Below the pieces are notes generated by a model. It was not told the origin of the DNA. It was given only the letters and a program-made list of their open reading frames with translations, and ran no database searches. A DNA stretch of 56,380 nt from a virus. A program made the position numbers and the translations under genes. The DNA is taken from IMG/VR virus record IMGVR_UViG_3300027708_000088, positions 1-56,380 of that record; one strand, written 5' to 3'. This document shows positions 1 through 56,380 of the stretch, piece after piece. Positions within the stretch are counted from its first letter, which is position 1, and each line of letters begins with the position of its first letter.

Positions 1-1
1 G

Positions 2-141
2 GTCTTCTTGCGACGATACCAGTTTTTGCGAAATTGTGCCCTCTGCCTGCGGAAACACACTCATGTGATCCGCGGAAGGGCCAAAAGTGCTGGTAGGGGT
101 GTTTTTGCGCCGCGTATTTGCTGGCCGCGTTCCGATCATTG
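2..141 (+). CDS. C-terminal part of a small ORF that may continue from the window end
   Basis: This frame is open from the first complete codon to a TGA at 139-141. If the last base is joined to the first, it continues the frame that starts with ATG at 56370 and gives a 50-residue basic product containing a CALC motif (two Cys spaced CxxC) followed by RKH. I do not recognise a family. Open length alone is weak evidence, and the reading depends on the window being circularly closed. Confidence 0.3.
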
Positions 142-177
142 AGTGACTCCGATCTCCGCTAACCCGACGTGTGTGAA

Positions 178-221
178 CCCGGCGGGGGAGACAGGAGCTA
201 ACTGAGCAAGACCCCGCCGGG
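178..221 (+). terminator. GC-rich hairpin upstream of the Dps-like gene
   Basis: Positions 178-187 and 212-221 form a perfect 10-bp stem (CCCGGCGGGG with its complement) around a 24-base loop. No strong U tract follows, so it could be a factor-assisted terminator of the early region or a structural element in the leader of the next gene. Confidence 0.45.
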
Positions 222-258
222 GTACAGCGATTTTATCAGATGTTGAGAGGTTTTCATT

Positions 259-714
259 GTGGACGATGACCAGCAGTATTACCTGGGCCTGCGGAGTGCT
301 TTTGCCTCTGAGTATGCGTTTCTGATTAAGGCGCAGCGGTTCCATTGGAATGTTGAGGGCCGGCATTTCTACAGTGATCACGGCTTGTTCCAAACCATCT
401 ATGAGGAGGTTCAGGAGATCATTGATGATTTCGCTGAGAATCTTCGTAAGCTCCAGTTGTTTGCGCCGGCCAGCTTGGGCGAGTTGAGCATGTTGAGCAT
501 GATCTCGGATGCCAGTGACGGTTTGGTGGCTGAGGAGATGCTCCAGGTTCTTTTGGATGACAGCGACAAGATGGTGAGTATTTTCCGCATGATGTTTGAG
601 ATTGCGGAGGAGCATGGGGATCACGGGTTGTCTAATTTCTTGGCTGATCGCCAGGACGCGCATGCGAAGCATTCTTGGATGTTGCGGTCGAGTTTGAAGG
701 TGCTTAGTGGGTAG
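259..714 (+). CDS. Dps-like ferritin-family protein
   Basis: The 151-residue product resembles Dps (DNA-protecting ferritin-like) proteins, which form dodecamers that oxidise and store iron and may bind DNA. The N-terminal helix carries the HWNVEG motif, and H29, H41, D56 and E60 have exactly the spacing (12, 15, 4) of the intersubunit ferroxidase ligands of the family. A second helical half follows to the end. The length is close to the short end of the family. The GTG start is preceded by GAGAGG at 245-250. The stop overlaps the next gene by 8 bases, so it is coupled to the small terminase gene. A Dps gene at the head of a packaging operon is unusual. Its role in the phage is inference: protecting packaged or host DNA from oxidative damage, or a structural use of the fold. 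Confidence 0.85.
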   Translation: MDDDQQYYLGLRSAFASEYAFLIKAQRFHWNVEGRHFYSDHGLFQTIYEEVQEIIDDFAENLRKLQLFAPASLGELSMLSMISDASDGLVAEEMLQVLLDDSDKMVSIFRMMFEIAEEHGDHGLSNFLADRQDAHAKHSWMLRSSLKVLSG

Positions 715-1201
715 GCGTGGCCCGAAACCGGGGCCAAACCATCTGAAAGTGATCGCAGGGGTGGCTGAATCGCGTCTAAACCGGGACGAGCCTGTTCCTT
801 CTAAGGCGGCGGCTAGTTTGGCACCGGATTCGATGTCGGAGGGCGCTCGGAAGGTGTGGGATCGCCTCGCTCCCGATCTGGTCGATAAGGGCATGCTCAC
901 TGAGTGGGATGTGGATACGTTTGTTGTGTTTTGCGAGGCTGTGGCTACTTACCATGAGTGTCGGAAGATGCTGGAGGAGTCTCCTTCTGAGCATGGGAAG
1001 TATTTGGAGCGTGGTTCGGCCGGCGGTCTGATTAAAAGCCCGTATTGGCAGATTATGCGTGATTGTTCGTCGGTGATGGCTCAGTTTTCGTCGCGGTTTG
1101 GGATGACGCCTGGTGATCGGGCAAGTTTGAAGGCTGGCGTGGAGTTGGGTGGTTCGGATTCGGGTGGGCCTTCGCGTGGCGCTGAGAGGATTTTATCGTG
1201 A
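707..1201 (+). CDS. terS: Terminase small subunit (P27 family)
   Basis: The 164-residue product starts MGRRGPKPGP and then has the layout of phage terminase small subunits of the P27 type: a basic N-terminal tail, a helical core (LAPDLVDKGMLTEWDVDTF is typical) and a C-terminal segment with SPYWQIMRD and FGMTPGDRASL. Such proteins recognise the packaging site and recruit the large subunit to DNA. The GTG start lies inside the end of the Dps-like gene, and the 3' end overlaps the next gene by 4 bases. The large subunit gene is about 4.3 kb downstream instead of adjacent. Confidence 0.9.
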   Translation: MGRRGPKPGPNHLKVIAGVAESRLNRDEPVPSKAAASLAPDSMSEGARKVWDRLAPDLVDKGMLTEWDVDTFVVFCEAVATYHECRKMLEESPSEHGKYLERGSAGGLIKSPYWQIMRDCSSVMAQFSSRFGMTPGDRASLKAGVELGGSDSGGPSRGAERILS

Positions 1202-1521
1202 CTTATGTGTGTGCGCCGCCGGCTGAGCGGGTGATTCCGGTGACGCGCGGGTGTGATCGGTCTTTTACGATTCAGCGCCTGAATTCTGGCGGCTCGGCGG
1301 TTAGTTTCGATGCGGGTTCGTCTGTCTATATGTGGATTGATATTGATCGTGCTGCGCCGACGCGGGTGGATGCTGTTGTGTCGGGGTCTAATGCTGCTTT
1401 TGTGTTGGATTATGCGGTGTGTGATTTGGTTCGGACCGGTACTCGTTGGCGCATTGTGTTGAAGGTTGGTTCTTCTGAGCTTGCGTTGTTGGTGGGACGG
1501 TTTGAGAGGTATGACGGCTGA
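1198..1521 (+). CDS. LtfC-like beta-sandwich tail protein
   Basis: This 107-residue protein is rich in short beta strands (for example AAFVLDYAVCDLV and TRWRIVLKV) and resembles the small LtfC/p132/Gp6-type beta-sandwich proteins that lie beside tail fibre genes in actinobacteriophages. It overlaps the small terminase stop by 4 bases (GTGA) and shares base 1521 with the start of the following fibre gene, which points to co-translation. A role in fibre assembly or attachment is inferred from position. Confidence 0.55.
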   Translation: MTYVCAPPAERVIPVTRGCDRSFTIQRLNSGGSAVSFDAGSSVYMWIDIDRAAPTRVDAVVSGSNAAFVLDYAVCDLVRTGTRWRIVLKVGSSELALLVGRFERYDG

Positions 1522-4500
1522 TGGGTGATCAGAATTTTGTGATTAGTCAGGGTGATTTCATTTCGGTTGTGGTGTCTGATCCTGTTCCGGTTTCTGTGTC
1601 GGTGGCTGATCCGGTTTCGGTGGGGTTTGTTGGTTTGTTGGGGCCGACCGGGGCCACTGGTGCGAAGGGTGACACGGGCGCGGTTGGCCCTGCTGGCACT
1701 ACGTTATGGAGTGGCTTGAGTGGTGTTCCTGCTGCGTTAGTTGCTGGGTCGAATGTTGCTAATGGTTATGCCGGCCTCGACAGTGCTGGTTTGGTTCCTG
1801 CCGGGGTGTTGCCGTCGTATGTCGATGACGTGCTGGAGTACGCCAACTTTGCGGGTTTCCCGTCGCCGGGTGAGATTGGCAAGATTTATGTCGATAAGGC
1901 GACGGGGAAGATTCATCGTTGGACTGGCAGTGTGTATGTCGAGATCAGCCCTAGTCCTGGTTCTACAGATTCGGTGGCTGAGGGCAGCACTAACTTGTAT
2001 TACACAAATGCTAGGGCTTCTGCTGCGGCCCCGGTGCAGTCTGTTGCGGGGCGTACTGGCGCGGTGGTTGTGGCTAAGGCTGATGTGGGCTTGGGCAATG
2101 TGGATAACACGTCGGATGCGTCTAAGGATGCTGCTGCGACGGCGCTGGCGAATAAAACGTCAATCACGTCTACGGGTGCGGTGACTGGTTCGACGTTAGT
2201 TTCAACGGTGGCGCAGGGTACTGCCCCTCTGACGGTCACTTCTACGACGGTTGTGCCTAACTTGAATGCGACTGCGGTAGGCGGTTTGGTTCCTACCATT
2301 TCTGCTACTGCTTACGCTATCGGTGCGCGGGATGCTAGTGCGAACCTGACGGCTAATGCTTTCACGTCTACTGTGGCGACTGGTACGGCACCTATGACTG
2401 TCGCATCGACTACTCGCGTCAACAATCTCAACGCTACCTATCTCAGCGGTAATGGTGCAGACGTGTCTGGTACAGCCATATATAGCGTCCCGACGCGAGA
2501 TGGTAACGCTAACGTCGCTGCTCGCAGTTTCATTTCAGGTTTCACTAGCACGGTGACATCTGCTACAGCCGTTACGCTTACTTCCAGTAACGCGACTACG
2601 GGGAACGCTATTCAGGAGTTCACCGGGAGTACGGCTCAGACTGTTAATCTTCCAAGTGCAAGTGTTGTTGCAGGTCAGAAATACTTGATCCTCAATAACA
2701 GCACTGCTGCTGTGACCATACAATCTTCTTCTGCTGCGACGGTTTTAACTTTAGTCGCTGGGGCAACAGCCGAATTGACCGCGCTAGTCGCTACTCCTAC
2801 TACGGCTGCAAACTGGAAAGTAGCAAACGGTGAAGCGTCGAGGCTTAATGGGCTAACTGATACAGCCGCGTCGACGGCCAATACGATTGCGCGGCGGGAC
2901 GGCAACTCGCTTCTTTTCGCAAAAAACTTTGTTCCGCAGTTTTTAACCACGGCAACAGCCGCAGGTACTACTACTCTGCTGGTTAATAGTAATCCAATTC
3001 AGGAGTTCACCGGCACGTTAGCGCAGACTGTTGTTCTGCCAACTACGTCGGTATCGTCTGGGCAGACGTACACGATTATAAATAACAGTACGGGTTTGGT
3101 GACGGTTCAGTCTTCTGCTGCTGCAACAATCGTGATTCTTGCCGCTGGCACTCAGGCAATGTTTACTGCTTTATCTAATAACCCGACTACTGCGGCGCAT
3201 TGGAAGAGCAGTTATGCGGTTGATCCGGTGGCAGCGCAAACGCTCAGCAACAAAGTTTTAACTACCCCAACCCTTTCGGGCGGGTATGCCACCGTAGCTT
3301 ACGGCGCAGGTCTGACCTACTACAACACCCAAGATCAAACCACCAACACCGAATATGTCGGCACTGGGTTCACTGGAAATACCTGGGTGTTTAACTCACA
3401 GGCCACGGGGACTGGGACGCGCCGTGCGCTCCAATTCCAATCCGGTGCATCACTGTTTGTTGACGCTTTTAACTCTACCAGTGGGACGGTGAGGGTAACT
3501 AATACTACCTCTGGTGTGGGAGTTGCAGCGTTCGGTGTTGCATCTACTTACACCAACTCGTCGGGCCTGACCTATAGCGTGTTGCTGAATCCGACAATGA
3601 GCCAAACGGGCACGGGCGGCTACACAGCATTGTTGATTAACCCTACTGAAACGTCCAACACGGGTACTGGGTCTAAGTTGCTGATTGATGCCCAGTTGGC
3701 GGGTTCATCTAAGTTCAGTGTCTCTAATGCTGGCACCGTATCGGTCGGTGGCACAATTGAGCTTGGTCATGCGAGCGATACCACTTTGTCTCGTTCGGCG
3801 GCGGGTGCGCTTGCCGTCGAGGGCAACGTAGTGGAAACGCAAAACTTCAAGAACGTGGCTAACGGGTATTGTGGCTTGGACGCCAATGGCACCGTGGCTG
3901 CTAACCAACTGCCGTCCTATGTAGATGACGTTCTTGAATACGCGAACCTAGCTGGGTTTCCAGCGACGGGCACTGCCGGCAAAATCTTTGTCGCTATCGA
4001 CACAGGCAAGGTGTACCGCTGGTCTGGAACTGTTTACATTGAAATCAGTCCCAGTCCCGGTAGCACTGACGGTGTTACGGAGGGTTCGACAAATCTGTAT
4101 CACACCACTGCGCGTGCTGCTGCTGCGGCTCCGGTGCAGTCGGTGGCCGGTAAGACTGGAACCGTTTCACTGGTCAAGGCTGATGTTGGCTTAGGGAGCG
4201 TCGATAACACGTCTGACGCCGACAAGCCTGTTTCCACCGCTACTAGCACTGCTCTATCAGGTAAAGAGCCTACGATTACGGCAGGCACTACGGCCCAGTA
4301 TTATCGCGGCGATAAATCTTTTCAAACCCTTGATAAGACGGCTGTCGGATTGGGCAGCGTAGATAACACTGCCGATTCTTCCAAGGCTGTTTTGTCTGCA
4401 ACTAAGCTGGCTACAGCTAGGTCTATTAACGGTGTGTCTTTCGATGGCACGGCTGACATTGTGGTGTCTAAGCCGCGTGTAGGAACCACAACATCTAATA

Positions 4501-4790
4501 CGGCAATCTCTATAGATTCCGCTCTCTACGATCAATTCAATGTTTTGGCTCTTGCAGCTAATACCACGATCACGATTACTGGTACGCCTAATGATGGTCA
4601 AAAGTTGCTAGTTCGTATTAAGTCTGCCGCTGTTCAGACTTTGACGTTTGATAGTGCAAAGTTCCAATCTTCGGGTGTAGCTGTGCTGCCGGCTCAGACG
4701 GTTGCGGGGAAGACTCATCTTGTTGGTTTCATTTATGACAGTGCGGTAGGCAAGTTTGTGTGTGTGGCCTCTGATAGTTCGGGGTACTAA
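1521..4790 (+). CDS. Large tail fibre / minor tail protein with collagen-like and duplicated modules
   Basis: This 1089-residue protein has a short N-terminal part, a collagen-like Gly-X-Y run at residues ~36-56 (GPTGATGAKGDTGAVGPAG) and then repeated modules. A ~125-residue module with a YVDDVLEYAN core and SPSPGST, ending in KADVGLGNVDNTSD, occurs at residues ~77-203 and again at ~776-901. A second repeated unit (IQEFTG...AQTV...NNST) occurs at ~350-435 and ~480-565. VGLGxVDNT repeats are typical of phage fibre shafts. It probably forms a trimeric host-contact fibre. The ATG start overlaps the previous stop. It sits between the two terminase genes, not with the main tail cluster. Confidence 0.85.
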   Translation: MGDQNFVISQGDFISVVVSDPVPVSVSVADPVSVGFVGLLGPTGATGAKGDTGAVGPAGTTLWSGLSGVPAALVAGSNVANGYAGLDSAGLVPAGVLPSYVDDVLEYANFAGFPSPGEIGKIYVDKATGKIHRWTGSVYVEISPSPGSTDSVAEGSTNLYYTNARASAAAPVQSVAGRTGAVVVAKADVGLGNVDNTSDASKDAAATALANKTSITSTGAVTGSTLVSTVAQGTAPLTVTSTTVVPNLNATAVGGLVPTISATAYAIGARDASANLTANAFTSTVATGTAPMTVASTTRVNNLNATYLSGNGADVSGTAIYSVPTRDGNANVAARSFISGFTSTVTSATAVTLTSSNATTGNAIQEFTGSTAQTVNLPSASVVAGQKYLILNNSTAAVTIQSSSAATVLTLVAGATAELTALVATPTTAANWKVANGEASRLNGLTDTAASTANTIARRDGNSLLFAKNFVPQFLTTATAAGTTTLLVNSNPIQEFTGTLAQTVVLPTTSVSSGQTYTIINNSTGLVTVQSSAAATIVILAAGTQAMFTALSNNPTTAAHWKSSYAVDPVAAQTLSNKVLTTPTLSGGYATVAYGAGLTYYNTQDQTTNTEYVGTGFTGNTWVFNSQATGTGTRRALQFQSGASLFVDAFNSTSGTVRVTNTTSGVGVAAFGVASTYTNSSGLTYSVLLNPTMSQTGTGGYTALLINPTETSNTGTGSKLLIDAQLAGSSKFSVSNAGTVSVGGTIELGHASDTTLSRSAAGALAVEGNVVETQNFKNVANGYCGLDANGTVAANQLPSYVDDVLEYANLAGFPATGTAGKIFVAIDTGKVYRWSGTVYIEISPSPGSTDGVTEGSTNLYHTTARAAAAAPVQSVAGKTGTVSLVKADVGLGSVDNTSDADKPVSTATSTALSGKEPTITAGTTAQYYRGDKSFQTLDKTAVGLGSVDNTADSSKAVLSATKLATARSINGVSFDGTADIVVSKPRVGTTTSNTAISIDSALYDQFNVLALAANTTITITGTPNDGQKLLVRIKSAAVQTLTFDSAKFQSSGVAVLPAQTVAGKTHLVGFIYDSAVGKFVCVASDSSGY

Positions 4791-5363
4791 ATGCCTAGTG
4801 AACTTACAACGGTTTCTACGGCTGGGGCGTATACCTATTCCATTCCCGATTGGGCGCTATACATTGACGTTGTAGTTCTCGGCGGCGGCAAGGGTGGTCG
4901 AAGTGGCGGCACACTGCTACGGAATGGTGGTGGCGGCGGCAAGGGGTCTTACGGTTCTGCCACGCTGACTCGCGGCGTAAATGTTGGGTTCGGTGTCACG
5001 TCTATTACTGGGATTGTGGGTTCTGGTAGTGCCGGCGGCACAGGTGGAAACCTCAATGCTTCTGCTAGCGGAACTTCATCGACAGCTATTGCTACTGGCT
5101 GGGCCGGAATTAGCGGGGCGGGTGGCACTGCCGATTTCTCTGGCACCAGTAATGACGGGGAAGCTGCCGGGAATTTGATCTTTAATGGACAAACCTATGT
5201 TGGCGGTGCCGCCGCGACAACTTTAGGTCAGGCCGGTAACGCTCCTGGTGGTGGTGGCGCTGGCGGTCAATTCGGCAATAACAACGGCGGTGCAGGCGGC
5301 GTCGGGCGGGTTTGGATTCTTGCCTACGGTGATCGGCCTAACCAGTTTTTCCAAATGTTCTAA
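4791..5363 (+). CDS. Glycine-rich tail protein (adhesin-type domain)
   Basis: The 190-residue product starts with a short beta region (STAGAYTYSIPDWA) followed by VVVLGGGKGG and long Gly-rich loops with poly-Gly runs, the pattern of glycine-rich receptor-binding domains in phage tail proteins. It starts directly after the stop of the large fibre gene. The C-terminal ~185 residues of the minor tail protein at 27871-29307 are a close copy, with long stretches of near-identical DNA (for example around 4960-5000 and 28932-28972), so the domain has been duplicated within the genome. Confidence 0.75.
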   Translation: MPSELTTVSTAGAYTYSIPDWALYIDVVVLGGGKGGRSGGTLLRNGGGGGKGSYGSATLTRGVNVGFGVTSITGIVGSGSAGGTGGNLNASASGTSSTAIATGWAGISGAGGTADFSGTSNDGEAAGNLIFNGQTYVGGAAATTLGQAGNAPGGGGAGGQFGNNNGGAGGVGRVWILAYGDRPNQFFQMF

Positions 5364-5469
5364 CGGCTACCTGCCGTAACTGACTTGTCTGAAACAATTT
5401 TTGGCGGTACTACCGGCCTTGGTCAGGAAGCTATGTCTTAATTGGCGCATACGAGGCGAGGAGAGGGGT

Positions 5470-7134
5470 GTGCTTGTGGAGGTTTGCGGGTACACCTTTG
5501 ATAACGTCGAGTGCGCCGGCAAGGGCGATCATCTGTGCGTTCCCCGCGCGGATCACGCCCAGGCGTTCTTTGAGGAATGTTTGGTGCATACGAAGGGTAA
5601 GTATGCGCGGCGTAAGTTTGTGTTGGCTGATTGGCAGCGCGAAGAGATCATTCGCCCGTTGTTTGGCACGGTTCGGTGGTCTGAAGAGTCTGACGAATAC
5701 AAACGGGCTTTTGAAGTGTGCTGGATAGAGTTGGCTCGCAAGAATGGCAAGAGTGAGCTTTTGGCTGGCATCATGCTTTATCTGCTTGTTGCGGACAATG
5801 AGGAATCTGCGGAGATTTACGGTGTGGCCCGTGATCGTAACCAGGCTTCGCTGGCGTTTGATGTGGCGGCGCAAATGGTTCGGTTCTCGCCGGCCCTAGC
5901 GAAACGGTTGAAGGTTACTGACTATAAGAAGCGAATCTATGACACTAAGACCAATTCTTTTTATTCGGTGATTGCGGCTGATGCTCAAAGTGCTTTGGGT
6001 TCCAACCCGTCTGGTGTTGGTGCCGACGAAATCTTGGCTTGGCGTGGCCGCGAGATGTGGGATTCCCTTCGCACTGGTATGGGTTCTGGTGCGCGGCGAC
6101 AACCGATGATGGTTGCTTGCACCACTGCGGGTAACGATATGGAGGGTTTCGCCGGCCAAATGCACCAGGAGATGCAGCGGATCGCTGACGATCCTGCGCG
6201 CTCACCGCACACCTTTGTGTACCTGCGAAATACCCCTATGGACGCAGACCCTTTTGATGAGAGTCACTGGTCACACGCGAACCCTGCTTTGGGCGATTTC
6301 CTTCGCGTTGAGGCAATGCGCGAACAGGCTCTTGAGGCCCGTAACAACCCTTTGGCCGAGATGGGTTTTAGGCAGTTCCGTTTGAATCAGTGGCAGGTTT
6401 CGACGGTTCGGTGGATGCGTATGGATTTGTGGGATCAGTCGGCCGGCACGATCTTTAAGTCGAACCGTGATGCTTTGGATGCGTTCGCTGGCCGCGAATG
6501 CTGGTTCGGCTTGGACTTGGCTGCCCGTATGGACTTGACCTCTCTGTGCTACTTGTTCCCCAACGGCGACGGTTCAGTTGATGTGGTGTGGCGGCATTGG
6601 GCACCCGAGGCGGCTGTGGCGAAGCTCGACAAGCTGACTAACGGGAAAGCCACCCAGTTCGTCAAGGATGGCTGGTTGACGGTCACTGAGGGCGACGTAC
6701 TGGATTTCCAGCGGGTGTATGCCGACATTGCTAAAGACGCTCAACGGTTTGTGTTTTTGGGCGGTGACGCGGACCAGTGGTCAAGTGATCCGGTGATTCA
6801 GGAGATTGAGTCTCGGACGTATGTAAGTGAGATTTTTGCGTACAAGAATGATTTCTCGCATATGTCGGATGGCATGCACAGAATCTTTGAGATGGTTGTT
6901 GGCGGCAGGTTCCTGCATCACGGTAATCCTTTGGCGCGCTGGTGTTTTGATTCTTGCGAGGCCAGGGTGGCTAGTTATGACCCTAATTTGATTCGACCGG
7001 ACAAACCGGATCGCAATGTTGCGTCCAAGCGCATCGATGCCGTGCCTTCTGCGGTGATGGCCGTGAATGCTTGGGTTACTCGCGGTAGCGACCTTGAGTC
7101 GGTTTACGAAACCGAGGACATTCTGATCCTCTAA
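5470..7134 (+). CDS. terL: Terminase large subunit
   Basis: This is the packaging ATPase and nuclease that translocates DNA into the prohead and cuts it. The ATPase half shows the Walker A-like ARKNGKSE motif and a Walker B-like GVGADEIL segment. The nuclease half shows acidic positions in FGLDLAARMD, GGDADQW and KRIDAV. The open frame reaches up to a TTG at 5401, but GTG at 5470 is preferred because AGGAG at 5459-5463 lies 6 bases upstream; GTG at 5476 is also possible. From 5470 the product is 554 residues, normal for the family. The ~100 bases before it hold no gene that I can see. Confidence 0.93.
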   Translation: MLVEVCGYTFDNVECAGKGDHLCVPRADHAQAFFEECLVHTKGKYARRKFVLADWQREEIIRPLFGTVRWSEESDEYKRAFEVCWIELARKNGKSELLAGIMLYLLVADNEESAEIYGVARDRNQASLAFDVAAQMVRFSPALAKRLKVTDYKKRIYDTKTNSFYSVIAADAQSALGSNPSGVGADEILAWRGREMWDSLRTGMGSGARRQPMMVACTTAGNDMEGFAGQMHQEMQRIADDPARSPHTFVYLRNTPMDADPFDESHWSHANPALGDFLRVEAMREQALEARNNPLAEMGFRQFRLNQWQVSTVRWMRMDLWDQSAGTIFKSNRDALDAFAGRECWFGLDLAARMDLTSLCYLFPNGDGSVDVVWRHWAPEAAVAKLDKLTNGKATQFVKDGWLTVTEGDVLDFQRVYADIAKDAQRFVFLGGDADQWSSDPVIQEIESRTYVSEIFAYKNDFSHMSDGMHRIFEMVVGGRFLHHGNPLARWCFDSCEARVASYDPNLIRPDKPDRNVASKRIDAVPSAVMAVNAWVTRGSDLESVYETEDILIL

Positions 7135-7143
7135 GGAAGGCTC

Positions 7144-7368
7144 ATGCGTAAAAAGGACTTATTGAAGGGCTATGTGGGTAGGAAGTTGCATGTAACTCCC
7201 ACTACTGGCCCCGCTTTTACTGGCGTGTTGACCGCTGTTGCCGATGCGAATCTTGCGTTTACGGATGTAGTGGTGGTGTCGAGCGGCGAGTCTGCCGCCG
7301 GCCATTTACTGATTGGACGGGACAACATTGCCTATCTACAGGTGTTGGTGACTGATGCTGCTAACTAA
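7144..7368 (+). CDS. Small beta-barrel-like protein between terminase and portal
   Basis: The 74-residue product has a predicted all-beta layout: a basic N-terminal helix (MRKKDLLKGYVGRK) and five short strands with GPAFTGVLTAV and DNIAYLQVLV, which recalls Sm-like small barrels. I cannot name a family with certainty. AAGGAAGG at 7133-7140 gives a good ribosome binding site. The 3' end overlaps the portal gene by 14 bases. A role in head morphogenesis is suggested by position only. Confidence 0.55.
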   Translation: MRKKDLLKGYVGRKLHVTPTTGPAFTGVLTAVADANLAFTDVVVVSSGESAAGHLLIGRDNIAYLQVLVTDAAN

Positions 7369-8896
7369 CGGCATTTCGGTTGCGCCGCAGGCTCTTGCGG
7401 AGTTGGCCCCACAGATTTCAAGTGCATACTACTACCCTGAGACTCTCGGTTTGGAGTTGGAGAAAAAGTTCGCCCTGTATGGGGAGATTTATTCTCAGCA
7501 GCCTTGGGTTCGGACTGTGATCGATAAGCGTGCGAACGCTGTTGCTCGGCTGCCTGTCCAGGTGTGGGACATTGACGGTGATACTCGCAAGATGGATTCC
7601 CGTTCGCAGTATTCGCGGTTGGTTGCGGACCCGTGCGAGTACATGGACAACTACAGTTTTTGGCAGTGGATTCAGACCACTATCGACATTTACGGCGAGA
7701 CTTACCTAGCGTTGGTCAAGGACGGCAATGGGATGCCGGTGTCGATGATGCCGATGCATCCGACGCGGGTGGCGGTGAAACGTAATCCGCAGGACGGCAA
7801 GTACGAGTATTTCTTCCAGGCCGGCAGCGGTATCGGCACTGAGCTTGTGCGGTTTCAGCAAGAGGATGTTGTTCCGTTTAAGTTGTTCAATCCTCGTAAA
7901 CTTGAGCGCGGCCTGTCGCGTTTGGAATCTTTGCGTTCGACGTTGTATTCGGAGGATTCCAGTCGCAACGCTACTGCGTCGATGTGGGCGAATTCTGGTC
8001 GGCCAAACATTGTGATGTCTACGGAGAAGAAGCTGGGGCCGGATGGCCGTAAACGTCTGATTGAGGCGTTCAATCAAGCTCACCAGGGTTCGGGGAACGC
8101 GGGTAAGACCCTTGTCCTTGAGGATGGGGTGTCGGCTACTCAGTTCCAGTTGACGGCTACGGATATGCAGTTCATTGAGGGCCGGAAGCTGAATCAGGTG
8201 GAGGTGTGTGGTGTTTTCGATATTGCGCCGACTCTGGTGGGCATTTTGGATCATGCCACCTACTCCAATGTCAGCGAGCAGATCCGAGGGTTTTACAGAG
8301 ACAGCATGAGTGGGCCTCTCCAGTTTGTGGAGTCGGTGTTTAACAAGCATGTGGGTTCGTATTGGCGGCGTAAGAACGAGATGCGTTTCGCTCTTGATGA
8401 GGTGCTGCGCGGCGATCCTGAGAAGCGCGGTGAGACTGTGCAGAAGGCTGTTAACTCTGGCGTGATGACGCCTAATGAGGGCCGCGATTTCATGGGTTTG
8501 AATCGGTCGGATAATCCTTTGGCCGATAGCTTGTTCGCTAACTCTGCGTTGCAGGAGTTGGGTAAGCCGTCTGAGAGGATCACGTTGGCTGGTCAGGTTT
8601 CGGGTGAAACGCCGGATCATGTGGCGGTTGTGCCGCCGGCTACTCCGGTCGCTTCTCACGATAATAGTCCTCCGACGATGATCCCTGCGGTGAAGCCGCC
8701 GAGGGCTTTGGCTGCGGTTGCGCCGTCGAAGCATTTACGGGCGATTAAGGGTGAACTTGGTCGAGGACGTTCGCAAGACGAAATTAAACGGTTCGCGTTG
8801 AGTTTGGCCGATAAGGCTAGTGACGCGCAGGAATTGATCGACATCTTGAGTGCTGTGGAGATGGCGCTCGGTGAGCATGCCAGGAAGGCTATGTAA
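7355..8896 (+). CDS. Portal protein
   Basis: The 513-residue product has the features of HK97-type portal proteins, which form the dodecameric ring at the capsid vertex through which DNA enters. Visible landmarks include WVRTVIDKRANAVARLPVQVW near the N-terminus (the typical helical wing start), RGLSRLESLR, and the C-terminal FDIAPTLVGILDHATYSN segment. The tail after residue ~420 is Pro/Ala-rich and then charged. It overlaps the preceding gene by 14 bases, and its TAA overlaps the protease ATG. Confidence 0.9.
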   Translation: MLLTNGISVAPQALAELAPQISSAYYYPETLGLELEKKFALYGEIYSQQPWVRTVIDKRANAVARLPVQVWDIDGDTRKMDSRSQYSRLVADPCEYMDNYSFWQWIQTTIDIYGETYLALVKDGNGMPVSMMPMHPTRVAVKRNPQDGKYEYFFQAGSGIGTELVRFQQEDVVPFKLFNPRKLERGLSRLESLRSTLYSEDSSRNATASMWANSGRPNIVMSTEKKLGPDGRKRLIEAFNQAHQGSGNAGKTLVLEDGVSATQFQLTATDMQFIEGRKLNQVEVCGVFDIAPTLVGILDHATYSNVSEQIRGFYRDSMSGPLQFVESVFNKHVGSYWRRKNEMRFALDEVLRGDPEKRGETVQKAVNSGVMTPNEGRDFMGLNRSDNPLADSLFANSALQELGKPSERITLAGQVSGETPDHVAVVPPATPVASHDNSPPTMIPAVKPPRALAAVAPSKHLRAIKGELGRGRSQDEIKRFALSLADKASDAQELIDILSAVEMALGEHARKAM

Positions 8897-9843
8897 TGAA
8901 CATTGAACTCAAGCAGGTAGTCGCTACCGTTGAGTCCGACATTGAAGAGAGTGAAGAGTTTCCGTATGGCGGTTTCGTCGCGGTGGCTTCCACTCCTTCG
9001 TTGGATCGTGATGGCGACAAGCTGGAGAGCGGCGAGTGGATCACTCCGCTGCCGGATCACATCACGATTGATATTGACCATGAGATGAGTGTGCGTGGCA
9101 CGGTGGGTTCTGCTCGCCCGTATTTCAGCGAGGACGGCCAGTTGATGATTGAGGCCCGTTTCGCTTCTACGGCGCAGGCCCAGGAGACTCGCACGCTGAT
9201 CCGCGAGGGACATGTTCGCACGGTGTCTGTCGCGTTTCTGACTGATAAGTCGAAGAAGTCGGGTGAGCCTCGCCGCGAGCTACTGAATGTGGGCATTGTG
9301 GCGATCCCGTCTAACCGTGACGCCATGATTTTGTCGTCCAAGACGGCGGCAATCAAAGATTGTCAGTGTTGGGATGGTTACGAGCGGGTGCCCGGTACTA
9401 CGCCGTGCGCTCCTGGTTCATGCCGAAAGTGTGACGCCGCTTCTAAGATGGCTGCTCTTGTCACTACTAAGGCCGGCGGCGATGCTTCGCTGATTCAGGC
9501 GATCCATGATGCTGCTTGTCATCTTGGCGCTGGATGTTGCGCTATGGATGATCCTGCTGAGGAAGCCGCTGAGGAAGCCGCCATGAAGTCGGTGGATGCT
9601 AAAGCGATCCCCGGCGATATCACTATTGATGAGTTCAAGGCTGCCTTGGATTCGTTTTTTCAGACCACGCCACCCGATGTGTCACCCGTTGAGTCGCCCG
9701 TTGAAGAGGCCGCTGTAGAGCCTGTTGAGGTTTCTGCACCCGTCTTGGATGCCGCCGATGATGCCGCTGATGCCGTGGCACAGAGGGCACGCCTGATGGC
9801 GATGAGTGTCCTCGCTGATTCTGTTCTCGCCTCTGAGAACTGA
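8896..9843 (+). CDS. Prohead (capsid maturation) protease, S78-like
   Basis: The N-terminal ~150 residues match HK97-family prohead proteases, which trim the scaffold part of capsid subunits. Likely catalytic residues are H62 in IDIDHE and S111 in VRTVSVAF. After the protease domain there is a Cys-rich segment (residues ~155-177) with CQC, then CAPGSC and RKC, that could bind a metal. The C-terminal ~100 residues are Ala/Glu/Asp-rich with Pro, as expected for a scaffold-like tail. The gene follows the portal with an overlap of one base. Confidence 0.85.
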   Translation: MNIELKQVVATVESDIEESEEFPYGGFVAVASTPSLDRDGDKLESGEWITPLPDHITIDIDHEMSVRGTVGSARPYFSEDGQLMIEARFASTAQAQETRTLIREGHVRTVSVAFLTDKSKKSGEPRRELLNVGIVAIPSNRDAMILSSKTAAIKDCQCWDGYERVPGTTPCAPGSCRKCDAASKMAALVTTKAGGDASLIQAIHDAACHLGAGCCAMDDPAEEAAEEAAMKSVDAKAIPGDITIDEFKAALDSFFQTTPPDVSPVESPVEEAAVEPVEVSAPVLDAADDAADAVAQRARLMAMSVLADSVLASEN

Positions 9844-9881
9844 ATCCTTTTCTAACAACCTAAATAGAAGGAAAAGTTATT

Positions 9882-11333
9882 ATGCCGAATACGGCACAGT
9901 TGACTGCGCGTGGGCGTGAAATCGCGCAGTCCATCAAAGATATTGATGCTCGGGATGATCTCTCGGCGTCACAGAAGTCTGAGGCTCTTGACAAGATTCA
10001 GGGCGAGTGGGATTCGCACATGGTTGAGGTCAAGAATTCGGAGCGTGCCAGCGAGTTGGCCGCGAAGATGGGGCCGACTGGCGACACCCGTGAGATTGAC
10101 GGCGAGGTGATTGAGCTTCCGCAGATGGAGGTTCGGAACCTGGGCCAGATCAAGAAGCAGCTTGCCGCTAGCATGCTGACTCATCCTGAGTACCGCAAGG
10201 CTGTTAAGGCGCTGGATGATTTCAGCAAGCCCAAGAGCCAGTTCGACCTGAACTTCAGTGTCGATGTGAAGGATTCGACTTCCGCTAACAACATTATGGG
10301 TGAGGGTCTGTATGGCACCACCGGCCCGTCTGCTGTTGGTCAGAACCCGTTCCTGACGGGAGCTTTCGGTCCCGGTATCCTGCCGACCTTCCTGCCTGGA
10401 ATTGTGGAGCAGTTGTTCTTCAAGATCGGCATTGCCGATTTGATTTCTTCAATCCCGGTCACCACTCCTGATCTGTCTTACCTGACTGAGTCTGCTGCGG
10501 TGATGAACTCCGGTGCTGTTGCTGAGTCTGCCCTGTACCCGTTCTCCAGTGAGACTTTCTCCAGGGTGTATGAGCAAGTGGGGAAGATCGCGAACGCAGC
10601 GGTTTTGAGCGACGAAGCTATCAAGGACGCACCGCAACTGTTTTCGTTCTTGCAGGGTCGCCTGATTGAGGGCATTCAGCGGCAGGAAGAGGTGCAGATG
10701 CTGGCCGGCTCCGGTTACCCCGGCGTGAACGGTCTGCTTCAGCGGTCGAGCGGTTTCACCAAGCCTCAGACCATCACCGCCGTGTCGAACGTGAAGTTCC
10801 CGGCTACGGGCACTAACGGTGCTGGTGTTGTTCAGGCTAACGTGTCCTCGCTGACTTACGGTCGCAAGATCACTGGCGCTTCGACTGGCGTGTACCCGAC
10901 TGCCACTGCTATCGCTGAAGGCATCTTCGATGCGTTTGTTGATATTCAGTTGTCTGTTTTCAACACTCCTAACGCAATTGTGATGCACCCGAGGGATTTT
11001 GAGATTCTTAGGCTTGCCAAAGATTCCAGCGGTCAGTATCAAGGTGGTTCGTTCTTCGGTCTGGCTTACGGTCAGTCCGCGAACGCCGGCCAGTCTTTGT
11101 GGGGTGTGTCGGTTGTTACCACGCCGGCCGTTCCGCAGGGCACGATCTTGGTGGGCTACTTCGATAGCAGCACCATTCAGGCCGCGCGCCGCGAAGGTAT
11201 CTCCATGCAGATGACCAACTCCAATGGCACCGATTTCGTCAACGGCAACGTGACGATCCGCGCCGAGGAGCGCCTGGGTCTGCTTGTGTACCGTCCCAGC
11301 GCATTTGAGCTAATCCAGTTGGTGAACGGCTAA
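9882..11333 (+). CDS. Major capsid protein (HK97 fold)
   Basis: The 483-residue protein has the layout of HK97-type capsid subunits. It has a helical, charged N-terminal scaffold-like domain (to about residue 110-130), then a mature domain with FGPGILPTFLPGIVEQLFFKIGIADLIS, a typical P-domain (NAIVMHPRDFEILRLAKDSSG) and a C-terminal VTIRAEERLGLLVYRP strand. It probably assembles the icosahedral shell after cleavage by the upstream protease. AGAAGGAAAA gives a strong ribosome binding site in an AT-rich leader that resembles the leader of the major tail protein gene. Confidence 0.93.
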   Translation: MPNTAQLTARGREIAQSIKDIDARDDLSASQKSEALDKIQGEWDSHMVEVKNSERASELAAKMGPTGDTREIDGEVIELPQMEVRNLGQIKKQLAASMLTHPEYRKAVKALDDFSKPKSQFDLNFSVDVKDSTSANNIMGEGLYGTTGPSAVGQNPFLTGAFGPGILPTFLPGIVEQLFFKIGIADLISSIPVTTPDLSYLTESAAVMNSGAVAESALYPFSSETFSRVYEQVGKIANAAVLSDEAIKDAPQLFSFLQGRLIEGIQRQEEVQMLAGSGYPGVNGLLQRSSGFTKPQTITAVSNVKFPATGTNGAGVVQANVSSLTYGRKITGASTGVYPTATAIAEGIFDAFVDIQLSVFNTPNAIVMHPRDFEILRLAKDSSGQYQGGSFFGLAYGQSANAGQSLWGVSVVTTPAVPQGTILVGYFDSSTIQAARREGISMQMTNSNGTDFVNGNVTIRAEERLGLLVYRPSAFELIQLVNG

Positions 11334-11361
11334 TAGCCAAAGCCATGAATAAGGTTTCGGT

Positions 11362-11390
11362 CTTGGGGTCGGCGTCACGTCGGCCCCAAG
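11362..11390 (+). terminator. Hairpin after the major capsid gene
   Basis: The stretch folds on itself almost completely: CTTGGGG pairs with CCCCAAG, and the inner bases continue the stem with two G-U pairs to a 3-base loop around 11375-11377. No U tract follows. It could be a partial terminator or an RNA-stabilising structure that raises capsid mRNA over downstream connector mRNA. Confidence 0.6.
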
Positions 11391-11418
11391 GCTGACCCTG
11401 TTGGAAAGGTGGTTCCTA

Positions 11419-11637
11419 GTGACCAACACGGTAACCAATATTAGTGTGATTGATGAGTATCATCAGTCGATCATTCAGCCGCGTGTCTTTGCTCAAGTTT
11501 TTGGTATCGGTGTTACGCCGACGCCGGATGAGGTTGAAGAGGACGTTGTTGAGGATGATGGTGATACGAAGGCGAAGGTTGTTCGCCGGCCCAAAGCTGC
11601 GAAGCCCGAGGGCACTGAGGGTGTCGAAACGAAATGA
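11419..11637 (+). CDS. Small protein between capsid and connector genes
   Basis: The 72-residue product has a short beta-like N-terminus (TNTVTNISVID) and an acidic Glu/Asp/Val-rich middle followed by a basic Lys/Arg/Pro tail. GTG at 11419 is chosen because GGAAAGGTGG lies just upstream; a TTG at 11401 would be in frame. It overlaps the next gene by 4 bases. I do not recognise a family; low-complexity proteins at this place are common in related phages. Confidence 0.6.
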   Translation: MTNTVTNISVIDEYHQSIIQPRVFAQVFGIGVTPTPDEVEEDVVEDDGDTKAKVVRRPKAAKPEGTEGVETK

Positions 11638-12215
11638 CGAGACTCGCTGAGGCATTGGATGTTTTCGTAAACAACAATTACGGTGACGATCAGGTTGAGT
11701 TGGCGCTTGATTGGGCCACGTCTGCGATCCAAGGTTATACGGGTCGCACGTTTGATCTGGTGACTGGTGATGTGGCGGTGCTTGATCCACATGAGGGTAA
11801 AGCGATGCTGCCTAATTTTCCGGTTGTGCAGATCACCAATGTCTCGGCGTGGCTTCCTGCTTCAAACAATTACGGCATGGCGTGGACCGATATCACTAAC
11901 TATGCGTTCGTCCCTGAGACTGGTTTGGTGTACAACACCACTGGCCTTCCCGGCACTAGCTGGCATGCCGGCCCATCATGGCCTTGGCTTCCAGGCTCGC
12001 TGCGGGTCACTTACGATCACGGGTATACGGCTGCACCACAGCCGTTGAGGGACGTGTGCATTCGGTTGGCGCAGCAGTACTTGGACAATCCCACCTTGAC
12101 GATGAATGCCCGTGTGGGTGAGGTCGAGGCGCGTTACAGCGGCTCTTACGGCTTGGTGTTCTCGCATCACGATAAGGCGATCTTGGATCGTTACTGTGAT
12201 GTGGGTGTGTCGTGA
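11634..12215 (+). CDS. Head-to-tail adaptor (connector)
   Basis: The 193-residue protein resembles gp6/gp15-type adaptors that bind under the portal. It has an N-terminal helical part (ALDWATSAIQGYTGRTFDLV), a strand region with FPVVQITNVSAW, the SLRVTYDHGY motif and a C-terminal helical part (LRDVCIRLAQQYLDNP). The middle holds an aromatic-rich loop. Its start overlaps the preceding gene by 4 bases and its end overlaps the stopper gene by 4 bases. Confidence 0.75.
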   Translation: MTRLAEALDVFVNNNYGDDQVELALDWATSAIQGYTGRTFDLVTGDVAVLDPHEGKAMLPNFPVVQITNVSAWLPASNNYGMAWTDITNYAFVPETGLVYNTTGLPGTSWHAGPSWPWLPGSLRVTYDHGYTAAPQPLRDVCIRLAQQYLDNPTLTMNARVGEVEARYSGSYGLVFSHHDKAILDRYCDVGVS

Positions 12216-12544
12216 AGCGGGGCGCGGACACTGTCACGTTCCTTAAAGCGGTTCCCACTGGAGATTTTGACCGGCAGGGTAATCCGATCATCGATGAGCA
12301 AGAGTTCGATATGCCGAACTGTTGGGTTCAGCCGATGAGTGTGCATGATCAGGTGAGTCAAACCACTTACAGTGATGCGACTCACCGGGTGATCTCGCCG
12401 CCGGCCGGCGCTGCTTTGGCTTGCGAGGCTGAGGATTTCATCTTGTGGGATAACACTCGTATGCGGGTGGTCGGCGTGAAGGTTCATCGTAATCGCGGCA
12501 TGGTTGATCATGTCACGGTGATTGCGAAGGAGGAGCATGGCTGA
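12212..12544 (+). CDS. Head-to-tail stopper
   Basis: This 110-residue beta-rich protein lies in the second connector position and has the usual size of a head-closure (stopper) protein. It begins with a strand-rich segment (DTVTFLKAV, TGDFDRQGNPI) and ends with MRVVGVKVHRNRG. The stopper ring joins the adaptor to the tail and holds packaged DNA. The call rests on size, fold impression and order. It overlaps neighbours by 1-4 bases. Confidence 0.6.
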   Translation: MKRGADTVTFLKAVPTGDFDRQGNPIIDEQEFDMPNCWVQPMSVHDQVSQTTYSDATHRVISPPAGAALACEAEDFILWDNTRMRVVGVKVHRNRGMVDHVTVIAKEEHG

Positions 12545-12981
12545 TGTCTTTGGCTAGTCAGATCGTCTATAACGTGCTGGGTAAAGCTGAGATCGATAAG
12601 GCGATTGCCGCCTCGACGGTGGTGCGTGCTGGCTTGATCGAAAAGGCTAATGAGGTTCAGGACTATTGGGTTAGTTACTGGAATGATTTGCCTCACCCGT
12701 GGTCCCGAGTTCACACGTTGAAGTCGGGGTATGTGGAGGAACCTGGCGACTACGCCAACAGTATCCGTATCTACTATCTGCGTACACGCGGCGGCTTTAT
12801 GAAGGCCCGTGTGTGGGCGCGCGACTACAAGGCGCATTGGATTGAGTACGGTGCCGCTCCTCACATGAGTGGTTGGCCTCCTCCGCATATGGCCGGCGGG
12901 ATGCCCGAGTTCGCTCCACGGCAGCACACCCTAGATCACTTTGGTGGGGGAGGTGACGTAGACGTTGTCTACGCCGATTAG
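12544..12981 (+). CDS. HK97 gp10-like head-tail protein
   Basis: The 145-residue product has an N-terminal helix (VVRAGLIEKANEVQDYWVSYW), the SGYVEEPGDYANSIRIY segment and a strand with ARVWARDYKAHWIEYGA, typical of gp10-like neck/tail-completion proteins (IEYGxxP is characteristic). It probably sits at the head-tail interface. The ATG starts on the last base of the stopper gene, and the 3' end overlaps the tail terminator gene by 17 bases. Confidence 0.65.
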   Translation: MSLASQIVYNVLGKAEIDKAIAASTVVRAGLIEKANEVQDYWVSYWNDLPHPWSRVHTLKSGYVEEPGDYANSIRIYYLRTRGGFMKARVWARDYKAHWIEYGAAPHMSGWPPPHMAGGMPEFAPRQHTLDHFGGGGDVDVVYAD

Positions 12982-13372
12982 CACCTTGAAAGGTGTGGCC
13001 CCGCATTCGGAAGAGTTCGTCATTGCCTATCTGAAACAGTCATTGACGAATGTTCGCACCGAGATGCCAAACGATCCTCCCTTCCCGTTCTATCTCGTCA
13101 ATCGCTTGTCTGGTGGTGATGACAGAATTTCGGATTATCCGACTCTGTCGGTTCACTGCTTCCACACCTCGCGCCAGTTGGCTTCTGATGCTGCTGACGC
13201 TATGCACGCCAAGATGAAGGCGCTGACCGCAAAGTCGGCTGTCCTAGTTCGCGGCGTCACTGTCGGTGTGGACTACATCGAAGTTGTTGAAACCCCTACC
13301 TGGGTGGACTACAACGATCCCAATATCAAACGCTATGTTGGCCGCTACCAGTTGGGTTTGCGGCTCACCTGA
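12965..13372 (+). CDS. Tail terminator
   Basis: The 135-residue product has the position and size of tail terminator proteins, which cap the tail tube and set the joining face for the head. It shows a mixed alpha/beta layout with PFYLVNRLSGGDDRISDYPT and a C-terminal strand VGRYQLGLRL. It starts inside the preceding gene and is followed by the AT-rich leader of the major tail protein. Confidence 0.7.
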   Translation: MSTPISTLKGVAPHSEEFVIAYLKQSLTNVRTEMPNDPPFPFYLVNRLSGGDDRISDYPTLSVHCFHTSRQLASDAADAMHAKMKALTAKSAVLVRGVTVGVDYIEVVETPTWVDYNDPNIKRYVGRYQLGLRLT

Positions 13373-13415
13373 AACACCTTTCTTTTCACAACAACTCAAT
13401 AGAGGATAATTAAAT

Positions 13416-14408
13416 ATGGCAGGACAGATTTGGACTTCGCTCTGGACGGGCGACTCCAACCGACTCCGCAAGTGGCTGTATGGCTCCGTTTTGGTTCGCG
13501 ACTGGAATTCGGACGGCTCTACAAGCCTTGCTTCTTTCACTCCGTTTGATACGGACGGCAACCTCAAGACCACTCTGCTGAGTTCCAGCTTCGCTGGCGG
13601 TCAGTGGTATGAGCTTGGGTCGCTCACTGAGAGTGGCGTGGAGTTCAATCCCAAGTTTGCGACTGAGCAGACCAAAATTTGGCAGTCTCGTCGGGCGCAG
13701 CGTTCGGACATCACCGAGGACGATGAGGAAATCATGTTCTCGCTGGCTGAGTCGAAGCCGATTGCGGATGTTCTTCGGAACAACCTTCCGCTGTCGGGCT
13801 TGACTGCTCCTGGCTCGACAAGCTACGCATCGACTAAGCCGATCACCACTGACATTGTTTACCGTCAGATGGTTGTGATCGGTGTTGATGGTGCGATGAG
13901 CAACGCGGAATATATCGCTGAGGTTCGTCCGCGTGTGGCTTTGCAGAAGGTCGGCAAGCGCACGTTCGCTGCGAAGAGTCTGGATTCTTTGGAATTGACC
14001 TACGAGGTTCATCCTGATCCGGCTTCTGGGTTCGCGTCCAAGACGTTGCGTGGTGGGCCGCTGTGGGTTTCTGGTTCTACTGCTTGGTCTGCAAGCCAGA
14101 CCGCCCCGGTGGTTTCTGCTTTGACTACTGGCGGTAAGGCAACGATCACGCTCGCGGAGCCGGCTTACGGCATCAGCCCGTACACCTATGCGGTCAAGAC
14201 ATCAGCCGATTCGGGTGTCACCTGGGTTAACGCCACGTTGGACACTTCGTTCAACACGGTTGGCTATCAAACCACTACCGGCACTGTCACCATCAAGGTT
14301 ATTGGTGTTGCGGCTGGCGCGAAGCTGGTTCAGGTTTTCGCTACAGGTACGAATGGTTCAACTTCGGTCGCTTCGCTGTCGTCCTCTTCGGCAACTTTCG
14401 TCGCCTAA
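13416..14408 (+). CDS. Major tail protein with C-terminal Ig-like domain
   Basis: The 330-residue product has an N-terminal tube domain (residues ~1-210; ADVLRNNLPLSGL and ITTDIVYRQMVVIGVDG are typical) and a C-terminal ~90-residue Ser/Thr-rich domain that looks Ig-like (KATITLAEPAYGISPYTYAV). Tube subunits stack as hexamers, and the extra domain is probably displayed on the tail surface. The AT-rich leader with AGAGGA before the ATG resembles that of the capsid gene. A strong hairpin follows. Confidence 0.88.
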   Translation: MAGQIWTSLWTGDSNRLRKWLYGSVLVRDWNSDGSTSLASFTPFDTDGNLKTTLLSSSFAGGQWYELGSLTESGVEFNPKFATEQTKIWQSRRAQRSDITEDDEEIMFSLAESKPIADVLRNNLPLSGLTAPGSTSYASTKPITTDIVYRQMVVIGVDGAMSNAEYIAEVRPRVALQKVGKRTFAAKSLDSLELTYEVHPDPASGFASKTLRGGPLWVSGSTAWSASQTAPVVSALTTGGKATITLAEPAYGISPYTYAVKTSADSGVTWVNATLDTSFNTVGYQTTTGTVTIKVIGVAAGAKLVQVFATGTNGSTSVASLSSSSATFVA

Positions 14409-14424
14409 GAGGAACACGCGGTGT

Positions 14425-14460
14425 TCTCGGCGCAGATCAGATAGTGGGTCTGCGCCGAGA
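14425..14460 (+). terminator. Hairpin after the major tail protein gene
   Basis: TCTCGGCGCAGA (14425-14436) is perfectly repeated in inverse at 14449-14460, giving a 12-bp stem with a 12-base loop. No U tract follows. It may reduce transcription into the low-abundance chaperone and tape measure genes or stabilise the upstream message. Confidence 0.7.
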
Positions 14461-14508
14461 TTCACCCGGCATCACTACACAAACACACACACCATATAGG
14501 GGAACATT

Positions 14509-14994
14509 ATGGCTAACAGGGCTGCGCGGCGCGCAAACCAGAAGCGTTTCAAACTTGAAGAATTCCGCGATCAGGCTATTGAAGCTATGTCGCAGGTATC
14601 TTCCATTCTGCTTGAGTGCGAGGACGGTTTCGTTGCGGAGATTCCGCATCCGATGCTTGTCGATGATGACACCCAGGAGCGGATTGAGAAGTTCCAGCGC
14701 GGCGACGGCTTGGATCGCGAACCTGTCATTGATCCCGATACGGGGGATCAGTTGAAGGATACGGCCGGCGAGCCGTTGACCCGTATCAAAGACCCGCATC
14801 AGATCGATGGGGTTATTTGTGATCCGATTTCGACTCGTTCGGCTCGCGCAATCTTGGGCGACGAGGCGCACGTCGAGTTTCTGGCGCATGGCGGTCATTC
14901 CAACGATGTGACGTTGGCGTGGCAGTGGATGGTTGCGGAGCATAAGAAGCAGGTTGAGGCTGACCCAAAAGACGAGAAGCCATTCTTCTCCTAA
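14509..14994 (+). CDS. Tail assembly chaperone, upstream frame (G-like)
   Basis: The 161-residue product is the zero-frame tail assembly chaperone. It has a basic start (RAARRANQKRFKLEEF), a central helical region with PHPMLVDDDTQERIEKF and an acidic/lysine C-terminus. These proteins coat the tape measure during tail assembly. Near the 3' end the heptamer CCCAAAA (14964-14970) in the right phase allows a -1 frameshift into the next frame. TATAGGGGAACATT precedes the ATG. Confidence 0.88.
   Translation: MANRAARRANQKRFKLEEFRDQAIEAMSQVSSILLECEDGFVAEIPHPMLVDDDTQERIEKFQRGDGLDREPVIDPDTGDQLKDTAGEPLTRIKDPHQIDGVICDPISTRSARAILGDEAHVEFLAHGGHSNDVTLAWQWMVAEHKKQVEADPKDEKPFFS
14964..14970 (+). promoter_or_regulatory. 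-1 ribosomal frameshift slippery site
   Basis: CCCAAAA is read as C CCA AAA in the frame of the upstream chaperone gene, the classic X XXY YYZ pattern. After slipping back one base, reading continues from 14970 in a frame that is open to 15368. The -1 frame has a TGA at 14961-14963, just before the site, so slippage must occur between there and the zero-frame TAA at 14992; this heptamer is the obvious place. Confidence 0.88.
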
Positions 14995-15368
14995 GAGAGT
15001 TTGCTTGCGCGATTGAGGCCGATCTGCTGTTTCGGGGAATTGATTTGAATGATTGGCACCAAGGTCGGATGTCTTCGCGCCGGCTGCTGGTGTTGGTGTC
15101 TGCGTTGCCGGATGATTCGGCTTTCGCTTCTTCGGTTCGCGATGGGGATTGGTCTGTCGAGGAGTATTTGCGTGCGGCGACAGTGAATGAGTTGCGTTCG
15201 TTGCGTGTCGATCAGGCGTCTTTGCAGGGCCAAAAACTTGAGATGACGTATGTGGAGTCTCCGAGTCAGGTCGCTGATCGCGAAGAGGATGCGGAAGAGA
15301 AGCAGCAGATTCGGGCACAAATTTTGATGCACTTGGGCGTAAGTAACGAGGAGGAAAGCGATGAGTGA
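14970..15368 (+). CDS. Tail assembly chaperone, frameshift extension (GT-like)
   Basis: This region is translated as the C-terminal 132 residues of a fused product (154 + 132 residues) after -1 frameshifting at 14964-14970. The extension begins with RREAILLLREFACAIEADLL and FRGIDLNDW, the segment typical of the T part of actinophage chaperones, and ends with an acidic Glu-rich tail. An independent TTG at 15045 exists but has no convincing ribosome binding site. The 3' end overlaps the tape measure start by 8 bases. Confidence 0.85.
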   Translation, partial: RREAILLLREFACAIEADLLFRGIDLNDWHQGRMSSRRLLVLVSALPDDSAFASSVRDGDWSVEEYLRAATVNELRSLRVDQASLQGQKLEMTYVESPSQVADREEDAEEKQQIRAQILMHLGVSNEEESDE

Positions 15369-18300
15369 CAAGGGTATCTTTCTAGATATTTTGCCTCGTT
15401 TCGATATGGCCGCTGCGGCGGCGATTGTCACTAAGGTTCAGGCGCTTTTTAAGAAGGCCGGCGTCGAGAGCAGCATGGCTTTCGGTGCGGGTGCTGAGGC
15501 TGGCTTAAAGGGTTTGCAGGCCGAGTTGATTCGGACTGAGAGTGTCGCTTCCGCTTCGTATGCGAAGATGCGGAAGGCTACGGGCGATTATCAGATTGCT
15601 GAGGCTCGTATCAATGAGCTTCGCGCCAAGAACGTCGAGGCCACTTCTGCTCGCATGATTGCGGCGCAAAGACGGTATGAGGCCGCGCTCACTAATGGCA
15701 TGCGGTTGAACAAGGATTATGCTCTCGCCCAGGCCGCTGCCACTGATGCTTCTGCCGCTGTTGCGGCGAAGCAAACCGCTATGGCTGACACGGCTGTTGT
15801 TGCCGGCACTCGCATGAACAATGTCGGGATGATTGCCACGGGCGCGTTGGGTTTGATTGCCGCGAGTTCTGTTGGTGCCGCCGGCAAGTATGAAGCATCG
15901 TTGACGCGAATCAAGGTTGCGACGGGGGAGTCTGCCGATCAGATTAAAGCGTTGGGCGACGGCATGTTGCAGTTGGCCCCGCAGGTCGGCTACAGCGCCC
16001 AGGAGTTGCAGAACGCCGCCTACATCTTGGCGAAGGCAGGGTTCAAGGACGCTAAAGATCAGTTGGTGATCTTGAAGGCTGCCGCACAGTTGGCGAAGGT
16101 TGAAGGCGCAGACCTGAAAGACACAATGGATGGTTTGACCACAACGATGGTTGACTTTCATGTGCCGGCGGGGAAAGCCGCCGATGTGGCTTCGCAGTTG
16201 CAGTTCGCTATCGGCGCTAGCAAGGTTCCGATTGATCAGTTCATGGGTGCGCTGCACAACTTTGAGCCTTTGATGAAGGTCATTGCCGATAAGGGCTTGG
16301 ATGCTTCGACGGCTATCGCTCAGGTGGGTGTGGCGATGGCGCAGATGACTCAGAACGGTACTGGCGCGGATCAGGCTTCGCAGAACCTGCGGAACACACT
16401 GCTGCATCTGATTGATGCGAACGGGCCGCAGCGCAACATGCTTGGAGCGATGGGTTTCAAACCTGACGAGTTGTCGCGCGAGTTGTCTGACCCTAACTTT
16501 GGCATGCTCGGGGTGATGCAGAAGGTTGCGGCTGGTGTCGCGGCTCAGGCTAACGATAGTGGCTTGATCGTGATGGACACGATGTATAAGAACGCTCAGG
16601 CCACTGAGGATTTGAAGGTTAAGTACGATCTTTTGACGGGCGCGTCGAAGGATTATGCCGATCAGTTGAACAACGGTATCAATCCTGGGATGAAGGATTT
16701 GCACGCTCAGAAGGAGCTTGATCCTCTTTTGGCGCAATGGGATTCGGCCCGTAAGAAGGTTGAGGGCTACTCTGACACGCTGAATAAGAACAAAGACATT
16801 GTTCAAACGGTGAGTCAGGTGATGAAGTCAATCACTGGTACTGATCAGGGCATGCTGGTTTTCTCGCAGTTGTTTGGCGACGAAGCGGCTAGCAAGAAGA
16901 CGATGGCTTTGTATGAAGAGGCGAAGAAAGCTCGCGCGGAGGCCAACGGCGATGTCCATGACTTTGGTGACGTAAAAGACACTTATCAGTTTAAGTTGGA
17001 TGCCGCTAAGGGTGCTTGGCATTCTTTGACGGTTGAGATTGGCACTACGTTTCTGCCAGTTGCTAAGAATGCTATGGATGTTCTTGGCGCTATCGCCGGT
17101 TTCCTTGGTAGGCATGAGACTTTGTTGAATGTTGTCATTAAAGCTGTCGAGATTTTGTCGGCACGCTGGGTGCTGATGAAGGCCGCGCTTGTGTTGGACC
17201 CGATCTTTGCTGCTATGGGTGTCGGCTTCGGCAAGGTGTTGAGTGTCGCCAATAAGACATTCAAAGATATTTGGTATAGCTCCGAGATTGCTTATAGCAA
17301 GATGACCACTGCGGCGGTTACGTCTGCGAATGAGTCTGCTGTGGCTGCGGAGGGGTCTGCGACTAAGCAGATGGCTGCCCAGGACAAGGTTGCCGTTAAT
17401 GCTGAGGTTGCTTCTGGCAAGGGCACTGTTGCTGTAGTTGCTGCTGCTGAGAAGCAGGCTGTGGCTCAAGAGACAGTGACGGTGGCGGCGAACACAACGA
17501 ATGTCGCTGTTGGTGCTGGGCGCGCTGAGGCGGCTGCTGTTGGCGCGGTGGGTGTTGAGGCTGCTGCCGCGAAAGAGGTTATTGCGGAGCGCGAGGTTGG
17601 CGCTGCTGCGGTCACGGCTAACGGCGCTCTCGGCGGTCTGTTGGCCGGCGGTAAAGGGCTTGCCGGGTTGGCTGGCTTAATGGTTGTACCGGAGATTCTT
17701 CCCAGTGATGGGAGCAGGGCCGACAACGCTGTCAATATGGCGGCGGGTGCTTCATGGTTGCTTGGCCCAGAGGTTGGTATTCCGGCGACTGCTGCGGCTG
17801 CGCTGATCAATACGCCCGGTGGTGAAACAAACAAGGGCCGTAATGCGGCTCAGGCTACGGGTGGCGGTACGGCGGCGCATGCCGATGGCGGTCCCATTGT
17901 TGGCCCTGGCTCTAAGGGTAAAGATTCTGTTTTGATGTGGGGCGCTCCCGGCGAGCATGTGTGGACCGCTGAGGAAGTTGATGCTGCTGGCGGTCATGCC
18001 GCCATGTATGCGATGCGCGCTGGTGTCCGAGGACAAATTCAGGGCTATGAGGATGGTGGCGCTCCAGGCGGCAGTCCCGGCTACGGAAACATGTCTACGT
18101 TGTCGCAGTGGCTTTCACAGTTCCAAGGAGGCAGGTACAACAACGCTTCGGGTGATGATTGTTCGGGGATTGCCTCGCAGATCATTAACGTGGCGATGGG
18201 TCAGGCTCCGCTTGCGTCGAGGATGACTACGCGGACTGCCGGCCCGTGGCTGGCGGCTCACGGCTTCCGCAACGGTTACAAGGGCGCTGGCGCGATCAAT

Positions 18301-20466
18301 GTGGGTTGGTACAACCGTGGCCCGAATACGCAGGACGGCCATATGGCCGTCACGCTGCCGGATGGTGTGCATGCGGAGATGGGTGGCGGTCACGGATTCC
18401 TGCTTGGCCCTGGTGCGGCCGGCGCAGAATCGGGTCAGTTCGATCACCACATGTATCTGCCGATTGCTGGCTTTCAGGGCGCTCCTACGTCTGCTGGCGG
18501 CAATTCTGATACATCTGGTAGCCCATACTCCAGTGACGGGTCTACGGGCGGCTTAGGCGGCTCTAGTGGCTCAGGTGGATCGGGTGGCTCGGGCGGTTCC
18601 GGTGATCAGGGTATCGGCATGAGCTATGACCCGATGTCGCAACTGTCGGGCGGTTTCACTCTGCAAAATATTGCGAAGTTCGCGACGATGATGTTGGCGA
18701 ACGCCGCGCTGGGCAATCCGATTGGAAGGATGGCTGTCGCCCGTAACAGTCGCGGCGCTATGGGCGGCATCATGGGTGGCGGCGGTAGCGCCGTCGATGT
18801 CGATTCCATGATTGGCGATCTGCCGGATACTGCTGACATTCCGTTTGACAAGGCGGTGATGCGCGCGCAGACCGCGAAGGCTACGGCTGAGAAGCAGGTC
18901 GGTAAGTATGGGCAGGATTCCCCGCAGGGGATTAAGGCTTTGAATGCTTACAAGTCTGCCCTTGAGTCTGTGCAATCGGCTGACGCCCGTAGGGATAAAG
19001 CTCTTGATTCTCAAACCACTAAAGCTGGCACTCTGAGTGACAAGCTGCAAGTGCTGAATGAGAAACTTGCGGAGCAGACAAGCTCACCTAAGACGAAGCA
19101 GTCCACGATTCAATCGACGTTGAATCAGATTGATCAGACGCGAGAGAAGTTGGGTAATTTGCCGGCGGCTGCAAAGTCTGCCGCGCAGGGAAGTAACTCT
19201 TACTTCAAGGACGCTGTTGAGGGTTTGACTCCGTTGTCTGACTTCATTGGTGGCGGCGGCGGCTTGAGTCCGGTGTTTAAGCGTAACGGTGGTGGCGGTG
19301 CCACTCCCGATATTGCTCCCAAGGACACGGGTGGCACGGTGCGTGATACGCCACCGATGTCTCGTAGCTCGTTGGACAAGTTGCATGACTCGCCAAGTGT
19401 GGGCACGTTGCCTAATGTTCCACCGGGCCAATTGAACAGTAGGTCTACTGCGACGGTTGGCGGCGGCGGGAGTTTCCCTGGCACGTTGCCGGCCGTTTCA
19501 CCGGACCAGTTGAACAGTAGGTCTACCGCTGCGGTTGGTGGCGGCGGCATGTTCGATAAGCCCGGTCCTGTCATTGGAGATGCTCCGTATGCGGGTATGC
19601 GGGACAGTAAGTCCAAACCGCCTGATACTTCTGGTTTGAAGAATCCTGGTATTGCACCACCAATGGGTTCCGATCCGGCCACGATGAACGCCTATAAGCA
19701 AGCTCAAGCCAATTCGTTGCGCGCCGCTTTTGCTCCTGCTTCTCCCGCTCCTGGCGTCAACGCTGCCGGTTCTGGCAGTCGCCCTGGCGCTCGGGGTGGG
19801 CGTGGCGGCAATGCGCTCGGCAGCAATGCTGTTGTTGGCGGCGGTGCCGCTACTCGCGGTGTCGGCGGCGGGATGGCTCCTGCTCCTGTGTCTTACGGCT
19901 CAGGTGCCGGTGGACCGGCGAAGGATTCGTCAAAACAGATGACGGGTGGTTCTGGTTCAGGTTTCAGTATCTCCGGTGGCATTTTAGGAACTGCCGAAAA
20001 TTTGATTTCTACTGCGGCCCAAGCTGGCGCGACAGCGGCTGGAACTGCTGCCGGCGGTCCTGCTCTTGGTATGGCGGCGGGTAAGGCAGCCGACATTGCA
20101 ACTCAAGAGTTGAATCGGGCGGTTGGGTTCGCCGGCCAAGTAGCTGGTATCGCCGTCGATGGCTTGCTGGAAACTTTCGGGTTGAGTGGTTCTCCAATTG
20201 CCGATCCAGGTAAGTCGCTGCTAGGCAAGATCGCTGGCGGCTTCGCCGGGGCACATCCAGTTTCGGCTAACAGTGCTGGCGCTACGGCACCACCATTGAA
20301 ACCGGAGGAAAACAAGGACAAGCCGCAAGATAACAAGATGAATGCACAACAGGGCGCTGCGCCGCTAGTGCATATCGAAAACATGAACAACCATCAGGCT
20401 GACGGCCAATCGGTTGGAAAAGACATTTCGCGCCAGTTGATGGCGGCTGCGCCTAACGGTCGCTAA
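15361..20466 (+). CDS. Tape measure protein with embedded peptidoglycan-hydrolase domain
   Basis: This 1701-residue protein sets tail length and is the longest gene here. It has helical, Ala-rich N-terminal regions (coiled coil ~60-160), the phage tail tape measure core (~170-330, with QNAAYILAKAGF), hydrophobic segments at ~570-620 and ~755-830, and Gly-rich low-complexity linkers. Residues ~910-1040 resemble NlpC/P60-type hydrolases: DDCSGI supplies a likely catalytic Cys near 934, DGHMAV a likely His near 991 and DHHMY follows. The domain may cut cell wall during DNA entry. The gene overlaps the chaperone extension and ends before a strong hairpin. Confidence 0.92.
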   Translation: MSDKGIFLDILPRFDMAAAAAIVTKVQALFKKAGVESSMAFGAGAEAGLKGLQAELIRTESVASASYAKMRKATGDYQIAEARINELRAKNVEATSARMIAAQRRYEAALTNGMRLNKDYALAQAAATDASAAVAAKQTAMADTAVVAGTRMNNVGMIATGALGLIAASSVGAAGKYEASLTRIKVATGESADQIKALGDGMLQLAPQVGYSAQELQNAAYILAKAGFKDAKDQLVILKAAAQLAKVEGADLKDTMDGLTTTMVDFHVPAGKAADVASQLQFAIGASKVPIDQFMGALHNFEPLMKVIADKGLDASTAIAQVGVAMAQMTQNGTGADQASQNLRNTLLHLIDANGPQRNMLGAMGFKPDELSRELSDPNFGMLGVMQKVAAGVAAQANDSGLIVMDTMYKNAQATEDLKVKYDLLTGASKDYADQLNNGINPGMKDLHAQKELDPLLAQWDSARKKVEGYSDTLNKNKDIVQTVSQVMKSITGTDQGMLVFSQLFGDEAASKKTMALYEEAKKARAEANGDVHDFGDVKDTYQFKLDAAKGAWHSLTVEIGTTFLPVAKNAMDVLGAIAGFLGRHETLLNVVIKAVEILSARWVLMKAALVLDPIFAAMGVGFGKVLSVANKTFKDIWYSSEIAYSKMTTAAVTSANESAVAAEGSATKQMAAQDKVAVNAEVASGKGTVAVVAAAEKQAVAQETVTVAANTTNVAVGAGRAEAAAVGAVGVEAAAAKEVIAEREVGAAAVTANGALGGLLAGGKGLAGLAGLMVVPEILPSDGSRADNAVNMAAGASWLLGPEVGIPATAAAALINTPGGETNKGRNAAQATGGGTAAHADGGPIVGPGSKGKDSVLMWGAPGEHVWTAEEVDAAGGHAAMYAMRAGVRGQIQGYEDGGAPGGSPGYGNMSTLSQWLSQFQGGRYNNASGDDCSGIASQIINVAMGQAPLASRMTTRTAGPWLAAHGFRNGYKGAGAINVGWYNRGPNTQDGHMAVTLPDGVHAEMGGGHGFLLGPGAAGAESGQFDHHMYLPIAGFQGAPTSAGGNSDTSGSPYSSDGSTGGLGGSSGSGGSGGSGGSGDQGIGMSYDPMSQLSGGFTLQNIAKFATMMLANAALGNPIGRMAVARNSRGAMGGIMGGGGSAVDVDSMIGDLPDTADIPFDKAVMRAQTAKATAEKQVGKYGQDSPQGIKALNAYKSALESVQSADARRDKALDSQTTKAGTLSDKLQVLNEKLAEQTSSPKTKQSTIQSTLNQIDQTREKLGNLPAAAKSAAQGSNSYFKDAVEGLTPLSDFIGGGGGLSPVFKRNGGGGATPDIAPKDTGGTVRDTPPMSRSSLDKLHDSPSVGTLPNVPPGQLNSRSTATVGGGGSFPGTLPAVSPDQLNSRSTAAVGGGGMFDKPGPVIGDAPYAGMRDSKSKPPDTSGLKNPGIAPPMGSDPATMNAYKQAQANSLRAAFAPASPAPGVNAAGSGSRPGARGGRGGNALGSNAVVGGGAATRGVGGGMAPAPVSYGSGAGGPAKDSSKQMTGGSGSGFSISGGILGTAENLISTAAQAGATAAGTAAGGPALGMAAGKAADIATQELNRAVGFAGQVAGIAVDGLLETFGLSGSPIADPGKSLLGKIAGGFAGAHPVSANSAGATAPPLKPEENKDKPQDNKMNAQQGAAPLVHIENMNNHQADGQSVGKDISRQLMAAAPNGR

Positions 20467-20477
20467 TTGCGCCGTTG

Positions 20478-20510
20478 AAGGTGGGCCTACCTAACGTGTA
20501 GGCCCACCTT
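20478..20510 (+). terminator. Hairpin after the tape measure gene
   Basis: AAGGTGGGCCTAC (20478-20490) pairs perfectly with GTAGGCCCACCTT (20498-20510) around a 7-base loop, a 13-bp stem. It is followed by TTGG, so the U tract is poor, but the stem is strong enough to act as a terminator or processing barrier between tape measure and minor tail genes. Confidence 0.75.
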
Positions 20511-20537
20511 TGGTATCTAAACGGAATTGAGGTTCGG

Positions 20538-22532
20538 GTGGCGGTAACGTATTCCCTGCGTGGGCAAGTCATTACTCCTTGGTCAGGTTCGACCGCATGG
20601 ACTTTAGGTTCGTTCTGCTCCAATAACGGAAACCTGTATGTGTGCATTACGGCGGGAACTTCAGGTTTCGCTGTCGGCCCTATGGGAACTGGTCCGTCTA
20701 TCAAAGACGGGACAGTGGTGTGGCAGTACTACGCTGTCAATGTTTCCTATCCTTCCGGTACGATCTCCACGCTGGGAAAGAATCTAGCTATTGAGAATCG
20801 GGCACCACACATCACCTATGTCGGCCCCAACGGAACAAAATTCTATTTGGCCGGCCCGTTAGCTGCTACTCCTGGGGCGCAGACGGGTGTCGTTTTGCAG
20901 CACATTACGGGTTTAACTCCACCGTTCCGACACCTCGACAATCAGGGCGCTCGGCAAGACGGCACTACTTGGACTGACACGCTTTACGAACCCGGCGAGA
21001 TCGACATGGTTCTTGAGGCTTCGGGTTTGGCGGCTGCTGACATACGCGCAGCACTGCGCTCATGGCAGGGCGCATGGAATCCGAAAGTTCAGGGCCGGCT
21101 GAGTGTCTTCACGCCAGAGAATGGCGAATGGTGGGCGCGCGTTCGACAAATGAAAAACTTTGGCGATCCGATCACCTACTCGCATGAAAATTACGGCGGT
21201 CAGCAATTCACATGGGCTGCCCGTAACGATGATTCTTTTTGGGAATCTTTCGACTCTGTTTCCTCATTCAAAATGAATCTCAAAAACTCCATTGACTCGT
21301 TCAGCGGTTCCGCTAACGTGTCCAGCCTGGGTTCTAACTGGACGCAAACGTATTACTACAAAGACGTTAATGGAAACAGATCGCAAAACACATCCACGGT
21401 GATGGGTTATTGCGGGTTGGACGGTTCGGGTAACGCCCATTGGACGAGCAACGGGGTTACCGCTCGCGAGGTTGTCAATCGTTACGCTACGGGTTCATCG
21501 ACAGACTATCAAATGATTTCGGTAGCTTTCAATGCGCCTGTAGCTTTCGATTTTTGGGGCGGCGTCTACATTGATATTTGGGGCCGGATGGATTCATTCG
21601 GTAACGGTATACGCGCACGCATCGGCGGTAATGGCCTGATTGATGAGGTTATTCTTTCTCGGTTCACTAACGGAGCTTCCGGCGTGAATCCTACCGAAAC
21701 TGTGATGCATCGTCGGCCTTTACTTGTTGGCCCGTTGTGGAATGAAAAGTGGACGTTGTTGTGTGGCACAACTAGCGGTGCCCGTAATTTCAAGATTCAG
21801 CGCGGCGACGGTTTCACTGTGGTTGATTGCGACGAGATTGGAACTAGCTCTCAGATCGCAAACACTAGCCGGGGCTGGGGTTTCGGAATGGCTGCCGGCC
21901 CTGCCCAATCTTTCTCGCCATTAAATCTGAGCAAAGCCACCCAGGTTGCGCCGCCCGACATCCATGAGTGGTCGGCCGGCGACAACCTCACGGTGACACA
22001 AAGCGGAACAGTTTCTTTGCTTAATCGCGGCGACGTTGAGGCATGGCCGAGGTATCTGCTCTACGGACCTGGCACCTTCACCATCGGTGACGGGCCAAAC
22101 GGTAAGCCAGTCACCTTCGGCCCGTTGCTGGAAAACCAGCTTGTCATGTTGACAACCCTGCCGAGACTTCGCGGCGTCACTGACCTATCAAAAACGTCTT
22201 TGAACCAAAAAGTGGTGGACGGCACGATTGTTCCATTAGCCATTCCCAGCAACAATCTAACCAAGTTCCAAAGTCTAATCAAGGGTGTCATTGACTTTGC
22301 AACAAACAATAATGTTCCCCCCCTGCTTGAAAACTTTGAGTCACTGTTCGGTATTTTGCCGCCGCAGGGTCCGCTTTACTCTTTGCTAAACGGGAGGTTT
22401 ACTAAATCCCTTCCCGCTAAGGACAACGATTCTTACGCTTTGGTTCAAAAAATCACGGTGACCATAGTTGATGGTAATGCCGATTCTAAGATCGTCGCGG
22501 CTGTCACTCCGAGAAGAACATGGCCGATGTAA
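20538..22532 (+). CDS. Minor tail protein (distal tail / Dit-like)
   Basis: The 664-residue protein is the first gene after the tape measure, where actinophages carry the distal tail protein. Residues ~10-75 look like a small carbohydrate-binding-type module (WTLGSFCSNNGNLYVC, then DGTVVWQYY). The following part has ITYVGPNGTKFYLAGPL and LYEPGEIDMVLEASG, typical of actinophage Dit-like minor tail proteins. The central ~230-420 region looks like a concanavalin-like beta sandwich, and the end (KPVTFGPLLENQLVMLTTLPRLRGV) is also typical. It starts with GTG after the hairpin. Confidence 0.75.
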   Translation: MAVTYSLRGQVITPWSGSTAWTLGSFCSNNGNLYVCITAGTSGFAVGPMGTGPSIKDGTVVWQYYAVNVSYPSGTISTLGKNLAIENRAPHITYVGPNGTKFYLAGPLAATPGAQTGVVLQHITGLTPPFRHLDNQGARQDGTTWTDTLYEPGEIDMVLEASGLAAADIRAALRSWQGAWNPKVQGRLSVFTPENGEWWARVRQMKNFGDPITYSHENYGGQQFTWAARNDDSFWESFDSVSSFKMNLKNSIDSFSGSANVSSLGSNWTQTYYYKDVNGNRSQNTSTVMGYCGLDGSGNAHWTSNGVTAREVVNRYATGSSTDYQMISVAFNAPVAFDFWGGVYIDIWGRMDSFGNGIRARIGGNGLIDEVILSRFTNGASGVNPTETVMHRRPLLVGPLWNEKWTLLCGTTSGARNFKIQRGDGFTVVDCDEIGTSSQIANTSRGWGFGMAAGPAQSFSPLNLSKATQVAPPDIHEWSAGDNLTVTQSGTVSLLNRGDVEAWPRYLLYGPGTFTIGDGPNGKPVTFGPLLENQLVMLTTLPRLRGVTDLSKTSLNQKVVDGTIVPLAIPSNNLTKFQSLIKGVIDFATNNNVPPLLENFESLFGILPPQGPLYSLLNGRFTKSLPAKDNDSYALVQKITVTIVDGNADSKIVAAVTPRRTWPM

Positions 22533-22554
22533 GACATGATTGAGGGGACGCTGA

Positions 22555-24252
22555 ATGGAAAACTCTTCGTCGGGGAAAGCTAAACTTACCACTGAAGAAC
22601 AGACCGCCCTGGACAGTAATCTACATTTCAGTGATTACATGGCGGCAACTTCTCCGGTAGTCCATCAAGTTTTGGATCACGCCGAGATTCCAGAAGTTGT
22701 CATAACCGTATATAGCAATAGATATGATCCCATTGCGGAAATCAATGATCACATTTCTGTGTCCGCAGATTTTACCCGTAACGCAATTGATGCGGCTACG
22801 ATTGTGCTGAAGTCTACCGATCCTGCTGTGGCATTAATTATGCAATGCCATGAAACTGTTGTCCCAATCACTATTCAGATTGGGACGATGCGATGGTCTG
22901 GCAGAGTAGATAACTTTGACTATGCGATGGTTAATGACGTTCGTACCGTGACGGTGCAATGTATGGGCGATTTTGCTTGGTTTTCTAAGATTATGGTTTG
23001 GCCTAATTTTCGGCTGCCGCTTCAATTTCAATATCCGACGCGAGCCTTGTTTATTGGTCCCGCAATTACCTGTATCAAAACTGTGATTAGCGAGCAAAGT
23101 TTCAGGTTGCAATCCGGCATATGGGAATTTGTCAATAATTTGTTGTCGTACAATTTTGATCCGCAATCTTGGGCCGGCACCTATTTGATGAGTGACGGCC
23201 ATCTGCTGGACATGCTGAAGTACCCTATCGTGGTGGTCCCAACGAATCCTCTTTTGGATACCTCAAAATTTGTTTCTTTCAACGGTCGCATGGATAAGAT
23301 TTCAACTATTGTTGAGCAGGTTCTTAAAGACAACGGTTTGGTTTTGTCTGCCGATTTGTGGCTTCCTGGTGATCCTCAGCCAGCCGGTTTGCGTGCCCAA
23401 TTAAAAACTCCAACAATTGTGGTTGATGTAAAGGATCGAAGCGGTCTTGTGGGGCCGACTGGCACGTTCCTCGACGGTATTTTGTCGAACTTTGTTGACA
23501 TTTTAGGTACTTTTGGGGATACGTTAAAGCCTTTCTTGAATCCAAAAAATGAGTATGCTCCCGAGGGTTTGAACATTGCACCTATTTTTGGTCTTAACTT
23601 TGTGAAGCCGTGGGTGTTGTTTCAGGATCATCCTCGTAGCGGTATCACTGAGTTTCATTTGTTTGGCAATCATCCGTTAGCGCACACGGTGATTGGTGGC
23701 GGTAAGTCGCCAAAATGGCTTAACGATTTGATTAATGCAACTTTCGAGTGGGCGATTGACGCTATATCCATTGCTATCGGAATTACTGGTGTTCCATCGG
23801 ATTTGCTTAATGGGACGCTGGACGATGTTATTTTAGCGTTTTCTCAGACTGAGAATTTTGAGCGCCGTAAGAAGCTCGGCCCGTATGGTTGGCCTGAATA
23901 TTTTGTGCAGACCGGGGCGTCGGCGTATACGCTGGATGAATGGTTTGCTTTGGCTGGCGCGATGTGGGATACGCGCGGTTTTCACGCTGTAACTTTATCG
24001 TTTGATAATGGCTTCCCTTATGCGCTGGGGAGGGATTTGTTTGTTGGTTCGATGGCGTCTTTCGCTATCGACGGTATGTTGTTCACTGAGTATGTGGAGA
24101 AGATCAGTTTTGTTGATGATCGTAATTCTCGCGCGAAGGTGAAGTGTGTTATTGGTGACGGTAAGCGGCACGATAATCCGATTGTAAAAATTCAGCGAAA
24201 TCTGGTGCATTTTGAGGAAGCGATCCAGATTATTACTTTGAGTGCTAACTAG
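22555..24252 (+). CDS. Minor tail protein, ReqiPepy6 Gp37-like baseplate hub
   Basis: The 565-residue product resembles the Siphovirus Gp37-like family of tail-associated proteins. It has YDPIAEINDHISVSADFTRN, IQIGTMRWSGRVDNFDY, a long Pro/Phe-rich middle and a C-terminal ALGRDLFVGSMASFAIDG segment followed by KVKCVIGDGKRHDNP. It is probably the hub protein that links the distal tail ring to receptor-binding proteins. The start lies 22 bases after the previous stop, preceded by GAGGGGACG. Confidence 0.75.
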   Translation: MENSSSGKAKLTTEEQTALDSNLHFSDYMAATSPVVHQVLDHAEIPEVVITVYSNRYDPIAEINDHISVSADFTRNAIDAATIVLKSTDPAVALIMQCHETVVPITIQIGTMRWSGRVDNFDYAMVNDVRTVTVQCMGDFAWFSKIMVWPNFRLPLQFQYPTRALFIGPAITCIKTVISEQSFRLQSGIWEFVNNLLSYNFDPQSWAGTYLMSDGHLLDMLKYPIVVVPTNPLLDTSKFVSFNGRMDKISTIVEQVLKDNGLVLSADLWLPGDPQPAGLRAQLKTPTIVVDVKDRSGLVGPTGTFLDGILSNFVDILGTFGDTLKPFLNPKNEYAPEGLNIAPIFGLNFVKPWVLFQDHPRSGITEFHLFGNHPLAHTVIGGGKSPKWLNDLINATFEWAIDAISIAIGITGVPSDLLNGTLDDVILAFSQTENFERRKKLGPYGWPEYFVQTGASAYTLDEWFALAGAMWDTRGFHAVTLSFDNGFPYALGRDLFVGSMASFAIDGMLFTEYVEKISFVDDRNSRAKVKCVIGDGKRHDNPIVKIQRNLVHFEEAIQIITLSAN

Positions 24253-24265
24253 GTAGGGGATTACT

Positions 24266-25387
24266 TTGGCAGGAATTGTGTGGACTGGTCAGGTGAATTT
24301 CACCGATTCCAGCGATGTGGGCACCACAGGTGTCGCCACTTTGACGTTGACACCGGACATCGGGGTGTCGAATTTGCCGGCTTTGGTGAATGGCACGCCG
24401 GGGTTACCGCCCAAGCTGCGTAATATTACGGTGAATCAGGTGACGGCTGGTCAAACTCCTTCGGCCTCGACGTTCAGCAAGGTTTCGGATGGCGGTCCTG
24501 GCGTAGCTTCGGAGTATGACCTAGTGTTGTATATCAATAAAGGCGAGAAGGGCGACACTGGCTCGACAACGATTACGTCAGCGTCGGACGTGACCGGAAC
24601 CTTGTCTAACGGTTACACGATTGCATACAACAGTGTGCAGTCGAAGTGGCTGATTAGCCCGACGTTGGCCGGCGACATTTATGCGCCAACTACCTACTCA
24701 TCCTATTCGGGGAACAGCAACCAGGCGACGTTGGCGACGTTGCAGATTCCGGCGCAGCCATTCGATTGGCGACCCGACGTAGACGGCTTCGCTCTCGTCA
24801 ATCCGACAAGCGGAGCGTCAACGAAGGTCGAATTGTATGCCTTGCTGAACAGCACGGTGAGCGGCGATACGGTCGGTATCGGCCCCGGCGTGGTGGGCAA
24901 CGGTTCTTTAGTTTCATTGCAGCGCGCGTTTGGTGGGACGATTAGCTCCACCGCAGCCTATGGCCGGGTGTATGCCGGTCAGGCTTGCACGTTGTATTTG
25001 GTGGCGAAGAACAACGGCGGCTACGACAACTGGTCAATCACCAACACCAATGTGAATTTCACGGTGAAGGTCAATCCGATTCCGGCTGTGTATGCGAAGC
25101 CGCTCACGCTGACGATCAATGGAAGTCCTACGGGCGGTACATTCACTCTAACTTATGGCGGTTACACCACCACAGCCATTAACCTGACTGACCCGCCAGC
25201 TACCGTTCGCTCCAAGATTGAGGCTTTAACTTCTGTTGGCACTGGCAACGTGACCGTCACATCATCGTCAACAAGCTCGCCGTACTACAACTACACGATA
25301 ACTCTGTCTAGCAACTTGGCGACTACCGGATTCACCGCTACAACATCATTCACGGGTGGAACTTCGCCAACAATTTCTTGGTCATAA
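24266..25387 (+). CDS. Minor tail protein with C-terminal beta-sandwich domain
   Basis: The 373-residue protein starts with TTG preceded by AGGTAGGGGA. Its N-terminal ~250 residues include GLPPKLRNITVNQV and a VLYINKGEKGD segment typical of actinophage minor tail proteins. The last ~95 residues form a Thr/Ser-rich beta-sandwich beginning LTINGSPTGGTFTL and ending FTGGTSPTISW. A related domain (VIVNGSPTGGSFTL ... FTGGTSPSV) lies inside the next protein, so the module was copied between neighbours. Confidence 0.7.
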   Translation: MAGIVWTGQVNFTDSSDVGTTGVATLTLTPDIGVSNLPALVNGTPGLPPKLRNITVNQVTAGQTPSASTFSKVSDGGPGVASEYDLVLYINKGEKGDTGSTTITSASDVTGTLSNGYTIAYNSVQSKWLISPTLAGDIYAPTTYSSYSGNSNQATLATLQIPAQPFDWRPDVDGFALVNPTSGASTKVELYALLNSTVSGDTVGIGPGVVGNGSLVSLQRAFGGTISSTAAYGRVYAGQACTLYLVAKNNGGYDNWSITNTNVNFTVKVNPIPAVYAKPLTLTINGSPTGGTFTLTYGGYTTTAINLTDPPATVRSKIEALTSVGTGNVTVTSSSTSSPYYNYTITLSSNLATTGFTATTSFTGGTSPTISWS

Positions 25388-25399
25388 AGGAGGTGTCGG

Positions 25400-27478
25400 G
25401 TGACTTCTCCGATAACCCCAGACCCGAGTATCCATAAAGTTCCACTTTCGCAGCAAAAGGCTCAAACTCTCACACCGTATGAAACTCAAAAGTTTCAGCA
25501 GTGGGGTACGAATCTTCTAAACGCTATTGTCAGTAAAGTTGTTCATATCATTACTTTCGGGATTATTCCCGAGGGTGCTGTCAACGGGGCTTTGACAAAC
25601 TTGGAGAACTGGTGGGGCGGGTTCCTTAACGATGTGCATAGCGCATTGACGTGGAAACCTAACCTTCCCACTACCACGGTTTCAACGAACACTAGGGTCA
25701 GCGATGTCGCTGATGCCGCCAGGGGTACGCGCCGCGATGCCACTAGAGGAATCACCGATTTGGTTCCGCAGAGCCGACTTCCAATTATTCCGGTGTCCCA
25801 TATCGCGGCGGCTGACTCGACGGCCAACCTTCTCGTCGGGGGAGGGTTCGATAATGCCGCGAACTTGGATTATTTGAGCAGCTACGCCTGGGATGGCACG
25901 GTGGGCAGGACGGGCGTCGGTTCGGCGAAGGCCACTGGCAACGGCTCTGCTCAAGCGTTGTTCTCTAATTCGATTGATGCGTATGCCGGCCAGTCTTTCA
26001 CTTTGGGCGGCTGGGTTAAGTGGTCTGGTGTTTCCGCGACAGGCGCAGCGTTTTCCGTTTCGGTATCAACCTATCTAGGTTCGACGTTGGTTGGCACAAC
26101 CGTTTTAGGTTCGGTGAATAACCCGGCGGCGTCGGGTGGCTGGGTGAACCTGGCGGGAACGTACACAGTTCCCTGCGTGCAGTCAGTGATCGTCAACGGT
26201 TCCCCTACGGGCGGCTCGTTCACACTGAAATTCAACGGGGCGACTACGGCACCGATTGCCTACAACGCAACTGCTGGGGCTGTCCAATCGGCTTTAGAAG
26301 CTCTTAGCTCTGTCGGCCCCGGCAATGTTTCGGTGACGCTAACCAGCAATGTGTATCGAGTGACTTTTTCAACTTCGGTGTCTGGCGGTCAAACCGCTAT
26401 GACTCCTGCGGTGACTTTTACTGGCGGGACTTCCCCTTCGGTAACATCCTATGTTTCGGCAACCGTCGATAACATTCGACTCAAGTTGTCGGTGAATGCT
26501 TCGGTCACGGCCGGCACGGTGTGGTGGGACGATCTGACAGCATTCAAGACCGGCATCTTGGACGGTGTGTTGGTTTCTGGCTTAGGAACAACCACCGGCT
26601 CCATCATTGATGATCTTCAAGGCGCAATTGACGGTATCCATCAAGGTGTTAATGGTGGCACCGACACCGGCAATGTTCTTAGTTCGGTGAAGTCAAATCT
26701 GAATACGGTGAAGTCTTTTTCCACTAATCTGCAAACGTCTTTGATTCAGGGCTATCAAGTGGTCACCATCTCGTCGAGTGTCCCTTGGGTTGTTCCTGCC
26801 GATATTTCAGAGATTTATGTGGCTTTGTTTGGTGGCGGCGGTAAGGGATCGCAGGGCAGCGGAGGAACTTCTTCACCGCAGGCTGGTGGTTCCGGCGGGG
26901 TTGCCGGCGGTTTCATCTCTCAGCAATTAGACCCTTCCGTTTTAACCGCTGGTTCAAGTGTTGCCTGCACTGTCGGAATGGGTACTTCGGTTGGCGGTCA
27001 AGACACGTCCTTCGGCAGCTTTGTTTCTACTTCGTCGGCGTTCAAGGGTTACGTTGCGACTCCGCTCGGGCTTTTGCCTACTGGTGCTAGCGCAACGGCC
27101 GGCGGCAATGGTGGAGCCACCAATGCTTCTGGTGTTACGGCGGCAACCACAATCGTTGGGGTTGCTGGGGGATCGGGCGGCGCTTCTAGGTCAGGCAGTT
27201 TCAGTTCCGGTAATCCTGGCGGTTCCGGTAGCAACGGTCTTACTTTTGGTTTGTGCTACACCGGAGGTTCTGGTGGTGGCGGCGGCGGCGGTCTGCTGTC
27301 AAGTTATTACGGTGTTACTACGGGTGGCGCTGGCGGCTCAGGTGGTGTTCCCAGCGGTGGTGGCGGCGGCGGCGGCGGCTCAACAAATGCCACCGGAATT
27401 GGCCCCGGTACTGGTGGCCCAGGAGGCAACGGAGGGCAAGGAGTAATTCTCATCATCTATAAGACTGCGAGTACGTGA
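25400..27478 (+). CDS. Minor tail protein with carbohydrate-binding-like and glycine-rich domains
   Basis: The 692-residue product has an N-terminal helical anchor part (~1-130), then a module at ~140-390 that looks like a family 4/9-type carbohydrate-binding domain (NLLVGGGFDNAANLD, FTLGGWVKWSG, WWDDL). That module is interrupted at ~265-350 by a copy of the NGSPTGG beta-sandwich found in the previous gene. A helical link and a C-terminal glycine-rich domain (VALFGGGGKGSQGSGG onward) follow. It is probably a receptor-binding tail tip protein. GTG start with AAAGGAGGT upstream. Confidence 0.75.
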   Translation: MTSPITPDPSIHKVPLSQQKAQTLTPYETQKFQQWGTNLLNAIVSKVVHIITFGIIPEGAVNGALTNLENWWGGFLNDVHSALTWKPNLPTTTVSTNTRVSDVADAARGTRRDATRGITDLVPQSRLPIIPVSHIAAADSTANLLVGGGFDNAANLDYLSSYAWDGTVGRTGVGSAKATGNGSAQALFSNSIDAYAGQSFTLGGWVKWSGVSATGAAFSVSVSTYLGSTLVGTTVLGSVNNPAASGGWVNLAGTYTVPCVQSVIVNGSPTGGSFTLKFNGATTAPIAYNATAGAVQSALEALSSVGPGNVSVTLTSNVYRVTFSTSVSGGQTAMTPAVTFTGGTSPSVTSYVSATVDNIRLKLSVNASVTAGTVWWDDLTAFKTGILDGVLVSGLGTTTGSIIDDLQGAIDGIHQGVNGGTDTGNVLSSVKSNLNTVKSFSTNLQTSLIQGYQVVTISSSVPWVVPADISEIYVALFGGGGKGSQGSGGTSSPQAGGSGGVAGGFISQQLDPSVLTAGSSVACTVGMGTSVGGQDTSFGSFVSTSSAFKGYVATPLGLLPTGASATAGGNGGATNASGVTAATTIVGVAGGSGGASRSGSFSSGNPGGSGSNGLTFGLCYTGGSGGGGGGGLLSSYYGVTTGGAGGSGGVPSGGGGGGGGSTNATGIGPGTGGPGGNGGQGVILIIYKTAST

Positions 27479-27852
27479 TGCCCGACGCGATAAGAATGGA
27501 TTCTGATGTGGCGCATTGGATTCCGGTGGCACGTCACTATCAAGTTGACGGCGGCTACCTAGTGGTGGTTGTCGCCAACTTCTTTACCGCTAAAGGTACG
27601 GACGTTTTTTATGCCGATGAAACGGCCGGCCCGATCAGCATGGAACCTATCGCACGATTCGCTGACGGTACGAGCCACGATGAAGCCCTAATAAATTTGG
27701 GTTACACGGTGGTTGACACGGTGGGCGTCGAGCAGCCGGCGGTCAATCCGACTCCCGATCCTGTTGCAGTTCAAGAGTCGGTGATGTCCATGCTTCCTGA
27801 ACCTATTGCGGCGATGGTGGCGACGGCAGTGAACGAGTTGCCCGAAACTTAA
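27478..27852 (+). CDS. Hypothetical tail-region protein
   Basis: The 124-residue product (ATG at 27478, overlapping the previous TGA by one base; an in-frame GTG lies at 27475) has a beta-rich N-terminus (GGYLVVVVANFFTAKGTDVFY) and a Pro-rich acidic C-terminal part. I do not recognise it. Its place between two adhesin-type tail genes suggests a minor tail component or assembly factor. Confidence 0.55.
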   Translation: MPDAIRMDSDVAHWIPVARHYQVDGGYLVVVVANFFTAKGTDVFYADETAGPISMEPIARFADGTSHDEALINLGYTVVDTVGVEQPAVNPTPDPVAVQESVMSMLPEPIAAMVATAVNELPET

Positions 27853-27870
27853 TACCGTAAGGGGGATCGC

Positions 27871-29307
27871 GTGGCGTGGTCTGCATCTGACTCCCCAATG
27901 GAAACGGTGGCAGGCGCTGGCTGGTTTAACACCGATTCGGCTTCCTCGACGGTTGCCGGCCAAGGCTGGTTTTTCATCCCGCAGATCGACATTGAAATGG
28001 CGTTAAGTTCTCTCGGGTTGTTGTCTGCCGGATTGACCACCAGTTCGGTGCCTGCCCTATCCGGTGTAGGTGTGTTGTCCGCTTTAACCACAACTAAGTT
28101 CAATTCCGATTTCTCTGTGACTGGTGTGCTGGCGGCGGGATTGAGTGCAGCCCAAGCGGCGGCATTGTCCGCTTCCGGCCAATTGTCTGCGGTTTTCAGG
28201 GTTGCACAATCAAGCTCTGGAACGGGTTCGGGTTCATTGACGGCGACGTTCTTCCCAGTTCAGGCTTTGGTTGAGGCATTGTCCGCGACGGGTTCGCTGA
28301 CGGCGACATCAAACACCACATCGTTGTCGAGCCTGTCGGGAAGTGGCGCTTTGATTGCTGTCCAGGCGGCGGGTTTAGCGTCGGCGTTTTCCGGTTCGGG
28401 TTCTTTGAATTCTTTGATTCGACCTGCCTACGGCGAGGCGTTGACTGCCAGTGGATCATTAAACGCCTCTCAGGTCACTTCTGCGGCTGCTTCGCTGTCA
28501 GGTAGTGGTGTTTTGACGGCGATCACTAAAACGGCTTTGGTGGCCGCGTTGAGCGGTTCGGGGACACTGTCAGCCTCGCAGGCATCAGGATTGATCGAAG
28601 CGTTTTCTGCGGTAGGGGTCTTGTCCTCTTCGCAAGCGTCGGCAATACCGGAAACTTTGGCCGGCTCGGGCGCGTTGTTGGCAACGATCCGCGCGGCACA
28701 ACTCCTTCCGGCTTCCTTCTCCGGTACGGGAACACTGACCGCTACTGCGGCCTTCCCAGCCACAGCCGCAGTGCTGACCACTTTTTCGACGGCGGGTAGT
28801 TTTTCTTACACGATCCCGTGGTGGGCTAACAAAGTTGACGTTATCGTCTTAGGTGGCGGCAAGGGTGGATGCGCTGGCGGTTCGCTTGCGCGTAAGGGCG
28901 GCGGCGGCGGCAAGGGAAGCTACGCTTCAGCCACGCTGACTCGCGGCGTAGATGTTGGGTTCGGTGTCACCTCTATCACCGGAACTGTGGGTGCAGGTAG
29001 TGCCGGTGGCACAGGTGGAAATTTAACCCCTTCCGGCAACGGAACCGCATCTACGGCTGCCGCTACAGGCTGGGTCGGTATCAGCGGTGCGGGTGGCACT
29101 GTCGATTTCACTGGCACCACCAATGACGGCGAAGCTGCCGGGAACCTGAGCGTCAACTCGCAAACCTATGTTGGCGGTGCCGCCGCGACAGCTTTAGGTC
29201 AGGCCGGTAATGCTCCTGGTGGCGGTGGCGCTGGAGCGAACTCCCCTGCGGGAACACCTGGCGGTGCGGGAGCCACAGGGCGCGTCTGGATATACGCCTA
29301 CCAATAA
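27871..29307 (+). CDS. Minor tail protein with SGSGxL repeats and glycine-rich C-terminal domain
   Basis: The 478-residue product has about a dozen tandem ~20-25-residue repeats with a core like ALSGSGxLxA over residues ~40-290. A C-terminal ~185-residue glycine-rich adhesin domain follows that is a close copy of the protein encoded at 4791-5363 (VIVLGGGKGG, GGGGGKGSYASATLTRGVDVG). The repeats probably form an extended stalk that presents the domain. GTG start with GTAAGGGGGA upstream. Confidence 0.75.
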   Translation: MAWSASDSPMETVAGAGWFNTDSASSTVAGQGWFFIPQIDIEMALSSLGLLSAGLTTSSVPALSGVGVLSALTTTKFNSDFSVTGVLAAGLSAAQAAALSASGQLSAVFRVAQSSSGTGSGSLTATFFPVQALVEALSATGSLTATSNTTSLSSLSGSGALIAVQAAGLASAFSGSGSLNSLIRPAYGEALTASGSLNASQVTSAAASLSGSGVLTAITKTALVAALSGSGTLSASQASGLIEAFSAVGVLSSSQASAIPETLAGSGALLATIRAAQLLPASFSGTGTLTATAAFPATAAVLTTFSTAGSFSYTIPWWANKVDVIVLGGGKGGCAGGSLARKGGGGGKGSYASATLTRGVDVGFGVTSITGTVGAGSAGGTGGNLTPSGNGTASTAAATGWVGISGAGGTVDFTGTTNDGEAAGNLSVNSQTYVGGAAATALGQAGNAPGGGGAGANSPAGTPGGAGATGRVWIYAYQ

Positions 29308-29343
29308 CAACGAAAACATTTAACAACTGAAAGACAATTAAAT

Positions 29344-29700
29344 ATGGCAATGTCAGTAGTGACAAGCAAAAACACAATGGCAACCTATTACGGTACGCAA
29401 GCCACACAGATTGGCCTTGCCACTGCCGCCCAGTCAACTACGTCAACAATTACCAATGAGGTTACGGGCGGTTCCCCGGCATATGCGCGTGTCGCAACCA
29501 CTTGGGGTGGCGCATCTAGCAGCGCAATTACCGGCACGTCGGTCACTATTAACATTCCGACCACAACTACTGTTACTCATGCGTTGCTTTGCACTGCCGC
29601 TACCGGAGCTAGCACTTTGTTTGATTGGTGTCAGGTGACTTCGACTACCTATAACGCGCAGGGTTCCGCAATTATCACTCCTACGTTCACAATGTCCTAA
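29344..29700 (+). CDS. Small structural-type protein
   Basis: The 118-residue, Thr/Ser/Ala-rich protein has a beta-strand pattern (SSAITGTSVTINIPTTTTVTH, then HALLCTAATGASTLFDW) similar to small tail-associated proteins found between minor tail and lysis genes in actinophages. It has an AT-rich leader (29308-29343) resembling those of the capsid and major tail genes, which suggests high expression. The exact role is unknown. Confidence 0.6.
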   Translation: MAMSVVTSKNTMATYYGTQATQIGLATAAQSTTSTITNEVTGGSPAYARVATTWGGASSSAITGTSVTINIPTTTTVTHALLCTAATGASTLFDWCQVTSTTYNAQGSAIITPTFTMS

Positions 29701-30054
29701 ATGATTACCGGGGAAGGTGTTTTTGGGGCAGTCATTTGGCCGTCATTTGTTGGGGCGTGTACGGAAGACCCTGGCGGCGGTTTAGTTGCTTATGGGGAAC
29801 CGGAGGACGTTTCGTATTCTCGCGGCGGCATTGTGTGGGGCATGGACAACGGCGAGATCGTTGGCAGGGCATTGGTGAATTTGCCGGCGGGAACATACAC
29901 GCATCTAGCGTATTTTCATGGCCCTGAAGGGCCACGCATGGGCGGCAAAATGCAGCTACCGCATCCGCTGGTCTTTCCAACAGACGGTGTATTGGAAGTG
30001 TATCCAATCACCAATCCAAACTTAGAATTAAACACAAAGCAGGGGTGTCAATAA
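29701..30054 (+). CDS. Hypothetical protein before lysin A
   Basis: The 117-residue product starts directly after the preceding TAA. It has a compact, Gly/Pro-rich beta-like sequence (GGIVWGMDNGEIVGRALVNL, then YTHLAYFHGPEGPRMGG). No family is recognised. It ends one base before the lysin A start and is probably translated together with it. Confidence 0.55.
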   Translation: MITGEGVFGAVIWPSFVGACTEDPGGGLVAYGEPEDVSYSRGGIVWGMDNGEIVGRALVNLPAGTYTHLAYFHGPEGPRMGGKMQLPHPLVFPTDGVLEVYPITNPNLELNTKQGCQ

Positions 30055-30055
30055 G

Positions 30056-30814
30056 ATGTTGATGAAACCCGACTTCAATGAGTATTGGGTGAAGTCGCCT
30101 AGCTGCCATGCGCGCGGGAACACTAAAGTTGATTTGTTTTTACTACACACACAAGAAGGGGCAGGAAACGCGGCATCTTTGGCGCAATTCCTAGCCACTC
30201 CAAGTAATCAAGTTTCATATCACTACACTGTTTCCCAAGATTCCCGAGATAATGGTGTCACGGTTTGCGATGTTGTGGACACTGATTATGCCTCTTGGTC
30301 TTGCCTTTCGGCTAATAATCGGTCAATCAATTTGTGTTTCGCCGGGTCGAGTGTGAATTGGTCAAGGGATCAGTGGTTGCAGCAGTCTAGGGCACTAGAC
30401 GTTGCAGCATATATCGCCGTTCAGGATTGTAAGAAGTATGGCATTGCTTTGAAGGTTTTGTCGCCGCCCTACAATTCTGCGCCGCCCGGTATTTCGGATC
30501 ACAAATATGTGACTGAGTATTTGGGTGACGGGACGCACAGCGATGTGGGGGCATTCTTCCCGTGGGATGTTTTTACCGCCAATATTGTGAAGTGGTCTTT
30601 GGCTATTTCGCAGCCTAGTCCCGCACCTGTGGCACCTGTGGCTGCTCCGATTGCGCCGCCGGCCAAGCCACTACCAAAGCCTGTCGGGCCAGCCAATGAC
30701 CAGTTGACGTTGCGCTGGAACTGCCTGGGCGGTCAAACCGTAGTCGAGGCACTAGCTGAAATCAGGGACCACATCAAGGGCACTTCTGACCGCACAAAGA
30801 CCGGGGCTAGCTAA
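30056..30814 (+). CDS. lysA: Lysin A, N-acetylmuramoyl-L-alanine amidase
   Basis: The 252-residue endolysin has an amidase_2-type catalytic domain over residues ~1-185. Likely zinc ligands are H31 (LLHTQEG), H149 (ISDHKYV) and D163 (THSDVG), the usual pattern in actinophage lysins. A Pro/Ala-rich linker (~200-225) leads to a short C-terminal tail that probably contacts the wall. It cleaves peptidoglycan at the amide bond between muramic acid and the stem peptide at the end of infection. AGGGG lies 10 bases before ATG 30056; a second ATG is at 30062. Confidence 0.88.
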   Translation: MLMKPDFNEYWVKSPSCHARGNTKVDLFLLHTQEGAGNAASLAQFLATPSNQVSYHYTVSQDSRDNGVTVCDVVDTDYASWSCLSANNRSINLCFAGSSVNWSRDQWLQQSRALDVAAYIAVQDCKKYGIALKVLSPPYNSAPPGISDHKYVTEYLGDGTHSDVGAFFPWDVFTANIVKWSLAISQPSPAPVAPVAAPIAPPAKPLPKPVGPANDQLTLRWNCLGGQTVVEALAEIRDHIKGTSDRTKTGAS

Positions 30815-31825
30815 ATGAGCAAATGGGTGGGCTGGCAGGTAGGAATGTCAGGACCGACAGTGCGGGACGCTAAACGGAAACTGAAACAAAAGTTTTCGTA
30901 TTGCAAGCAGCTAGATGACACTGAGTATTACGGCGAGGATGTTCGGGCTGCTGTCGCGGAATATCAGAAACGCAAGAATGCCACCAACAATTTGGGGCTT
31001 CGCACCGATGGCGTATTGGATTGGGCGACACAGATTGCCCTTGGGGTTCTCAACCCTAACCCTCCCGCTAAGGCACCGCAAAAGGGTGTCATTCTGACCG
31101 TTCAGGGCACTTACGTCGATATGTGGACCGGGCCACCCGCCGACACTGCCAGGGCTGTGTCAGACCTGTTTTATTGGCAGCCCGTAGGCAACTATCCAGC
31201 CGCCGCCTTTCCTATGAAACCCAGCTATAACCAAGGCATTGAGGAATTGGTTATTCAGTGCCGTAAGCACGCCGGTAAACCGAAAGTGCTTGCAGGGTAC
31301 TCCCAAGGGGCGATTTGTGTTTCGCGGACTTTGAAGCATGAAGTTTTGAATCCGGCTGGCCGTCTGCATGATCTGCGGGATGAGTTTGTTGGCGGTCTAA
31401 CGTGGGGTAACCCTGACCGTGAGCTTGGTGTGGCGCACGGCAACACTGCGGCCGGCTGGGTTGTGCCCGAGGGGCGCGGCGCAAGCGATGACCGCTTGGA
31501 AGGAACACCGTCTTGGTGGTTGGACTTCGCGCACGGCGCTAACTCGACGTGGGGCCGTGACCTTTACACCGACACGCCAGCAGATAAGACTGGCGACGAT
31601 GTCACCACCATTTGGCACCTGATCGAAAACGTGACCGGAAATTCGATTTTCGGATTGATGGAACGTCTTCTAGAGGTTGTGCAGAAGCCAGTCCAAGAAA
31701 TCGTTCCGCTATTCAGGGCTGTCCTTTATGCGGGGATGTTCTTTGCGTCTGGTACGGGGCCGCACGTCAACTATGACATTGACCCGGCGATTCGGCATCT
31801 TCGTTCGCTCGGCCAAGCCCTTTAA
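30815..31825 (+). CDS. lysB: Lysin B, mycolyl-arabinogalactan esterase
   Basis: The 336-residue protein has an N-terminal peptidoglycan-binding-like domain (~1-80, with VRDAKRKLKQKF and RTDGVLDWATQ) and a cutinase-like alpha/beta-hydrolase domain. The nucleophile is S163 in GYSQGA, and D and H residues further down complete the expected triad. Lysin B releases the mycolic acid layer from arabinogalactan, which points to a host with a mycomembrane. It starts directly after the lysin A stop. Confidence 0.93.
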   Translation: MSKWVGWQVGMSGPTVRDAKRKLKQKFSYCKQLDDTEYYGEDVRAAVAEYQKRKNATNNLGLRTDGVLDWATQIALGVLNPNPPAKAPQKGVILTVQGTYVDMWTGPPADTARAVSDLFYWQPVGNYPAAAFPMKPSYNQGIEELVIQCRKHAGKPKVLAGYSQGAICVSRTLKHEVLNPAGRLHDLRDEFVGGLTWGNPDRELGVAHGNTAAGWVVPEGRGASDDRLEGTPSWWLDFAHGANSTWGRDLYTDTPADKTGDDVTTIWHLIENVTGNSIFGLMERLLEVVQKPVQEIVPLFRAVLYAGMFFASGTGPHVNYDIDPAIRHLRSLGQAL

Positions 31826-31841
31826 CTGTTAGGAGCTTTTC

Positions 31842-32126
31842 ATGCTTTTTAATTCAACTTTCCTGCGGGATGCAGCGACGAGGGCGGTTCGGAGTTTCGC
31901 TCAAACCTTAGCGGCGGCGCTTGGCGGCAGCGCCCTGAATGTGTGGTCTGCCGGCTGGCATCAGAGTGTCGGGCTGGCGGCAGGATCGGCGCTGCTGGCA
32001 CTTTTGATGGCTGTCGATAGGGCAACGGCAAGTGTTGTTGCACCTACCGTTCAAGCCGTTCCGGCGGCGTTCGTTGCGCCGGCCGCTACCGCACCTGTCA
32101 CCGCTTGCGGCGACAGTCTGAGGTAG
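31842..32126 (+). CDS. Holin (r1t-like)
   Basis: The 94-residue product begins FLRDAATRAVRSFAQTLAAAL and carries a second hydrophobic segment (VGLAAGSALLALLMAVDRA), the layout of r1t-type holins with two membrane segments. The Ala/Pro/Val-rich C-terminus is probably cytoplasmic. Holins form the lesions that trigger lysis. TAGGAGCTTTTC precedes the ATG. Confidence 0.8.
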   Translation: MLFNSTFLRDAATRAVRSFAQTLAAALGGSALNVWSAGWHQSVGLAAGSALLALLMAVDRATASVVAPTVQAVPAAFVAPAATAPVTACGDSLR

Positions 32127-32136
32127 GGGAAGTGAG

Positions 32137-32574
32137 GTGACAGATTTTACCGATTCCTTTTGGAATGCCATACCGCATTGGATGGCTGGGGCAATCGCAA
32201 TCATCGTGTTCCTGGTGTATTTGGCGACGAGGCTCGCGGGTGTCCATGAGGGCATCACAGCGATCTGGCCGAAAATCACGGGATTGCTCACCAAAGGTGA
32301 TCGGGACAGAAACAAAGCCGTGGACTATCAGATCGCAGACCTATGGCGGCAAGTCAACTTTTTAGAGGAACAGTTGGCCGAGTTACGTCTGCGTGACGAA
32401 ATGTATTGGAGTTGGATTCTCACCGACCAAGAGTGGCATCGAACTTACGAGTTCAAGGCTGCCCAATTCGGTTGGGAAACAATCCCTCACACAAGTTTCA
32501 TGGAGTTCAGGGATCAATGGATGTCGCAGCGGCTTGGCCGGCGACCGGGAAACAACCAGGAAAGAGCATTTTGA
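32137..32574 (+). CDS. Second membrane protein of the lysis cassette
   Basis: The 145-residue protein has one clear membrane segment (~17-35, AGAIAIIVFLVYLATRLAG) near the N-terminus, then a polar, probably cytoplasmic part with a coiled-coil-prone stretch (~75-95, NFLEEQLAELRLRDE). Single-span proteins next to the holin are common in actinophage lysis modules and are thought to tune lysis timing. GTG start; its TGA overlaps the next gene's TTG by 4 bases. Confidence 0.65.
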   Translation: MTDFTDSFWNAIPHWMAGAIAIIVFLVYLATRLAGVHEGITAIWPKITGLLTKGDRDRNKAVDYQIADLWRQVNFLEEQLAELRLRDEMYWSWILTDQEWHRTYEFKAAQFGWETIPHTSFMEFRDQWMSQRLGRRPGNNQERAF

Positions 32575-32846
32575 ACATCACCGTTTACTCACTACCGGAG
32601 AACCAGTGCCCTCAGTGTAAGTACACAAAGCGGAAGCTGGACGAGTTGGGATTGCATTACGAGGTAGTGGAGGTCAGTGATGATCCTGCTGCCGTGAAGT
32701 TGATTAGAGAGATGGGGTTCAGTTCGGCCCCTGTTGTGGTAGTGGATTTTGGTGATGATGCGTCTTGGTCTTGGCAGGGTTTCAGCCCTAGTCGGATTGA
32801 GCAGATGGTGGCGCGGCTGGATGAGGTTTCCGCGCTTGCCAGTTAA
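32571..32846 (+). CDS. NrdH-like / glutaredoxin-like redox protein
   Basis: The 91-residue product has a thioredoxin-type fold with active-site C13-P-Q-C16, the cis-Pro region SAPVVVV and a WQGFSPSRI segment like the WSGFRPDRI end of actinobacterial NrdH. It probably supplies electrons to a ribonucleotide reductase or reduces disulfides. The TTG at 32571 is chosen because AGGAAAG lies 6 bases upstream and the start overlaps the previous stop. A longer upstream frame lacks support. A redoxin at the end of a lysis cassette is unexpected. Confidence 0.82.
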   Translation: MNITVYSLPENQCPQCKYTKRKLDELGLHYEVVEVSDDPAAVKLIREMGFSSAPVVVVDFGDDASWSWQGFSPSRIEQMVARLDEVSALAS

Positions 32847-32863
32847 GTAGGTAGAAAAGAGCC

Positions 32864-32916
32864 GCCCCAGGCGCTCCCCCCCTTCCGTTCCCCGAGGGTG
32901 GTCGAGCGCCTGGGGC
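32864..32916 (+). terminator. Intrinsic terminator of the late operon
   Basis: GCCCCAGGCGCTC (32864-32876) pairs perfectly with GAGCGCCTGGGGC (32904-32916) around a 27-base loop and is followed by TTTTTCTGCTTTT. This is a textbook Rho-independent terminator that closes the structural and lysis operon. Confidence 0.93.
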
Positions 32917-33006
32917 TTTTTCTGCTTTTATCGGCCAGCACCTTTACACATATCGGGCCAAGGCTCCTTGTACTAGGTGTAGGGAAAAACGAGAGAAGGA
33001 GGAGTG

Positions 33007-33429
33007 GTGAGTCAAGAGGCTTATCTGCCGTGCTTTAAGTGCGGCAGGGTCATGCTGAATGTCTGCGTAGAGGCAGACAACCAGCCTAGTGAGGGCACTG
33101 AGTTCCGCACAGAGGGGCACTACGGTTCGACGTTTTGGGACTCGTTTGACGGCGAGGAACTGGTGCTTAACATTTGCGACAAGTGTCTGCGGGAGCATTG
33201 TGACCGTTTGGGCCAGCAGAAGCGGTGGCTGCCTGTGCGGTGCGAGGGCATGCAGGGTTTCGGCCGGCAGTGGGTTGAGCGCCCGTTGGTTGCCTACACC
33301 GGCAACGCCGATAAGTCGGAACTGGTTGTGGAGGTTGACGATCTTGGTACTAGCGTCCCTGGCCCGTGGATTGAGTGGGTGGCTGATATTGGGGAGAGGC
33401 GGCAGGCGCTGGAGGATCAGATCGGCTAG
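33007..33429 (+). CDS. Hypothetical zinc-finger-like protein
   Basis: The 140-residue product has CFKCGRVML near the N-terminus and CDKCLREHC about 45 residues later, so four or five Cys could hold a zinc ion. The C-terminal part is acidic and tryptophan-containing. GTG at 33007 is preferred over GTG at 33004 because of the spacing from AGGAGG (32997-33002). It lies alone between the late terminator and the tRNA, so it needs its own promoter or read-through. No family is recognised. Confidence 0.65.
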   Translation: MSQEAYLPCFKCGRVMLNVCVEADNQPSEGTEFRTEGHYGSTFWDSFDGEELVLNICDKCLREHCDRLGQQKRWLPVRCEGMQGFGRQWVERPLVAYTGNADKSELVVEVDDLGTSVPGPWIEWVADIGERRQALEDQIG

Positions 33430-33441
33430 CATCGTGTCGCC

Positions 33442-33513
33442 GCCTCCGTAGCTCAGTGGTAGAGCTATCGACTTTTAATCGACAGGTCGCAGGTTCGATC
33501 CCTGCCGGGGGCA
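33442..33513 (+). tRNA. tRNA-Lys (anticodon UUU)
   Basis: A full cloverleaf can be drawn. The acceptor stem is 33442-33448 with 33506-33512 (one G-U pair), the D stem is GCTC/GAGC, the anticodon loop is CTTTTAA with TTT as anticodon, and the T arm is GCAGG-TTCGATC-CCTGC with discriminator A at 33513. The first anticodon-stem pair is an A-C mismatch. CCA is not encoded. It ends one base before the stop codon of the convergent minus-strand operon. Confidence 0.92.
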
Positions 33514-33514
33514 C

Positions 33515-33991
33515 CTACTGTTCGTCGCGCTGCCAAAAGGTTGACCACCGGACTTGTCTGTAAATATTGCCGTCGAAGTCCTCAGTTAGGCGAGTTTCCA
33601 AGCCTAGGCCAAGTTTTTGATACAGAACTTCGGACAGGTGCTGCGACAGGGTCACATCTTCGTCGTCATAGTCGAGGGCATCGTAGATGATCGCGGCAAT
33701 GCGGTTGCGGAGAACATCCCTATCCATCTCGTCCTTAATGCGATCAATACGCTCACGGTTACCGGGCCGCTTCCTACGTTGCCCGTCAAGGTCAAGCATT
33801 GTCGGACTTTGCGGCAAATCCACGCGCAACCCTGCGGCAGACTCACAACCATAACCGTCAAGATATTTGTCGTGGCTCTCGCGGTGCCGCACCACAAACT
33901 GCTGCACCTGATCACATGTGCAGTCCGGTGAATGGTGGAAGTCGAAGGTGCAGCGACATTCGGCGCAGTAGTAGGAATGTGGATCGGTCAT
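33515..33991 (-). CDS. Last gene of the minus-strand operon, zinc-binding-like
   Basis: The 158-residue product has an N-terminal Cys/His cluster (YYCAECRC and HHSPDCTC) that could bind zinc, a Pro-containing middle and a charged helical C-terminal half (RIDRIKDEMDRDVLRNRI, DYDDEDVTLSQHLSEVLY). I do not recognise a family. Its start overlaps the stop of the preceding gene by 4 bases (ATGA). It terminates next to the tRNA gene on the other strand. Confidence 0.65.
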   Translation of the reverse strand: MTDPHSYYCAECRCTFDFHHSPDCTCDQVQQFVVRHRESHDKYLDGYGCESAAGLRVDLPQSPTMLDLDGQRRKRPGNRERIDRIKDEMDRDVLRNRIAAIIYDALDYDDEDVTLSQHLSEVLYQKLGLGLETRLTEDFDGNIYRQVRWSTFWQRDEQ

Positions 33992-34236
33992 TGGCAGTCT
34001 TTACACGCGCACGGTCTATGCCCTTTGGGAGTGATTGAGGCCATGATGGATTGGATCAAGGTGCCTTTGATTCCCATGTCGATGATCATGTCGATGATTT
34101 TGTCGGATTGCCGCCATGCGGTTGCGCGTGTAGCCATTCCGAAAGCGTCCCGCATGATGATGTCAGCTATGAGAGCGCGCAGGTCGGTAGGTGTATCGGA
34201 TTCTGTCACGGTACGATTTGCGTCCGAGTGATTCAT
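33988..34236 (-). CDS. Hypothetical protein
   Basis: The 82-residue, mostly helical product contains RALIADIIMRDAFGMATR and DKIIDMIIDMG and ends with CACKDC, a possible metal site. It overlaps both neighbours by 4 bases, which supports translation. No function can be assigned. Confidence 0.6.
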   Translation of the reverse strand: MNHSDANRTVTESDTPTDLRALIADIIMRDAFGMATRATAWRQSDKIIDMIIDMGIKGTLIQSIMASITPKGHRPCACKDCQ

Positions 34237-34442
34237 CGTGAGATTCCTTTCTTGCGTTGTTGGAAGTCAACGATGCCATCCCATTTGGTTCCGCAGCCGG
34301 CGCGACAGCACCACTTGCCCTCGTCGCCGTATTCAAAGGTCAACATCCAGACCCCTTGATCGTGTGGACAGCAGTCGGGGCATGGCTGGGCGTGGACATC
34401 ATCGTATTGCCACACTCCGGTGCCGCCGCAGCGATCAGTCAT
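34233..34442 (-). CDS. Small zinc-binding protein
   Basis: The 69-residue product has paired Cys motifs: CPDCC near the N-terminus after HAQP, and CCRAGC later, with His residues between. This resembles a zinc ribbon. ATG at 34442 is chosen because it overlaps the TGA of the upstream gene by 4 bases; a longer in-frame extension would run through that gene. Function unknown. Confidence 0.6.
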   Translation of the reverse strand: MTDRCGGTGVWQYDDVHAQPCPDCCPHDQGVWMLTFEYGDEGKWCCRAGCGTKWDGIVDFQQRKKGISR

Positions 34443-34630
34443 ACAGTTCCTTGCTTCCTGGCTTGACTGCACACGGTCATTTTTGCGGTTTCCAGCAGCC
34501 CGAGTACCTCGACGGTTGACCATTCTGGTGGTAGCTCAATTTTGACGGCGAGCTTGCCGTGCTGGTTGATGAAACGAGAGATGACAATTCTTATCGTGGT
34601 GATTTCGTCATGTTCATCGGTGTCTGTCAT
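34439..34630 (-). CDS. Hypothetical protein
   Basis: The 63-residue product starts MTDTDEHDEITT and continues with a beta-alpha pattern (IRIVISRFINQHG, LAVKIELPPEW, VEVLGLLETAKMTV). The start at 34630 overlaps the stop of the 40-codon gene upstream by 4 bases; a TTG at 34669 would also be in frame. Function unknown. Confidence 0.58.
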   Translation of the reverse strand: MTDTDEHDEITTIRIVISRFINQHGKLAVKIELPPEWSTVEVLGLLETAKMTVCSQARKQGTV

Positions 34631-34749
34631 TTTTGTACTGCGGGTGTTGTGTTGCGGTACACATCCCAAAAGAGGGCGCGTTGCGGCTTGTGGCCGGCGG
34701 TTGGCTGAGTATCTTTTGGCGGCTCAGGGTCAGTCTTGTTATCAGTCAT
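34627..34749 (-). CDS. 40-residue hypothetical protein
   Basis: This short gene encodes a Pro/Thr/Lys-rich N-terminal half (MTDNKTDPEPPKDTQP) and an aromatic C-terminal half (RALFWDVYRNTTP). AAGGAC lies 7 bases before the ATG. The start overlaps the upstream stop by 8 bases and the stop overlaps the downstream ATG by 4 bases (ATGA), so it fills what would otherwise be a gap in a fully overlapped operon. Confidence 0.55.
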   Translation of the reverse strand: MTDNKTDPEPPKDTQPTAGHKPQRALFWDVYRNTTPAVQK

Positions 34750-34957
34750 CGTTGTCCTTCATCGTTTCCAATGTTTTGAAAAGTCCCATGACCACCTGTC
34801 CGAATTCTTCGCCGGATTGCGTGGCGTCGAGTTGCTCTGCAAGGGTCATGGGTTGTTGTGTGAATCCCATGCAGCGGCACCGTTTTGTCGGTTCGTAGCA
34901 AGAGCCTTGGTGATCGTATTTTCGGTGGCCGCACACACACCGAGGGCTGTCGCTCAT
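34742..34957 (-). CDS. Small Cys-rich protein
   Basis: The 71-residue product begins MSDSPRCVCGHRKYDHQGSC and continues with a Cys/Arg segment (KRCRCMGF), giving C-x-C-x2-H and later Cys pairs typical of a small zinc site. The C-terminal half is helical (AEQLDATQSGEEFGQVVMGL). ATG at 34957 overlaps the stop of the 25-codon membrane peptide upstream, which fixes the start. Similar CxCGH proteins are common in actinophage genomes; their role is unknown. Confidence 0.62.
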   Translation of the reverse strand: MSDSPRCVCGHRKYDHQGSCYEPTKRCRCMGFTQQPMTLAEQLDATQSGEEFGQVVMGLFKTLETMKDNDD

Positions 34958-35031
34958 CGTTTGAGCGCCGTGTGGACGATCATGCCGATCACGGTGACTA
35001 TTAGCACCATGATCCAAAGAACGGTGTGCAT
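34954..35031 (-). CDS. 25-residue membrane peptide
   Basis: The product is one hydrophobic span (residues 3-20: TVLWIMVLIVTVIGMIVH) ending in a basic ALKR tail, so it is probably an inner-membrane peptide with its C-terminus inside. AAAGGA lies 7 bases before the ATG, and the TGA overlaps the next ATG by 4 bases. Its function is unknown; toxin-like, regulatory or subunit roles are all possible. Confidence 0.55.
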   Translation of the reverse strand: MHTVLWIMVLIVTVIGMIVHTALKR

Positions 35032-35041
35032 GTGTGTTCCT

Positions 35042-35227
35042 TTAGGTGTTGTAGGTTTCGGTGGGTGCTGAGTGTTGCGCTGTCCAGTGCATGACGCAGT
35101 CCAAGGAACAGAAGTGTGCGAAGGAGTCTGCGCCGTGGGACAAAATGTAGAACTGCGGTTCGATGGTGGGGTGGATGCGTTGCCATGTGTTGCAGCCGTC
35201 GCGGTCGCAGTGGTAGGCGAGGCTCAC
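35042..35227 (-). CDS. 61-residue zinc-finger-like protein
   Basis: GTG at 35227 overlaps the upstream TGA by 4 bases and fits the coupling seen throughout this operon. The frame stays open upstream but lies over the preceding gene. The product has YHCDRDGCNTW near the start and FCSLDCVMHW about 35 residues later, a Cys2...Cys2 pattern suggesting one bound zinc. Such proteins recur in actinophages without known function. Confidence 0.62.
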   Translation of the reverse strand: MSLAYHCDRDGCNTWQRIHPTIEPQFYILSHGADSFAHFCSLDCVMHWTAQHSAPTETYNT

Positions 35228-35592
35228 CGGGCCGCGACTTCCATGAGGATGGTTTTGGCTTCTTCGGGCCAGTAGGTTTCGGAGTCCCATGCGCCGCCGG
35301 GGCTGTCGCATTTGTACAGCCAGCATGTGATGCGTTTGCCGTCGAGGTCGAGTTGCGGTGTGGCCCAAACTGAGGACAGGAACGTGTAGTTTTCGTCTTG
35401 GCTGGGTATGCCGTCTGCGGTGTAGATGATGCCGGCTGTGTTTGACCAGTCTCCTGCGAGGCCAGCTTGGGCGACCTTGGGTTTGCGTAGGGCAATGATC
35501 TTCGCGGCGGTGATCCAGTCGAACACTTTCGGTTCTTGGTCGGCGTTTGCTTCTGACATGGCGAAGCATTCGGCGGTGCTTAATTCCCACAT
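35224..35592 (-). CDS. Hypothetical protein
   Basis: The 122-residue product has a helical N-terminal third (EPKVFDWITAAKIIALRKP) and a beta-rich remainder (AGIIYTADG, YTFLSSVWATPQLDLDGKR, ITCWLYKC). It starts directly after the TAG of the preceding gene and its stop overlaps the next GTG. No family is recognised. Confidence 0.62.
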   Translation of the reverse strand: MWELSTAECFAMSEANADQEPKVFDWITAAKIIALRKPKVAQAGLAGDWSNTAGIIYTADGIPSQDENYTFLSSVWATPQLDLDGKRITCWLYKCDSPGGAWDSETYWPEEAKTILMEVAAR

Positions 35593-35745
35593 CTACTGTT
35601 CTCGGTTCCGTTCTTTGTTCCGTTCGTTCACATACTTGATCGCGGCGACACGGTTATTGAAGATTGCGACAGTTTGGGCTTGTTCGGGGTCGAACACTTC
35701 CCACACGGTTTCTTCGTAAAGTTTGAGGGGTCCGAGGTTTCTCAT
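35593..35745 (-). CDS. 50-residue hypothetical protein
   Basis: ATG at 35745 overlaps the TGA of the WhiB-like gene by 4 bases. The product starts MRNLGPLKLYEETVWEVFD and ends in a strongly charged helix (NERNKERNREQ). It is short and probably soluble. A longer upstream frame would overlap the WhiB gene entirely and is rejected. Confidence 0.58.
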   Translation of the reverse strand: MRNLGPLKLYEETVWEVFDPEQAQTVAIFNNRVAAIKYVNERNKERNREQ

Positions 35746-36002
35746 GCGGTGACTCGTCGCCGGGTGGTTTTGAGTCGAGCGCGCTGGCTGATTCCCATGC
35801 CGCCCCAGATTCCCCATTCGTTGTTGGCGAGCGCCCATTCCAGGCATGCGGTGCGGACGGGGCATTGCATGCAGATTTCTTTGGCTTCTTGGCCTGCTGC
35901 GGTGTCGCCGGCTTCGTCGGGGAACCAGATTTCGGGATCGTTGAACTTGCGGCAGAGAGCTTGGTCAACCCATCCGACTTGGGTTACATAGCTTTGTTTC
36001 AT
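35742..36002 (-). CDS. WhiB-family regulator (lysogeny-side copy)
   Basis: The 86-residue product has all WhiB hallmarks: four cysteines at C17, C44, C47 and C53 for a [4Fe-4S] cluster, the GIWGG turn at 64-68 and a basic C-terminal tail (RARLKTTRRR). WhiB proteins bind the main sigma factor and change promoter choice. Here it lies in the minus-strand operon and may modulate host transcription from the prophage. It overlaps the neighbouring starts and stops by 4 bases. Confidence 0.88.
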   Translation of the reverse strand: MKQSYVTQVGWVDQALCRKFNDPEIWFPDEAGDTAAGQEAKEICMQCPVRTACLEWALANNEWGIWGGMGISQRARLKTTRRRVTA

Positions 36003-36349
36003 GCGATCCTCCTGTTTTCTGTGACTTGCCGAATGGCTTCGTTTTCGTAGCGTGGGCAGATTTGATCGACGGCGGCGAAGATGATTTCGCCTGCCTCAAA
36101 GGGTGTGAATGGTGAGCCGGGTTCTGTGATGACCGCGCCGATATCGGCAATGGTTGAGCCTTCTGAGAAGTCGGCGCAGATGGCTTGCCCGAGGTTGACC
36201 ATGAGTTGGTCGCTGATGTGGTGGTGGATTCCTACTGCGTCGAGTTCGTTTAGGTATCCGTTGGTGTCGGCGTTGGCTGGCGCGGCGAGGATCAGTGCGG
36301 CCGGCGCGGCGAGGAAAAGTTTTCCGAATTTACTGCATACGTTTGGCAT
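35999..36349 (-). CDS. Secreted DUF732-domain protein
   Basis: The 116-residue product has a signal peptide (basic MPNVCSKFGK, hydrophobic LFLAAPAALILAAPA, likely cut after ANA) and a mature domain with YLNELDAVGIHH, GQAICADFSEG and an AAVDQICPRY end. This is the pattern of DUF732, a small exported domain frequent in mycobacteria, whose two conserved Cys probably form a disulfide. ATG at 36349 is fixed by a TGATG overlap with the upstream gene; an earlier in-frame ATG is at 36361. A phage copy that is exported from the lysogen could alter the cell surface; this is inference. Confidence 0.78.
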   Translation of the reverse strand: MPNVCSKFGKLFLAAPAALILAAPANADTNGYLNELDAVGIHHHISDQLMVNLGQAICADFSEGSTIADIGAVITEPGSPFTPFEAGEIIFAAVDQICPRYENEAIRQVTENRRIA

Positions 36350-36477
36350 CAGCGATCCCATTCCCCGGTGAAGCCGTCGCGTAACGCGCGTAGGCAGTCT
36401 TTGAGGTCTGTAAGGATTTGTTGGGCCTCGCCGGCGGCGTAACGGAGTTGATGGCTGAGGGCTTCAATCCAACTCAT
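36349..36477 (-). CDS. 42-residue hypothetical protein
   Basis: This short gene encodes an amphipathic helical peptide (MSWIEALSHQLRYAAGEAQ, then LTDLKDCLRALRDGF). It overlaps the upstream gene by 4 bases (ATGA) and its TGA overlaps the start of the DUF732 gene (TGATG). The exact joints at both ends are the main evidence. Confidence 0.55.
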   Translation of the reverse strand: MSWIEALSHQLRYAAGEAQQILTDLKDCLRALRDGFTGEWDR

Positions 36478-36719
36478 TGGTGGATTCCGATCTCGCCCAG
36501 GATGGATTGAGTTTCGTTATCGATGCGAAGGACGGGTTTTTGCATGGCGGCGGCAACCATCTGATAGGAGCCGATGAGGTCTGACAGTTCTTCCCATTCG
36601 TCTAGTGCGCCGCCAGTGATGTAAGCGGATGGCGTGCCGTCTGGCTGGTAGTACACCTCGCCTACGGAGTGGGTTTTGCCGTCGAACAGGATGCGGTAGT
36701 TCCAGCAGCCGATGCTCAT
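36474..36719 (-). CDS. Hypothetical protein
   Basis: The 81-residue product begins with a beta-rich half (CWNYRILFDGKTHSVGEVYY, then PSAYITGG) and ends with a helical half (EEWEELSD-type acidic helix, MVAAAMQKPVLR). Small proteins with a WNYR start occur in many actinophages and bacteria without known role. It overlaps its neighbours by 4 bases at each end. Confidence 0.62.
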   Translation of the reverse strand: MSIGCWNYRILFDGKTHSVGEVYYQPDGTPSAYITGGALDEWEELSDLIGSYQMVAAAMQKPVLRIDNETQSILGEIGIHQ

Positions 36720-37024
36720 TTGTCAACCTCTGCGAGCTTGGCGCGGGTTTCGGAGATGGTTTTGAGTAGCTTGACGTGATCCGCTTTGTCTTTGCGTTTG
36801 GCGGCGCGGGTTTCGGGCAGGTCCGCGATGGCTTGCTCAACAATGAGGTTGAGTTCGCGCCATTGCTGGATGGTGGCGACGATGCGGAGTTGGCCGTCGT
36901 CCGGGGTTTTGCCGCCCCACAGGATGAGGAGTTCGGTGTGGTCGGTGACGGGGATGTTGTCGCCGTCGAAGTTGGTGTATTCGGTAACAAGGGGATGGTG
37001 TTTGGCGCGGTAGTGGATTTTCAC
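36716..37024 (-). CDS. Hypothetical protein with coiled-coil C-terminus
   Basis: The 102-residue product has a beta-like N-terminal third (MKIHYRAKHHPLVTEYTNFD), a central ELLILWGGKTPDDGQLR segment and a Lys/Ala/Glu-rich helical C-terminus that could form a coiled coil. It overlaps the upstream gene by 4 bases. Function unknown. Confidence 0.6.
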   Translation of the reverse strand: MKIHYRAKHHPLVTEYTNFDGDNIPVTDHTELLILWGGKTPDDGQLRIVATIQQWRELNLIVEQAIADLPETRAAKRKDKADHVKLLKTISETRAKLAEVDK

Positions 37025-37329
37025 TGGCCGACTCGCTCATGGTTGAAAGGAGCATGCAAATCGACGCTGGCTTCAATCTCGCGGATGTTGTCCAAGTTCA
37101 CGCCCGACTGAATGAGTGCGACACCGACAGCGCCTCTGGCTTCGATGGCTGCGTGTAATTCGCCGCTTGCTTTGGTGCGGTCCCAGCGAGATACGAAGCG
37201 GTCCTTCGATTCAATGGTGTCGGCGTCCCGCGCCGCCCAGAATGCGGCGCGCTTGTCCATCTCCAACTGTGCTAGCGCGGTAACCACCGCTTCGACCAGT
37301 TTGGCCTGGTCGGCATCCTTGAAACTCAT
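37021..37329 (-). CDS. First gene of the minus-strand operon, hypothetical
   Basis: The 102-residue helical product (QAKLVEAVVTALAQLEMDKR, then KASGELHAAIEARGAVG) is the promoter-proximal gene. AGGAG lies 6 bases before the ATG. A predicted promoter and inverted repeats lie directly upstream, so expression of the whole operon may be set here. No family is recognised. Confidence 0.62.
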   Translation of the reverse strand: MSFKDADQAKLVEAVVTALAQLEMDKRAAFWAARDADTIESKDRFVSRWDRTKASGELHAAIEARGAVGVALIQSGVNLDNIREIEASVDLHAPFNHERVGQ

Positions 37330-37396
37330 GTCTGCTCCTGTCTGTCGAGTTTCGGCGACAGGTGCAGACGTTACTACTGACCCTATAGCGGGTCAA
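37330..37396 (-). promoter_or_regulatory. Promoter, operator-like dyads and leader of the minus-strand operon
   Basis: Read on the minus strand, TTGACC (37391-37396) is followed after 17 bases by TAACGT (37368-37373), a good match to actinobacterial housekeeping promoters (-10 TAnnnT). A dyad GACCC-N6-GGGTC (37379-37394) overlaps the -35 and spacer. A second nested dyad runs from 37330 to 37369 (GTCTGC/GCAGAC outside, CTGTCG/CGACAG inside) and surrounds the AGGAG ribosome binding site. A repressor site or a structured leader is likely. Confidence 0.6.
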
Positions 37397-37400
37397 GAAC

Positions 37401-37721
37401 CTACGGGTGGGCGTGTCGGTATGCCTCTTGTACCGCCTTCGGTATGCGCCCGTGTGCGGCGACGGTATAGCCGCGTTCGTTGGCCCAGTATCGGATCATG
37501 TCGAGTTCGATGTTTTGTGGCCGTGAGCCGCGTTTGCGTTCTTTGGGTGGTGGGACTGCGCGCCGGCCGGCCTGGATGTAGGGCTTGACTAGCTCGCGGA
37601 GTCTGTTGGCGTTGGTGGTGGATAGGTCGATGAGGTAATCGACGCCATCGATGGCGAAGCGCAAGGTTTCGTCGGCGGGTTTGCCGTCGAGATCGTCTAC
37701 TAGCACCACTTTGTTTGCCAT
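37401..37721 (-). CDS. lsr2: Lsr2-like nucleoid-associated protein
   Basis: The 106-residue product matches Lsr2, the actinobacterial H-NS-like protein that bridges AT-rich DNA and silences foreign genes. The N-terminal dimerisation domain (KVVLVDDLDGKPADETLRF, then YLIDLSTTNA) is clear, followed by a basic linker (~53-67) and a C-terminal DNA-binding domain (IRYWANERGYTVAAHGRIP). The AT-hook-like RGR of host Lsr2 is HGR here (90-92). AGGGGAAA precedes the ATG. The gene has its own upstream region with repeated GTAAC sites. It may silence lytic promoters, counter host Lsr2 or protect the prophage. Confidence 0.9.
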   Translation of the reverse strand: MANKVVLVDDLDGKPADETLRFAIDGVDYLIDLSTTNANRLRELVKPYIQAGRRAVPPPKERKRGSRPQNIELDMIRYWANERGYTVAAHGRIPKAVQEAYRHAHP

Positions 37722-38318
37722 TGACTGTTTCCCCTATCGGCTTTGTTACTGTCGCGCGCTCGGCGCTCCACAAGTAACTTACTCGCTTTTCGTAACCGGA
37801 CTTGGTTACCACCTCCACCGGGCGAGCATCCGGTGCCTTGTTTGCGTGTCGAGTAGCACGCTTCGCGTGTAGGCAGCGAGGGGAGGGCGCGGTGCCGGGG
37901 TGGTGTGGCGCTGTGTGGGCGGGGTGCGTGGTGGTCTGGGTGTTCGCGCCAGCCGGCGCTCGGACCATCTCCTCCCTGACGGTCGGTGATGGTGCGGATG
38001 CTCGCGTGCGCTCGCAAGTGTCTTATATGCAGGTTGGCATGGGTGCGGCTCGTTGTCCCAAACAGGTGTGTGTGATTCGCGTCACAGTCACACTTGTAGC
38101 ATATTCCGGCCCCTATAAAGCCCTGATCAGCCCGTTTTTCGGGGAAGCGACGGCTTAAAAGTCCCTCGTTTGCGACACGCCGACCGGACATTATCGGAAA
38201 CGCTGCTGGACGGTGGGTGACGTGATTGCCGGGTTGTGCCGTGTGTTGCCGTGGCCTCTAGCTACAGTGAAGCCACACTGCCAAGCATACGAGCGAGGCA
38301 ACTAGGCAAGGGGAAACG
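37722..38318. promoter_or_regulatory. 597-base divergent regulatory gap between lsr2 and the integrase operon
   Basis: No convincing gene lies here. It holds four GTAAC/GTTAC half-sites (near 37744, 37773, 37792 and 37805), including the dyad GTAACC-N6-GGTTAC at 37792-37809. There is also a small hairpin CACGC-TTC-GCGTG at 37857-37869, a GTGTGA-N12-TCACAC dyad near 38069-38092, a TATAAA at 38114-38119 and CGACACGCCGAC at 38173-38184, which recurs in the immunity region. It probably contains the promoters for lsr2 and the integrase operon and may contain the phage attachment site, which I cannot pinpoint. Confidence 0.5.
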
Positions 38319-38495
38319 ATGGCTCGCGCGAAGAAGCTCAAAGAGGGAACCCGCATAGTTCGACCACGGGATGTAGCCACTGTGGTGAGCGATATGGGCG
38401 ATTGGGTGTCGGTCAGGTTGTCGAACGGTGAGTACGAGAATTGGACGCGATACAAGGATGCCGATGGCCCCGGTTTCCTTGAGGTTTCGGAGTGA
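38319..38495 (+). CDS. 58-residue protein coupled to the integrase
   Basis: The short product begins MARAKKLKEGTRIVRP and has a small beta-barrel-like core (VATVVSDMGDWVSVRLSNGE). AAGGGG lies upstream, and the TGA overlaps the integrase GTG by 4 bases. It could be an accessory DNA-binding or directionality factor, but no family is recognised. Confidence 0.65.
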   Translation: MARAKKLKEGTRIVRPRDVATVVSDMGDWVSVRLSNGEYENWTRYKDADGPGFLEVSE

Positions 38496-39730
38496 CCTCG
38501 CAGCGCAGGGCGACGGGTACGGGTGGGCTGTCGAGGCGCGCGGACGGGCTGTGGATTGGCAGCGTCACCTTGCCTACAACGGATGGCCGGCAACGCCGCA
38601 AAACAGTTTCGTCTAGGGATCGCAATGAGGCGATGCTGAAGTTGCGCCAGCTTCACCAGGACGTGGCTAAAGGCAAGGTGACGTATGCGCCGTCAATGAC
38701 TTTGGGTGATTGGCTGGATTATTGGTTGGAGCGGATTGTGCGTCCGAATGTGCGTCCGAGAACCTACACCTCGTATGAACAGGCGGTGCGTCTGTATATC
38801 AAGCCGCATGTTGGTGGTGTGCGGTTGGACAGGCTGACGCCAGCCCATGTGCGGGACATGGTGTTGGCGGTGCAGAAGGTTTCGACTCGTAATGGGCAGA
38901 AGGCGCATCAGACGTTACGGCGCGCGTTGCAGGCTGCTATTGGTGATGGTGTGGTGGATCGTAATGTCGCCGCTGTGGTGTCTCGGCCGGCGCATATCGG
39001 TTCCGATATAGAACCGTTTGAACCGGATCAGGTGCGCCATATCCTGCGGACATCACTTCAGCATGATATTCATCCGACTCGCTGGCTGGCCGCGTTTCTG
39101 ACGGGTTTGCGCCAAGGGGAGTTGTTGGGGATGGAGTGGGATCGGGTCGATTTGGATGCTGAGGTGATGAATGTTCAGTGGCAGTTGCAGTTGTTGCAGA
39201 AAGTTCATGGGTGTGGTGATTCGGTTGATGGGGTGTATCGGTGTTTGAAGGTGCGGCCTGGTTGGTGTCCGCAGGCGCGGTGGGATCATCCGGCGGGGTT
39301 TCGGGTTCGGGAGTGTCATCGGTCTCTGTGTTGGACTGCGCCTAAGTCTGTGGCTCGGGAGCGGTTTGATGTGCCGTTGATTCCGGCGATGGTGGCGGCG
39401 TTGCGGGTTTTGCGGGAGCAGGACACGGGGCCGAATCCTCACGGGCTGGTGTGGCATCACGCCGATGGCCGGCCGGTGTCTCCGCGCGAGGACAATGATT
39501 TGTGGGCGATGCTGTTGAAGGTGTCGGGTATTCCTCATGTGAAGCAGCATGCTGCGCGGCACACAACGATCAGTTTGTTGCAGGAGCGTGGTGTGGATGA
39601 GCCGACGCGGATGGCGATTACGGGCCATTCCAGTGTCGCGGCGCACCGTGGCTATGTGCATGTGTCGGCTCGGCAGGCCGCTGACGCCGCCAATGTGCTG
39701 ACCGACTTGGCGTTTGCTGACGAGGTTTAG
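38492..39730 (+). CDS. int: Tyrosine integrase
   Basis: The 412-residue recombinase has an N-terminal arm-binding region, a core-binding SAM-like domain (~70-165) and a catalytic domain with R207 (TGLRQGE), K285, H353 and R356 (HAARHTT), H379 (GHSS) and nucleophile Y388 (HRGYVHV). An insert at ~240-280 carries five cysteines (241, 251, 259, 275, 280) and may bind a metal; it is not part of the usual core. The enzyme integrates and excises the phage genome and shows the phage is temperate. GTG start coupled to the small gene upstream. Confidence 0.95.
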   Translation: MTSQRRATGTGGLSRRADGLWIGSVTLPTTDGRQRRKTVSSRDRNEAMLKLRQLHQDVAKGKVTYAPSMTLGDWLDYWLERIVRPNVRPRTYTSYEQAVRLYIKPHVGGVRLDRLTPAHVRDMVLAVQKVSTRNGQKAHQTLRRALQAAIGDGVVDRNVAAVVSRPAHIGSDIEPFEPDQVRHILRTSLQHDIHPTRWLAAFLTGLRQGELLGMEWDRVDLDAEVMNVQWQLQLLQKVHGCGDSVDGVYRCLKVRPGWCPQARWDHPAGFRVRECHRSLCWTAPKSVARERFDVPLIPAMVAALRVLREQDTGPNPHGLVWHHADGRPVSPREDNDLWAMLLKVSGIPHVKQHAARHTTISLLQERGVDEPTRMAITGHSSVAAHRGYVHVSARQAADAANVLTDLAFADEV

Positions 39731-39756
39731 ACCTGCGGCGATCCACGCACACCGTT

Positions 39757-39825
39757 TACTGTCTGCATACTGGATAGACGGTATGGGTGTTTGATGTTTG
39801 TTGGTCTACGGCCCTTCTAGGGGCC
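39757..39825. terminator. Two hairpins between the convergent integrase and membrane protein genes
   Basis: TACTGTCT (39757-39764) pairs with AGACGGTA (39776-39783) with one G-U pair, and GGCCC (39810-39814) pairs with GGGCC (39821-39825). Both lie in the 117-base gap between convergent genes and could act as a bidirectional terminator. The region could also include the attachment site. Confidence 0.5.
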
Positions 39826-39847
39826 AAAGCATAGACGTTATCGGTTG

Positions 39848-40603
39848 TCAATACCCACTGTGATATGTCGAGATCGCGGGGGGGGGCTTTCTCATATAGG
39901 CGTTTTTTTGTCGCCATGATCGGCCGGCGGTGAGTACTTTTCCTCCGCTGAATCCGGCGAGGAGGATGACGGTGACGACGATTGCGCCGGGTGTGCTGCC
40001 GTACCCGTGGGCAGCTTCGACGGCTTCAAAGCTGAGGAGTATTCCTGCGATGCACGATGCGAGGTAGAGGCTGAGTATTTTTTTGTCTCCTCGCCGGGTG
40101 TCGGCTCGGAGTCGCAAGATTCTTAGGGCGATGACGGCGAGTAGGTAGCTGAGTGTGGTGGCGACCGATGTCCAAAAGACGCGGATGAAAAAGCCTTCGT
40201 CGGGGTTGACGGCGGGGTCGAGTAGGTAGGGGTTTCGCCATGCACCGGACAGCATGTATGCGGTGACCATGATGATAGTTCCGGTGATGCTGGATGTGCG
40301 AGTCATTCCGTTGAACCACGGTGTTGTGTCGGTGTTGAATCTGTGGCGTCGGTTGAGGCTGATGGTGAATTCGGAGAGGCTGTAGAAGGTGAGTGCGGCG
40401 GCGATGACGTAGGCGTGGCCCCACCACGGGATTTCGTTGCGGAAGAACAGGATTGGAGCGCAGAAGCCGCCGGCTGTGGACAGGGCAATCATTGCCTTGG
40501 TGGTGTGGCCTTCCCAGTATCCCCAGGCGTGGCGGCGCTGCCATGCGGTCCATGTTCCGAGGGCGCACATGATCGTGAAGTAGATGAAGCCAAGTGTCAT
40601 CAT
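39848..40603 (-). CDS. Polytopic membrane protein of the lysogeny region
   Basis: The 251-residue product has about six or seven predicted membrane spans, among them IYFTIMCALGTWTAW, AYVIAAALTFYSLSEF, ITGTIIMVTAYMLSG, ATTLSYLLAVIALRIL and AIVVTVILLAGFSGG. No enzymatic motif is visible. The C-terminal coding end contains a run of nine C (G9 on the plus strand, 39878-39886), which would shift the frame if its length changed. It lies downstream of the repressor on the same strand and is likely expressed in the prophage; exclusion of related phages is one possible role. Confidence 0.78.
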   Translation of the reverse strand: MMTLGFIYFTIMCALGTWTAWQRRHAWGYWEGHTTKAMIALSTAGGFCAPILFFRNEIPWWGHAYVIAAALTFYSLSEFTISLNRRHRFNTDTTPWFNGMTRTSSITGTIIMVTAYMLSGAWRNPYLLDPAVNPDEGFFIRVFWTSVATTLSYLLAVIALRILRLRADTRRGDKKILSLYLASCIAGILLSFEAVEAAHGYGSTPGAIVVTVILLAGFSGGKVLTAGRSWRQKNAYMRKPPPAISTYHSGY

Positions 40604-40655
40604 GTGTTTCTTTCCGGGGTCTGGGGAAAAGTTTTGGAGCGCGGGGTTTGGGTTG

Positions 40656-41036
40656 TTACATGTCTGGTGTGGGGCCGCGCGACAATTTGCGTCTGAAGGA
40701 ATCGTCGCTGAGGATTGTTCTTCGGCGTAGTTCTAGGAGTAGTTCGTCGGTGGGAATGTTTGTGAGGTTTGTGGGGATGGTTTCGTTGATGAGGGCTGGT
40801 TCTAGGCCGGCGAGGATGGCGGTGCAGGCACCGGGTTTCCATCCGAGTTTTGCTTCTAGCATTGCGTAGCTTCCTGGGCTAGCTCGCCGTATGCCGTGTT
40901 CAATGTCGGACAGGGTTCTGATCGTGATGCCCAGGACGTTGGCTAGGTCTTGGCGGGTGTTGTAGCCAAGCTCGGTGCGTCGGACCATGACGTAGTGGCC
41001 GAGGCGTTCTTCGCCGGACTGCTCCAGTCGATTCAT
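40656..41036 (-). CDS. Helix-turn-helix immunity repressor
   Basis: The 126-residue product has an XRE-type helix-turn-helix at ~27-48 (TRQDLANVLGITIRTLSDIEHG), followed by a helical C-terminal part that may dimerise. ATG at 41036 is chosen for its AAAGG and because longer upstream codons lie in the regulatory gap. Its position, divergent from the early operon and next to the integrase, makes it the best candidate for the phage immunity repressor. Confidence 0.82.
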   Translation of the reverse strand: MNRLEQSGEERLGHYVMVRRTELGYNTRQDLANVLGITIRTLSDIEHGIRRASPGSYAMLEAKLGWKPGACTAILAGLEPALINETIPTNLTNIPTDELLLELRRRTILSDDSFRRKLSRGPTPDM

Positions 41037-41189
41037 GCCTTTCAGTGTCACACCGTGTTGTGTGTCTTGTCTACTTTTTGCCTGACTATGTGGGCAATCG
41101 CGGGGTTTGATTGCCGGTGTGCGACACGCCAGACTCAAGGTTGTGAACTGCGGTTATGTGTTTTATTTCCGGTTTTGGGCGCAGATGAG

Positions 41190-41217
41190 TTGACATGAAC
41201 GGAAATTGGTTTACGGT
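41190..41217 (+). promoter_or_regulatory. Predicted early promoter
   Basis: TTGACA (41190-41195), a 16-base spacer and TACGGT (41212-41217, TAnnnT) form a good actinobacterial promoter that would drive the early operon starting at 41261. It lies in the gap between repressor and early genes, the expected place for the repressor-controlled promoter. GACACGCC at 41123-41130 lies ~60 bases upstream. Confidence 0.6.
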
Positions 41218-41260
41218 CTGTTTCACACAAGTTCAGAGATAGGGGCTAGAAGGTCATGGG

Positions 41261-41446
41261 ATGGACAGAATCACCGTTGGACGGGGAGAGGCCGCAGGGC
41301 TTCTCGGAATCTCAGTCACAGAGTTGGACGACGCACGTCGCAGAGGCGATTTGGTTAGTCGGAAGCTCGGGAAGCGAGTCCTCATTGAAGTCGATGAACT
41401 CGTTCGTTTCGCCCGATCTTTGCCGGCCTATGAGCCGCGCCGCTGA
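41261..41446 (+). CDS. Excisionase-like / Cro-like HTH protein
   Basis: The 61-residue product has a MerR/excisionase-type helix-turn-helix (GRGEAAGLLGISVTELDDAR followed by GDLVSRKLGKRVLIEVDEL), the usual form of phage excisionases and small DNA-binding regulators. ATG at 41261 lies 7 bases after AGAAGG. As the first early gene it could direct excision or repress the repressor. Confidence 0.75.
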   Translation: MDRITVGRGEAAGLLGISVTELDDARRRGDLVSRKLGKRVLIEVDELVRFARSLPAYEPRR

Positions 41447-41534
41447 GCGGTGGCAGATGGTGGTGGGTGTTGCGTCTTTGGTGGCTGTTCAAACCTTGTT
41501 GGTGTTGGTGATCGCGGCCTGGCTGGGGTTCTGA
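41430..41534 (+). CDS. 34-residue membrane peptide
   Basis: The product has a short polar start (MSRAAERWQ) and one membrane span (MVVGVASLVAVQTLLVLVI). It starts inside the end of the HTH gene and its TGA overlaps the next ATG (TGATG). The ribosome binding site is weak, so coupling must carry translation. Function unknown. Confidence 0.5.
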   Translation: MSRAAERWQMVVGVASLVAVQTLLVLVIAAWLGF

Positions 41535-41719
41535 TGAACATTTCCAATCTGAGCCGTGAGCAGCGGCAGGATTTGATTGACCAGTTGACTGCCACGCGCC
41601 GGCAGGTCGATCTTGACATTCGTATCGCTAAAAAAGCGATTGCCGACATGCAGGCTGAGTTGGACAGGCGTGAGTCCCGTCTGGCCGACATCGATCACTC
41701 GCTGGGGCATCTGAAGTGA
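41534..41719 (+). CDS. Coiled-coil small protein
   Basis: The 61-residue product is almost entirely one charged helix with heptad spacing (LSREQRQDLIDQLTATRRQ, then IAKKAIADMQAELDRRESRL) and probably forms a coiled coil. The ATG overlaps the previous stop. No function can be assigned. Confidence 0.65.
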   Translation: MNISNLSREQRQDLIDQLTATRRQVDLDIRIAKKAIADMQAELDRRESRLADIDHSLGHLK

Positions 41720-41733
41720 CACGCCGACACGCC
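41718..41733 (+). repeat. Tandem GACACGCC motif
   Basis: GACACGCC occurs twice in tandem directly after a gene end. The same 8-mer lies in two other regulatory gaps near integrase and repressor (38174-38181 and 41123-41130), and the 12-mer CGACACGCCGAC is shared with 38173-38184. It may be a binding site for the repressor or another regulator. Confidence 0.45.
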
Positions 41734-41777
41734 GACAGTATCGACGGCATAATGTCGCCATATCGCGGTATGATGGA

Positions 41778-42116
41778 GTGACCCGCGAGAAGCACACACG
41801 CTCTACTGAGGCGTTTACCGCCCAGACATCCAAAGAACTGGTCATTGATCGGGTTTTGGATGTGACTAGCAGGTTTGGGTTGCCGTGGTCAAGGTCGAAG
41901 GTTCGCCGGCTGTTGGTTGTGTGGGAGCGCCAAGTGATGCCGTTAGGTCGCTGGGATTTCCCAGACTTTGTGATCCACAAGATGCAGTTGACAGCGGAGC
42001 AGGCGCGCTGTGAGCGCGCAGCGATTGATGCGTTGCGAGCAGTTTTGACTTACCACGATCCGACTGGTTTATCGGCGTCGATCCGCGCCGACCGTAGAGA
42101 TGGGAACAGAGCATGA
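41778..42116 (+). CDS. Hypothetical early protein
   Basis: The 112-residue, mainly helical product contains SKELVIDRVLDVTSRFGLPW, a basic SRSKVRRLLVVWER segment and a C-terminal helix with LTAEQARCERAAIDALR. It might be a small DNA-binding protein, but no motif is decisive. GTG start; it overlaps the next gene by 4 bases. Confidence 0.62.
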   Translation: MTREKHTRSTEAFTAQTSKELVIDRVLDVTSRFGLPWSRSKVRRLLVVWERQVMPLGRWDFPDFVIHKMQLTAEQARCERAAIDALRAVLTYHDPTGLSASIRADRRDGNRA

Positions 42117-42466
42117 GTGAACTGGCTGAATTTTTATCTCCGCTGCCCGAGGTTGGTGTGCCGGTGTTAGTTGCGCCGGGTGTGGTCCAGGTCGATGACT
42201 ACACGTTCGATGTGGAAACCATTGCTGATGCTGCGGTGGATGAGGCACGGTATGTGGCGTCGATTTTGGCGGCGAAACGGTTTTTGGATGAGGGTCGGGT
42301 TGCGGATTGTCGGGATCGTGCGTTGAAGGCGGCGCAGATCGCTCTCGACAATTTTGAGACTCAGTTTCCCAGTGATTACAAGTGCCAGTTTGCGCCTGAC
42401 ACAAATTCGCCGTTTTACAAGATGGCTGATGCGATCTTGGCGGCTATCGATGAAGGGGAGTTGTGA
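42113..42466 (+). CDS. Hypothetical early protein
   Basis: The 117-residue acidic product has a short beta start (VGVPVLVAPGVVQVDDYTFD) and then a helical body (EARYVASILAAKRFLDEG, DRALKAAQIALDNFETQ). ATGA overlap with the previous gene. Function unknown. Confidence 0.62.
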   Translation: MSELAEFLSPLPEVGVPVLVAPGVVQVDDYTFDVETIADAAVDEARYVASILAAKRFLDEGRVADCRDRALKAAQIALDNFETQFPSDYKCQFAPDTNSPFYKMADAILAAIDEGEL

Positions 42467-42467
42467 C

Positions 42468-42797
42468 GTGGGAAAGAAGAAGGACGTTCTTGCTGCTGCG
42501 TTGGCTGATTATGCGTCGGTGTGTAAGACGCCGGCTGAGCTTGAGGCGTTACCTAACGGCTCCATCGTTTTCGGTCAGATTGAGGAGTACACGGGTCATT
42601 ACCTTCTTGTGAAGGATGATTTGGCGTGGGCCGATTTGCGTGGCCCATACGGCGAAGCCAACTTGATGTGCCCTTCCTGGTTTACTTTCGACGTTCTCAT
42701 AGAGAGTGGCGAAATTGAGATTGTCGATGATTACACGCCGGAACTTCCAGTCTTAGTTCTGCACAGTTCTTATATCGATCCTGATGACGGCATCTGA
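42468..42797 (+). CDS. Hypothetical early protein
   Basis: The 109-residue product starts MGKKKDVLAAALADYASV (GTG at 42468, one base after the preceding TGA, with GGGGAG upstream). The rest is beta-rich and acidic, ending YTPELPVLVLHSSYIDPDD. The frame is open further upstream but only over the previous gene. No family recognised. Confidence 0.6.
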   Translation: MGKKKDVLAAALADYASVCKTPAELEALPNGSIVFGQIEEYTGHYLLVKDDLAWADLRGPYGEANLMCPSWFTFDVLIESGEIEIVDDYTPELPVLVLHSSYIDPDDGI

Positions 42798-42996
42798 GTT
42801 TCTGCATGAGCGCAGTGTTCTGATTTTGGCGATCCGCGATGTCGATTCGCGGTTGCGCGATCTGCTTGACCAGGCCGGCACTTACCGTGCGAGTGCTGAG
42901 GTTCGCGAGTTGTTTGAGTGCCGCTCAGGTTTGGTGGATCGGCTGTCGGGTTATCAGTGTGATGCTCCGACGTTGCCTGACGTGCTGGGTCTGTGA
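42784..42996 (+). CDS. Hypothetical helical protein
   Basis: The 70-residue product is helical (SVLILAIRDVDSRLRDLLDQ, then SAEVRELFECRSGLVDRLSG). It starts 14 bases inside the preceding gene and ends with a GTGA overlap with the next. Function unknown. Confidence 0.58.
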   Translation: MTASEFLHERSVLILAIRDVDSRLRDLLDQAGTYRASAEVRELFECRSGLVDRLSGYQCDAPTLPDVLGL

Positions 42997-43139
42997 AGGC
43001 AAGCGACGAGGCGAATGCCGCGTATCGGCAGGGCTTGTGTATCGACTGCCGGAAGGTTCGTTATTCGGCCGGCCGACCGAGATGTAACGAGTGTCATGCG
43101 GCGATGAGGCAGCACCAAAGCCAAGGAGGATCGTCGTGA
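42993..43139 (+). CDS. 48-residue zinc-ribbon protein
   Basis: The short product has CIDC and, 11 residues later, CNEC followed by His, a compact zinc ribbon, with a Ser/Gly/Gln tail. GTG overlaps the upstream TGA by 4 bases, and its own stop overlaps the methyltransferase GTG. Small zinc ribbons next to recombination genes are common in phages; function unknown. Confidence 0.6.
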   Translation: MKASDEANAAYRQGLCIDCRKVRYSAGRPRCNECHAAMRQHQSQGGSS

Positions 43140-44065
43140 CTGATTTGACGTTAGTGGAGTTGTTCTCCGGTATTGGCGGTTTCTCTTGCGCGTTTGAACG
43201 TGCCGGGGTTCAGACGGTTGCTGCGGTAGAGATTGATTCTGCCGCGCGAACGGTGTTCAAAAGTCATTTTCCTGACGCTTTTTTGTTTGATGACGTGACG
43301 AAGGTGAGTGGCGATGACATTCGGGCAACTGGGTTTAATCCTCAGCGGGGAATCCTCACCGGGGGATGGCCGTGCCAAGACATCAGCAACGCCGGAAAGC
43401 AAAAGGGTCTTGCCGGCGGCAGGTCAGGTTTGTTCAGCGAAGTGGTGCGGCTGCTGGGAGAACTCAAGCCTCGCTGGTTTGTCCTTGAAAACGTCCCCAA
43501 TCTGCTCACGATTAACGGTGGACGGGACATGGGAACCGTTATCGGGGCGCTGGTTGGCTGCGGGTACGGGGTCAGCTACAGGGTTTTGGACGCACAGTTT
43601 TTCGGAATCCCCCAGCGCCGCCGCCGAATCTTCTTTGTCGGACATCTTGGAGATACCGGGTCCGCATCTGCTGAAGTTCTTTTTGAGTCCGAGGGCGGCG
43701 TCAGGAATTTTACGCAGGGCAGCAAACCGGAACCGTTGTCTGCCAGAGGATTTGGTGTCGGCCCTGAAAACAGTGGCGGCGAGTTAAGTGCGCGAACGAT
43801 TATTTCCACCCTTCAGGGCGGCGGTAAGCGTGGCTATCGGATCGATGCGGAGGGTGCGGCCGGCGGCCACCTGATTGTTTCGCGTAGCGATTTGGGTGTT
43901 CGGCGTTTGACTCCATTGGAGTGTGAACGGTTGCAGGGTTTCCCTGACGGCTGGACTGGCGGTGAATCTGATTCGGGGCGGTATCGGATGTTGGGTAATG
44001 CGGTTGCGGTTCCCGTTGTGCAGTGGATCGCGAACAGGATTGTTGAGATTGATGGGGGAATTTAG
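43136..44065 (+). CDS. DNA (cytosine-5) methyltransferase
   Basis: The 309-residue enzyme shows the ordered motifs of C5-methyltransferases: I (ELFSGIGGF, 8-16), IV with catalytic Cys at 80 (GGWPCQDIS), VI (LENVPN, 117-122), VIII (PQRRRRIFFVG, 159-169), and IX/X near the end (LTPLECERLQGFPDGW, RYRMLGNAV). It transfers methyl groups from AdoMet to cytosine. GTG at 43136 with AAGGAGG upstream. No cognate restriction enzyme is adjacent, so it probably protects phage DNA from host restriction. Confidence 0.93.
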   Translation: MTDLTLVELFSGIGGFSCAFERAGVQTVAAVEIDSAARTVFKSHFPDAFLFDDVTKVSGDDIRATGFNPQRGILTGGWPCQDISNAGKQKGLAGGRSGLFSEVVRLLGELKPRWFVLENVPNLLTINGGRDMGTVIGALVGCGYGVSYRVLDAQFFGIPQRRRRIFFVGHLGDTGSASAEVLFESEGGVRNFTQGSKPEPLSARGFGVGPENSGGELSARTIISTLQGGGKRGYRIDAEGAAGGHLIVSRSDLGVRRLTPLECERLQGFPDGWTGGESDSGRYRMLGNAVAVPVVQWIANRIVEIDGGI

Positions 44066-44905
44066 GTGACTGATTACAGCATTGTTCGCGATTTTTGGAA
44101 TCGTCCGTATGTGACTCAGGATGGTGAGGCTCTGGAGTTTGTGCAGGGGCGTAAGTCTCCGGTGAATGCTGAGGCGTACACCAGGATCAGCACGCTGTCG
44201 GGTGCGCTGGACGATAAGGGCGGTTTGGTTGATTGGACTGCCGCTATGGCGATGCTCGGGGTTGTGAAGTCGAAAAGCATTGCAGCCCAGGTGGCGCATC
44301 TGGCGTCGGCGCATGAAGCGCCGTGGTATTCCGATGGTAAGAAGCCGTTAAAAGAGTTGGTGCGTAAGGCTAAGGAGCTTGGCGGTGCTGATGATGCGGC
44401 CGGCATGGGCACTGCGTTTCACGGCATTTGTGAGTGTCTAGACCTTGGTGTTGATCCGCAGTATGTGCCGGATGAGATGAAGCCTTGGGTGGATGCCCGT
44501 CAGGCTGCGGTGCGCGGCTATGAGCCGTTCCTTGTGGAGCCGTTTGTGATTAATGATGAGTTGAAGGTTGCCGGTAATCCTGATCGTTTCCTTCGGGATA
44601 AAGAGACAGGAATTGTGTATGCCGCCGACGATAAGACGGGTACTGATGAGCCTGATTATCCGCTGAAGGTGACGATTCAGGTGGCTATCGCTTCTCGGTC
44701 TGTGTTGTATGACCAGGCGACGGGTGTTCGTACTTCGATTGATTGTGATCAGGATCGCGGGATTTTGATTCACACGCCGATGCGTTCGGGTGAGCCGCGC
44801 AGTGTGTTGTATTGGCTTGACCTGAATAAGGGTTGGGAGTTGGCGCAGTTGGCTGCGACGGTGCGGGACAGTAAGAAGGTCAGCAAGCTGGAGAAGGTGA
44901 AGTAG
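44066..44905 (+). CDS. RecB/Cas4-like exonuclease (PD-(D/E)XK)
   Basis: The 279-residue product has GTAFHGICE (~114-122), GNPDRFL (~172) and ADDKTGT (~189), the arrangement of the RecB-type nuclease core in phage recombination exonucleases. It likely resects double-stranded ends for the annealing protein encoded next. GTG start directly after the methyltransferase stop. Confidence 0.82.
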   Translation: MTDYSIVRDFWNRPYVTQDGEALEFVQGRKSPVNAEAYTRISTLSGALDDKGGLVDWTAAMAMLGVVKSKSIAAQVAHLASAHEAPWYSDGKKPLKELVRKAKELGGADDAAGMGTAFHGICECLDLGVDPQYVPDEMKPWVDARQAAVRGYEPFLVEPFVINDELKVAGNPDRFLRDKETGIVYAADDKTGTDEPDYPLKVTIQVAIASRSVLYDQATGVRTSIDCDQDRGILIHTPMRSGEPRSVLYWLDLNKGWELAQLAATVRDSKKVSKLEKVK

Positions 44906-45622
44906 ATGGCTTTTAGTCAACGCCAGGTGCAGCAGTTGCTTGCGCCTATTAACGCGAAGCGTGTGTTGCGGGATGGCAAGGGTCAGGCTCATGTGTCGCA
45001 GCATGATGTGACGGCGCACCTGAATCGCATCTTTGGTTTCGCCGGCTGGGATAAGGAAATCCTGCATGAGGAGTTGGTTTTTGAGCAGGAACGCAACACC
45101 AACGGCAAGCCTGCGGGTCGGTGGGATGTGTGCTATCGGGTTCGGATTCGCCTGATCGTTCGGGATGCTGATGGCGTTGAGCAGACCCGTAAGGATGAGG
45201 GTTCTGTGGGTACGGCGCAGAATCAGACGCGCGCCGATGCACACAAGCTGGCGTACACGTCTGCCATCTCTTTGGCGTTGAAGCGCGCGGCCAAAGACTT
45301 AGGCGATCAGTTCGGCCTGTCGCTGTACAACAAGGGCCAGTTGACTGCGTTGGTGAAAAGCACGCTGGTTGGCTTGGATGAGCAGCCGGCCGATGTCCAG
45401 GCCGATGTCGAGGACATTGTGGCGATGGGTGATGGCGAGCATGAGCCTGATCCGGCGGCGTTGGCTCGCGACGAGTTGCGCGATTACTGCGACGGCAAGC
45501 ACAACTTGAAGGCTGTCGCCGGGGCGTTTGTGGCGAAGTATGGATTGGAGTTGAATCGCGCAGACGCTGACGATGTCTCATCGTTCACTGCCTTGTTGAA
45601 GCAAGGCTTGGTAGCTGTCTGA
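44906..45622 (+). CDS. Rad52-like single-strand annealing protein
   Basis: The 238-residue product has the Rad52/22-type N-terminal core found in actinophages: VSQHDVTAHLNRIFGFAGWD, YRVRIRLIVRDADG, GSVGTAQNQTRADAHKLA and ISLALKRAAKDLGDQFGL. It anneals complementary single strands and probably works with the exonuclease upstream. The C-terminal ~60 residues are acidic and less conserved in look. Confidence 0.85.
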   Translation: MAFSQRQVQQLLAPINAKRVLRDGKGQAHVSQHDVTAHLNRIFGFAGWDKEILHEELVFEQERNTNGKPAGRWDVCYRVRIRLIVRDADGVEQTRKDEGSVGTAQNQTRADAHKLAYTSAISLALKRAAKDLGDQFGLSLYNKGQLTALVKSTLVGLDEQPADVQADVEDIVAMGDGEHEPDPAALARDELRDYCDGKHNLKAVAGAFVAKYGLELNRADADDVSSFTALLKQGLVAV

Positions 45623-45999
45623 TGGCCGAGGATGCAGACATCACTGTGGACTGGAATCCAGTCATGGTGGAGAAAGCCATCTACCGTTGCTCTCAGCGGA
45701 TCGCCAAAGGTGTTTTGAAAGCGGATGAGGCGTACCGAAAGTTTTTGGATGCTGACCGCGACTATGACATGGCGTTTGCACGATCCTATTTGGGTCACGG
45801 TGATCGGCCGGCGCATGAGCGTAAGTATCTCGCGGAGTTGGCTACCGAGTTTGAGCGCGCCCAGCGCGATGTTGCTGATGCCGCCTACAAGTTGATGGCG
45901 TCGAATCAGCGTGCAATCCAGGGGGAGCTTGAGGCTCTTCGCAGTATTGGTACGTCGGTGCGGCAGGCGTACTCGACAGCGGGAATTGGTGAGCGATGA
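45622..45999 (+). CDS. Hypothetical helical protein
   Basis: The 125-residue helical product contains MVEKAIYRCSQRIAKGVLKA, DRDYDMAFARSYLGHGDRPA and a C-terminal helix that may be coiled-coil (NQRAIQGELEALRSIG). The ATG overlaps the Rad52-like stop. Proteins of this type follow recombination genes in many phages; function unknown. Confidence 0.65.
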   Translation: MAEDADITVDWNPVMVEKAIYRCSQRIAKGVLKADEAYRKFLDADRDYDMAFARSYLGHGDRPAHERKYLAELATEFERAQRDVADAAYKLMASNQRAIQGELEALRSIGTSVRQAYSTAGIGER

Positions 46000-46220
46000 G
46001 TGATCGCAGGTTGGGTGATCCGGTCAATCATCCCGCCCACTACACCAAGCATCCCAGCGGTATCGAATGCATACAGGTAACGGAACACTTCAACTATTGC
46101 ATCGGCAACGCAATTAAGTATTTGTGGCGTGCGGACAGCAAGAACGATGCAGTTGAAGACCTTCGCAAAGCTGCCTGGTACATCGAACGTGAAATTGAAA
46201 GGCGCGTGAATGAAGTCTGA
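45996..46220 (+). CDS. DUF3310 (SaV-like) protein
   Basis: The 74-residue product matches DUF3310 closely: DPVNHPAHYTKHPSGIECI, IGNAIKYLWRADSKN and DLRKAAWYIEREI. Family members are common in phage replication regions and are sometimes described as nucleotide-kinase-like, but a reaction is not established. It overlaps the upstream gene by 4 bases. Confidence 0.85.
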   Translation: MSDRRLGDPVNHPAHYTKHPSGIECIQVTEHFNYCIGNAIKYLWRADSKNDAVEDLRKAAWYIEREIERRVNEV

Positions 46221-46305
46221 TACAGCGTTGGCTGTGGGTGTGTGGGCGGCGTGTTTCGGCCCGTTGATGTTGTCTTTGTGGATGTCCGGTAGGGGATCAA
46301 TGTGA
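46210..46305 (+). CDS. 31-residue membrane peptide
   Basis: The product has one span (LAVGVWAACFGPLMLSLWM) with short polar ends. It overlaps the DUF3310 gene by 11 bases, and its stop overlaps the next GTG by 4 bases. Without such a gene this stretch would be empty between tightly packed genes. Function unknown. Confidence 0.5.
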   Translation: MKSDTALAVGVWAACFGPLMLSLWMSGRGSM

Positions 46306-46421
46306 TTGTCCTTGTGGGGTTGGGTTGCGCTGCGTTAGCGGTAGTGACTGGTCTGACGGTGTATGTGTATTTCGGCGCGTATTGGGACGAGTACAAACGG
46401 GGTGATGATGTTGAACATTGA
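46302..46421 (+). CDS. 39-residue membrane peptide
   Basis: The product starts with a membrane span (IVLVGLGCAALAVVTGLTVY) followed by a polar tail (YWDEYKRGDDVEH). GTG overlaps the preceding TGA, and AGGGG lies upstream. It follows directly on another membrane peptide, so the two may act together. Confidence 0.52.
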   Translation: MIVLVGLGCAALAVVTGLTVYVYFGAYWDEYKRGDDVEH

Positions 46422-46662
46422 TCGCGAGTGGCTTCGCATGGTCAAGGACGGCAAAAAACTTGTCGATGAACTTCCGGCCATGATCGATACCGTCTATGAC
46501 ATAAGGGACAGATTCGTGCTGAAACGTCAGTTCAAGGCGAGCAGCGAAAACTTTAAGCAAGCCGTCGATGCGGGATGCAATCCGATTTTTTCCTACGGGG
46601 AGTTGGCAGGAATGTTCTGCCTGATTGAAGATTTATCCCTGAAGCGTGAAACCGCCGAGTGA
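46408..46662 (+). CDS. Hypothetical helical protein
   Basis: The 84-residue product starts MLNIDREWLRMVKDGKKL (ATG at 46408 or 46405, after CGGGG). It is helical throughout with DTVYDIRDRFVLKRQFKA and an ELAGMFCLIEDL end. It overlaps the membrane peptide gene and the HNH gene. Function unknown. Confidence 0.58.
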   Translation: MLNIDREWLRMVKDGKKLVDELPAMIDTVYDIRDRFVLKRQFKASSENFKQAVDAGCNPIFSYGELAGMFCLIEDLSLKRETAE

Positions 46663-46972
46663 GCGTGTCTGCCGGCGCATTGTCCTAGCGCGCTCTGAGG
46701 GTTTGTGTGAGCGGTGTTGTCGGGCGACAAGCCTATCTATGCATCACCGTCTGAAGCGCGGCCAGGGCGGCTTGTGGTGCCCGTCGAACATTGTTGCGGT
46801 GTGCGGCTCGGGCACCACGGGTTGTCACGGCTGGATTGAAAGTCATCCCGACGCCGCTGAGGCTAAGGGTTTTCATGTGCGCCCGTGGTGTGACCCGGCG
46901 TCAACTGCTATTCGGTATCGGTGGTCGCAATGGGCATTCCTGACTGTTGAAGGTGGAGTCGATTACCAATGA
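46646..46972 (+). CDS. HNH endonuclease-like protein
   Basis: The 108-residue product has a CERCCRA zinc knuckle, LSMHHRLKRGQGG (the catalytic HH pair), CPSNIVAVCGSGTTGCHGWIE and HP, the signature of a phage HNH family. It may nick DNA in replication or recombination. GTG at 46646 lies 17 bases inside the previous gene. Confidence 0.8.
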   Translation: MKPPSERVCRRIVLARSEGLCERCCRATSLSMHHRLKRGQGGLWCPSNIVAVCGSGTTGCHGWIESHPDAAEAKGFHVRPWCDPASTAIRYRWSQWAFLTVEGGVDYQ

Positions 46973-47133
46973 GTGAAACCGCTGGGGCGAAGCCGTGGGA
47001 CACACCGGGCCTGCCGTCGCGCGAACAGGTTGATCGGTGCCGGCACCACACGCATTGCGCTTACCGCGACGATGATCCGGCGAGATGCCCACTATGTCAC
47101 GCCACGCTTGTGAAGTGTTGCTGTGACATCTGA
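46969..47133 (+). CDS. 54-residue Cys/His-rich protein
   Basis: The short product has C-R-H-H-T-H-C, then CPLC followed by His and CCC near the end, a dense metal-binding pattern. The ATG overlaps the HNH stop by 4 bases, and the 3' end overlaps the next gene by 11 bases. No family is recognised. Confidence 0.58.
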   Translation: MSETAGAKPWDTPGLPSREQVDRCRHHTHCAYRDDDPARCPLCHATLVKCCCDI

Positions 47134-47800
47134 CTTTGGGCGTATCCATCGACGGTTTCACGCGCATCCGAAAGTTACCCAGGCTGGCTTAGAGGCTGTT
47201 GGCTTGTGGACGGTCTGCAATTCGTATTCTCGGGACCAAAGAACTAGGGGTTTCATTTCGTTCCTTGTTGCTGAGGGTTTCGATCCGACTGGCGCGGTAG
47301 CTGCTCGGCTTGTTGAGGCGAAGCTGTGGGTGCGTGACGATGAGCGCGGCGGCTATGTGTTTAACGATTGGCTTGAGTGGAACGGTGACGAGGAGCCGAA
47401 ATCGAATGCCGCGAAGCTCGTCGCCAGCATCGTGAAGGGGCATCCGAGTGAGGTCACGCAGAAACTTCAAGGTCACGTTTCTGACCTTCTGTTAGAAGGC
47501 ACTGAGTGGGATGTCATTCGGGCGGCATTGAAGATGTGGCTGACGAAGGGTAATGCACCACCTAAGTGGTTACCTCTGCTGGTTTCTGATGTGTTGAGGC
47601 AGCGTCAAGACGGCGAACTTGTGATGGCTTTGCGTCAGGCGTTTACCACTGGCACGCCGGCACCGCTGGCACGGTTCGGTCTGATTTTTACAACACCCGA
47701 TATACCTCGCGAGGTGACGGGTGACGCGGTGGGAATTTTTTACCGCGATGCAGTACGGGAATGGGTCAAAGCAATATGCAAAGAAAAGGGGATCGAATGA
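47123..47800 (+). CDS. Putative replication-initiation (replisome organiser-like) protein
   Basis: The 225-residue product starts with SDFGRIHRRFHAHPKVTQAG and GLWTVCNSYSRDQRTRGFIS, the pattern of winged-helix N-terminal domains in phage replisome organisers. A second helical domain follows (~105-225). It lies a few genes before the DnaB-like helicase, which fits a role in origin recognition or helicase loading. GTG start. The call is an inference from layout. Confidence 0.55.
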   Translation: MTSDFGRIHRRFHAHPKVTQAGLEAVGLWTVCNSYSRDQRTRGFISFLVAEGFDPTGAVAARLVEAKLWVRDDERGGYVFNDWLEWNGDEEPKSNAAKLVASIVKGHPSEVTQKLQGHVSDLLLEGTEWDVIRAALKMWLTKGNAPPKWLPLLVSDVLRQRQDGELVMALRQAFTTGTPAPLARFGLIFTTPDIPREVTGDAVGIFYRDAVREWVKAICKEKGIE

Positions 47801-48117
47801 CTACCGCAACAACGAGGGCGCGCACCACTGATCCGATCACGTCGAAGCTATCTGGCGATCCCACGTTGGGAAGCAGAGATTCGCAGAAGGCCAACCTGTT
47901 GCGTGCGTTCGCCCAGGTGCGCGCCGGGTTGACAGATGAGGAAGCTGCGGCTCGCGCCGGCCTACTGACGGTTGGCTTTTGGAAACGTGCCGCCGATCTA
48001 CGCAATGACGGTTTCATTGAGTGGTCACCCAAGTACCGGGTTGGTTCGCAGGGCCGTTTGGTTGGCGTTTCGCAGATCACACCGGCTGGCCGTAACGCTT
48101 TGAAGGGGATCAAGTGA
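47797..48117 (+). CDS. Winged-helix DNA-binding-like protein
   Basis: The 106-residue product has a basic, Thr/Arg-rich start and then a wHTH-like region (LLRAFAQVRAGLTDEEAAAR, KRAADLRNDGFIEWSP) ending in SQITPAGRNALKG. This type often acts with phage replication proteins or regulates transcription. ATGA overlap with the upstream stop. Confidence 0.68.
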   Translation: MTTATTRARTTDPITSKLSGDPTLGSRDSQKANLLRAFAQVRAGLTDEEAAARAGLLTVGFWKRAADLRNDGFIEWSPKYRVGSQGRLVGVSQITPAGRNALKGIK

Positions 48118-48362
48118 CTCAGATGTTCCCGAATCCCTCAATTGTTGAGTGGCCCTTCGCTGAGGAGGAGGAGATGATTCTGACCCATGAGGATGTCATC
48201 GAATTTGTGGCGTGCTGCATCTATCAGTCAACCGATCCGACGTTCGGCTGGGGGATGATTGGTGATGAGGATAAAGAGTATTGGATGGGGTTGAGTCAGG
48301 CGGCGGTTGAGGCTGTCGCATTGCTGATCGCCGGTCCTGAGACTGATGACGAGGAAGAGTAG
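48114..48362 (+). CDS. Small acidic hypothetical protein
   Basis: The 82-residue acidic product contains THEDVIEFVACCIYQS and GLSQAAVEAVALLIAGP and ends in DDEEE. GTG overlaps the upstream stop by 4 bases, and the end overlaps the helicase gene by 17 bases. Function unknown; it could be a small partner of the helicase. Confidence 0.6.
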   Translation: MTQMFPNPSIVEWPFAEEEEMILTHEDVIEFVACCIYQSTDPTFGWGMIGDEDKEYWMGLSQAAVEAVALLIAGPETDDEEE

Positions 48363-49617
48363 TCAGCAGCCGCCTCACGATTTCATTGCAGAGCAGTGTG
48401 TTATCGGGGCGCTGCTGCTGAACAATTCGCTGATCCCCGATGTGATCAAGGTGATCACGGCAACGGATTTCTACCGACCAAACCACCAATCAATTTATGC
48501 GGCACTCATTGACATGTTCACTAAGGGTGAGCCTGCCGATCCGGTGACGGTCGGTGGTGAGCTAGAGCGTCGGGGAGAGTTGACCAAGGTTGGTGGCGCG
48601 AAGGCGCTAATCGACATGATCACCATCGTGCCTACCGCAGTGAACGCAACGTCCTATGCGCGCCAGGTGGCCGACAAGTCGAAGCTACGTCGGCTGGCCG
48701 ACGTGGGTAGCAAACTGCTTGCGGTTGCGTACACCGAGGGCATGGATGCCAACGAGGGTGTGGTTCAAGCAGAGCGGTACTTCCGCGATGTGCAGGAGCC
48801 AACTGAGGATGGGTTCTTGATGCGCCAGTTGGTCGATGAGTGGCGCACCTACATCCAAAACCCTGATGACATTATTCCGACACCGTGGTCTGACTTGAAT
48901 CGGTATTTGGCCGGCGGGTTGCGGCGCGGAAAAATGTATGTGATTGGCGGCAGACCTGGCGGCGGCAAAAGCATGGCCGGTTTGAACATTATCGGTCACC
49001 TCGCGGAAAACGATTTCCCGGTCACGGTGTTCTCGTTGGAGATGGGCAGGCTGGAGATCACTAGCCGATTATTGGCGTGGGGATCGTGGGCGAACTACGG
49101 GCAGATTTTTTCCAAGCGCATGGATCGTGACACCCATCTTCGGGTGAACGAGTACTTGGAAAGCCATCCTAAATTTCAGGATCGACTTGAGGTGATCGAT
49201 AAGGCTTCGATCACGGTTGAGGAGATTGTGGCTCATCTGCGTCAGCGTCGGCCGGCGGCGTGCTTCATCGATTACTGCCAGTTGATTAGCCCATCTGATT
49301 CCAAGATTCAGCGCCGCGAGCAGATTGATCATGTGACTCGCACTTTGAAGGTGACGGCGGGGGATGTGGGTTGCGCGATCATTTTGGCTTCGCAGTTGAA
49401 TCGCGGCCCAACTTCCGGCGGCGGGAGGGCACCCGTGATCTCTGATCTGCGCGAGTCCGGTGGCATTGAAAACGATGCAGACGTTGTCATCTTGTTGCAC
49501 CGCGAAAATTCCGATGATGTGTTTGTTCAGATGACTGTCGGTAAAAACCGCGACGGCAGGCTCGGATCGTTGCAGTACACCTTTCGGGGCGATGTCGCCA
49601 GGATTGGTGATGGCTGA
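48346..49617 (+). CDS. dnaB: DnaB-like replicative helicase
   Basis: The 423-residue product has the DnaB layout: an N-terminal helical domain (HDFIAEQCVIGALLLNN, DFYRPNHQSIYAAL), then a RecA-like ATPase with Walker A GGRPGGGKS near ~202-210, FSLEMGRLEI (H1a-like), Walker B CFIDYCQL, and the DLRESGGIENDADVV signature. It unwinds DNA at phage forks. The ATG lies 17 bases inside the previous gene. Confidence 0.93.
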   Translation: MTRKSSQQPPHDFIAEQCVIGALLLNNSLIPDVIKVITATDFYRPNHQSIYAALIDMFTKGEPADPVTVGGELERRGELTKVGGAKALIDMITIVPTAVNATSYARQVADKSKLRRLADVGSKLLAVAYTEGMDANEGVVQAERYFRDVQEPTEDGFLMRQLVDEWRTYIQNPDDIIPTPWSDLNRYLAGGLRRGKMYVIGGRPGGGKSMAGLNIIGHLAENDFPVTVFSLEMGRLEITSRLLAWGSWANYGQIFSKRMDRDTHLRVNEYLESHPKFQDRLEVIDKASITVEEIVAHLRQRRPAACFIDYCQLISPSDSKIQRREQIDHVTRTLKVTAGDVGCAIILASQLNRGPTSGGGRAPVISDLRESGGIENDADVVILLHRENSDDVFVQMTVGKNRDGRLGSLQYTFRGDVARIGDG

Positions 49618-49819
49618 TGGTTATGGGGCGCAGGATTGGATGGAACTGGCGGCGTGTGTGAACGATCCCCGATTCACCGGGGATAAGCCGTCCGTTTTGG
49701 TTGCACAGCAGATGCAACGCCTGTGTTCTCAATGCGATGTTTTCACTGAGTGTTTGAGGTATCACGCGCACACCGATGTGATTGGTGTGTTCGCGGCCGG
49801 CGAGTGGCGGTCGGAATGA
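49610..49819 (+). CDS. WhiB-family protein (early copy 1)
   Basis: The 69-residue product has cysteines at 16, 39, 42 and 48 in WhiB spacing and a variant turn GVFAAGEW at 59-66 in place of G[VI]WGG. It lacks a basic C-terminal tail, so it may bind the sigma factor without direct DNA contact. It overlaps the helicase end and the RusA start (ATGA). Confidence 0.82.
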   Translation: MADGYGAQDWMELAACVNDPRFTGDKPSVLVAQQMQRLCSQCDVFTECLRYHAHTDVIGVFAAGEWRSE

Positions 49820-50190
49820 TTTATGTGATTGTCGCTCCGTTCGCGAGGCCACCGATGACTGCGAACGATCAGCGCCGCGCGCATTGGCAGAAGGTGCGTG
49901 CGACGAAGAAACAGGTTGGTGATGCGGTGGCGTGGCTGGCCCGACAGCAACAGATCAAAGATGTCGGGCCAGCCGAGGTTTCCTTCACTTGGTTTGCACC
50001 AGACAAGCGCCGGCGAGATTCCGACTCGTTGGGGCCATTCGTTAAAGCGGCCCTCGACGGCTTGGTGCAAGCCGAGGTGTTTCCCGATGACCACAACGGC
50101 TGGGTGGTCAAAACAAGTATGGCTGTGGTGTCGAGCGACACCCGTAATCCCCGTATCGAAATTTCAATAGAGGAGGTTGGGAATGTTTGA
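49816..50190 (+). CDS. RusA-like Holliday junction resolvase
   Basis: The 124-residue product has the RusA pattern: a beta start (IYVIVAPFARPPMTAND), DKRRRDSDSLGPFVKAALDGLV with D68 and D70, and FPDDHNG with D91. These acidic residues bind the metal that cleaves junctions. It would resolve branched DNA before packaging. ATG overlaps the WhiB-like stop by 4 bases. Confidence 0.88.
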   Translation: MIYVIVAPFARPPMTANDQRRAHWQKVRATKKQVGDAVAWLARQQQIKDVGPAEVSFTWFAPDKRRRDSDSLGPFVKAALDGLVQAEVFPDDHNGWVVKTSMAVVSSDTRNPRIEISIEEVGNV

Positions 50191-50464
50191 GGGTTCTGAC
50201 GTGGAGTGCGGACCTGACTGTGAGTGTGGCGGCTCAGGCAGGTGGATTCAGCCGCTTGTGTCATTCCCCGGCAAAGACGTTGACACCCGCAAGAACCTAA
50301 TCGAATTGAAGTTCGTCCTTCCCATCGACTACATCGATGATCTGTGGAAGTTGATGTCTTTGCCTTCGTTCAGGCAGCACCTGGATGACTCGTTAAGCGC
50401 GGTGATGGCCGGGTACTTCGATCAGATCGCGGAAACTTTCGACGAGATCGCGGAATCCTTTTAA
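50183..50464 (+). CDS. Hypothetical acidic protein
   Basis: The 93-residue product has CGPDCECGGSG near the start, a possible metal site, and an acidic helical C-terminus (DQIAETFDEIAESF). ATG at 50183 lies 7 bases after GAGGAGG, better than the TTG at 50177. Function unknown. Confidence 0.6.
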   Translation: MFEGSDVECGPDCECGGSGRWIQPLVSFPGKDVDTRKNLIELKFVLPIDYIDDLWKLMSLPSFRQHLDDSLSAVMAGYFDQIAETFDEIAESF

Positions 50465-50733
50465 TGCGCGGCGACTACGAGGATTGGGAAGATGGCGCGC
50501 TGTGCAAACAGATCGGCATTTGGGCTTTCTACAGTGACGGGCAAGGCGGCAACCCATACCCGTTCGGTAAACGGGTATGCGGCATGTGCTTTGTGCGAGA
50601 GCCTTGTCTAAATCGTGCGCTGCGTGACCAAGAACAGTTCGGTTTGTGGGGTGGCGAGACACCAAGCTCTCGGCTTCGATTGCTGCGCGAGCGTTTCGGC
50701 CCCGATTTCAATTGGCCGGAGAACGCCACATGA
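50464..50733 (+). CDS. WhiB-family protein (early copy 2)
   Basis: The 89-residue product has cysteines at 14, 39, 42 and 48, the GLWGG turn at 60-64 and a short Arg-rich tail. It is the third WhiB-like protein of the genome and the second in the early operon. It starts on the last base of the preceding stop (TAATG). Confidence 0.85.
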   Translation: MRGDYEDWEDGALCKQIGIWAFYSDGQGGNPYPFGKRVCGMCFVREPCLNRALRDQEQFGLWGGETPSSRLRLLRERFGPDFNWPENAT

Positions 50734-51131
50734 GCGCAGCAGATTTCAATCCGAATCGTCACTACGATCCGCTGACCGTTGATGCTTTGGTGCAAAGGTA
50801 TCCGATGCGGGGTGCTACGTCAGCCGACAAAGCAAAGGCGGCGAAGCTGCTCTCCGATAGGGGAGTCGATGACAGTGAGATAGCGATCCTGTTGGGTGTG
50901 TCTGAGCGCAATGTAGGTCGATGGATACATGAGTTTGAGGTTGCTCCGCTGCCTCCGATTGCGGAGTGGGCGCAACGCGAGGACTGGCCTAGGTGCCGCA
51001 GCGGCCAGCATGAGATGACTCCCGACAACATGGTGCGTAAGGGCTATGACAGGAATGGGAAACAGTTGTACACCTGTCAAATGTGCATTCGCGTCGGCAC
51101 AGCGAAGAGGTCGGTATTGCATGACAGATGA
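50730..51131 (+). CDS. HTH protein with C-terminal zinc site
   Basis: The 133-residue product has a helix-turn-helix region (DKAKAAKLLSDRGVDDSEIA, then LLGVSERNVGRWIHEF) followed by CRSGQHEMTPDN and YTCQMC, a Cys/His cluster that probably binds zinc. It likely binds DNA; the target is unknown. ATG at 50730 overlaps the previous stop. Confidence 0.7.
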   Translation: MSAADFNPNRHYDPLTVDALVQRYPMRGATSADKAKAAKLLSDRGVDDSEIAILLGVSERNVGRWIHEFEVAPLPPIAEWAQREDWPRCRSGQHEMTPDNMVRKGYDRNGKQLYTCQMCIRVGTAKRSVLHDR

Positions 51132-51753
51132 GATTGTTCACCGCTGTAGATCAGGGAAGTTGCAGTGTGTGTCTCGCACTCCTGACGGGGCGGCAGTGAC
51201 GATGAAACCTGACACGCTGTGCCCTGGTTGCATCACACAGATACAGGTGATGCTGGGCGATCTGCCGCATCTCGCGGCGGCGTTGAAATGTTTCCTTGGC
51301 GGGTCGATGGCAACCGCATACACGTCGAAAGTGCATTCAACTCCGACGCCGGCTGCGCCAATGAACGTCACCGTCTATGACTTGATCGATGACATTGGTG
51401 ACGCTATTGATCGCGCCGGCGGCATGGGTGTCCGTATCGACAATCTGATTCGGGAACCGGGCGTCGAGTTTCAGGTGTGGCAGCGGGGCGAGCCAACACG
51501 GCGAATGCTCGACGGTGTTGACCGCGCAATGAATGTCCGCAAGGTACATAGAAAAGCTGAGGGCATGGTCGGTCTGAAAAAAGTTTGGCAGCGCCGAGTG
51601 TCGCCCTGCCCGCACTGCAATCTTCCGACGCTCGGTTCCTGGTTTGGCGAGAACACGGTCCATTGCACTAACGAGGACTGCAACAGCAGCCTCACCCGAG
51701 ATGAATATGACCTGATGGTTATAGCGAAATCAAAAAGTGAGAAGAGGAAATGA
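51121..51753 (+). CDS. Zinc-ribbon hypothetical protein
   Basis: The 210-residue product has an N-terminal Cys pair segment (CRSGKLQC ... CPGC), a helical middle ([17 protein letters not shown]) and a C-terminal zinc ribbon (CPHCNLPT ... CTNEDC). It resembles proteins placed before ssb in several actinophages. ATG at 51121 overlaps the upstream gene by 11 bases. Function unknown. Confidence 0.65.
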
Positions 51754-52202
51754 CAAACAGCATCACGATCACCGGAAACATCACTGCCGATCCTGAGATC
51801 AAGTTCCTGCCTTCGGGTATCCCAGTGGTGAGTTTTACTGTCGCGGATACGCCGCGCGTGTTCAACAAGGACACCGGGGAGTGGAAAGACGGCGACACAC
51901 TTTTCCTGCGCTGCAATCTGTGGCGTGACGCCGCCGAGAACGTCGCAGAGTCCTTACAGAAGGGCGCTCGCGTAGTTGTGAGTGGGCATCTCAAGCAGCG
52001 CACTTTTGATGGCCGCGACGGCGATAAGAAGTCGATGATTGAACTTGAGGTTGAAGAGGTTGGGCCGTCGCTGAAGTATGCGCGCGCCCAAGTTACGAAA
52101 CAGAAGAGGGACGGTACGTCGGGCACGTTCGCTGCGGCTACTTCCACTCCTGCGCCGGCTGGCGATCTGTGGGGTGTCAGCGATGACGAGCCGCCGTTCT
52201 GA
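51750..52202 (+). CDS. ssb: Single-stranded DNA-binding protein
   Basis: The 150-residue product has a clear OB fold ([56 protein letters not shown]) and the acidic C-terminal tip DDEPPF used to recruit replication and repair partners. It binds single-stranded DNA in phage replication and recombination. AGAGGAAA precedes the ATG, and a terminator follows. Confidence 0.93.
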
Positions 52203-52249
52203 TCGGTTGCCCTTTTAATAACTAAATAAAACACACGTCGAGATAGATA

Positions 52250-52281
52250 GACCCCAGCAAGGACAAAGGGGGTCCATTTTT
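52250..52281 (+). terminator. Intrinsic terminator after ssb
   Basis: GACCCC (52250-52255) pairs with GGGGTC (52269-52274) around a 13-base loop and is followed by CATTTTT. The stretch before it (52203-52249) is AT-rich with no gene. It separates the core early operon from the following cassette. Confidence 0.75.
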
Positions 52282-52306
52282 GTTGTCCAATTTAGGAAAC
52301 CAAACT

Positions 52307-53239
52307 TTGAAACACATAGTGATGTTTAGCGGTGGCATCGGTTCTTGGATGACAGCGAAACGGGTGATTGCCAAGCACGGCACAGCCGATACGATTCTCC
52401 TTTTTGCGGATGTGAAAGGGGAGGGGCGGTGCCTGACTTGTGATCACAGGTTTAGCCTGCACATCAATGGGCGTGGCCCTTGCGATGTGAAAGACGACGA
52501 TGACAAATATTGCGGATGCACTTCGTTTGTGGATAATCCGTTTGTTGGTGAGCATCCAGACACCTATAGGTTTATTGATGATGCTGCCGCCAAGTTACAA
52601 GCAGAACTTGTCACAGTCATGGACCCCAAGAAGCGGGACATTTGGGGTGTTTATGAAAGTAGGAGATATTTAGGTAATTCTCGCCAAGCTAATTGCTCCA
52701 TCGAATTGAAGCAGAAGCCGTGCCTTGCTTGGCTAAAGGACAATGTGAAGCCGGATGAGGGAAAGGTATACGTCGGCATTGACTGGACTGAGTCTCATCG
52801 ATTGCCGGCAGTAGAGGCCGCGTATGCAAAATGGGGTTACAAGGCAGAAGCGCCTTTGTGCAATCGTCCCTATCTAGATAAAGACGAGATGATTCAGGCC
52901 GCGATAGCAGACGGGTTGACCCCTCCTTCTGCATATGCAAAGGGTTATCCACATAACAATTGTTCCGGTTTTTGCGTGCGTGCCGGCAAGAGTCAGTTCA
53001 AGATGCTGCTGGAAGAGAATCGTGAGGCGTACATGTTCCATGAAGGACAAGAGCTAAAACTTCGGGAATATTTAGGCAAGCCGGTGACGATTTTGACTGA
53101 GATGAATAAGGGCGAAAAGGTCAACTTAACCCTTCGCAGTTTTCGTGAGCGTCAGGAATCTCAAAAATCTTTGTTTGACGATGATGAATTCGATTTTGGC
53201 GGTTGCGGTTGCTTTTCACAATTTGAGGACGATGAGTGA
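52307..53239 (+). CDS. PP-loop protein related to PAPS reductase
   Basis: The 310-residue product begins with HIVMFSGGIGSW, the PP-loop of adenine-nucleotide alpha-hydrolases such as phosphoadenylylsulfate reductases. It has a Cys cluster early (CLTC, then CDV and CGC), CSIELKQKPC in the middle and NCSGFCVRAGKSQF later, which could hold a metal or Fe-S cluster. Family members reduce or transfer sulfur, or modify nucleic acids; the substrate here is unknown. TTG at 52307 is preferred for the short spacing of the PP-loop; TTG at 52280 is an alternative that overlaps the terminator. Confidence 0.8.
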   Translation: MKHIVMFSGGIGSWMTAKRVIAKHGTADTILLFADVKGEGRCLTCDHRFSLHINGRGPCDVKDDDDKYCGCTSFVDNPFVGEHPDTYRFIDDAAAKLQAELVTVMDPKKRDIWGVYESRRYLGNSRQANCSIELKQKPCLAWLKDNVKPDEGKVYVGIDWTESHRLPAVEAAYAKWGYKAEAPLCNRPYLDKDEMIQAAIADGLTPPSAYAKGYPHNNCSGFCVRAGKSQFKMLLEENREAYMFHEGQELKLREYLGKPVTILTEMNKGEKVNLTLRSFRERQESQKSLFDDDEFDFGGCGCFSQFEDDE

Positions 53240-53372
53240 GGTGCTAGTAAGGCGCAAGGTTTTGAAAAGTACGGCAGTAGCTTGCGTGCTGTTGTTGGCG
53301 GTTTCCGAATTGATCGGCATTGCGGCGATGGCCGCGATCCGTATGGGCGAGAGAGGTAGTCGCTGGTGGTAG
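53232..53372 (+). CDS. 46-residue membrane protein
   Basis: The product has a basic start (MSEVLVRRKVLKS), one membrane span (TAVACVLLLAVSELIGIAAMA) and a polar end. The positive N-terminus suggests an N-in orientation. It overlaps the PP-loop gene by 8 bases and the protease gene by 7 bases, so the three are probably co-translated. Confidence 0.62.
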   Translation: MSEVLVRRKVLKSTAVACVLLLAVSELIGIAAMAAIRMGERGSRWW

Positions 53373-54172
53373 AGAAGAAAGTTGACGATCTGCTTAAAGA
53401 ATCTCAGATCATCAAGGCTTTGGCTGAGGCCCGTAAGTATGAGGCTGAGGCTGCGAATCTTGAAATCAACGAAGCCGATGTTGAGGTTGAACGGAATATT
53501 CGGTTAGCGGATTTGCGGTCAACACTGGCGGCTGCCGATCAAGTTGAGAGTGACGCGGAGATCACCCGTATCACTAGGGATGCACAGTTACGCCAGGAGA
53601 AGTTCACGCTACTGAGCGATCACTATCACTTCCACATGGATTTCCGTTGCGATGTCGATTACAAGTCTGTCGATAAGGCTTTGCAGCAGCTACGGATTTG
53701 GGATCGCATCGACAACAAGTCAGCGTGGTTCATTGACATCCAGTCGGACGGCGGGAGCGCCCTCGACGGGTTCGCGTTGTTTGATCGCCTCGTCGCGCAT
53801 TCTAAGCGCGGCAAGCGAAGCAAGGACGGCAAGAAGTTGACGTTCGGCCGGCACAACGTCACCATGACCGTGTTGGGGCACGCGGCGAGCATGGGTGCGA
53901 TCTTGTTGCAGGCTGCCGACGAGCGGGTGATCGGCCCCGAGGGTGTCCTGATGATCCACAAGGTGAGTGCGGGTGCGGCCGGCAAGGTCAGCGAAATTAT
54001 GAACACGGCGAAATTTCTGGAACGCATGTGTGACCGGATTGCGAATGTGTTTGTGGAGCGGTCCAATGGCCGAATCGACCTAGAGACTTTCCAGCGTAAG
54101 TGGGAACACAACGATTGGTGGATCACGTCCGAGGAAGCCTTGGAGCTTGGATTTGTGGACAGGATCGGCTGA
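53366..54172 (+). CDS. ClpP-like serine protease with coiled-coil N-terminus
   Basis: Residues ~1-80 form a charged helix with heptad character, then a ClpP/crotonase-type domain follows with IDIQSDGGSALDGF (124-137, like INSPGG), GHAASMGAILL with likely nucleophile S175, and MIHKV with likely H198. A C-terminal helix pair ends with ALELGFVDRIG, typical of ClpP-like proteases. Unlike head proteases of this family, it is not near capsid genes. It may degrade a host or phage factor in the cytoplasm or at the membrane with the small neighbour. GTG start. Confidence 0.82.
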   Translation: MVEKKVDDLLKESQIIKALAEARKYEAEAANLEINEADVEVERNIRLADLRSTLAAADQVESDAEITRITRDAQLRQEKFTLLSDHYHFHMDFRCDVDYKSVDKALQQLRIWDRIDNKSAWFIDIQSDGGSALDGFALFDRLVAHSKRGKRSKDGKKLTFGRHNVTMTVLGHAASMGAILLQAADERVIGPEGVLMIHKVSAGAAGKVSEIMNTAKFLERMCDRIANVFVERSNGRIDLETFQRKWEHNDWWITSEEALELGFVDRIG

Positions 54173-54390
54173 TGCGCCGCAGGATAAATCCAGAATTTGA
54201 ATTGGCAAAACGTCACATGACGAAACTGGAGAACCGTATCGCCTACCTGGAACAGGAATTGGAGTGGATGACCGGGGAGCGCAACAAGCTGCACCGGATT
54301 GTTCAGGCCGCTCGCGAAGGACATGAGCACATCCACCGCGCACTGTTCCCCGACAACATCCACCAGCTTCGCCACGGGACAACGGAATGA
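54172..54390 (+). CDS. Coiled-coil small protein
   Basis: The 72-residue product is one long helix with coiled-coil potential (MTKLENRIAYLEQELEWMTG) and a His-rich end (HEHIHRALFPDNIHQLRH). ATG overlaps the protease stop (TGATG), so it may be a partner of the protease. Function unknown. Confidence 0.62.
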   Translation: MRRRINPEFELAKRHMTKLENRIAYLEQELEWMTGERNKLHRIVQAAREGHEHIHRALFPDNIHQLRHGTTE

Positions 54391-54701
54391 GCGACTGGCA
54401 TCACCGTTACCGCCGCATCATCGACAGCTACCGGACAGCCTTATTGGACAGGTCACCCGACGCCTGCCGGCTAGTCGATGCCAGGATGGTGGAGTTCGGT
54501 GAGTCATGGGTGTGCAACGATGATCCGATTGATGTAAACGCTCTCATGTCGGCTCCCGAGATCGCCCGTCAATTCGGATTCAACTTGTGGGATGTTCACA
54601 ATTGGGCGAGGGCCGGGAACTTAACTCGTCACGGTAATCCAACCCGCCCTAAATATCGTTTGGGTGATGTGTTGGCTTACCAAGCCATGAAAAAGCAATA
54701 A
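54387..54701 (+). CDS. HTH DNA-binding protein
   Basis: The 104-residue product has a C-terminal MerR/excisionase-like helix-turn-helix (MSAPEIARQFGFNLWDVHNW, then PKYRLGDVLAYQ) after a helical N-terminal part. It overlaps the previous gene by 4 bases. It may regulate this cassette or bind phage DNA. Confidence 0.65.
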   Translation: MSDWHHRYRRIIDSYRTALLDRSPDACRLVDARMVEFGESWVCNDDPIDVNALMSAPEIARQFGFNLWDVHNWARAGNLTRHGNPTRPKYRLGDVLAYQAMKKQ

Positions 54702-54711
54702 TCTGTAAATG

Positions 54712-54717
54712 TATAAT
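54712..54717 (+). promoter_or_regulatory. Perfect TATAAT -10 hexamer before the HNH gene
   Basis: TATAAT lies 12 bases before the chosen ATG of the homing endonuclease-like gene. No clear -35 is seen, and GGGAG directly after it is the likely ribosome binding site. It may be an own promoter of the mobile gene. Confidence 0.35.
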
Positions 54718-54729
54718 GGGAGTCAGTGG

Positions 54730-55149
54730 ATGACCTATGCCCAAAAATGGCTTCCCATTCCCGGTTTTAGCGGCTACGAAGTGTCTGACCTGGGAAATGT
54801 TCGCAATGTGAGGCATGACCGAATTTTGGTTCAGCATGCCGCCGCGAATGGTTCGGGCCTGTACGTTAATCTCGGCAAATCGACCCGCTTGGTTCACAAA
54901 TTAGTGGTGCTGGCTTTTGACGGGAATGGTGGCCGGCGCATCAATCACTTGAATGGTGACCGGCGGGATAATCGTTTATCGAATTTGACTCAGCGACGGC
55001 GCGACAGCGTCCCCGCCGGGTCCAAATGTTCTAATGGGCATGAACTGTCCGGTAGTAATGTCGCCATGTGGGGCGGCGGTAACCGCATTTGTGTGGCTTG
55101 TCGCGATGGCAGGCCAGCGAATCGGCAGCTACCTGACGTTTTGAAATAG
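54730..55149 (+). CDS. NUMOD4/HNH homing endonuclease-like protein
   Basis: The 139-residue product has the NUMOD4 pattern (WLPIPGFSGYEVSDLGNVRN), an HNH core (VHKLVVLAFDGNGGRRINHLNGDRRDNRLSNL, read with gaps in the usual family positions) and a C-terminal CSNGHELSG...CVAC zinc knuckle. Such genes are mobile and cut DNA at homing sites. ATG at 54730 is chosen because GGGAG lies 7 bases upstream; ATG at 54709 has no ribosome site. A strong hairpin follows. Confidence 0.85.
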   Translation: MTYAQKWLPIPGFSGYEVSDLGNVRNVRHDRILVQHAAANGSGLYVNLGKSTRLVHKLVVLAFDGNGGRRINHLNGDRRDNRLSNLTQRRRDSVPAGSKCSNGHELSGSNVAMWGGGNRICVACRDGRPANRQLPDVLK

Positions 55150-55183
55150 GTTTGGGCGCTCCCCTTCGGGTTGCATGCGCTCA

Positions 55184-55237
55184 GGTGGACGGGCCTCGCC
55201 TTTGCGCGCGTGGGGATGTGCGCGAGGCCCGTCCACC
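55184..55237 (+). terminator. 16-bp hairpin after the HNH gene
   Basis: GGTGGACGGGCCTCGC (55184-55199) pairs perfectly with its inverse at 55222-55237, with a 22-base GC-rich loop. No U tract follows. The stem is the longest in the window and probably stops or processes the transcript. Confidence 0.75.
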
Positions 55238-55266
55238 ATTTCCACTAAACGAAGAAGGGGTAACCC

Positions 55267-55422
55267 GTGTTCGGAAAGTGTTCGTACTGTGAAATGGAAA
55301 GACCGTATAGCTGGATCGGCGGTCAACATTGCAGGTTGCATCACGGTGTTCCACAGTTACTAGCGTTGGACTGGCCGGCATCACCGATGTCTCACTACCC
55401 GTCTGATTGGCCCGTGGCATGA
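55267..55422 (+). CDS. 51-residue zinc-finger-like protein
   Basis: The short product starts MFGKCSYCEMERPYSW and has HCRLHHG about 12 residues later, a CxxC...HC pattern for one zinc. GTG at 55267 follows AAGGGG, and the TGA overlaps the exonuclease ATG by 4 bases. Function unknown. Confidence 0.62.
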   Translation: MFGKCSYCEMERPYSWIGGQHCRLHHGVPQLLALDWPASPMSHYPSDWPVA

Positions 55423-56183
55423 GCGCCCGAATACTGGTTCTCGACATTGAAACCCAACGGGCCGTTGTCGAAACTTTCAGTTTGTTTAGCGACTACACAT
55501 CAATTGATCGTGTGTTGGTTCCGGCGCGGGTGTTGTGCTTCGCCGCCAAATGGTTCGGTGAAGAACAAATGTTCTTCCACGCCGCCTGGGATGACGATGA
55601 CGAGTACAACTACGATCTGATGTTGCGCGCGGCATGGAACCTCTACCATGAGGCCGATTTTGTGGCGACGTGGAACGGGGATCGTTTCGATACGCAGTGG
55701 CTGATGGCCGAGTTCGGTCGGCTTGAGCTTGGCCCACCTTCGCCTTTTAAGGGCTTGGATTTGATGAAAGTTGCGAAAAAGAATTTCGGCCAGGGCTTGA
55801 TGTCTAAGAAGCTGGATTGGTTGGCTCGCAACTGGATTGGTGACCGTAAGGCCGGTCATGGTGGTAAAGATTTGTGGCATGAGATTCGGCATGGGGATCA
55901 GAAGTCAAGGAAGTCGGCGCAGAAAACGATGCGCGCTTACAACGAGCAAGACGTAATCCTGACTGAGAAAATGCTGGACCGCTTTTTGCCGTGGACGGGG
56001 ATAAACGTCGCCTTGTATGAGGAGAATCCCAAGGGTTGCACTAAATGTGCCTCGTCCAATTTGGTCAAGGACGGCTTGTATCACACAACCACTCAAACGT
56101 ATCAGCAGTACAGGTGTAAGCAATGCGGCGGCTGGTCGAGGGGTCCGCGTTCGCTTGGCACAAGCGACTTGAGGCCGCTGTGA
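55419..56183 (+). CDS. DnaQ/RNase H-like 3'-5' exonuclease with zinc ribbon
   Basis: The 254-residue product has the DEDD exonuclease motifs: LDIETQ (D9, E11), NGDRFDTQWL (~86-95) and YNEQDVILTEKM (~177-188). A C-terminal zinc ribbon (CTKCAS ... CKQCGGW) is attached, a combination seen in predicted RNase H-like phage exonucleases. It probably trims single strands in phage DNA replication or repair. ATG overlaps the previous stop by 4 bases. Confidence 0.85.
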   Translation: MSARILVLDIETQRAVVETFSLFSDYTSIDRVLVPARVLCFAAKWFGEEQMFFHAAWDDDDEYNYDLMLRAAWNLYHEADFVATWNGDRFDTQWLMAEFGRLELGPPSPFKGLDLMKVAKKNFGQGLMSKKLDWLARNWIGDRKAGHGGKDLWHEIRHGDQKSRKSAQKTMRAYNEQDVILTEKMLDRFLPWTGINVALYEENPKGCTKCASSNLVKDGLYHTTTQTYQQYRCKQCGGWSRGPRSLGTSDLRPL

Positions 56184-56270
56184 ATGTGGAGTGACTTATT
56201 TTTCAGTGAGGGCTGCCTCGTCTTGATTGTCGCGGCTAGCGTAATCGTTTTGATTTTGACGCGGGAGTAA
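56184..56270 (+). CDS. 28-residue membrane peptide
   Basis: The ATG follows directly on the exonuclease TGA. The product has a short polar start (MWSDLFFSEG) and one membrane span (CLVLIVAASVIVLILT). No separate ribosome binding site is visible, so translation would rest on coupling. Function unknown. Confidence 0.45.
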   Translation: MWSDLFFSEGCLVLIVAASVIVLILTRE

Positions 56271-56274
56271 TGCC

Positions 56275-56373
56275 ATGACCATTGATCGCGGATGCGAGGA
56301 CGGCTGCATGTGGCCCAATCCCGATGATATTCACGATTACGTCGGGGAAGAACTAGCGGAGAATCAAGAATGA
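56275..56373 (+). CDS. 32-residue acidic protein
   Basis: The short product (MTIDRGCEDGCMWPNPDDIH start, acidic end) has a CxxxC pair. Its TGA overlaps the ATG at 56370 by 4 bases, the coupling used throughout this region. It is a weak but consistent gene call. Confidence 0.45.
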   Translation: MTIDRGCEDGCMWPNPDDIHDYVGEELAENQE

Positions 56374-56380
56374 TTCCCAG
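56370..56380 (+). CDS. Start of a gene cut by the window end
   Basis: ATG at 56370 overlaps the previous TGA by 4 bases and begins a frame (MIP...) that leaves the window. Joined to base 1 it continues to 141 for 50 codons, which suggests the window is opened inside this gene. Confidence 0.4.

Follow-up and report, generated by a model that had tools for sequence, protein, structure and literature searches.

The first gene of the packaging operon of an uncultured phage is, as judged from its sequence and predicted structure, an intact Dps gene of the iron-oxidising cage protein family, and it is probably a protective passenger gene rather than a part of the packaging machine. This gene (dps) occupies positions 259 to 714, on the plus strand, of a 56,380-bp virus contig from IMG/VR, the full length of which is referred to below as the window. 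It begins with a GTG start codon and encodes a Dps-like mini-ferritin of 151 amino acids belonging to a virus-type clade. Dps proteins are small iron-oxidising cage proteins that normally guard bacteria against peroxide damage.

Earlier reports of phage Dps mostly consisted of a count of domains or an isolated annotation. It now emerges as a virus-type lineage under purifying selection that is spread over unrelated uncultured phages and that, in one actinophage lineage, lies in the late operon as cargo preceding the terminase. If these proteins are active, phages would invest in iron and peroxide control while their genomes are being packaged, and the effect of iron and reactive oxygen species (ROS) on phage yield would become directly testable.

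Genome and organization of the late operon

A DNA-level search with positions 1 to 12000 of the window returned no named phage relatives. Its large terminase subunit (TerL) is 72% identical to that of Mycobacterium Kostyavirus phages and its major capsid protein about 60%, and on sequence grounds the window represents an uncultured actinophage-like genome. Positions 1 to 258 comprise the left genome end and the leader of the late/packaging operon, in which no gene is called. In its first bases the window resembles the left genome end of Mycobacterium phage Phrux, and the homologous left ends of Phrux and of contig G002 (locus L067) begin at approximately the same distance from gene 1. A second IMG/VR record, whose sample of origin may be the same or a related one, has the same starting base and is identical at 8710 of 8711 bases. 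The start of the window is most likely the physical left end of the genome.

With 258 bases between it and this end, dps is the first gene, and direct reading of the sequence places a Shine-Dalgarno-like GAGAGG (245 to 250) 8 nt 5' of its start codon. It is followed by the gene for a P27-family terminase small subunit (terS, positions 707 to 1201), whose GTG start at 707 lies inside the 3' end of dps, the TAG stop codon of which is at 712 to 714, resulting in an 8-nt overlap (GTGGGTAG, 707 to 714). The coordinates thus confirm the claim of an earlier, sequence-only reading of this DNA that dps heads the packaging operon, and the overlap would be compatible with the translational coupling to terS that was also claimed. 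Downstream follow genes encoding an LtfC-like beta-sandwich protein (1198 to 1521), a tail-fibre-like protein of 1089 amino acids together with a glycine-rich minor tail protein (1521 to 5363), TerL (5401 to 7134), and the portal, head maturation protease and major capsid proteins (7355 to 11333), all on the plus strand and in the same late operon direction. The region between terS and terL is an unusual place for tail genes.

Elsewhere, the window carries endolysins, including a phrog_102 protein, an exonuclease and a DNA methyltransferase. A tRNA-Lys gene is located at 33442 to 33515, while a tyrosine integrase gene at 38492 to 39730 indicates that the phage is likely to be temperate. At 52280 to 53239 a PAPS reductase-like gene (phrog_424) is found, a type that has been counted among phage ROS-defence genes (PMC6802176).

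Predicted structure and ferroxidase residues of the Dps-like protein

The matches of the dps product to Ferritin/Dps profiles and sequences are well above chance, since it matches Pfam Ferritin at E=8.8e-19, passing the cutoff, phrog_3636 at 7.6e-29, and 48 distinct PDB sequences, of which Dps PA0962 of Pseudomonas aeruginosa (8ff9) is the top hit (4.9e-20). The AlphaFold (AF2) monomer model (mean pLDDT 91, pTM 0.88) has helices at residues 3-31, 37-64, 84-88, 91-118 and 122-150, i.e., the four long helices and short BC helix of a ferritin-like bundle. A Foldseek search of the PDB with this model returned top matches that are all Dps proteins (TM 0.80-0.89), with PA0962 as the best solved match (TM 0.87). 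Pfam, the AF2 fold and Foldseek therefore agree with the earlier proposal of a Dps-like ferritin, and the structure comparison that had been suggested as a check on it gave the four-helix fold, with a TM of 0.85 to Listeria Dps.

The four residues previously singled out as ferroxidase ligands are intact and exactly spaced (H29-(12)-H41-(15)-D56-(4)-E60, conforming to the motif H-x11-H-x14-D-x3-E), and in the alignment H29, W30, H41, D56 and E60 correspond to H51, W52, H63, D78 and E82 of E. coli Dps. All five residues are unvarying in 136 of 136 aligned viral Dps sequences. To this is added a fifth ligand position (D67 in E. coli), absent from the earlier account, which is Q45 in the window protein; the 136 viral rows have E, G, A, D or Q at this position, and the cellular rows mostly E. 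R131, H135 and H138 are invariant in viral-type Dps while being variable among cellular rows. The median dN/dS over 1949 pairs of viral Dps genes is 0.14, a value which points to purifying selection on the viral family. Because of the ferroxidase residues, the predicted fold and this selection, the window Dps is probably a catalytically competent mini-ferritin, although Q45 at the fifth ligand position would count against an active ferroxidase. Alignment with Dps proteins of known structure would place the ferroxidase site between two subunits, the model itself being that of a monomer.

A virus-type Dps family

Two IMG/VR searches for Dps relatives yielded 59 and 208 sequences. The viral sequences have a median identity of 58% to the window Dps, as compared to a best identity of 37% for a cellular row and 32% for a named phage. 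When 84,980 species genomes of bacteria and archaea were scanned with a search that reaches close relatives only, just two relatives were confirmed, sharing 36% and 33% identity. The 83-row tree contains a branch, with 100/100 support and present in all 200 bootstrap trees, that has all 45 viral rows on one side, bearing out the possibility raised earlier that phage copies form their own clade. The tree also groups the window with L067 and L083 (100/98), yet it has long branches and few columns, and the split between viral and cellular rows alone is relied upon. No row of the tree is known to be an actinobacterial Dps, and the distance to those proteins is given by PDB profile scores: the viral Dps profile scores 1.5e-29 against P. 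aeruginosa Dps versus 3e-4 against actinobacterial Dps such as 1uvh. The sequence comparisons thus place the window Dps in a virus-only clade that is common in uncultured phages and far from both cellular Dps and the Dps of named phages.

These data also bear on whether the gene was recently captured from a host, or whether the contig is an assembly chimera with bacterial DNA. Dps genes are mostly bacterial, which would suit such an origin; it is nevertheless highly improbable, given the 100/100 separation from cellular Dps, a viral profile that is far nearer to P. aeruginosa Dps (1.5e-29) than to 1uvh (3e-4), and just the two relatives at 36% and 33% in a scan of about 85,000 genomes of bacteria and archaea. 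Contamination or chimerism is rejected on account of the second record that shares the left end (8710 of 8711 bases), the colinear contig G002 with the gene in the same place, and the viral clade.

A variable slot between leader hairpin and terS

The leader contains a hairpin at positions 178 to 221 of the plus strand, with arms at 178 to 187 (CCCGGCGGGG) and 212 to 221 and a loop that contains ACAGGAGCTAACTGA (191 to 205). Its 10-bp stem was obtained in 0 of 2000 shuffles, and a separate calculation gave the hairpin a z-score of -4.3. Hairpins with the loop ACAGGAGCTAACT and differing stem sequences occur upstream of terS in the window and in L064, L065, L066, L067 and L068, while L069 has the same architecture at this location with a divergent loop. 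The stems were compared singly, as MAFFT left them out of register; the L067 stem is 8 bp, and shuffles assessing perfect stems gave strong support in the window and L067, moderate support in L068 and L069, and weak support in L064-L066, whose stems are interrupted. A Rfam scan of the sequence matched tRNA only and not the leader hairpin, a search of named phages did not find the hairpin, and a scan of IMG/VR for the 15-base loop gave mostly chance matches without stems. A role in leader regulation or as an end-related site is possible for this candidate element.

A TerS search led to 16 loci, one of which is the duplicate record. Dps was found upstream of terS in this duplicate and in L067, on the 32-kb contig G002, which stays colinear with the window across the structural genes and whose Dps has 65% identity to that of the window; it was not found in the other 14 TerS loci, some of whose contigs end short upstream of terS. 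In L064, L065, L068 and L069 the hairpin loop lies 63-100 nt 5' of terS with no intervening gene, L066 has an unrelated ORF of 62 amino acids between hairpin and terS, where the window and L067 have dps, and Phrux has four other small ORFs before terS. The simplest reading of these arrangements, since several relatives without Dps have the same hairpin directly before terS, is that the interval from the leader hairpin to terS is a variable cargo slot, filled in the window by dps.

Genomic contexts of Dps in other phages

Most viral relatives of the window Dps were found in other phage types, where its frequent neighbours are redox and nucleotide-metabolism genes. In the L003-L059 group (e.g., L022 and L047), Dps lies upstream of DNA polymerase, a ferredoxin-like gene (phrog_3704) is present upstream of Dps, and a radical SAM gene is nearby; these could possibly constitute an iron-related gene set. 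In T4-like loci (L084-L158, e.g., L086, L131 and L143), genes near Dps often share a short N-terminal leader, M[KR][IL]x[ED]L[LF], which is carried by 178 of 603 genes within five genes of Dps versus 7 of 113 genes farther away, and a leader of this type is seen in 37 of 702 genes in other loci. Dps itself is without this leader in the T4-like loci, and the leader may be a capsid-targeting one.

In a third group, Dps is fused behind a domain of approximately 110 residues and is located beside PhoH and ribonucleotide reductase genes; phrog_2859 is the sole match of this L035-type N-terminal domain, for which no Pfam match was obtained. L216-L223 carry two Dps paralogs, one fused behind such a phrog_2859-like domain of ~110 residues by PhoH and one free-standing, the latter being located beside a collagen-like protein in L216 and L218. 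In contig G001 (L083), Dps is positioned between tail genes. BFVD holds Dps entries of uncultured Caudovirales (TM 0.82-0.90), and three of its entries, A0A6J7XDU5, A0A6J7WIS1 and A0A6J7WPK9, have Dps folds in proteins named prohead protease, where the fusion is by name only. The Dps genes of named phages adjoin NrdD, NrdG, thioredoxin, dCTP deaminase or ThyX.

Proposed function and alternatives

We consider it probable that the window Dps is a late-expressed cytoplasmic mini-ferritin which controls iron and peroxide and constitutes protective cargo in the variable slot, a reading favoured because of the ferroxidase site, the lack of a basic tail, the absence of Dps from relatives and the redox neighbours of the family. 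From gene order, dps would be expressed with the late genes. In the host cytoplasm, the product would form a dodecamer and would oxidise Fe(II) with H2O2 or O2 to a stored mineral. Fenton chemistry would thereby be limited in late infection, so that until lysis the cell, iron enzymes and the phage DNA already replicated would be protected.

The first idea of the sequence-only reading had been that the protein condenses or protects phage DNA before or during packaging, and dps does adjoin and overlap terS, while phrog_3636 is labelled as a DNA binding protein. This label, however, is an annotation and not a test, and DNA condensation by the window Dps appears unlikely because the protein is acidic (pI 4.67, net charge -14), with the N-terminus VDDD and the C-terminus VLSG, and lacks at either end the basic tail that marks the DNA-binding, E. 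coli-like Dps subtype. Such a tail is not defining for Dps overall, as other Dps proteins, e.g., that of Listeria, are without one. Moreover, homologous terS, terL and portal genes are present in relatives that do not possess Dps, because of which the window Dps would be dispensable for packaging itself. The condensation proposal was therefore not upheld, and we regard it as very unlikely.

The late-operon position in the window and in G002, and that among tail genes in G001, would also fit a virion-associated Dps, built into the particle, attached to it or enclosed in the head, where it would protect packaged DNA or be delivered to the next host. The Dps domains in Caudovirales proteins named prohead protease (names only), the leader enriched near Dps in T4-like loci (178/603 vs 7/113 vs 37/702) and the free-standing Dps by collagen-like proteins in L216 and L218 point in the same direction. 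The window Dps, however, has no leader, tail or fusion, the family occurs in many unrelated positions, often by metabolic genes, in Lactobacillus phages Dps is encoded close to genes of DNA metabolism (PMC6669764), and a literature search on virion proteomes and Dps gave no match, all of which makes a place in the virion rather unlikely. A more specific form, in which a virus-evolved Dps is a late head- or tail-associated antioxidant, fused in some lineages to capsid-maturation proteins, whose cages, produced along with the structural genes and incorporated into virions or packed inside them, would shield the packaged DNA against iron and peroxide once outside the cell, is slightly more doubtful still. 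The 'DPs' of the 7-7-1 paper were rejected as Dps, as the passages concerned deal with capsid-lattice proteins. Iron withholding, by which the host or co-infecting phages would be starved or iron stored for use by ribonucleotide reductase and other phage enzymes, is suggested by the conserved ferroxidase residues and by the iron-dependent enzymes or ferredoxin that recur near Dps in other phages. Neither ribonucleotide reductase nor ferredoxin is present among the subset of window genes scanned, though, late expression would postdate most replication, and the chemistry overlaps that of cytoplasmic iron and peroxide control, the preferred explanation; we hold iron withholding to be improbable.

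Comparison with known systems

The closest solved relative of the window Dps by both sequence (4.9e-20) and structure is the PA0962-type Dps (8ff9). The two agree in fold (TM 0.87) and in all four ferroxidase residues, but the PA0962-type protein is just 31-34% identical, falls outside the viral clade and differs from viral Dps, in which R131, H135 and H138 are invariant. Among phages, Salmonella phage 7-11, Cronobacter phage GAP52 and the Aeromonas LAh phages (where the product is called 'DNA-binding protein') also encode members of the Dps family with ferroxidase residues; these, however, have about 30% identity, lie outside the viral clade and are located in nucleotide-metabolism clusters. 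The Mycobacterium Kostyavirus (cluster E) phages, Phrux among them, share with the window a homologous left end and a homologous series of genes in the order terS-terL-portal-capsid, with TerL at 72%, yet have no Dps and carry four small hypothetical genes in the slot before terS.

ROS-defence genes, ferritin included, have been described in freshwater phages (Kavagutti et al. 2019, PMC6802176), and these ferritins and the Caudovirales Dps entries in BFVD are likewise phage-borne with similar folds, ROS defence having been proposed there. That study concerned domains across many phages, whereas the window gene occupies the first late slot and overlaps terS in an actinophage-like genome. Dps and manganese catalase have been reported in gut phages, with Dps read as oxidative-stress protection (Benler et al. 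2021, PMC8008677), and in a Lactobacillus phage Dps is encoded close to genes for DNA metabolism and replication (PMC6669764); the Dps of the gut phages ('Gratiaviridae' and 'Flandersviridae') and of the Lactobacillus phage are thus also phage-carried, with oxidative protection proposed, but belong to phage groups other than that of the window. Phage-borne Dps as ROS defence is therefore already published; the present analysis adds to it a clade of virus-type Dps and, in an actinophage, a Dps gene that occupies the slot of the first late gene.
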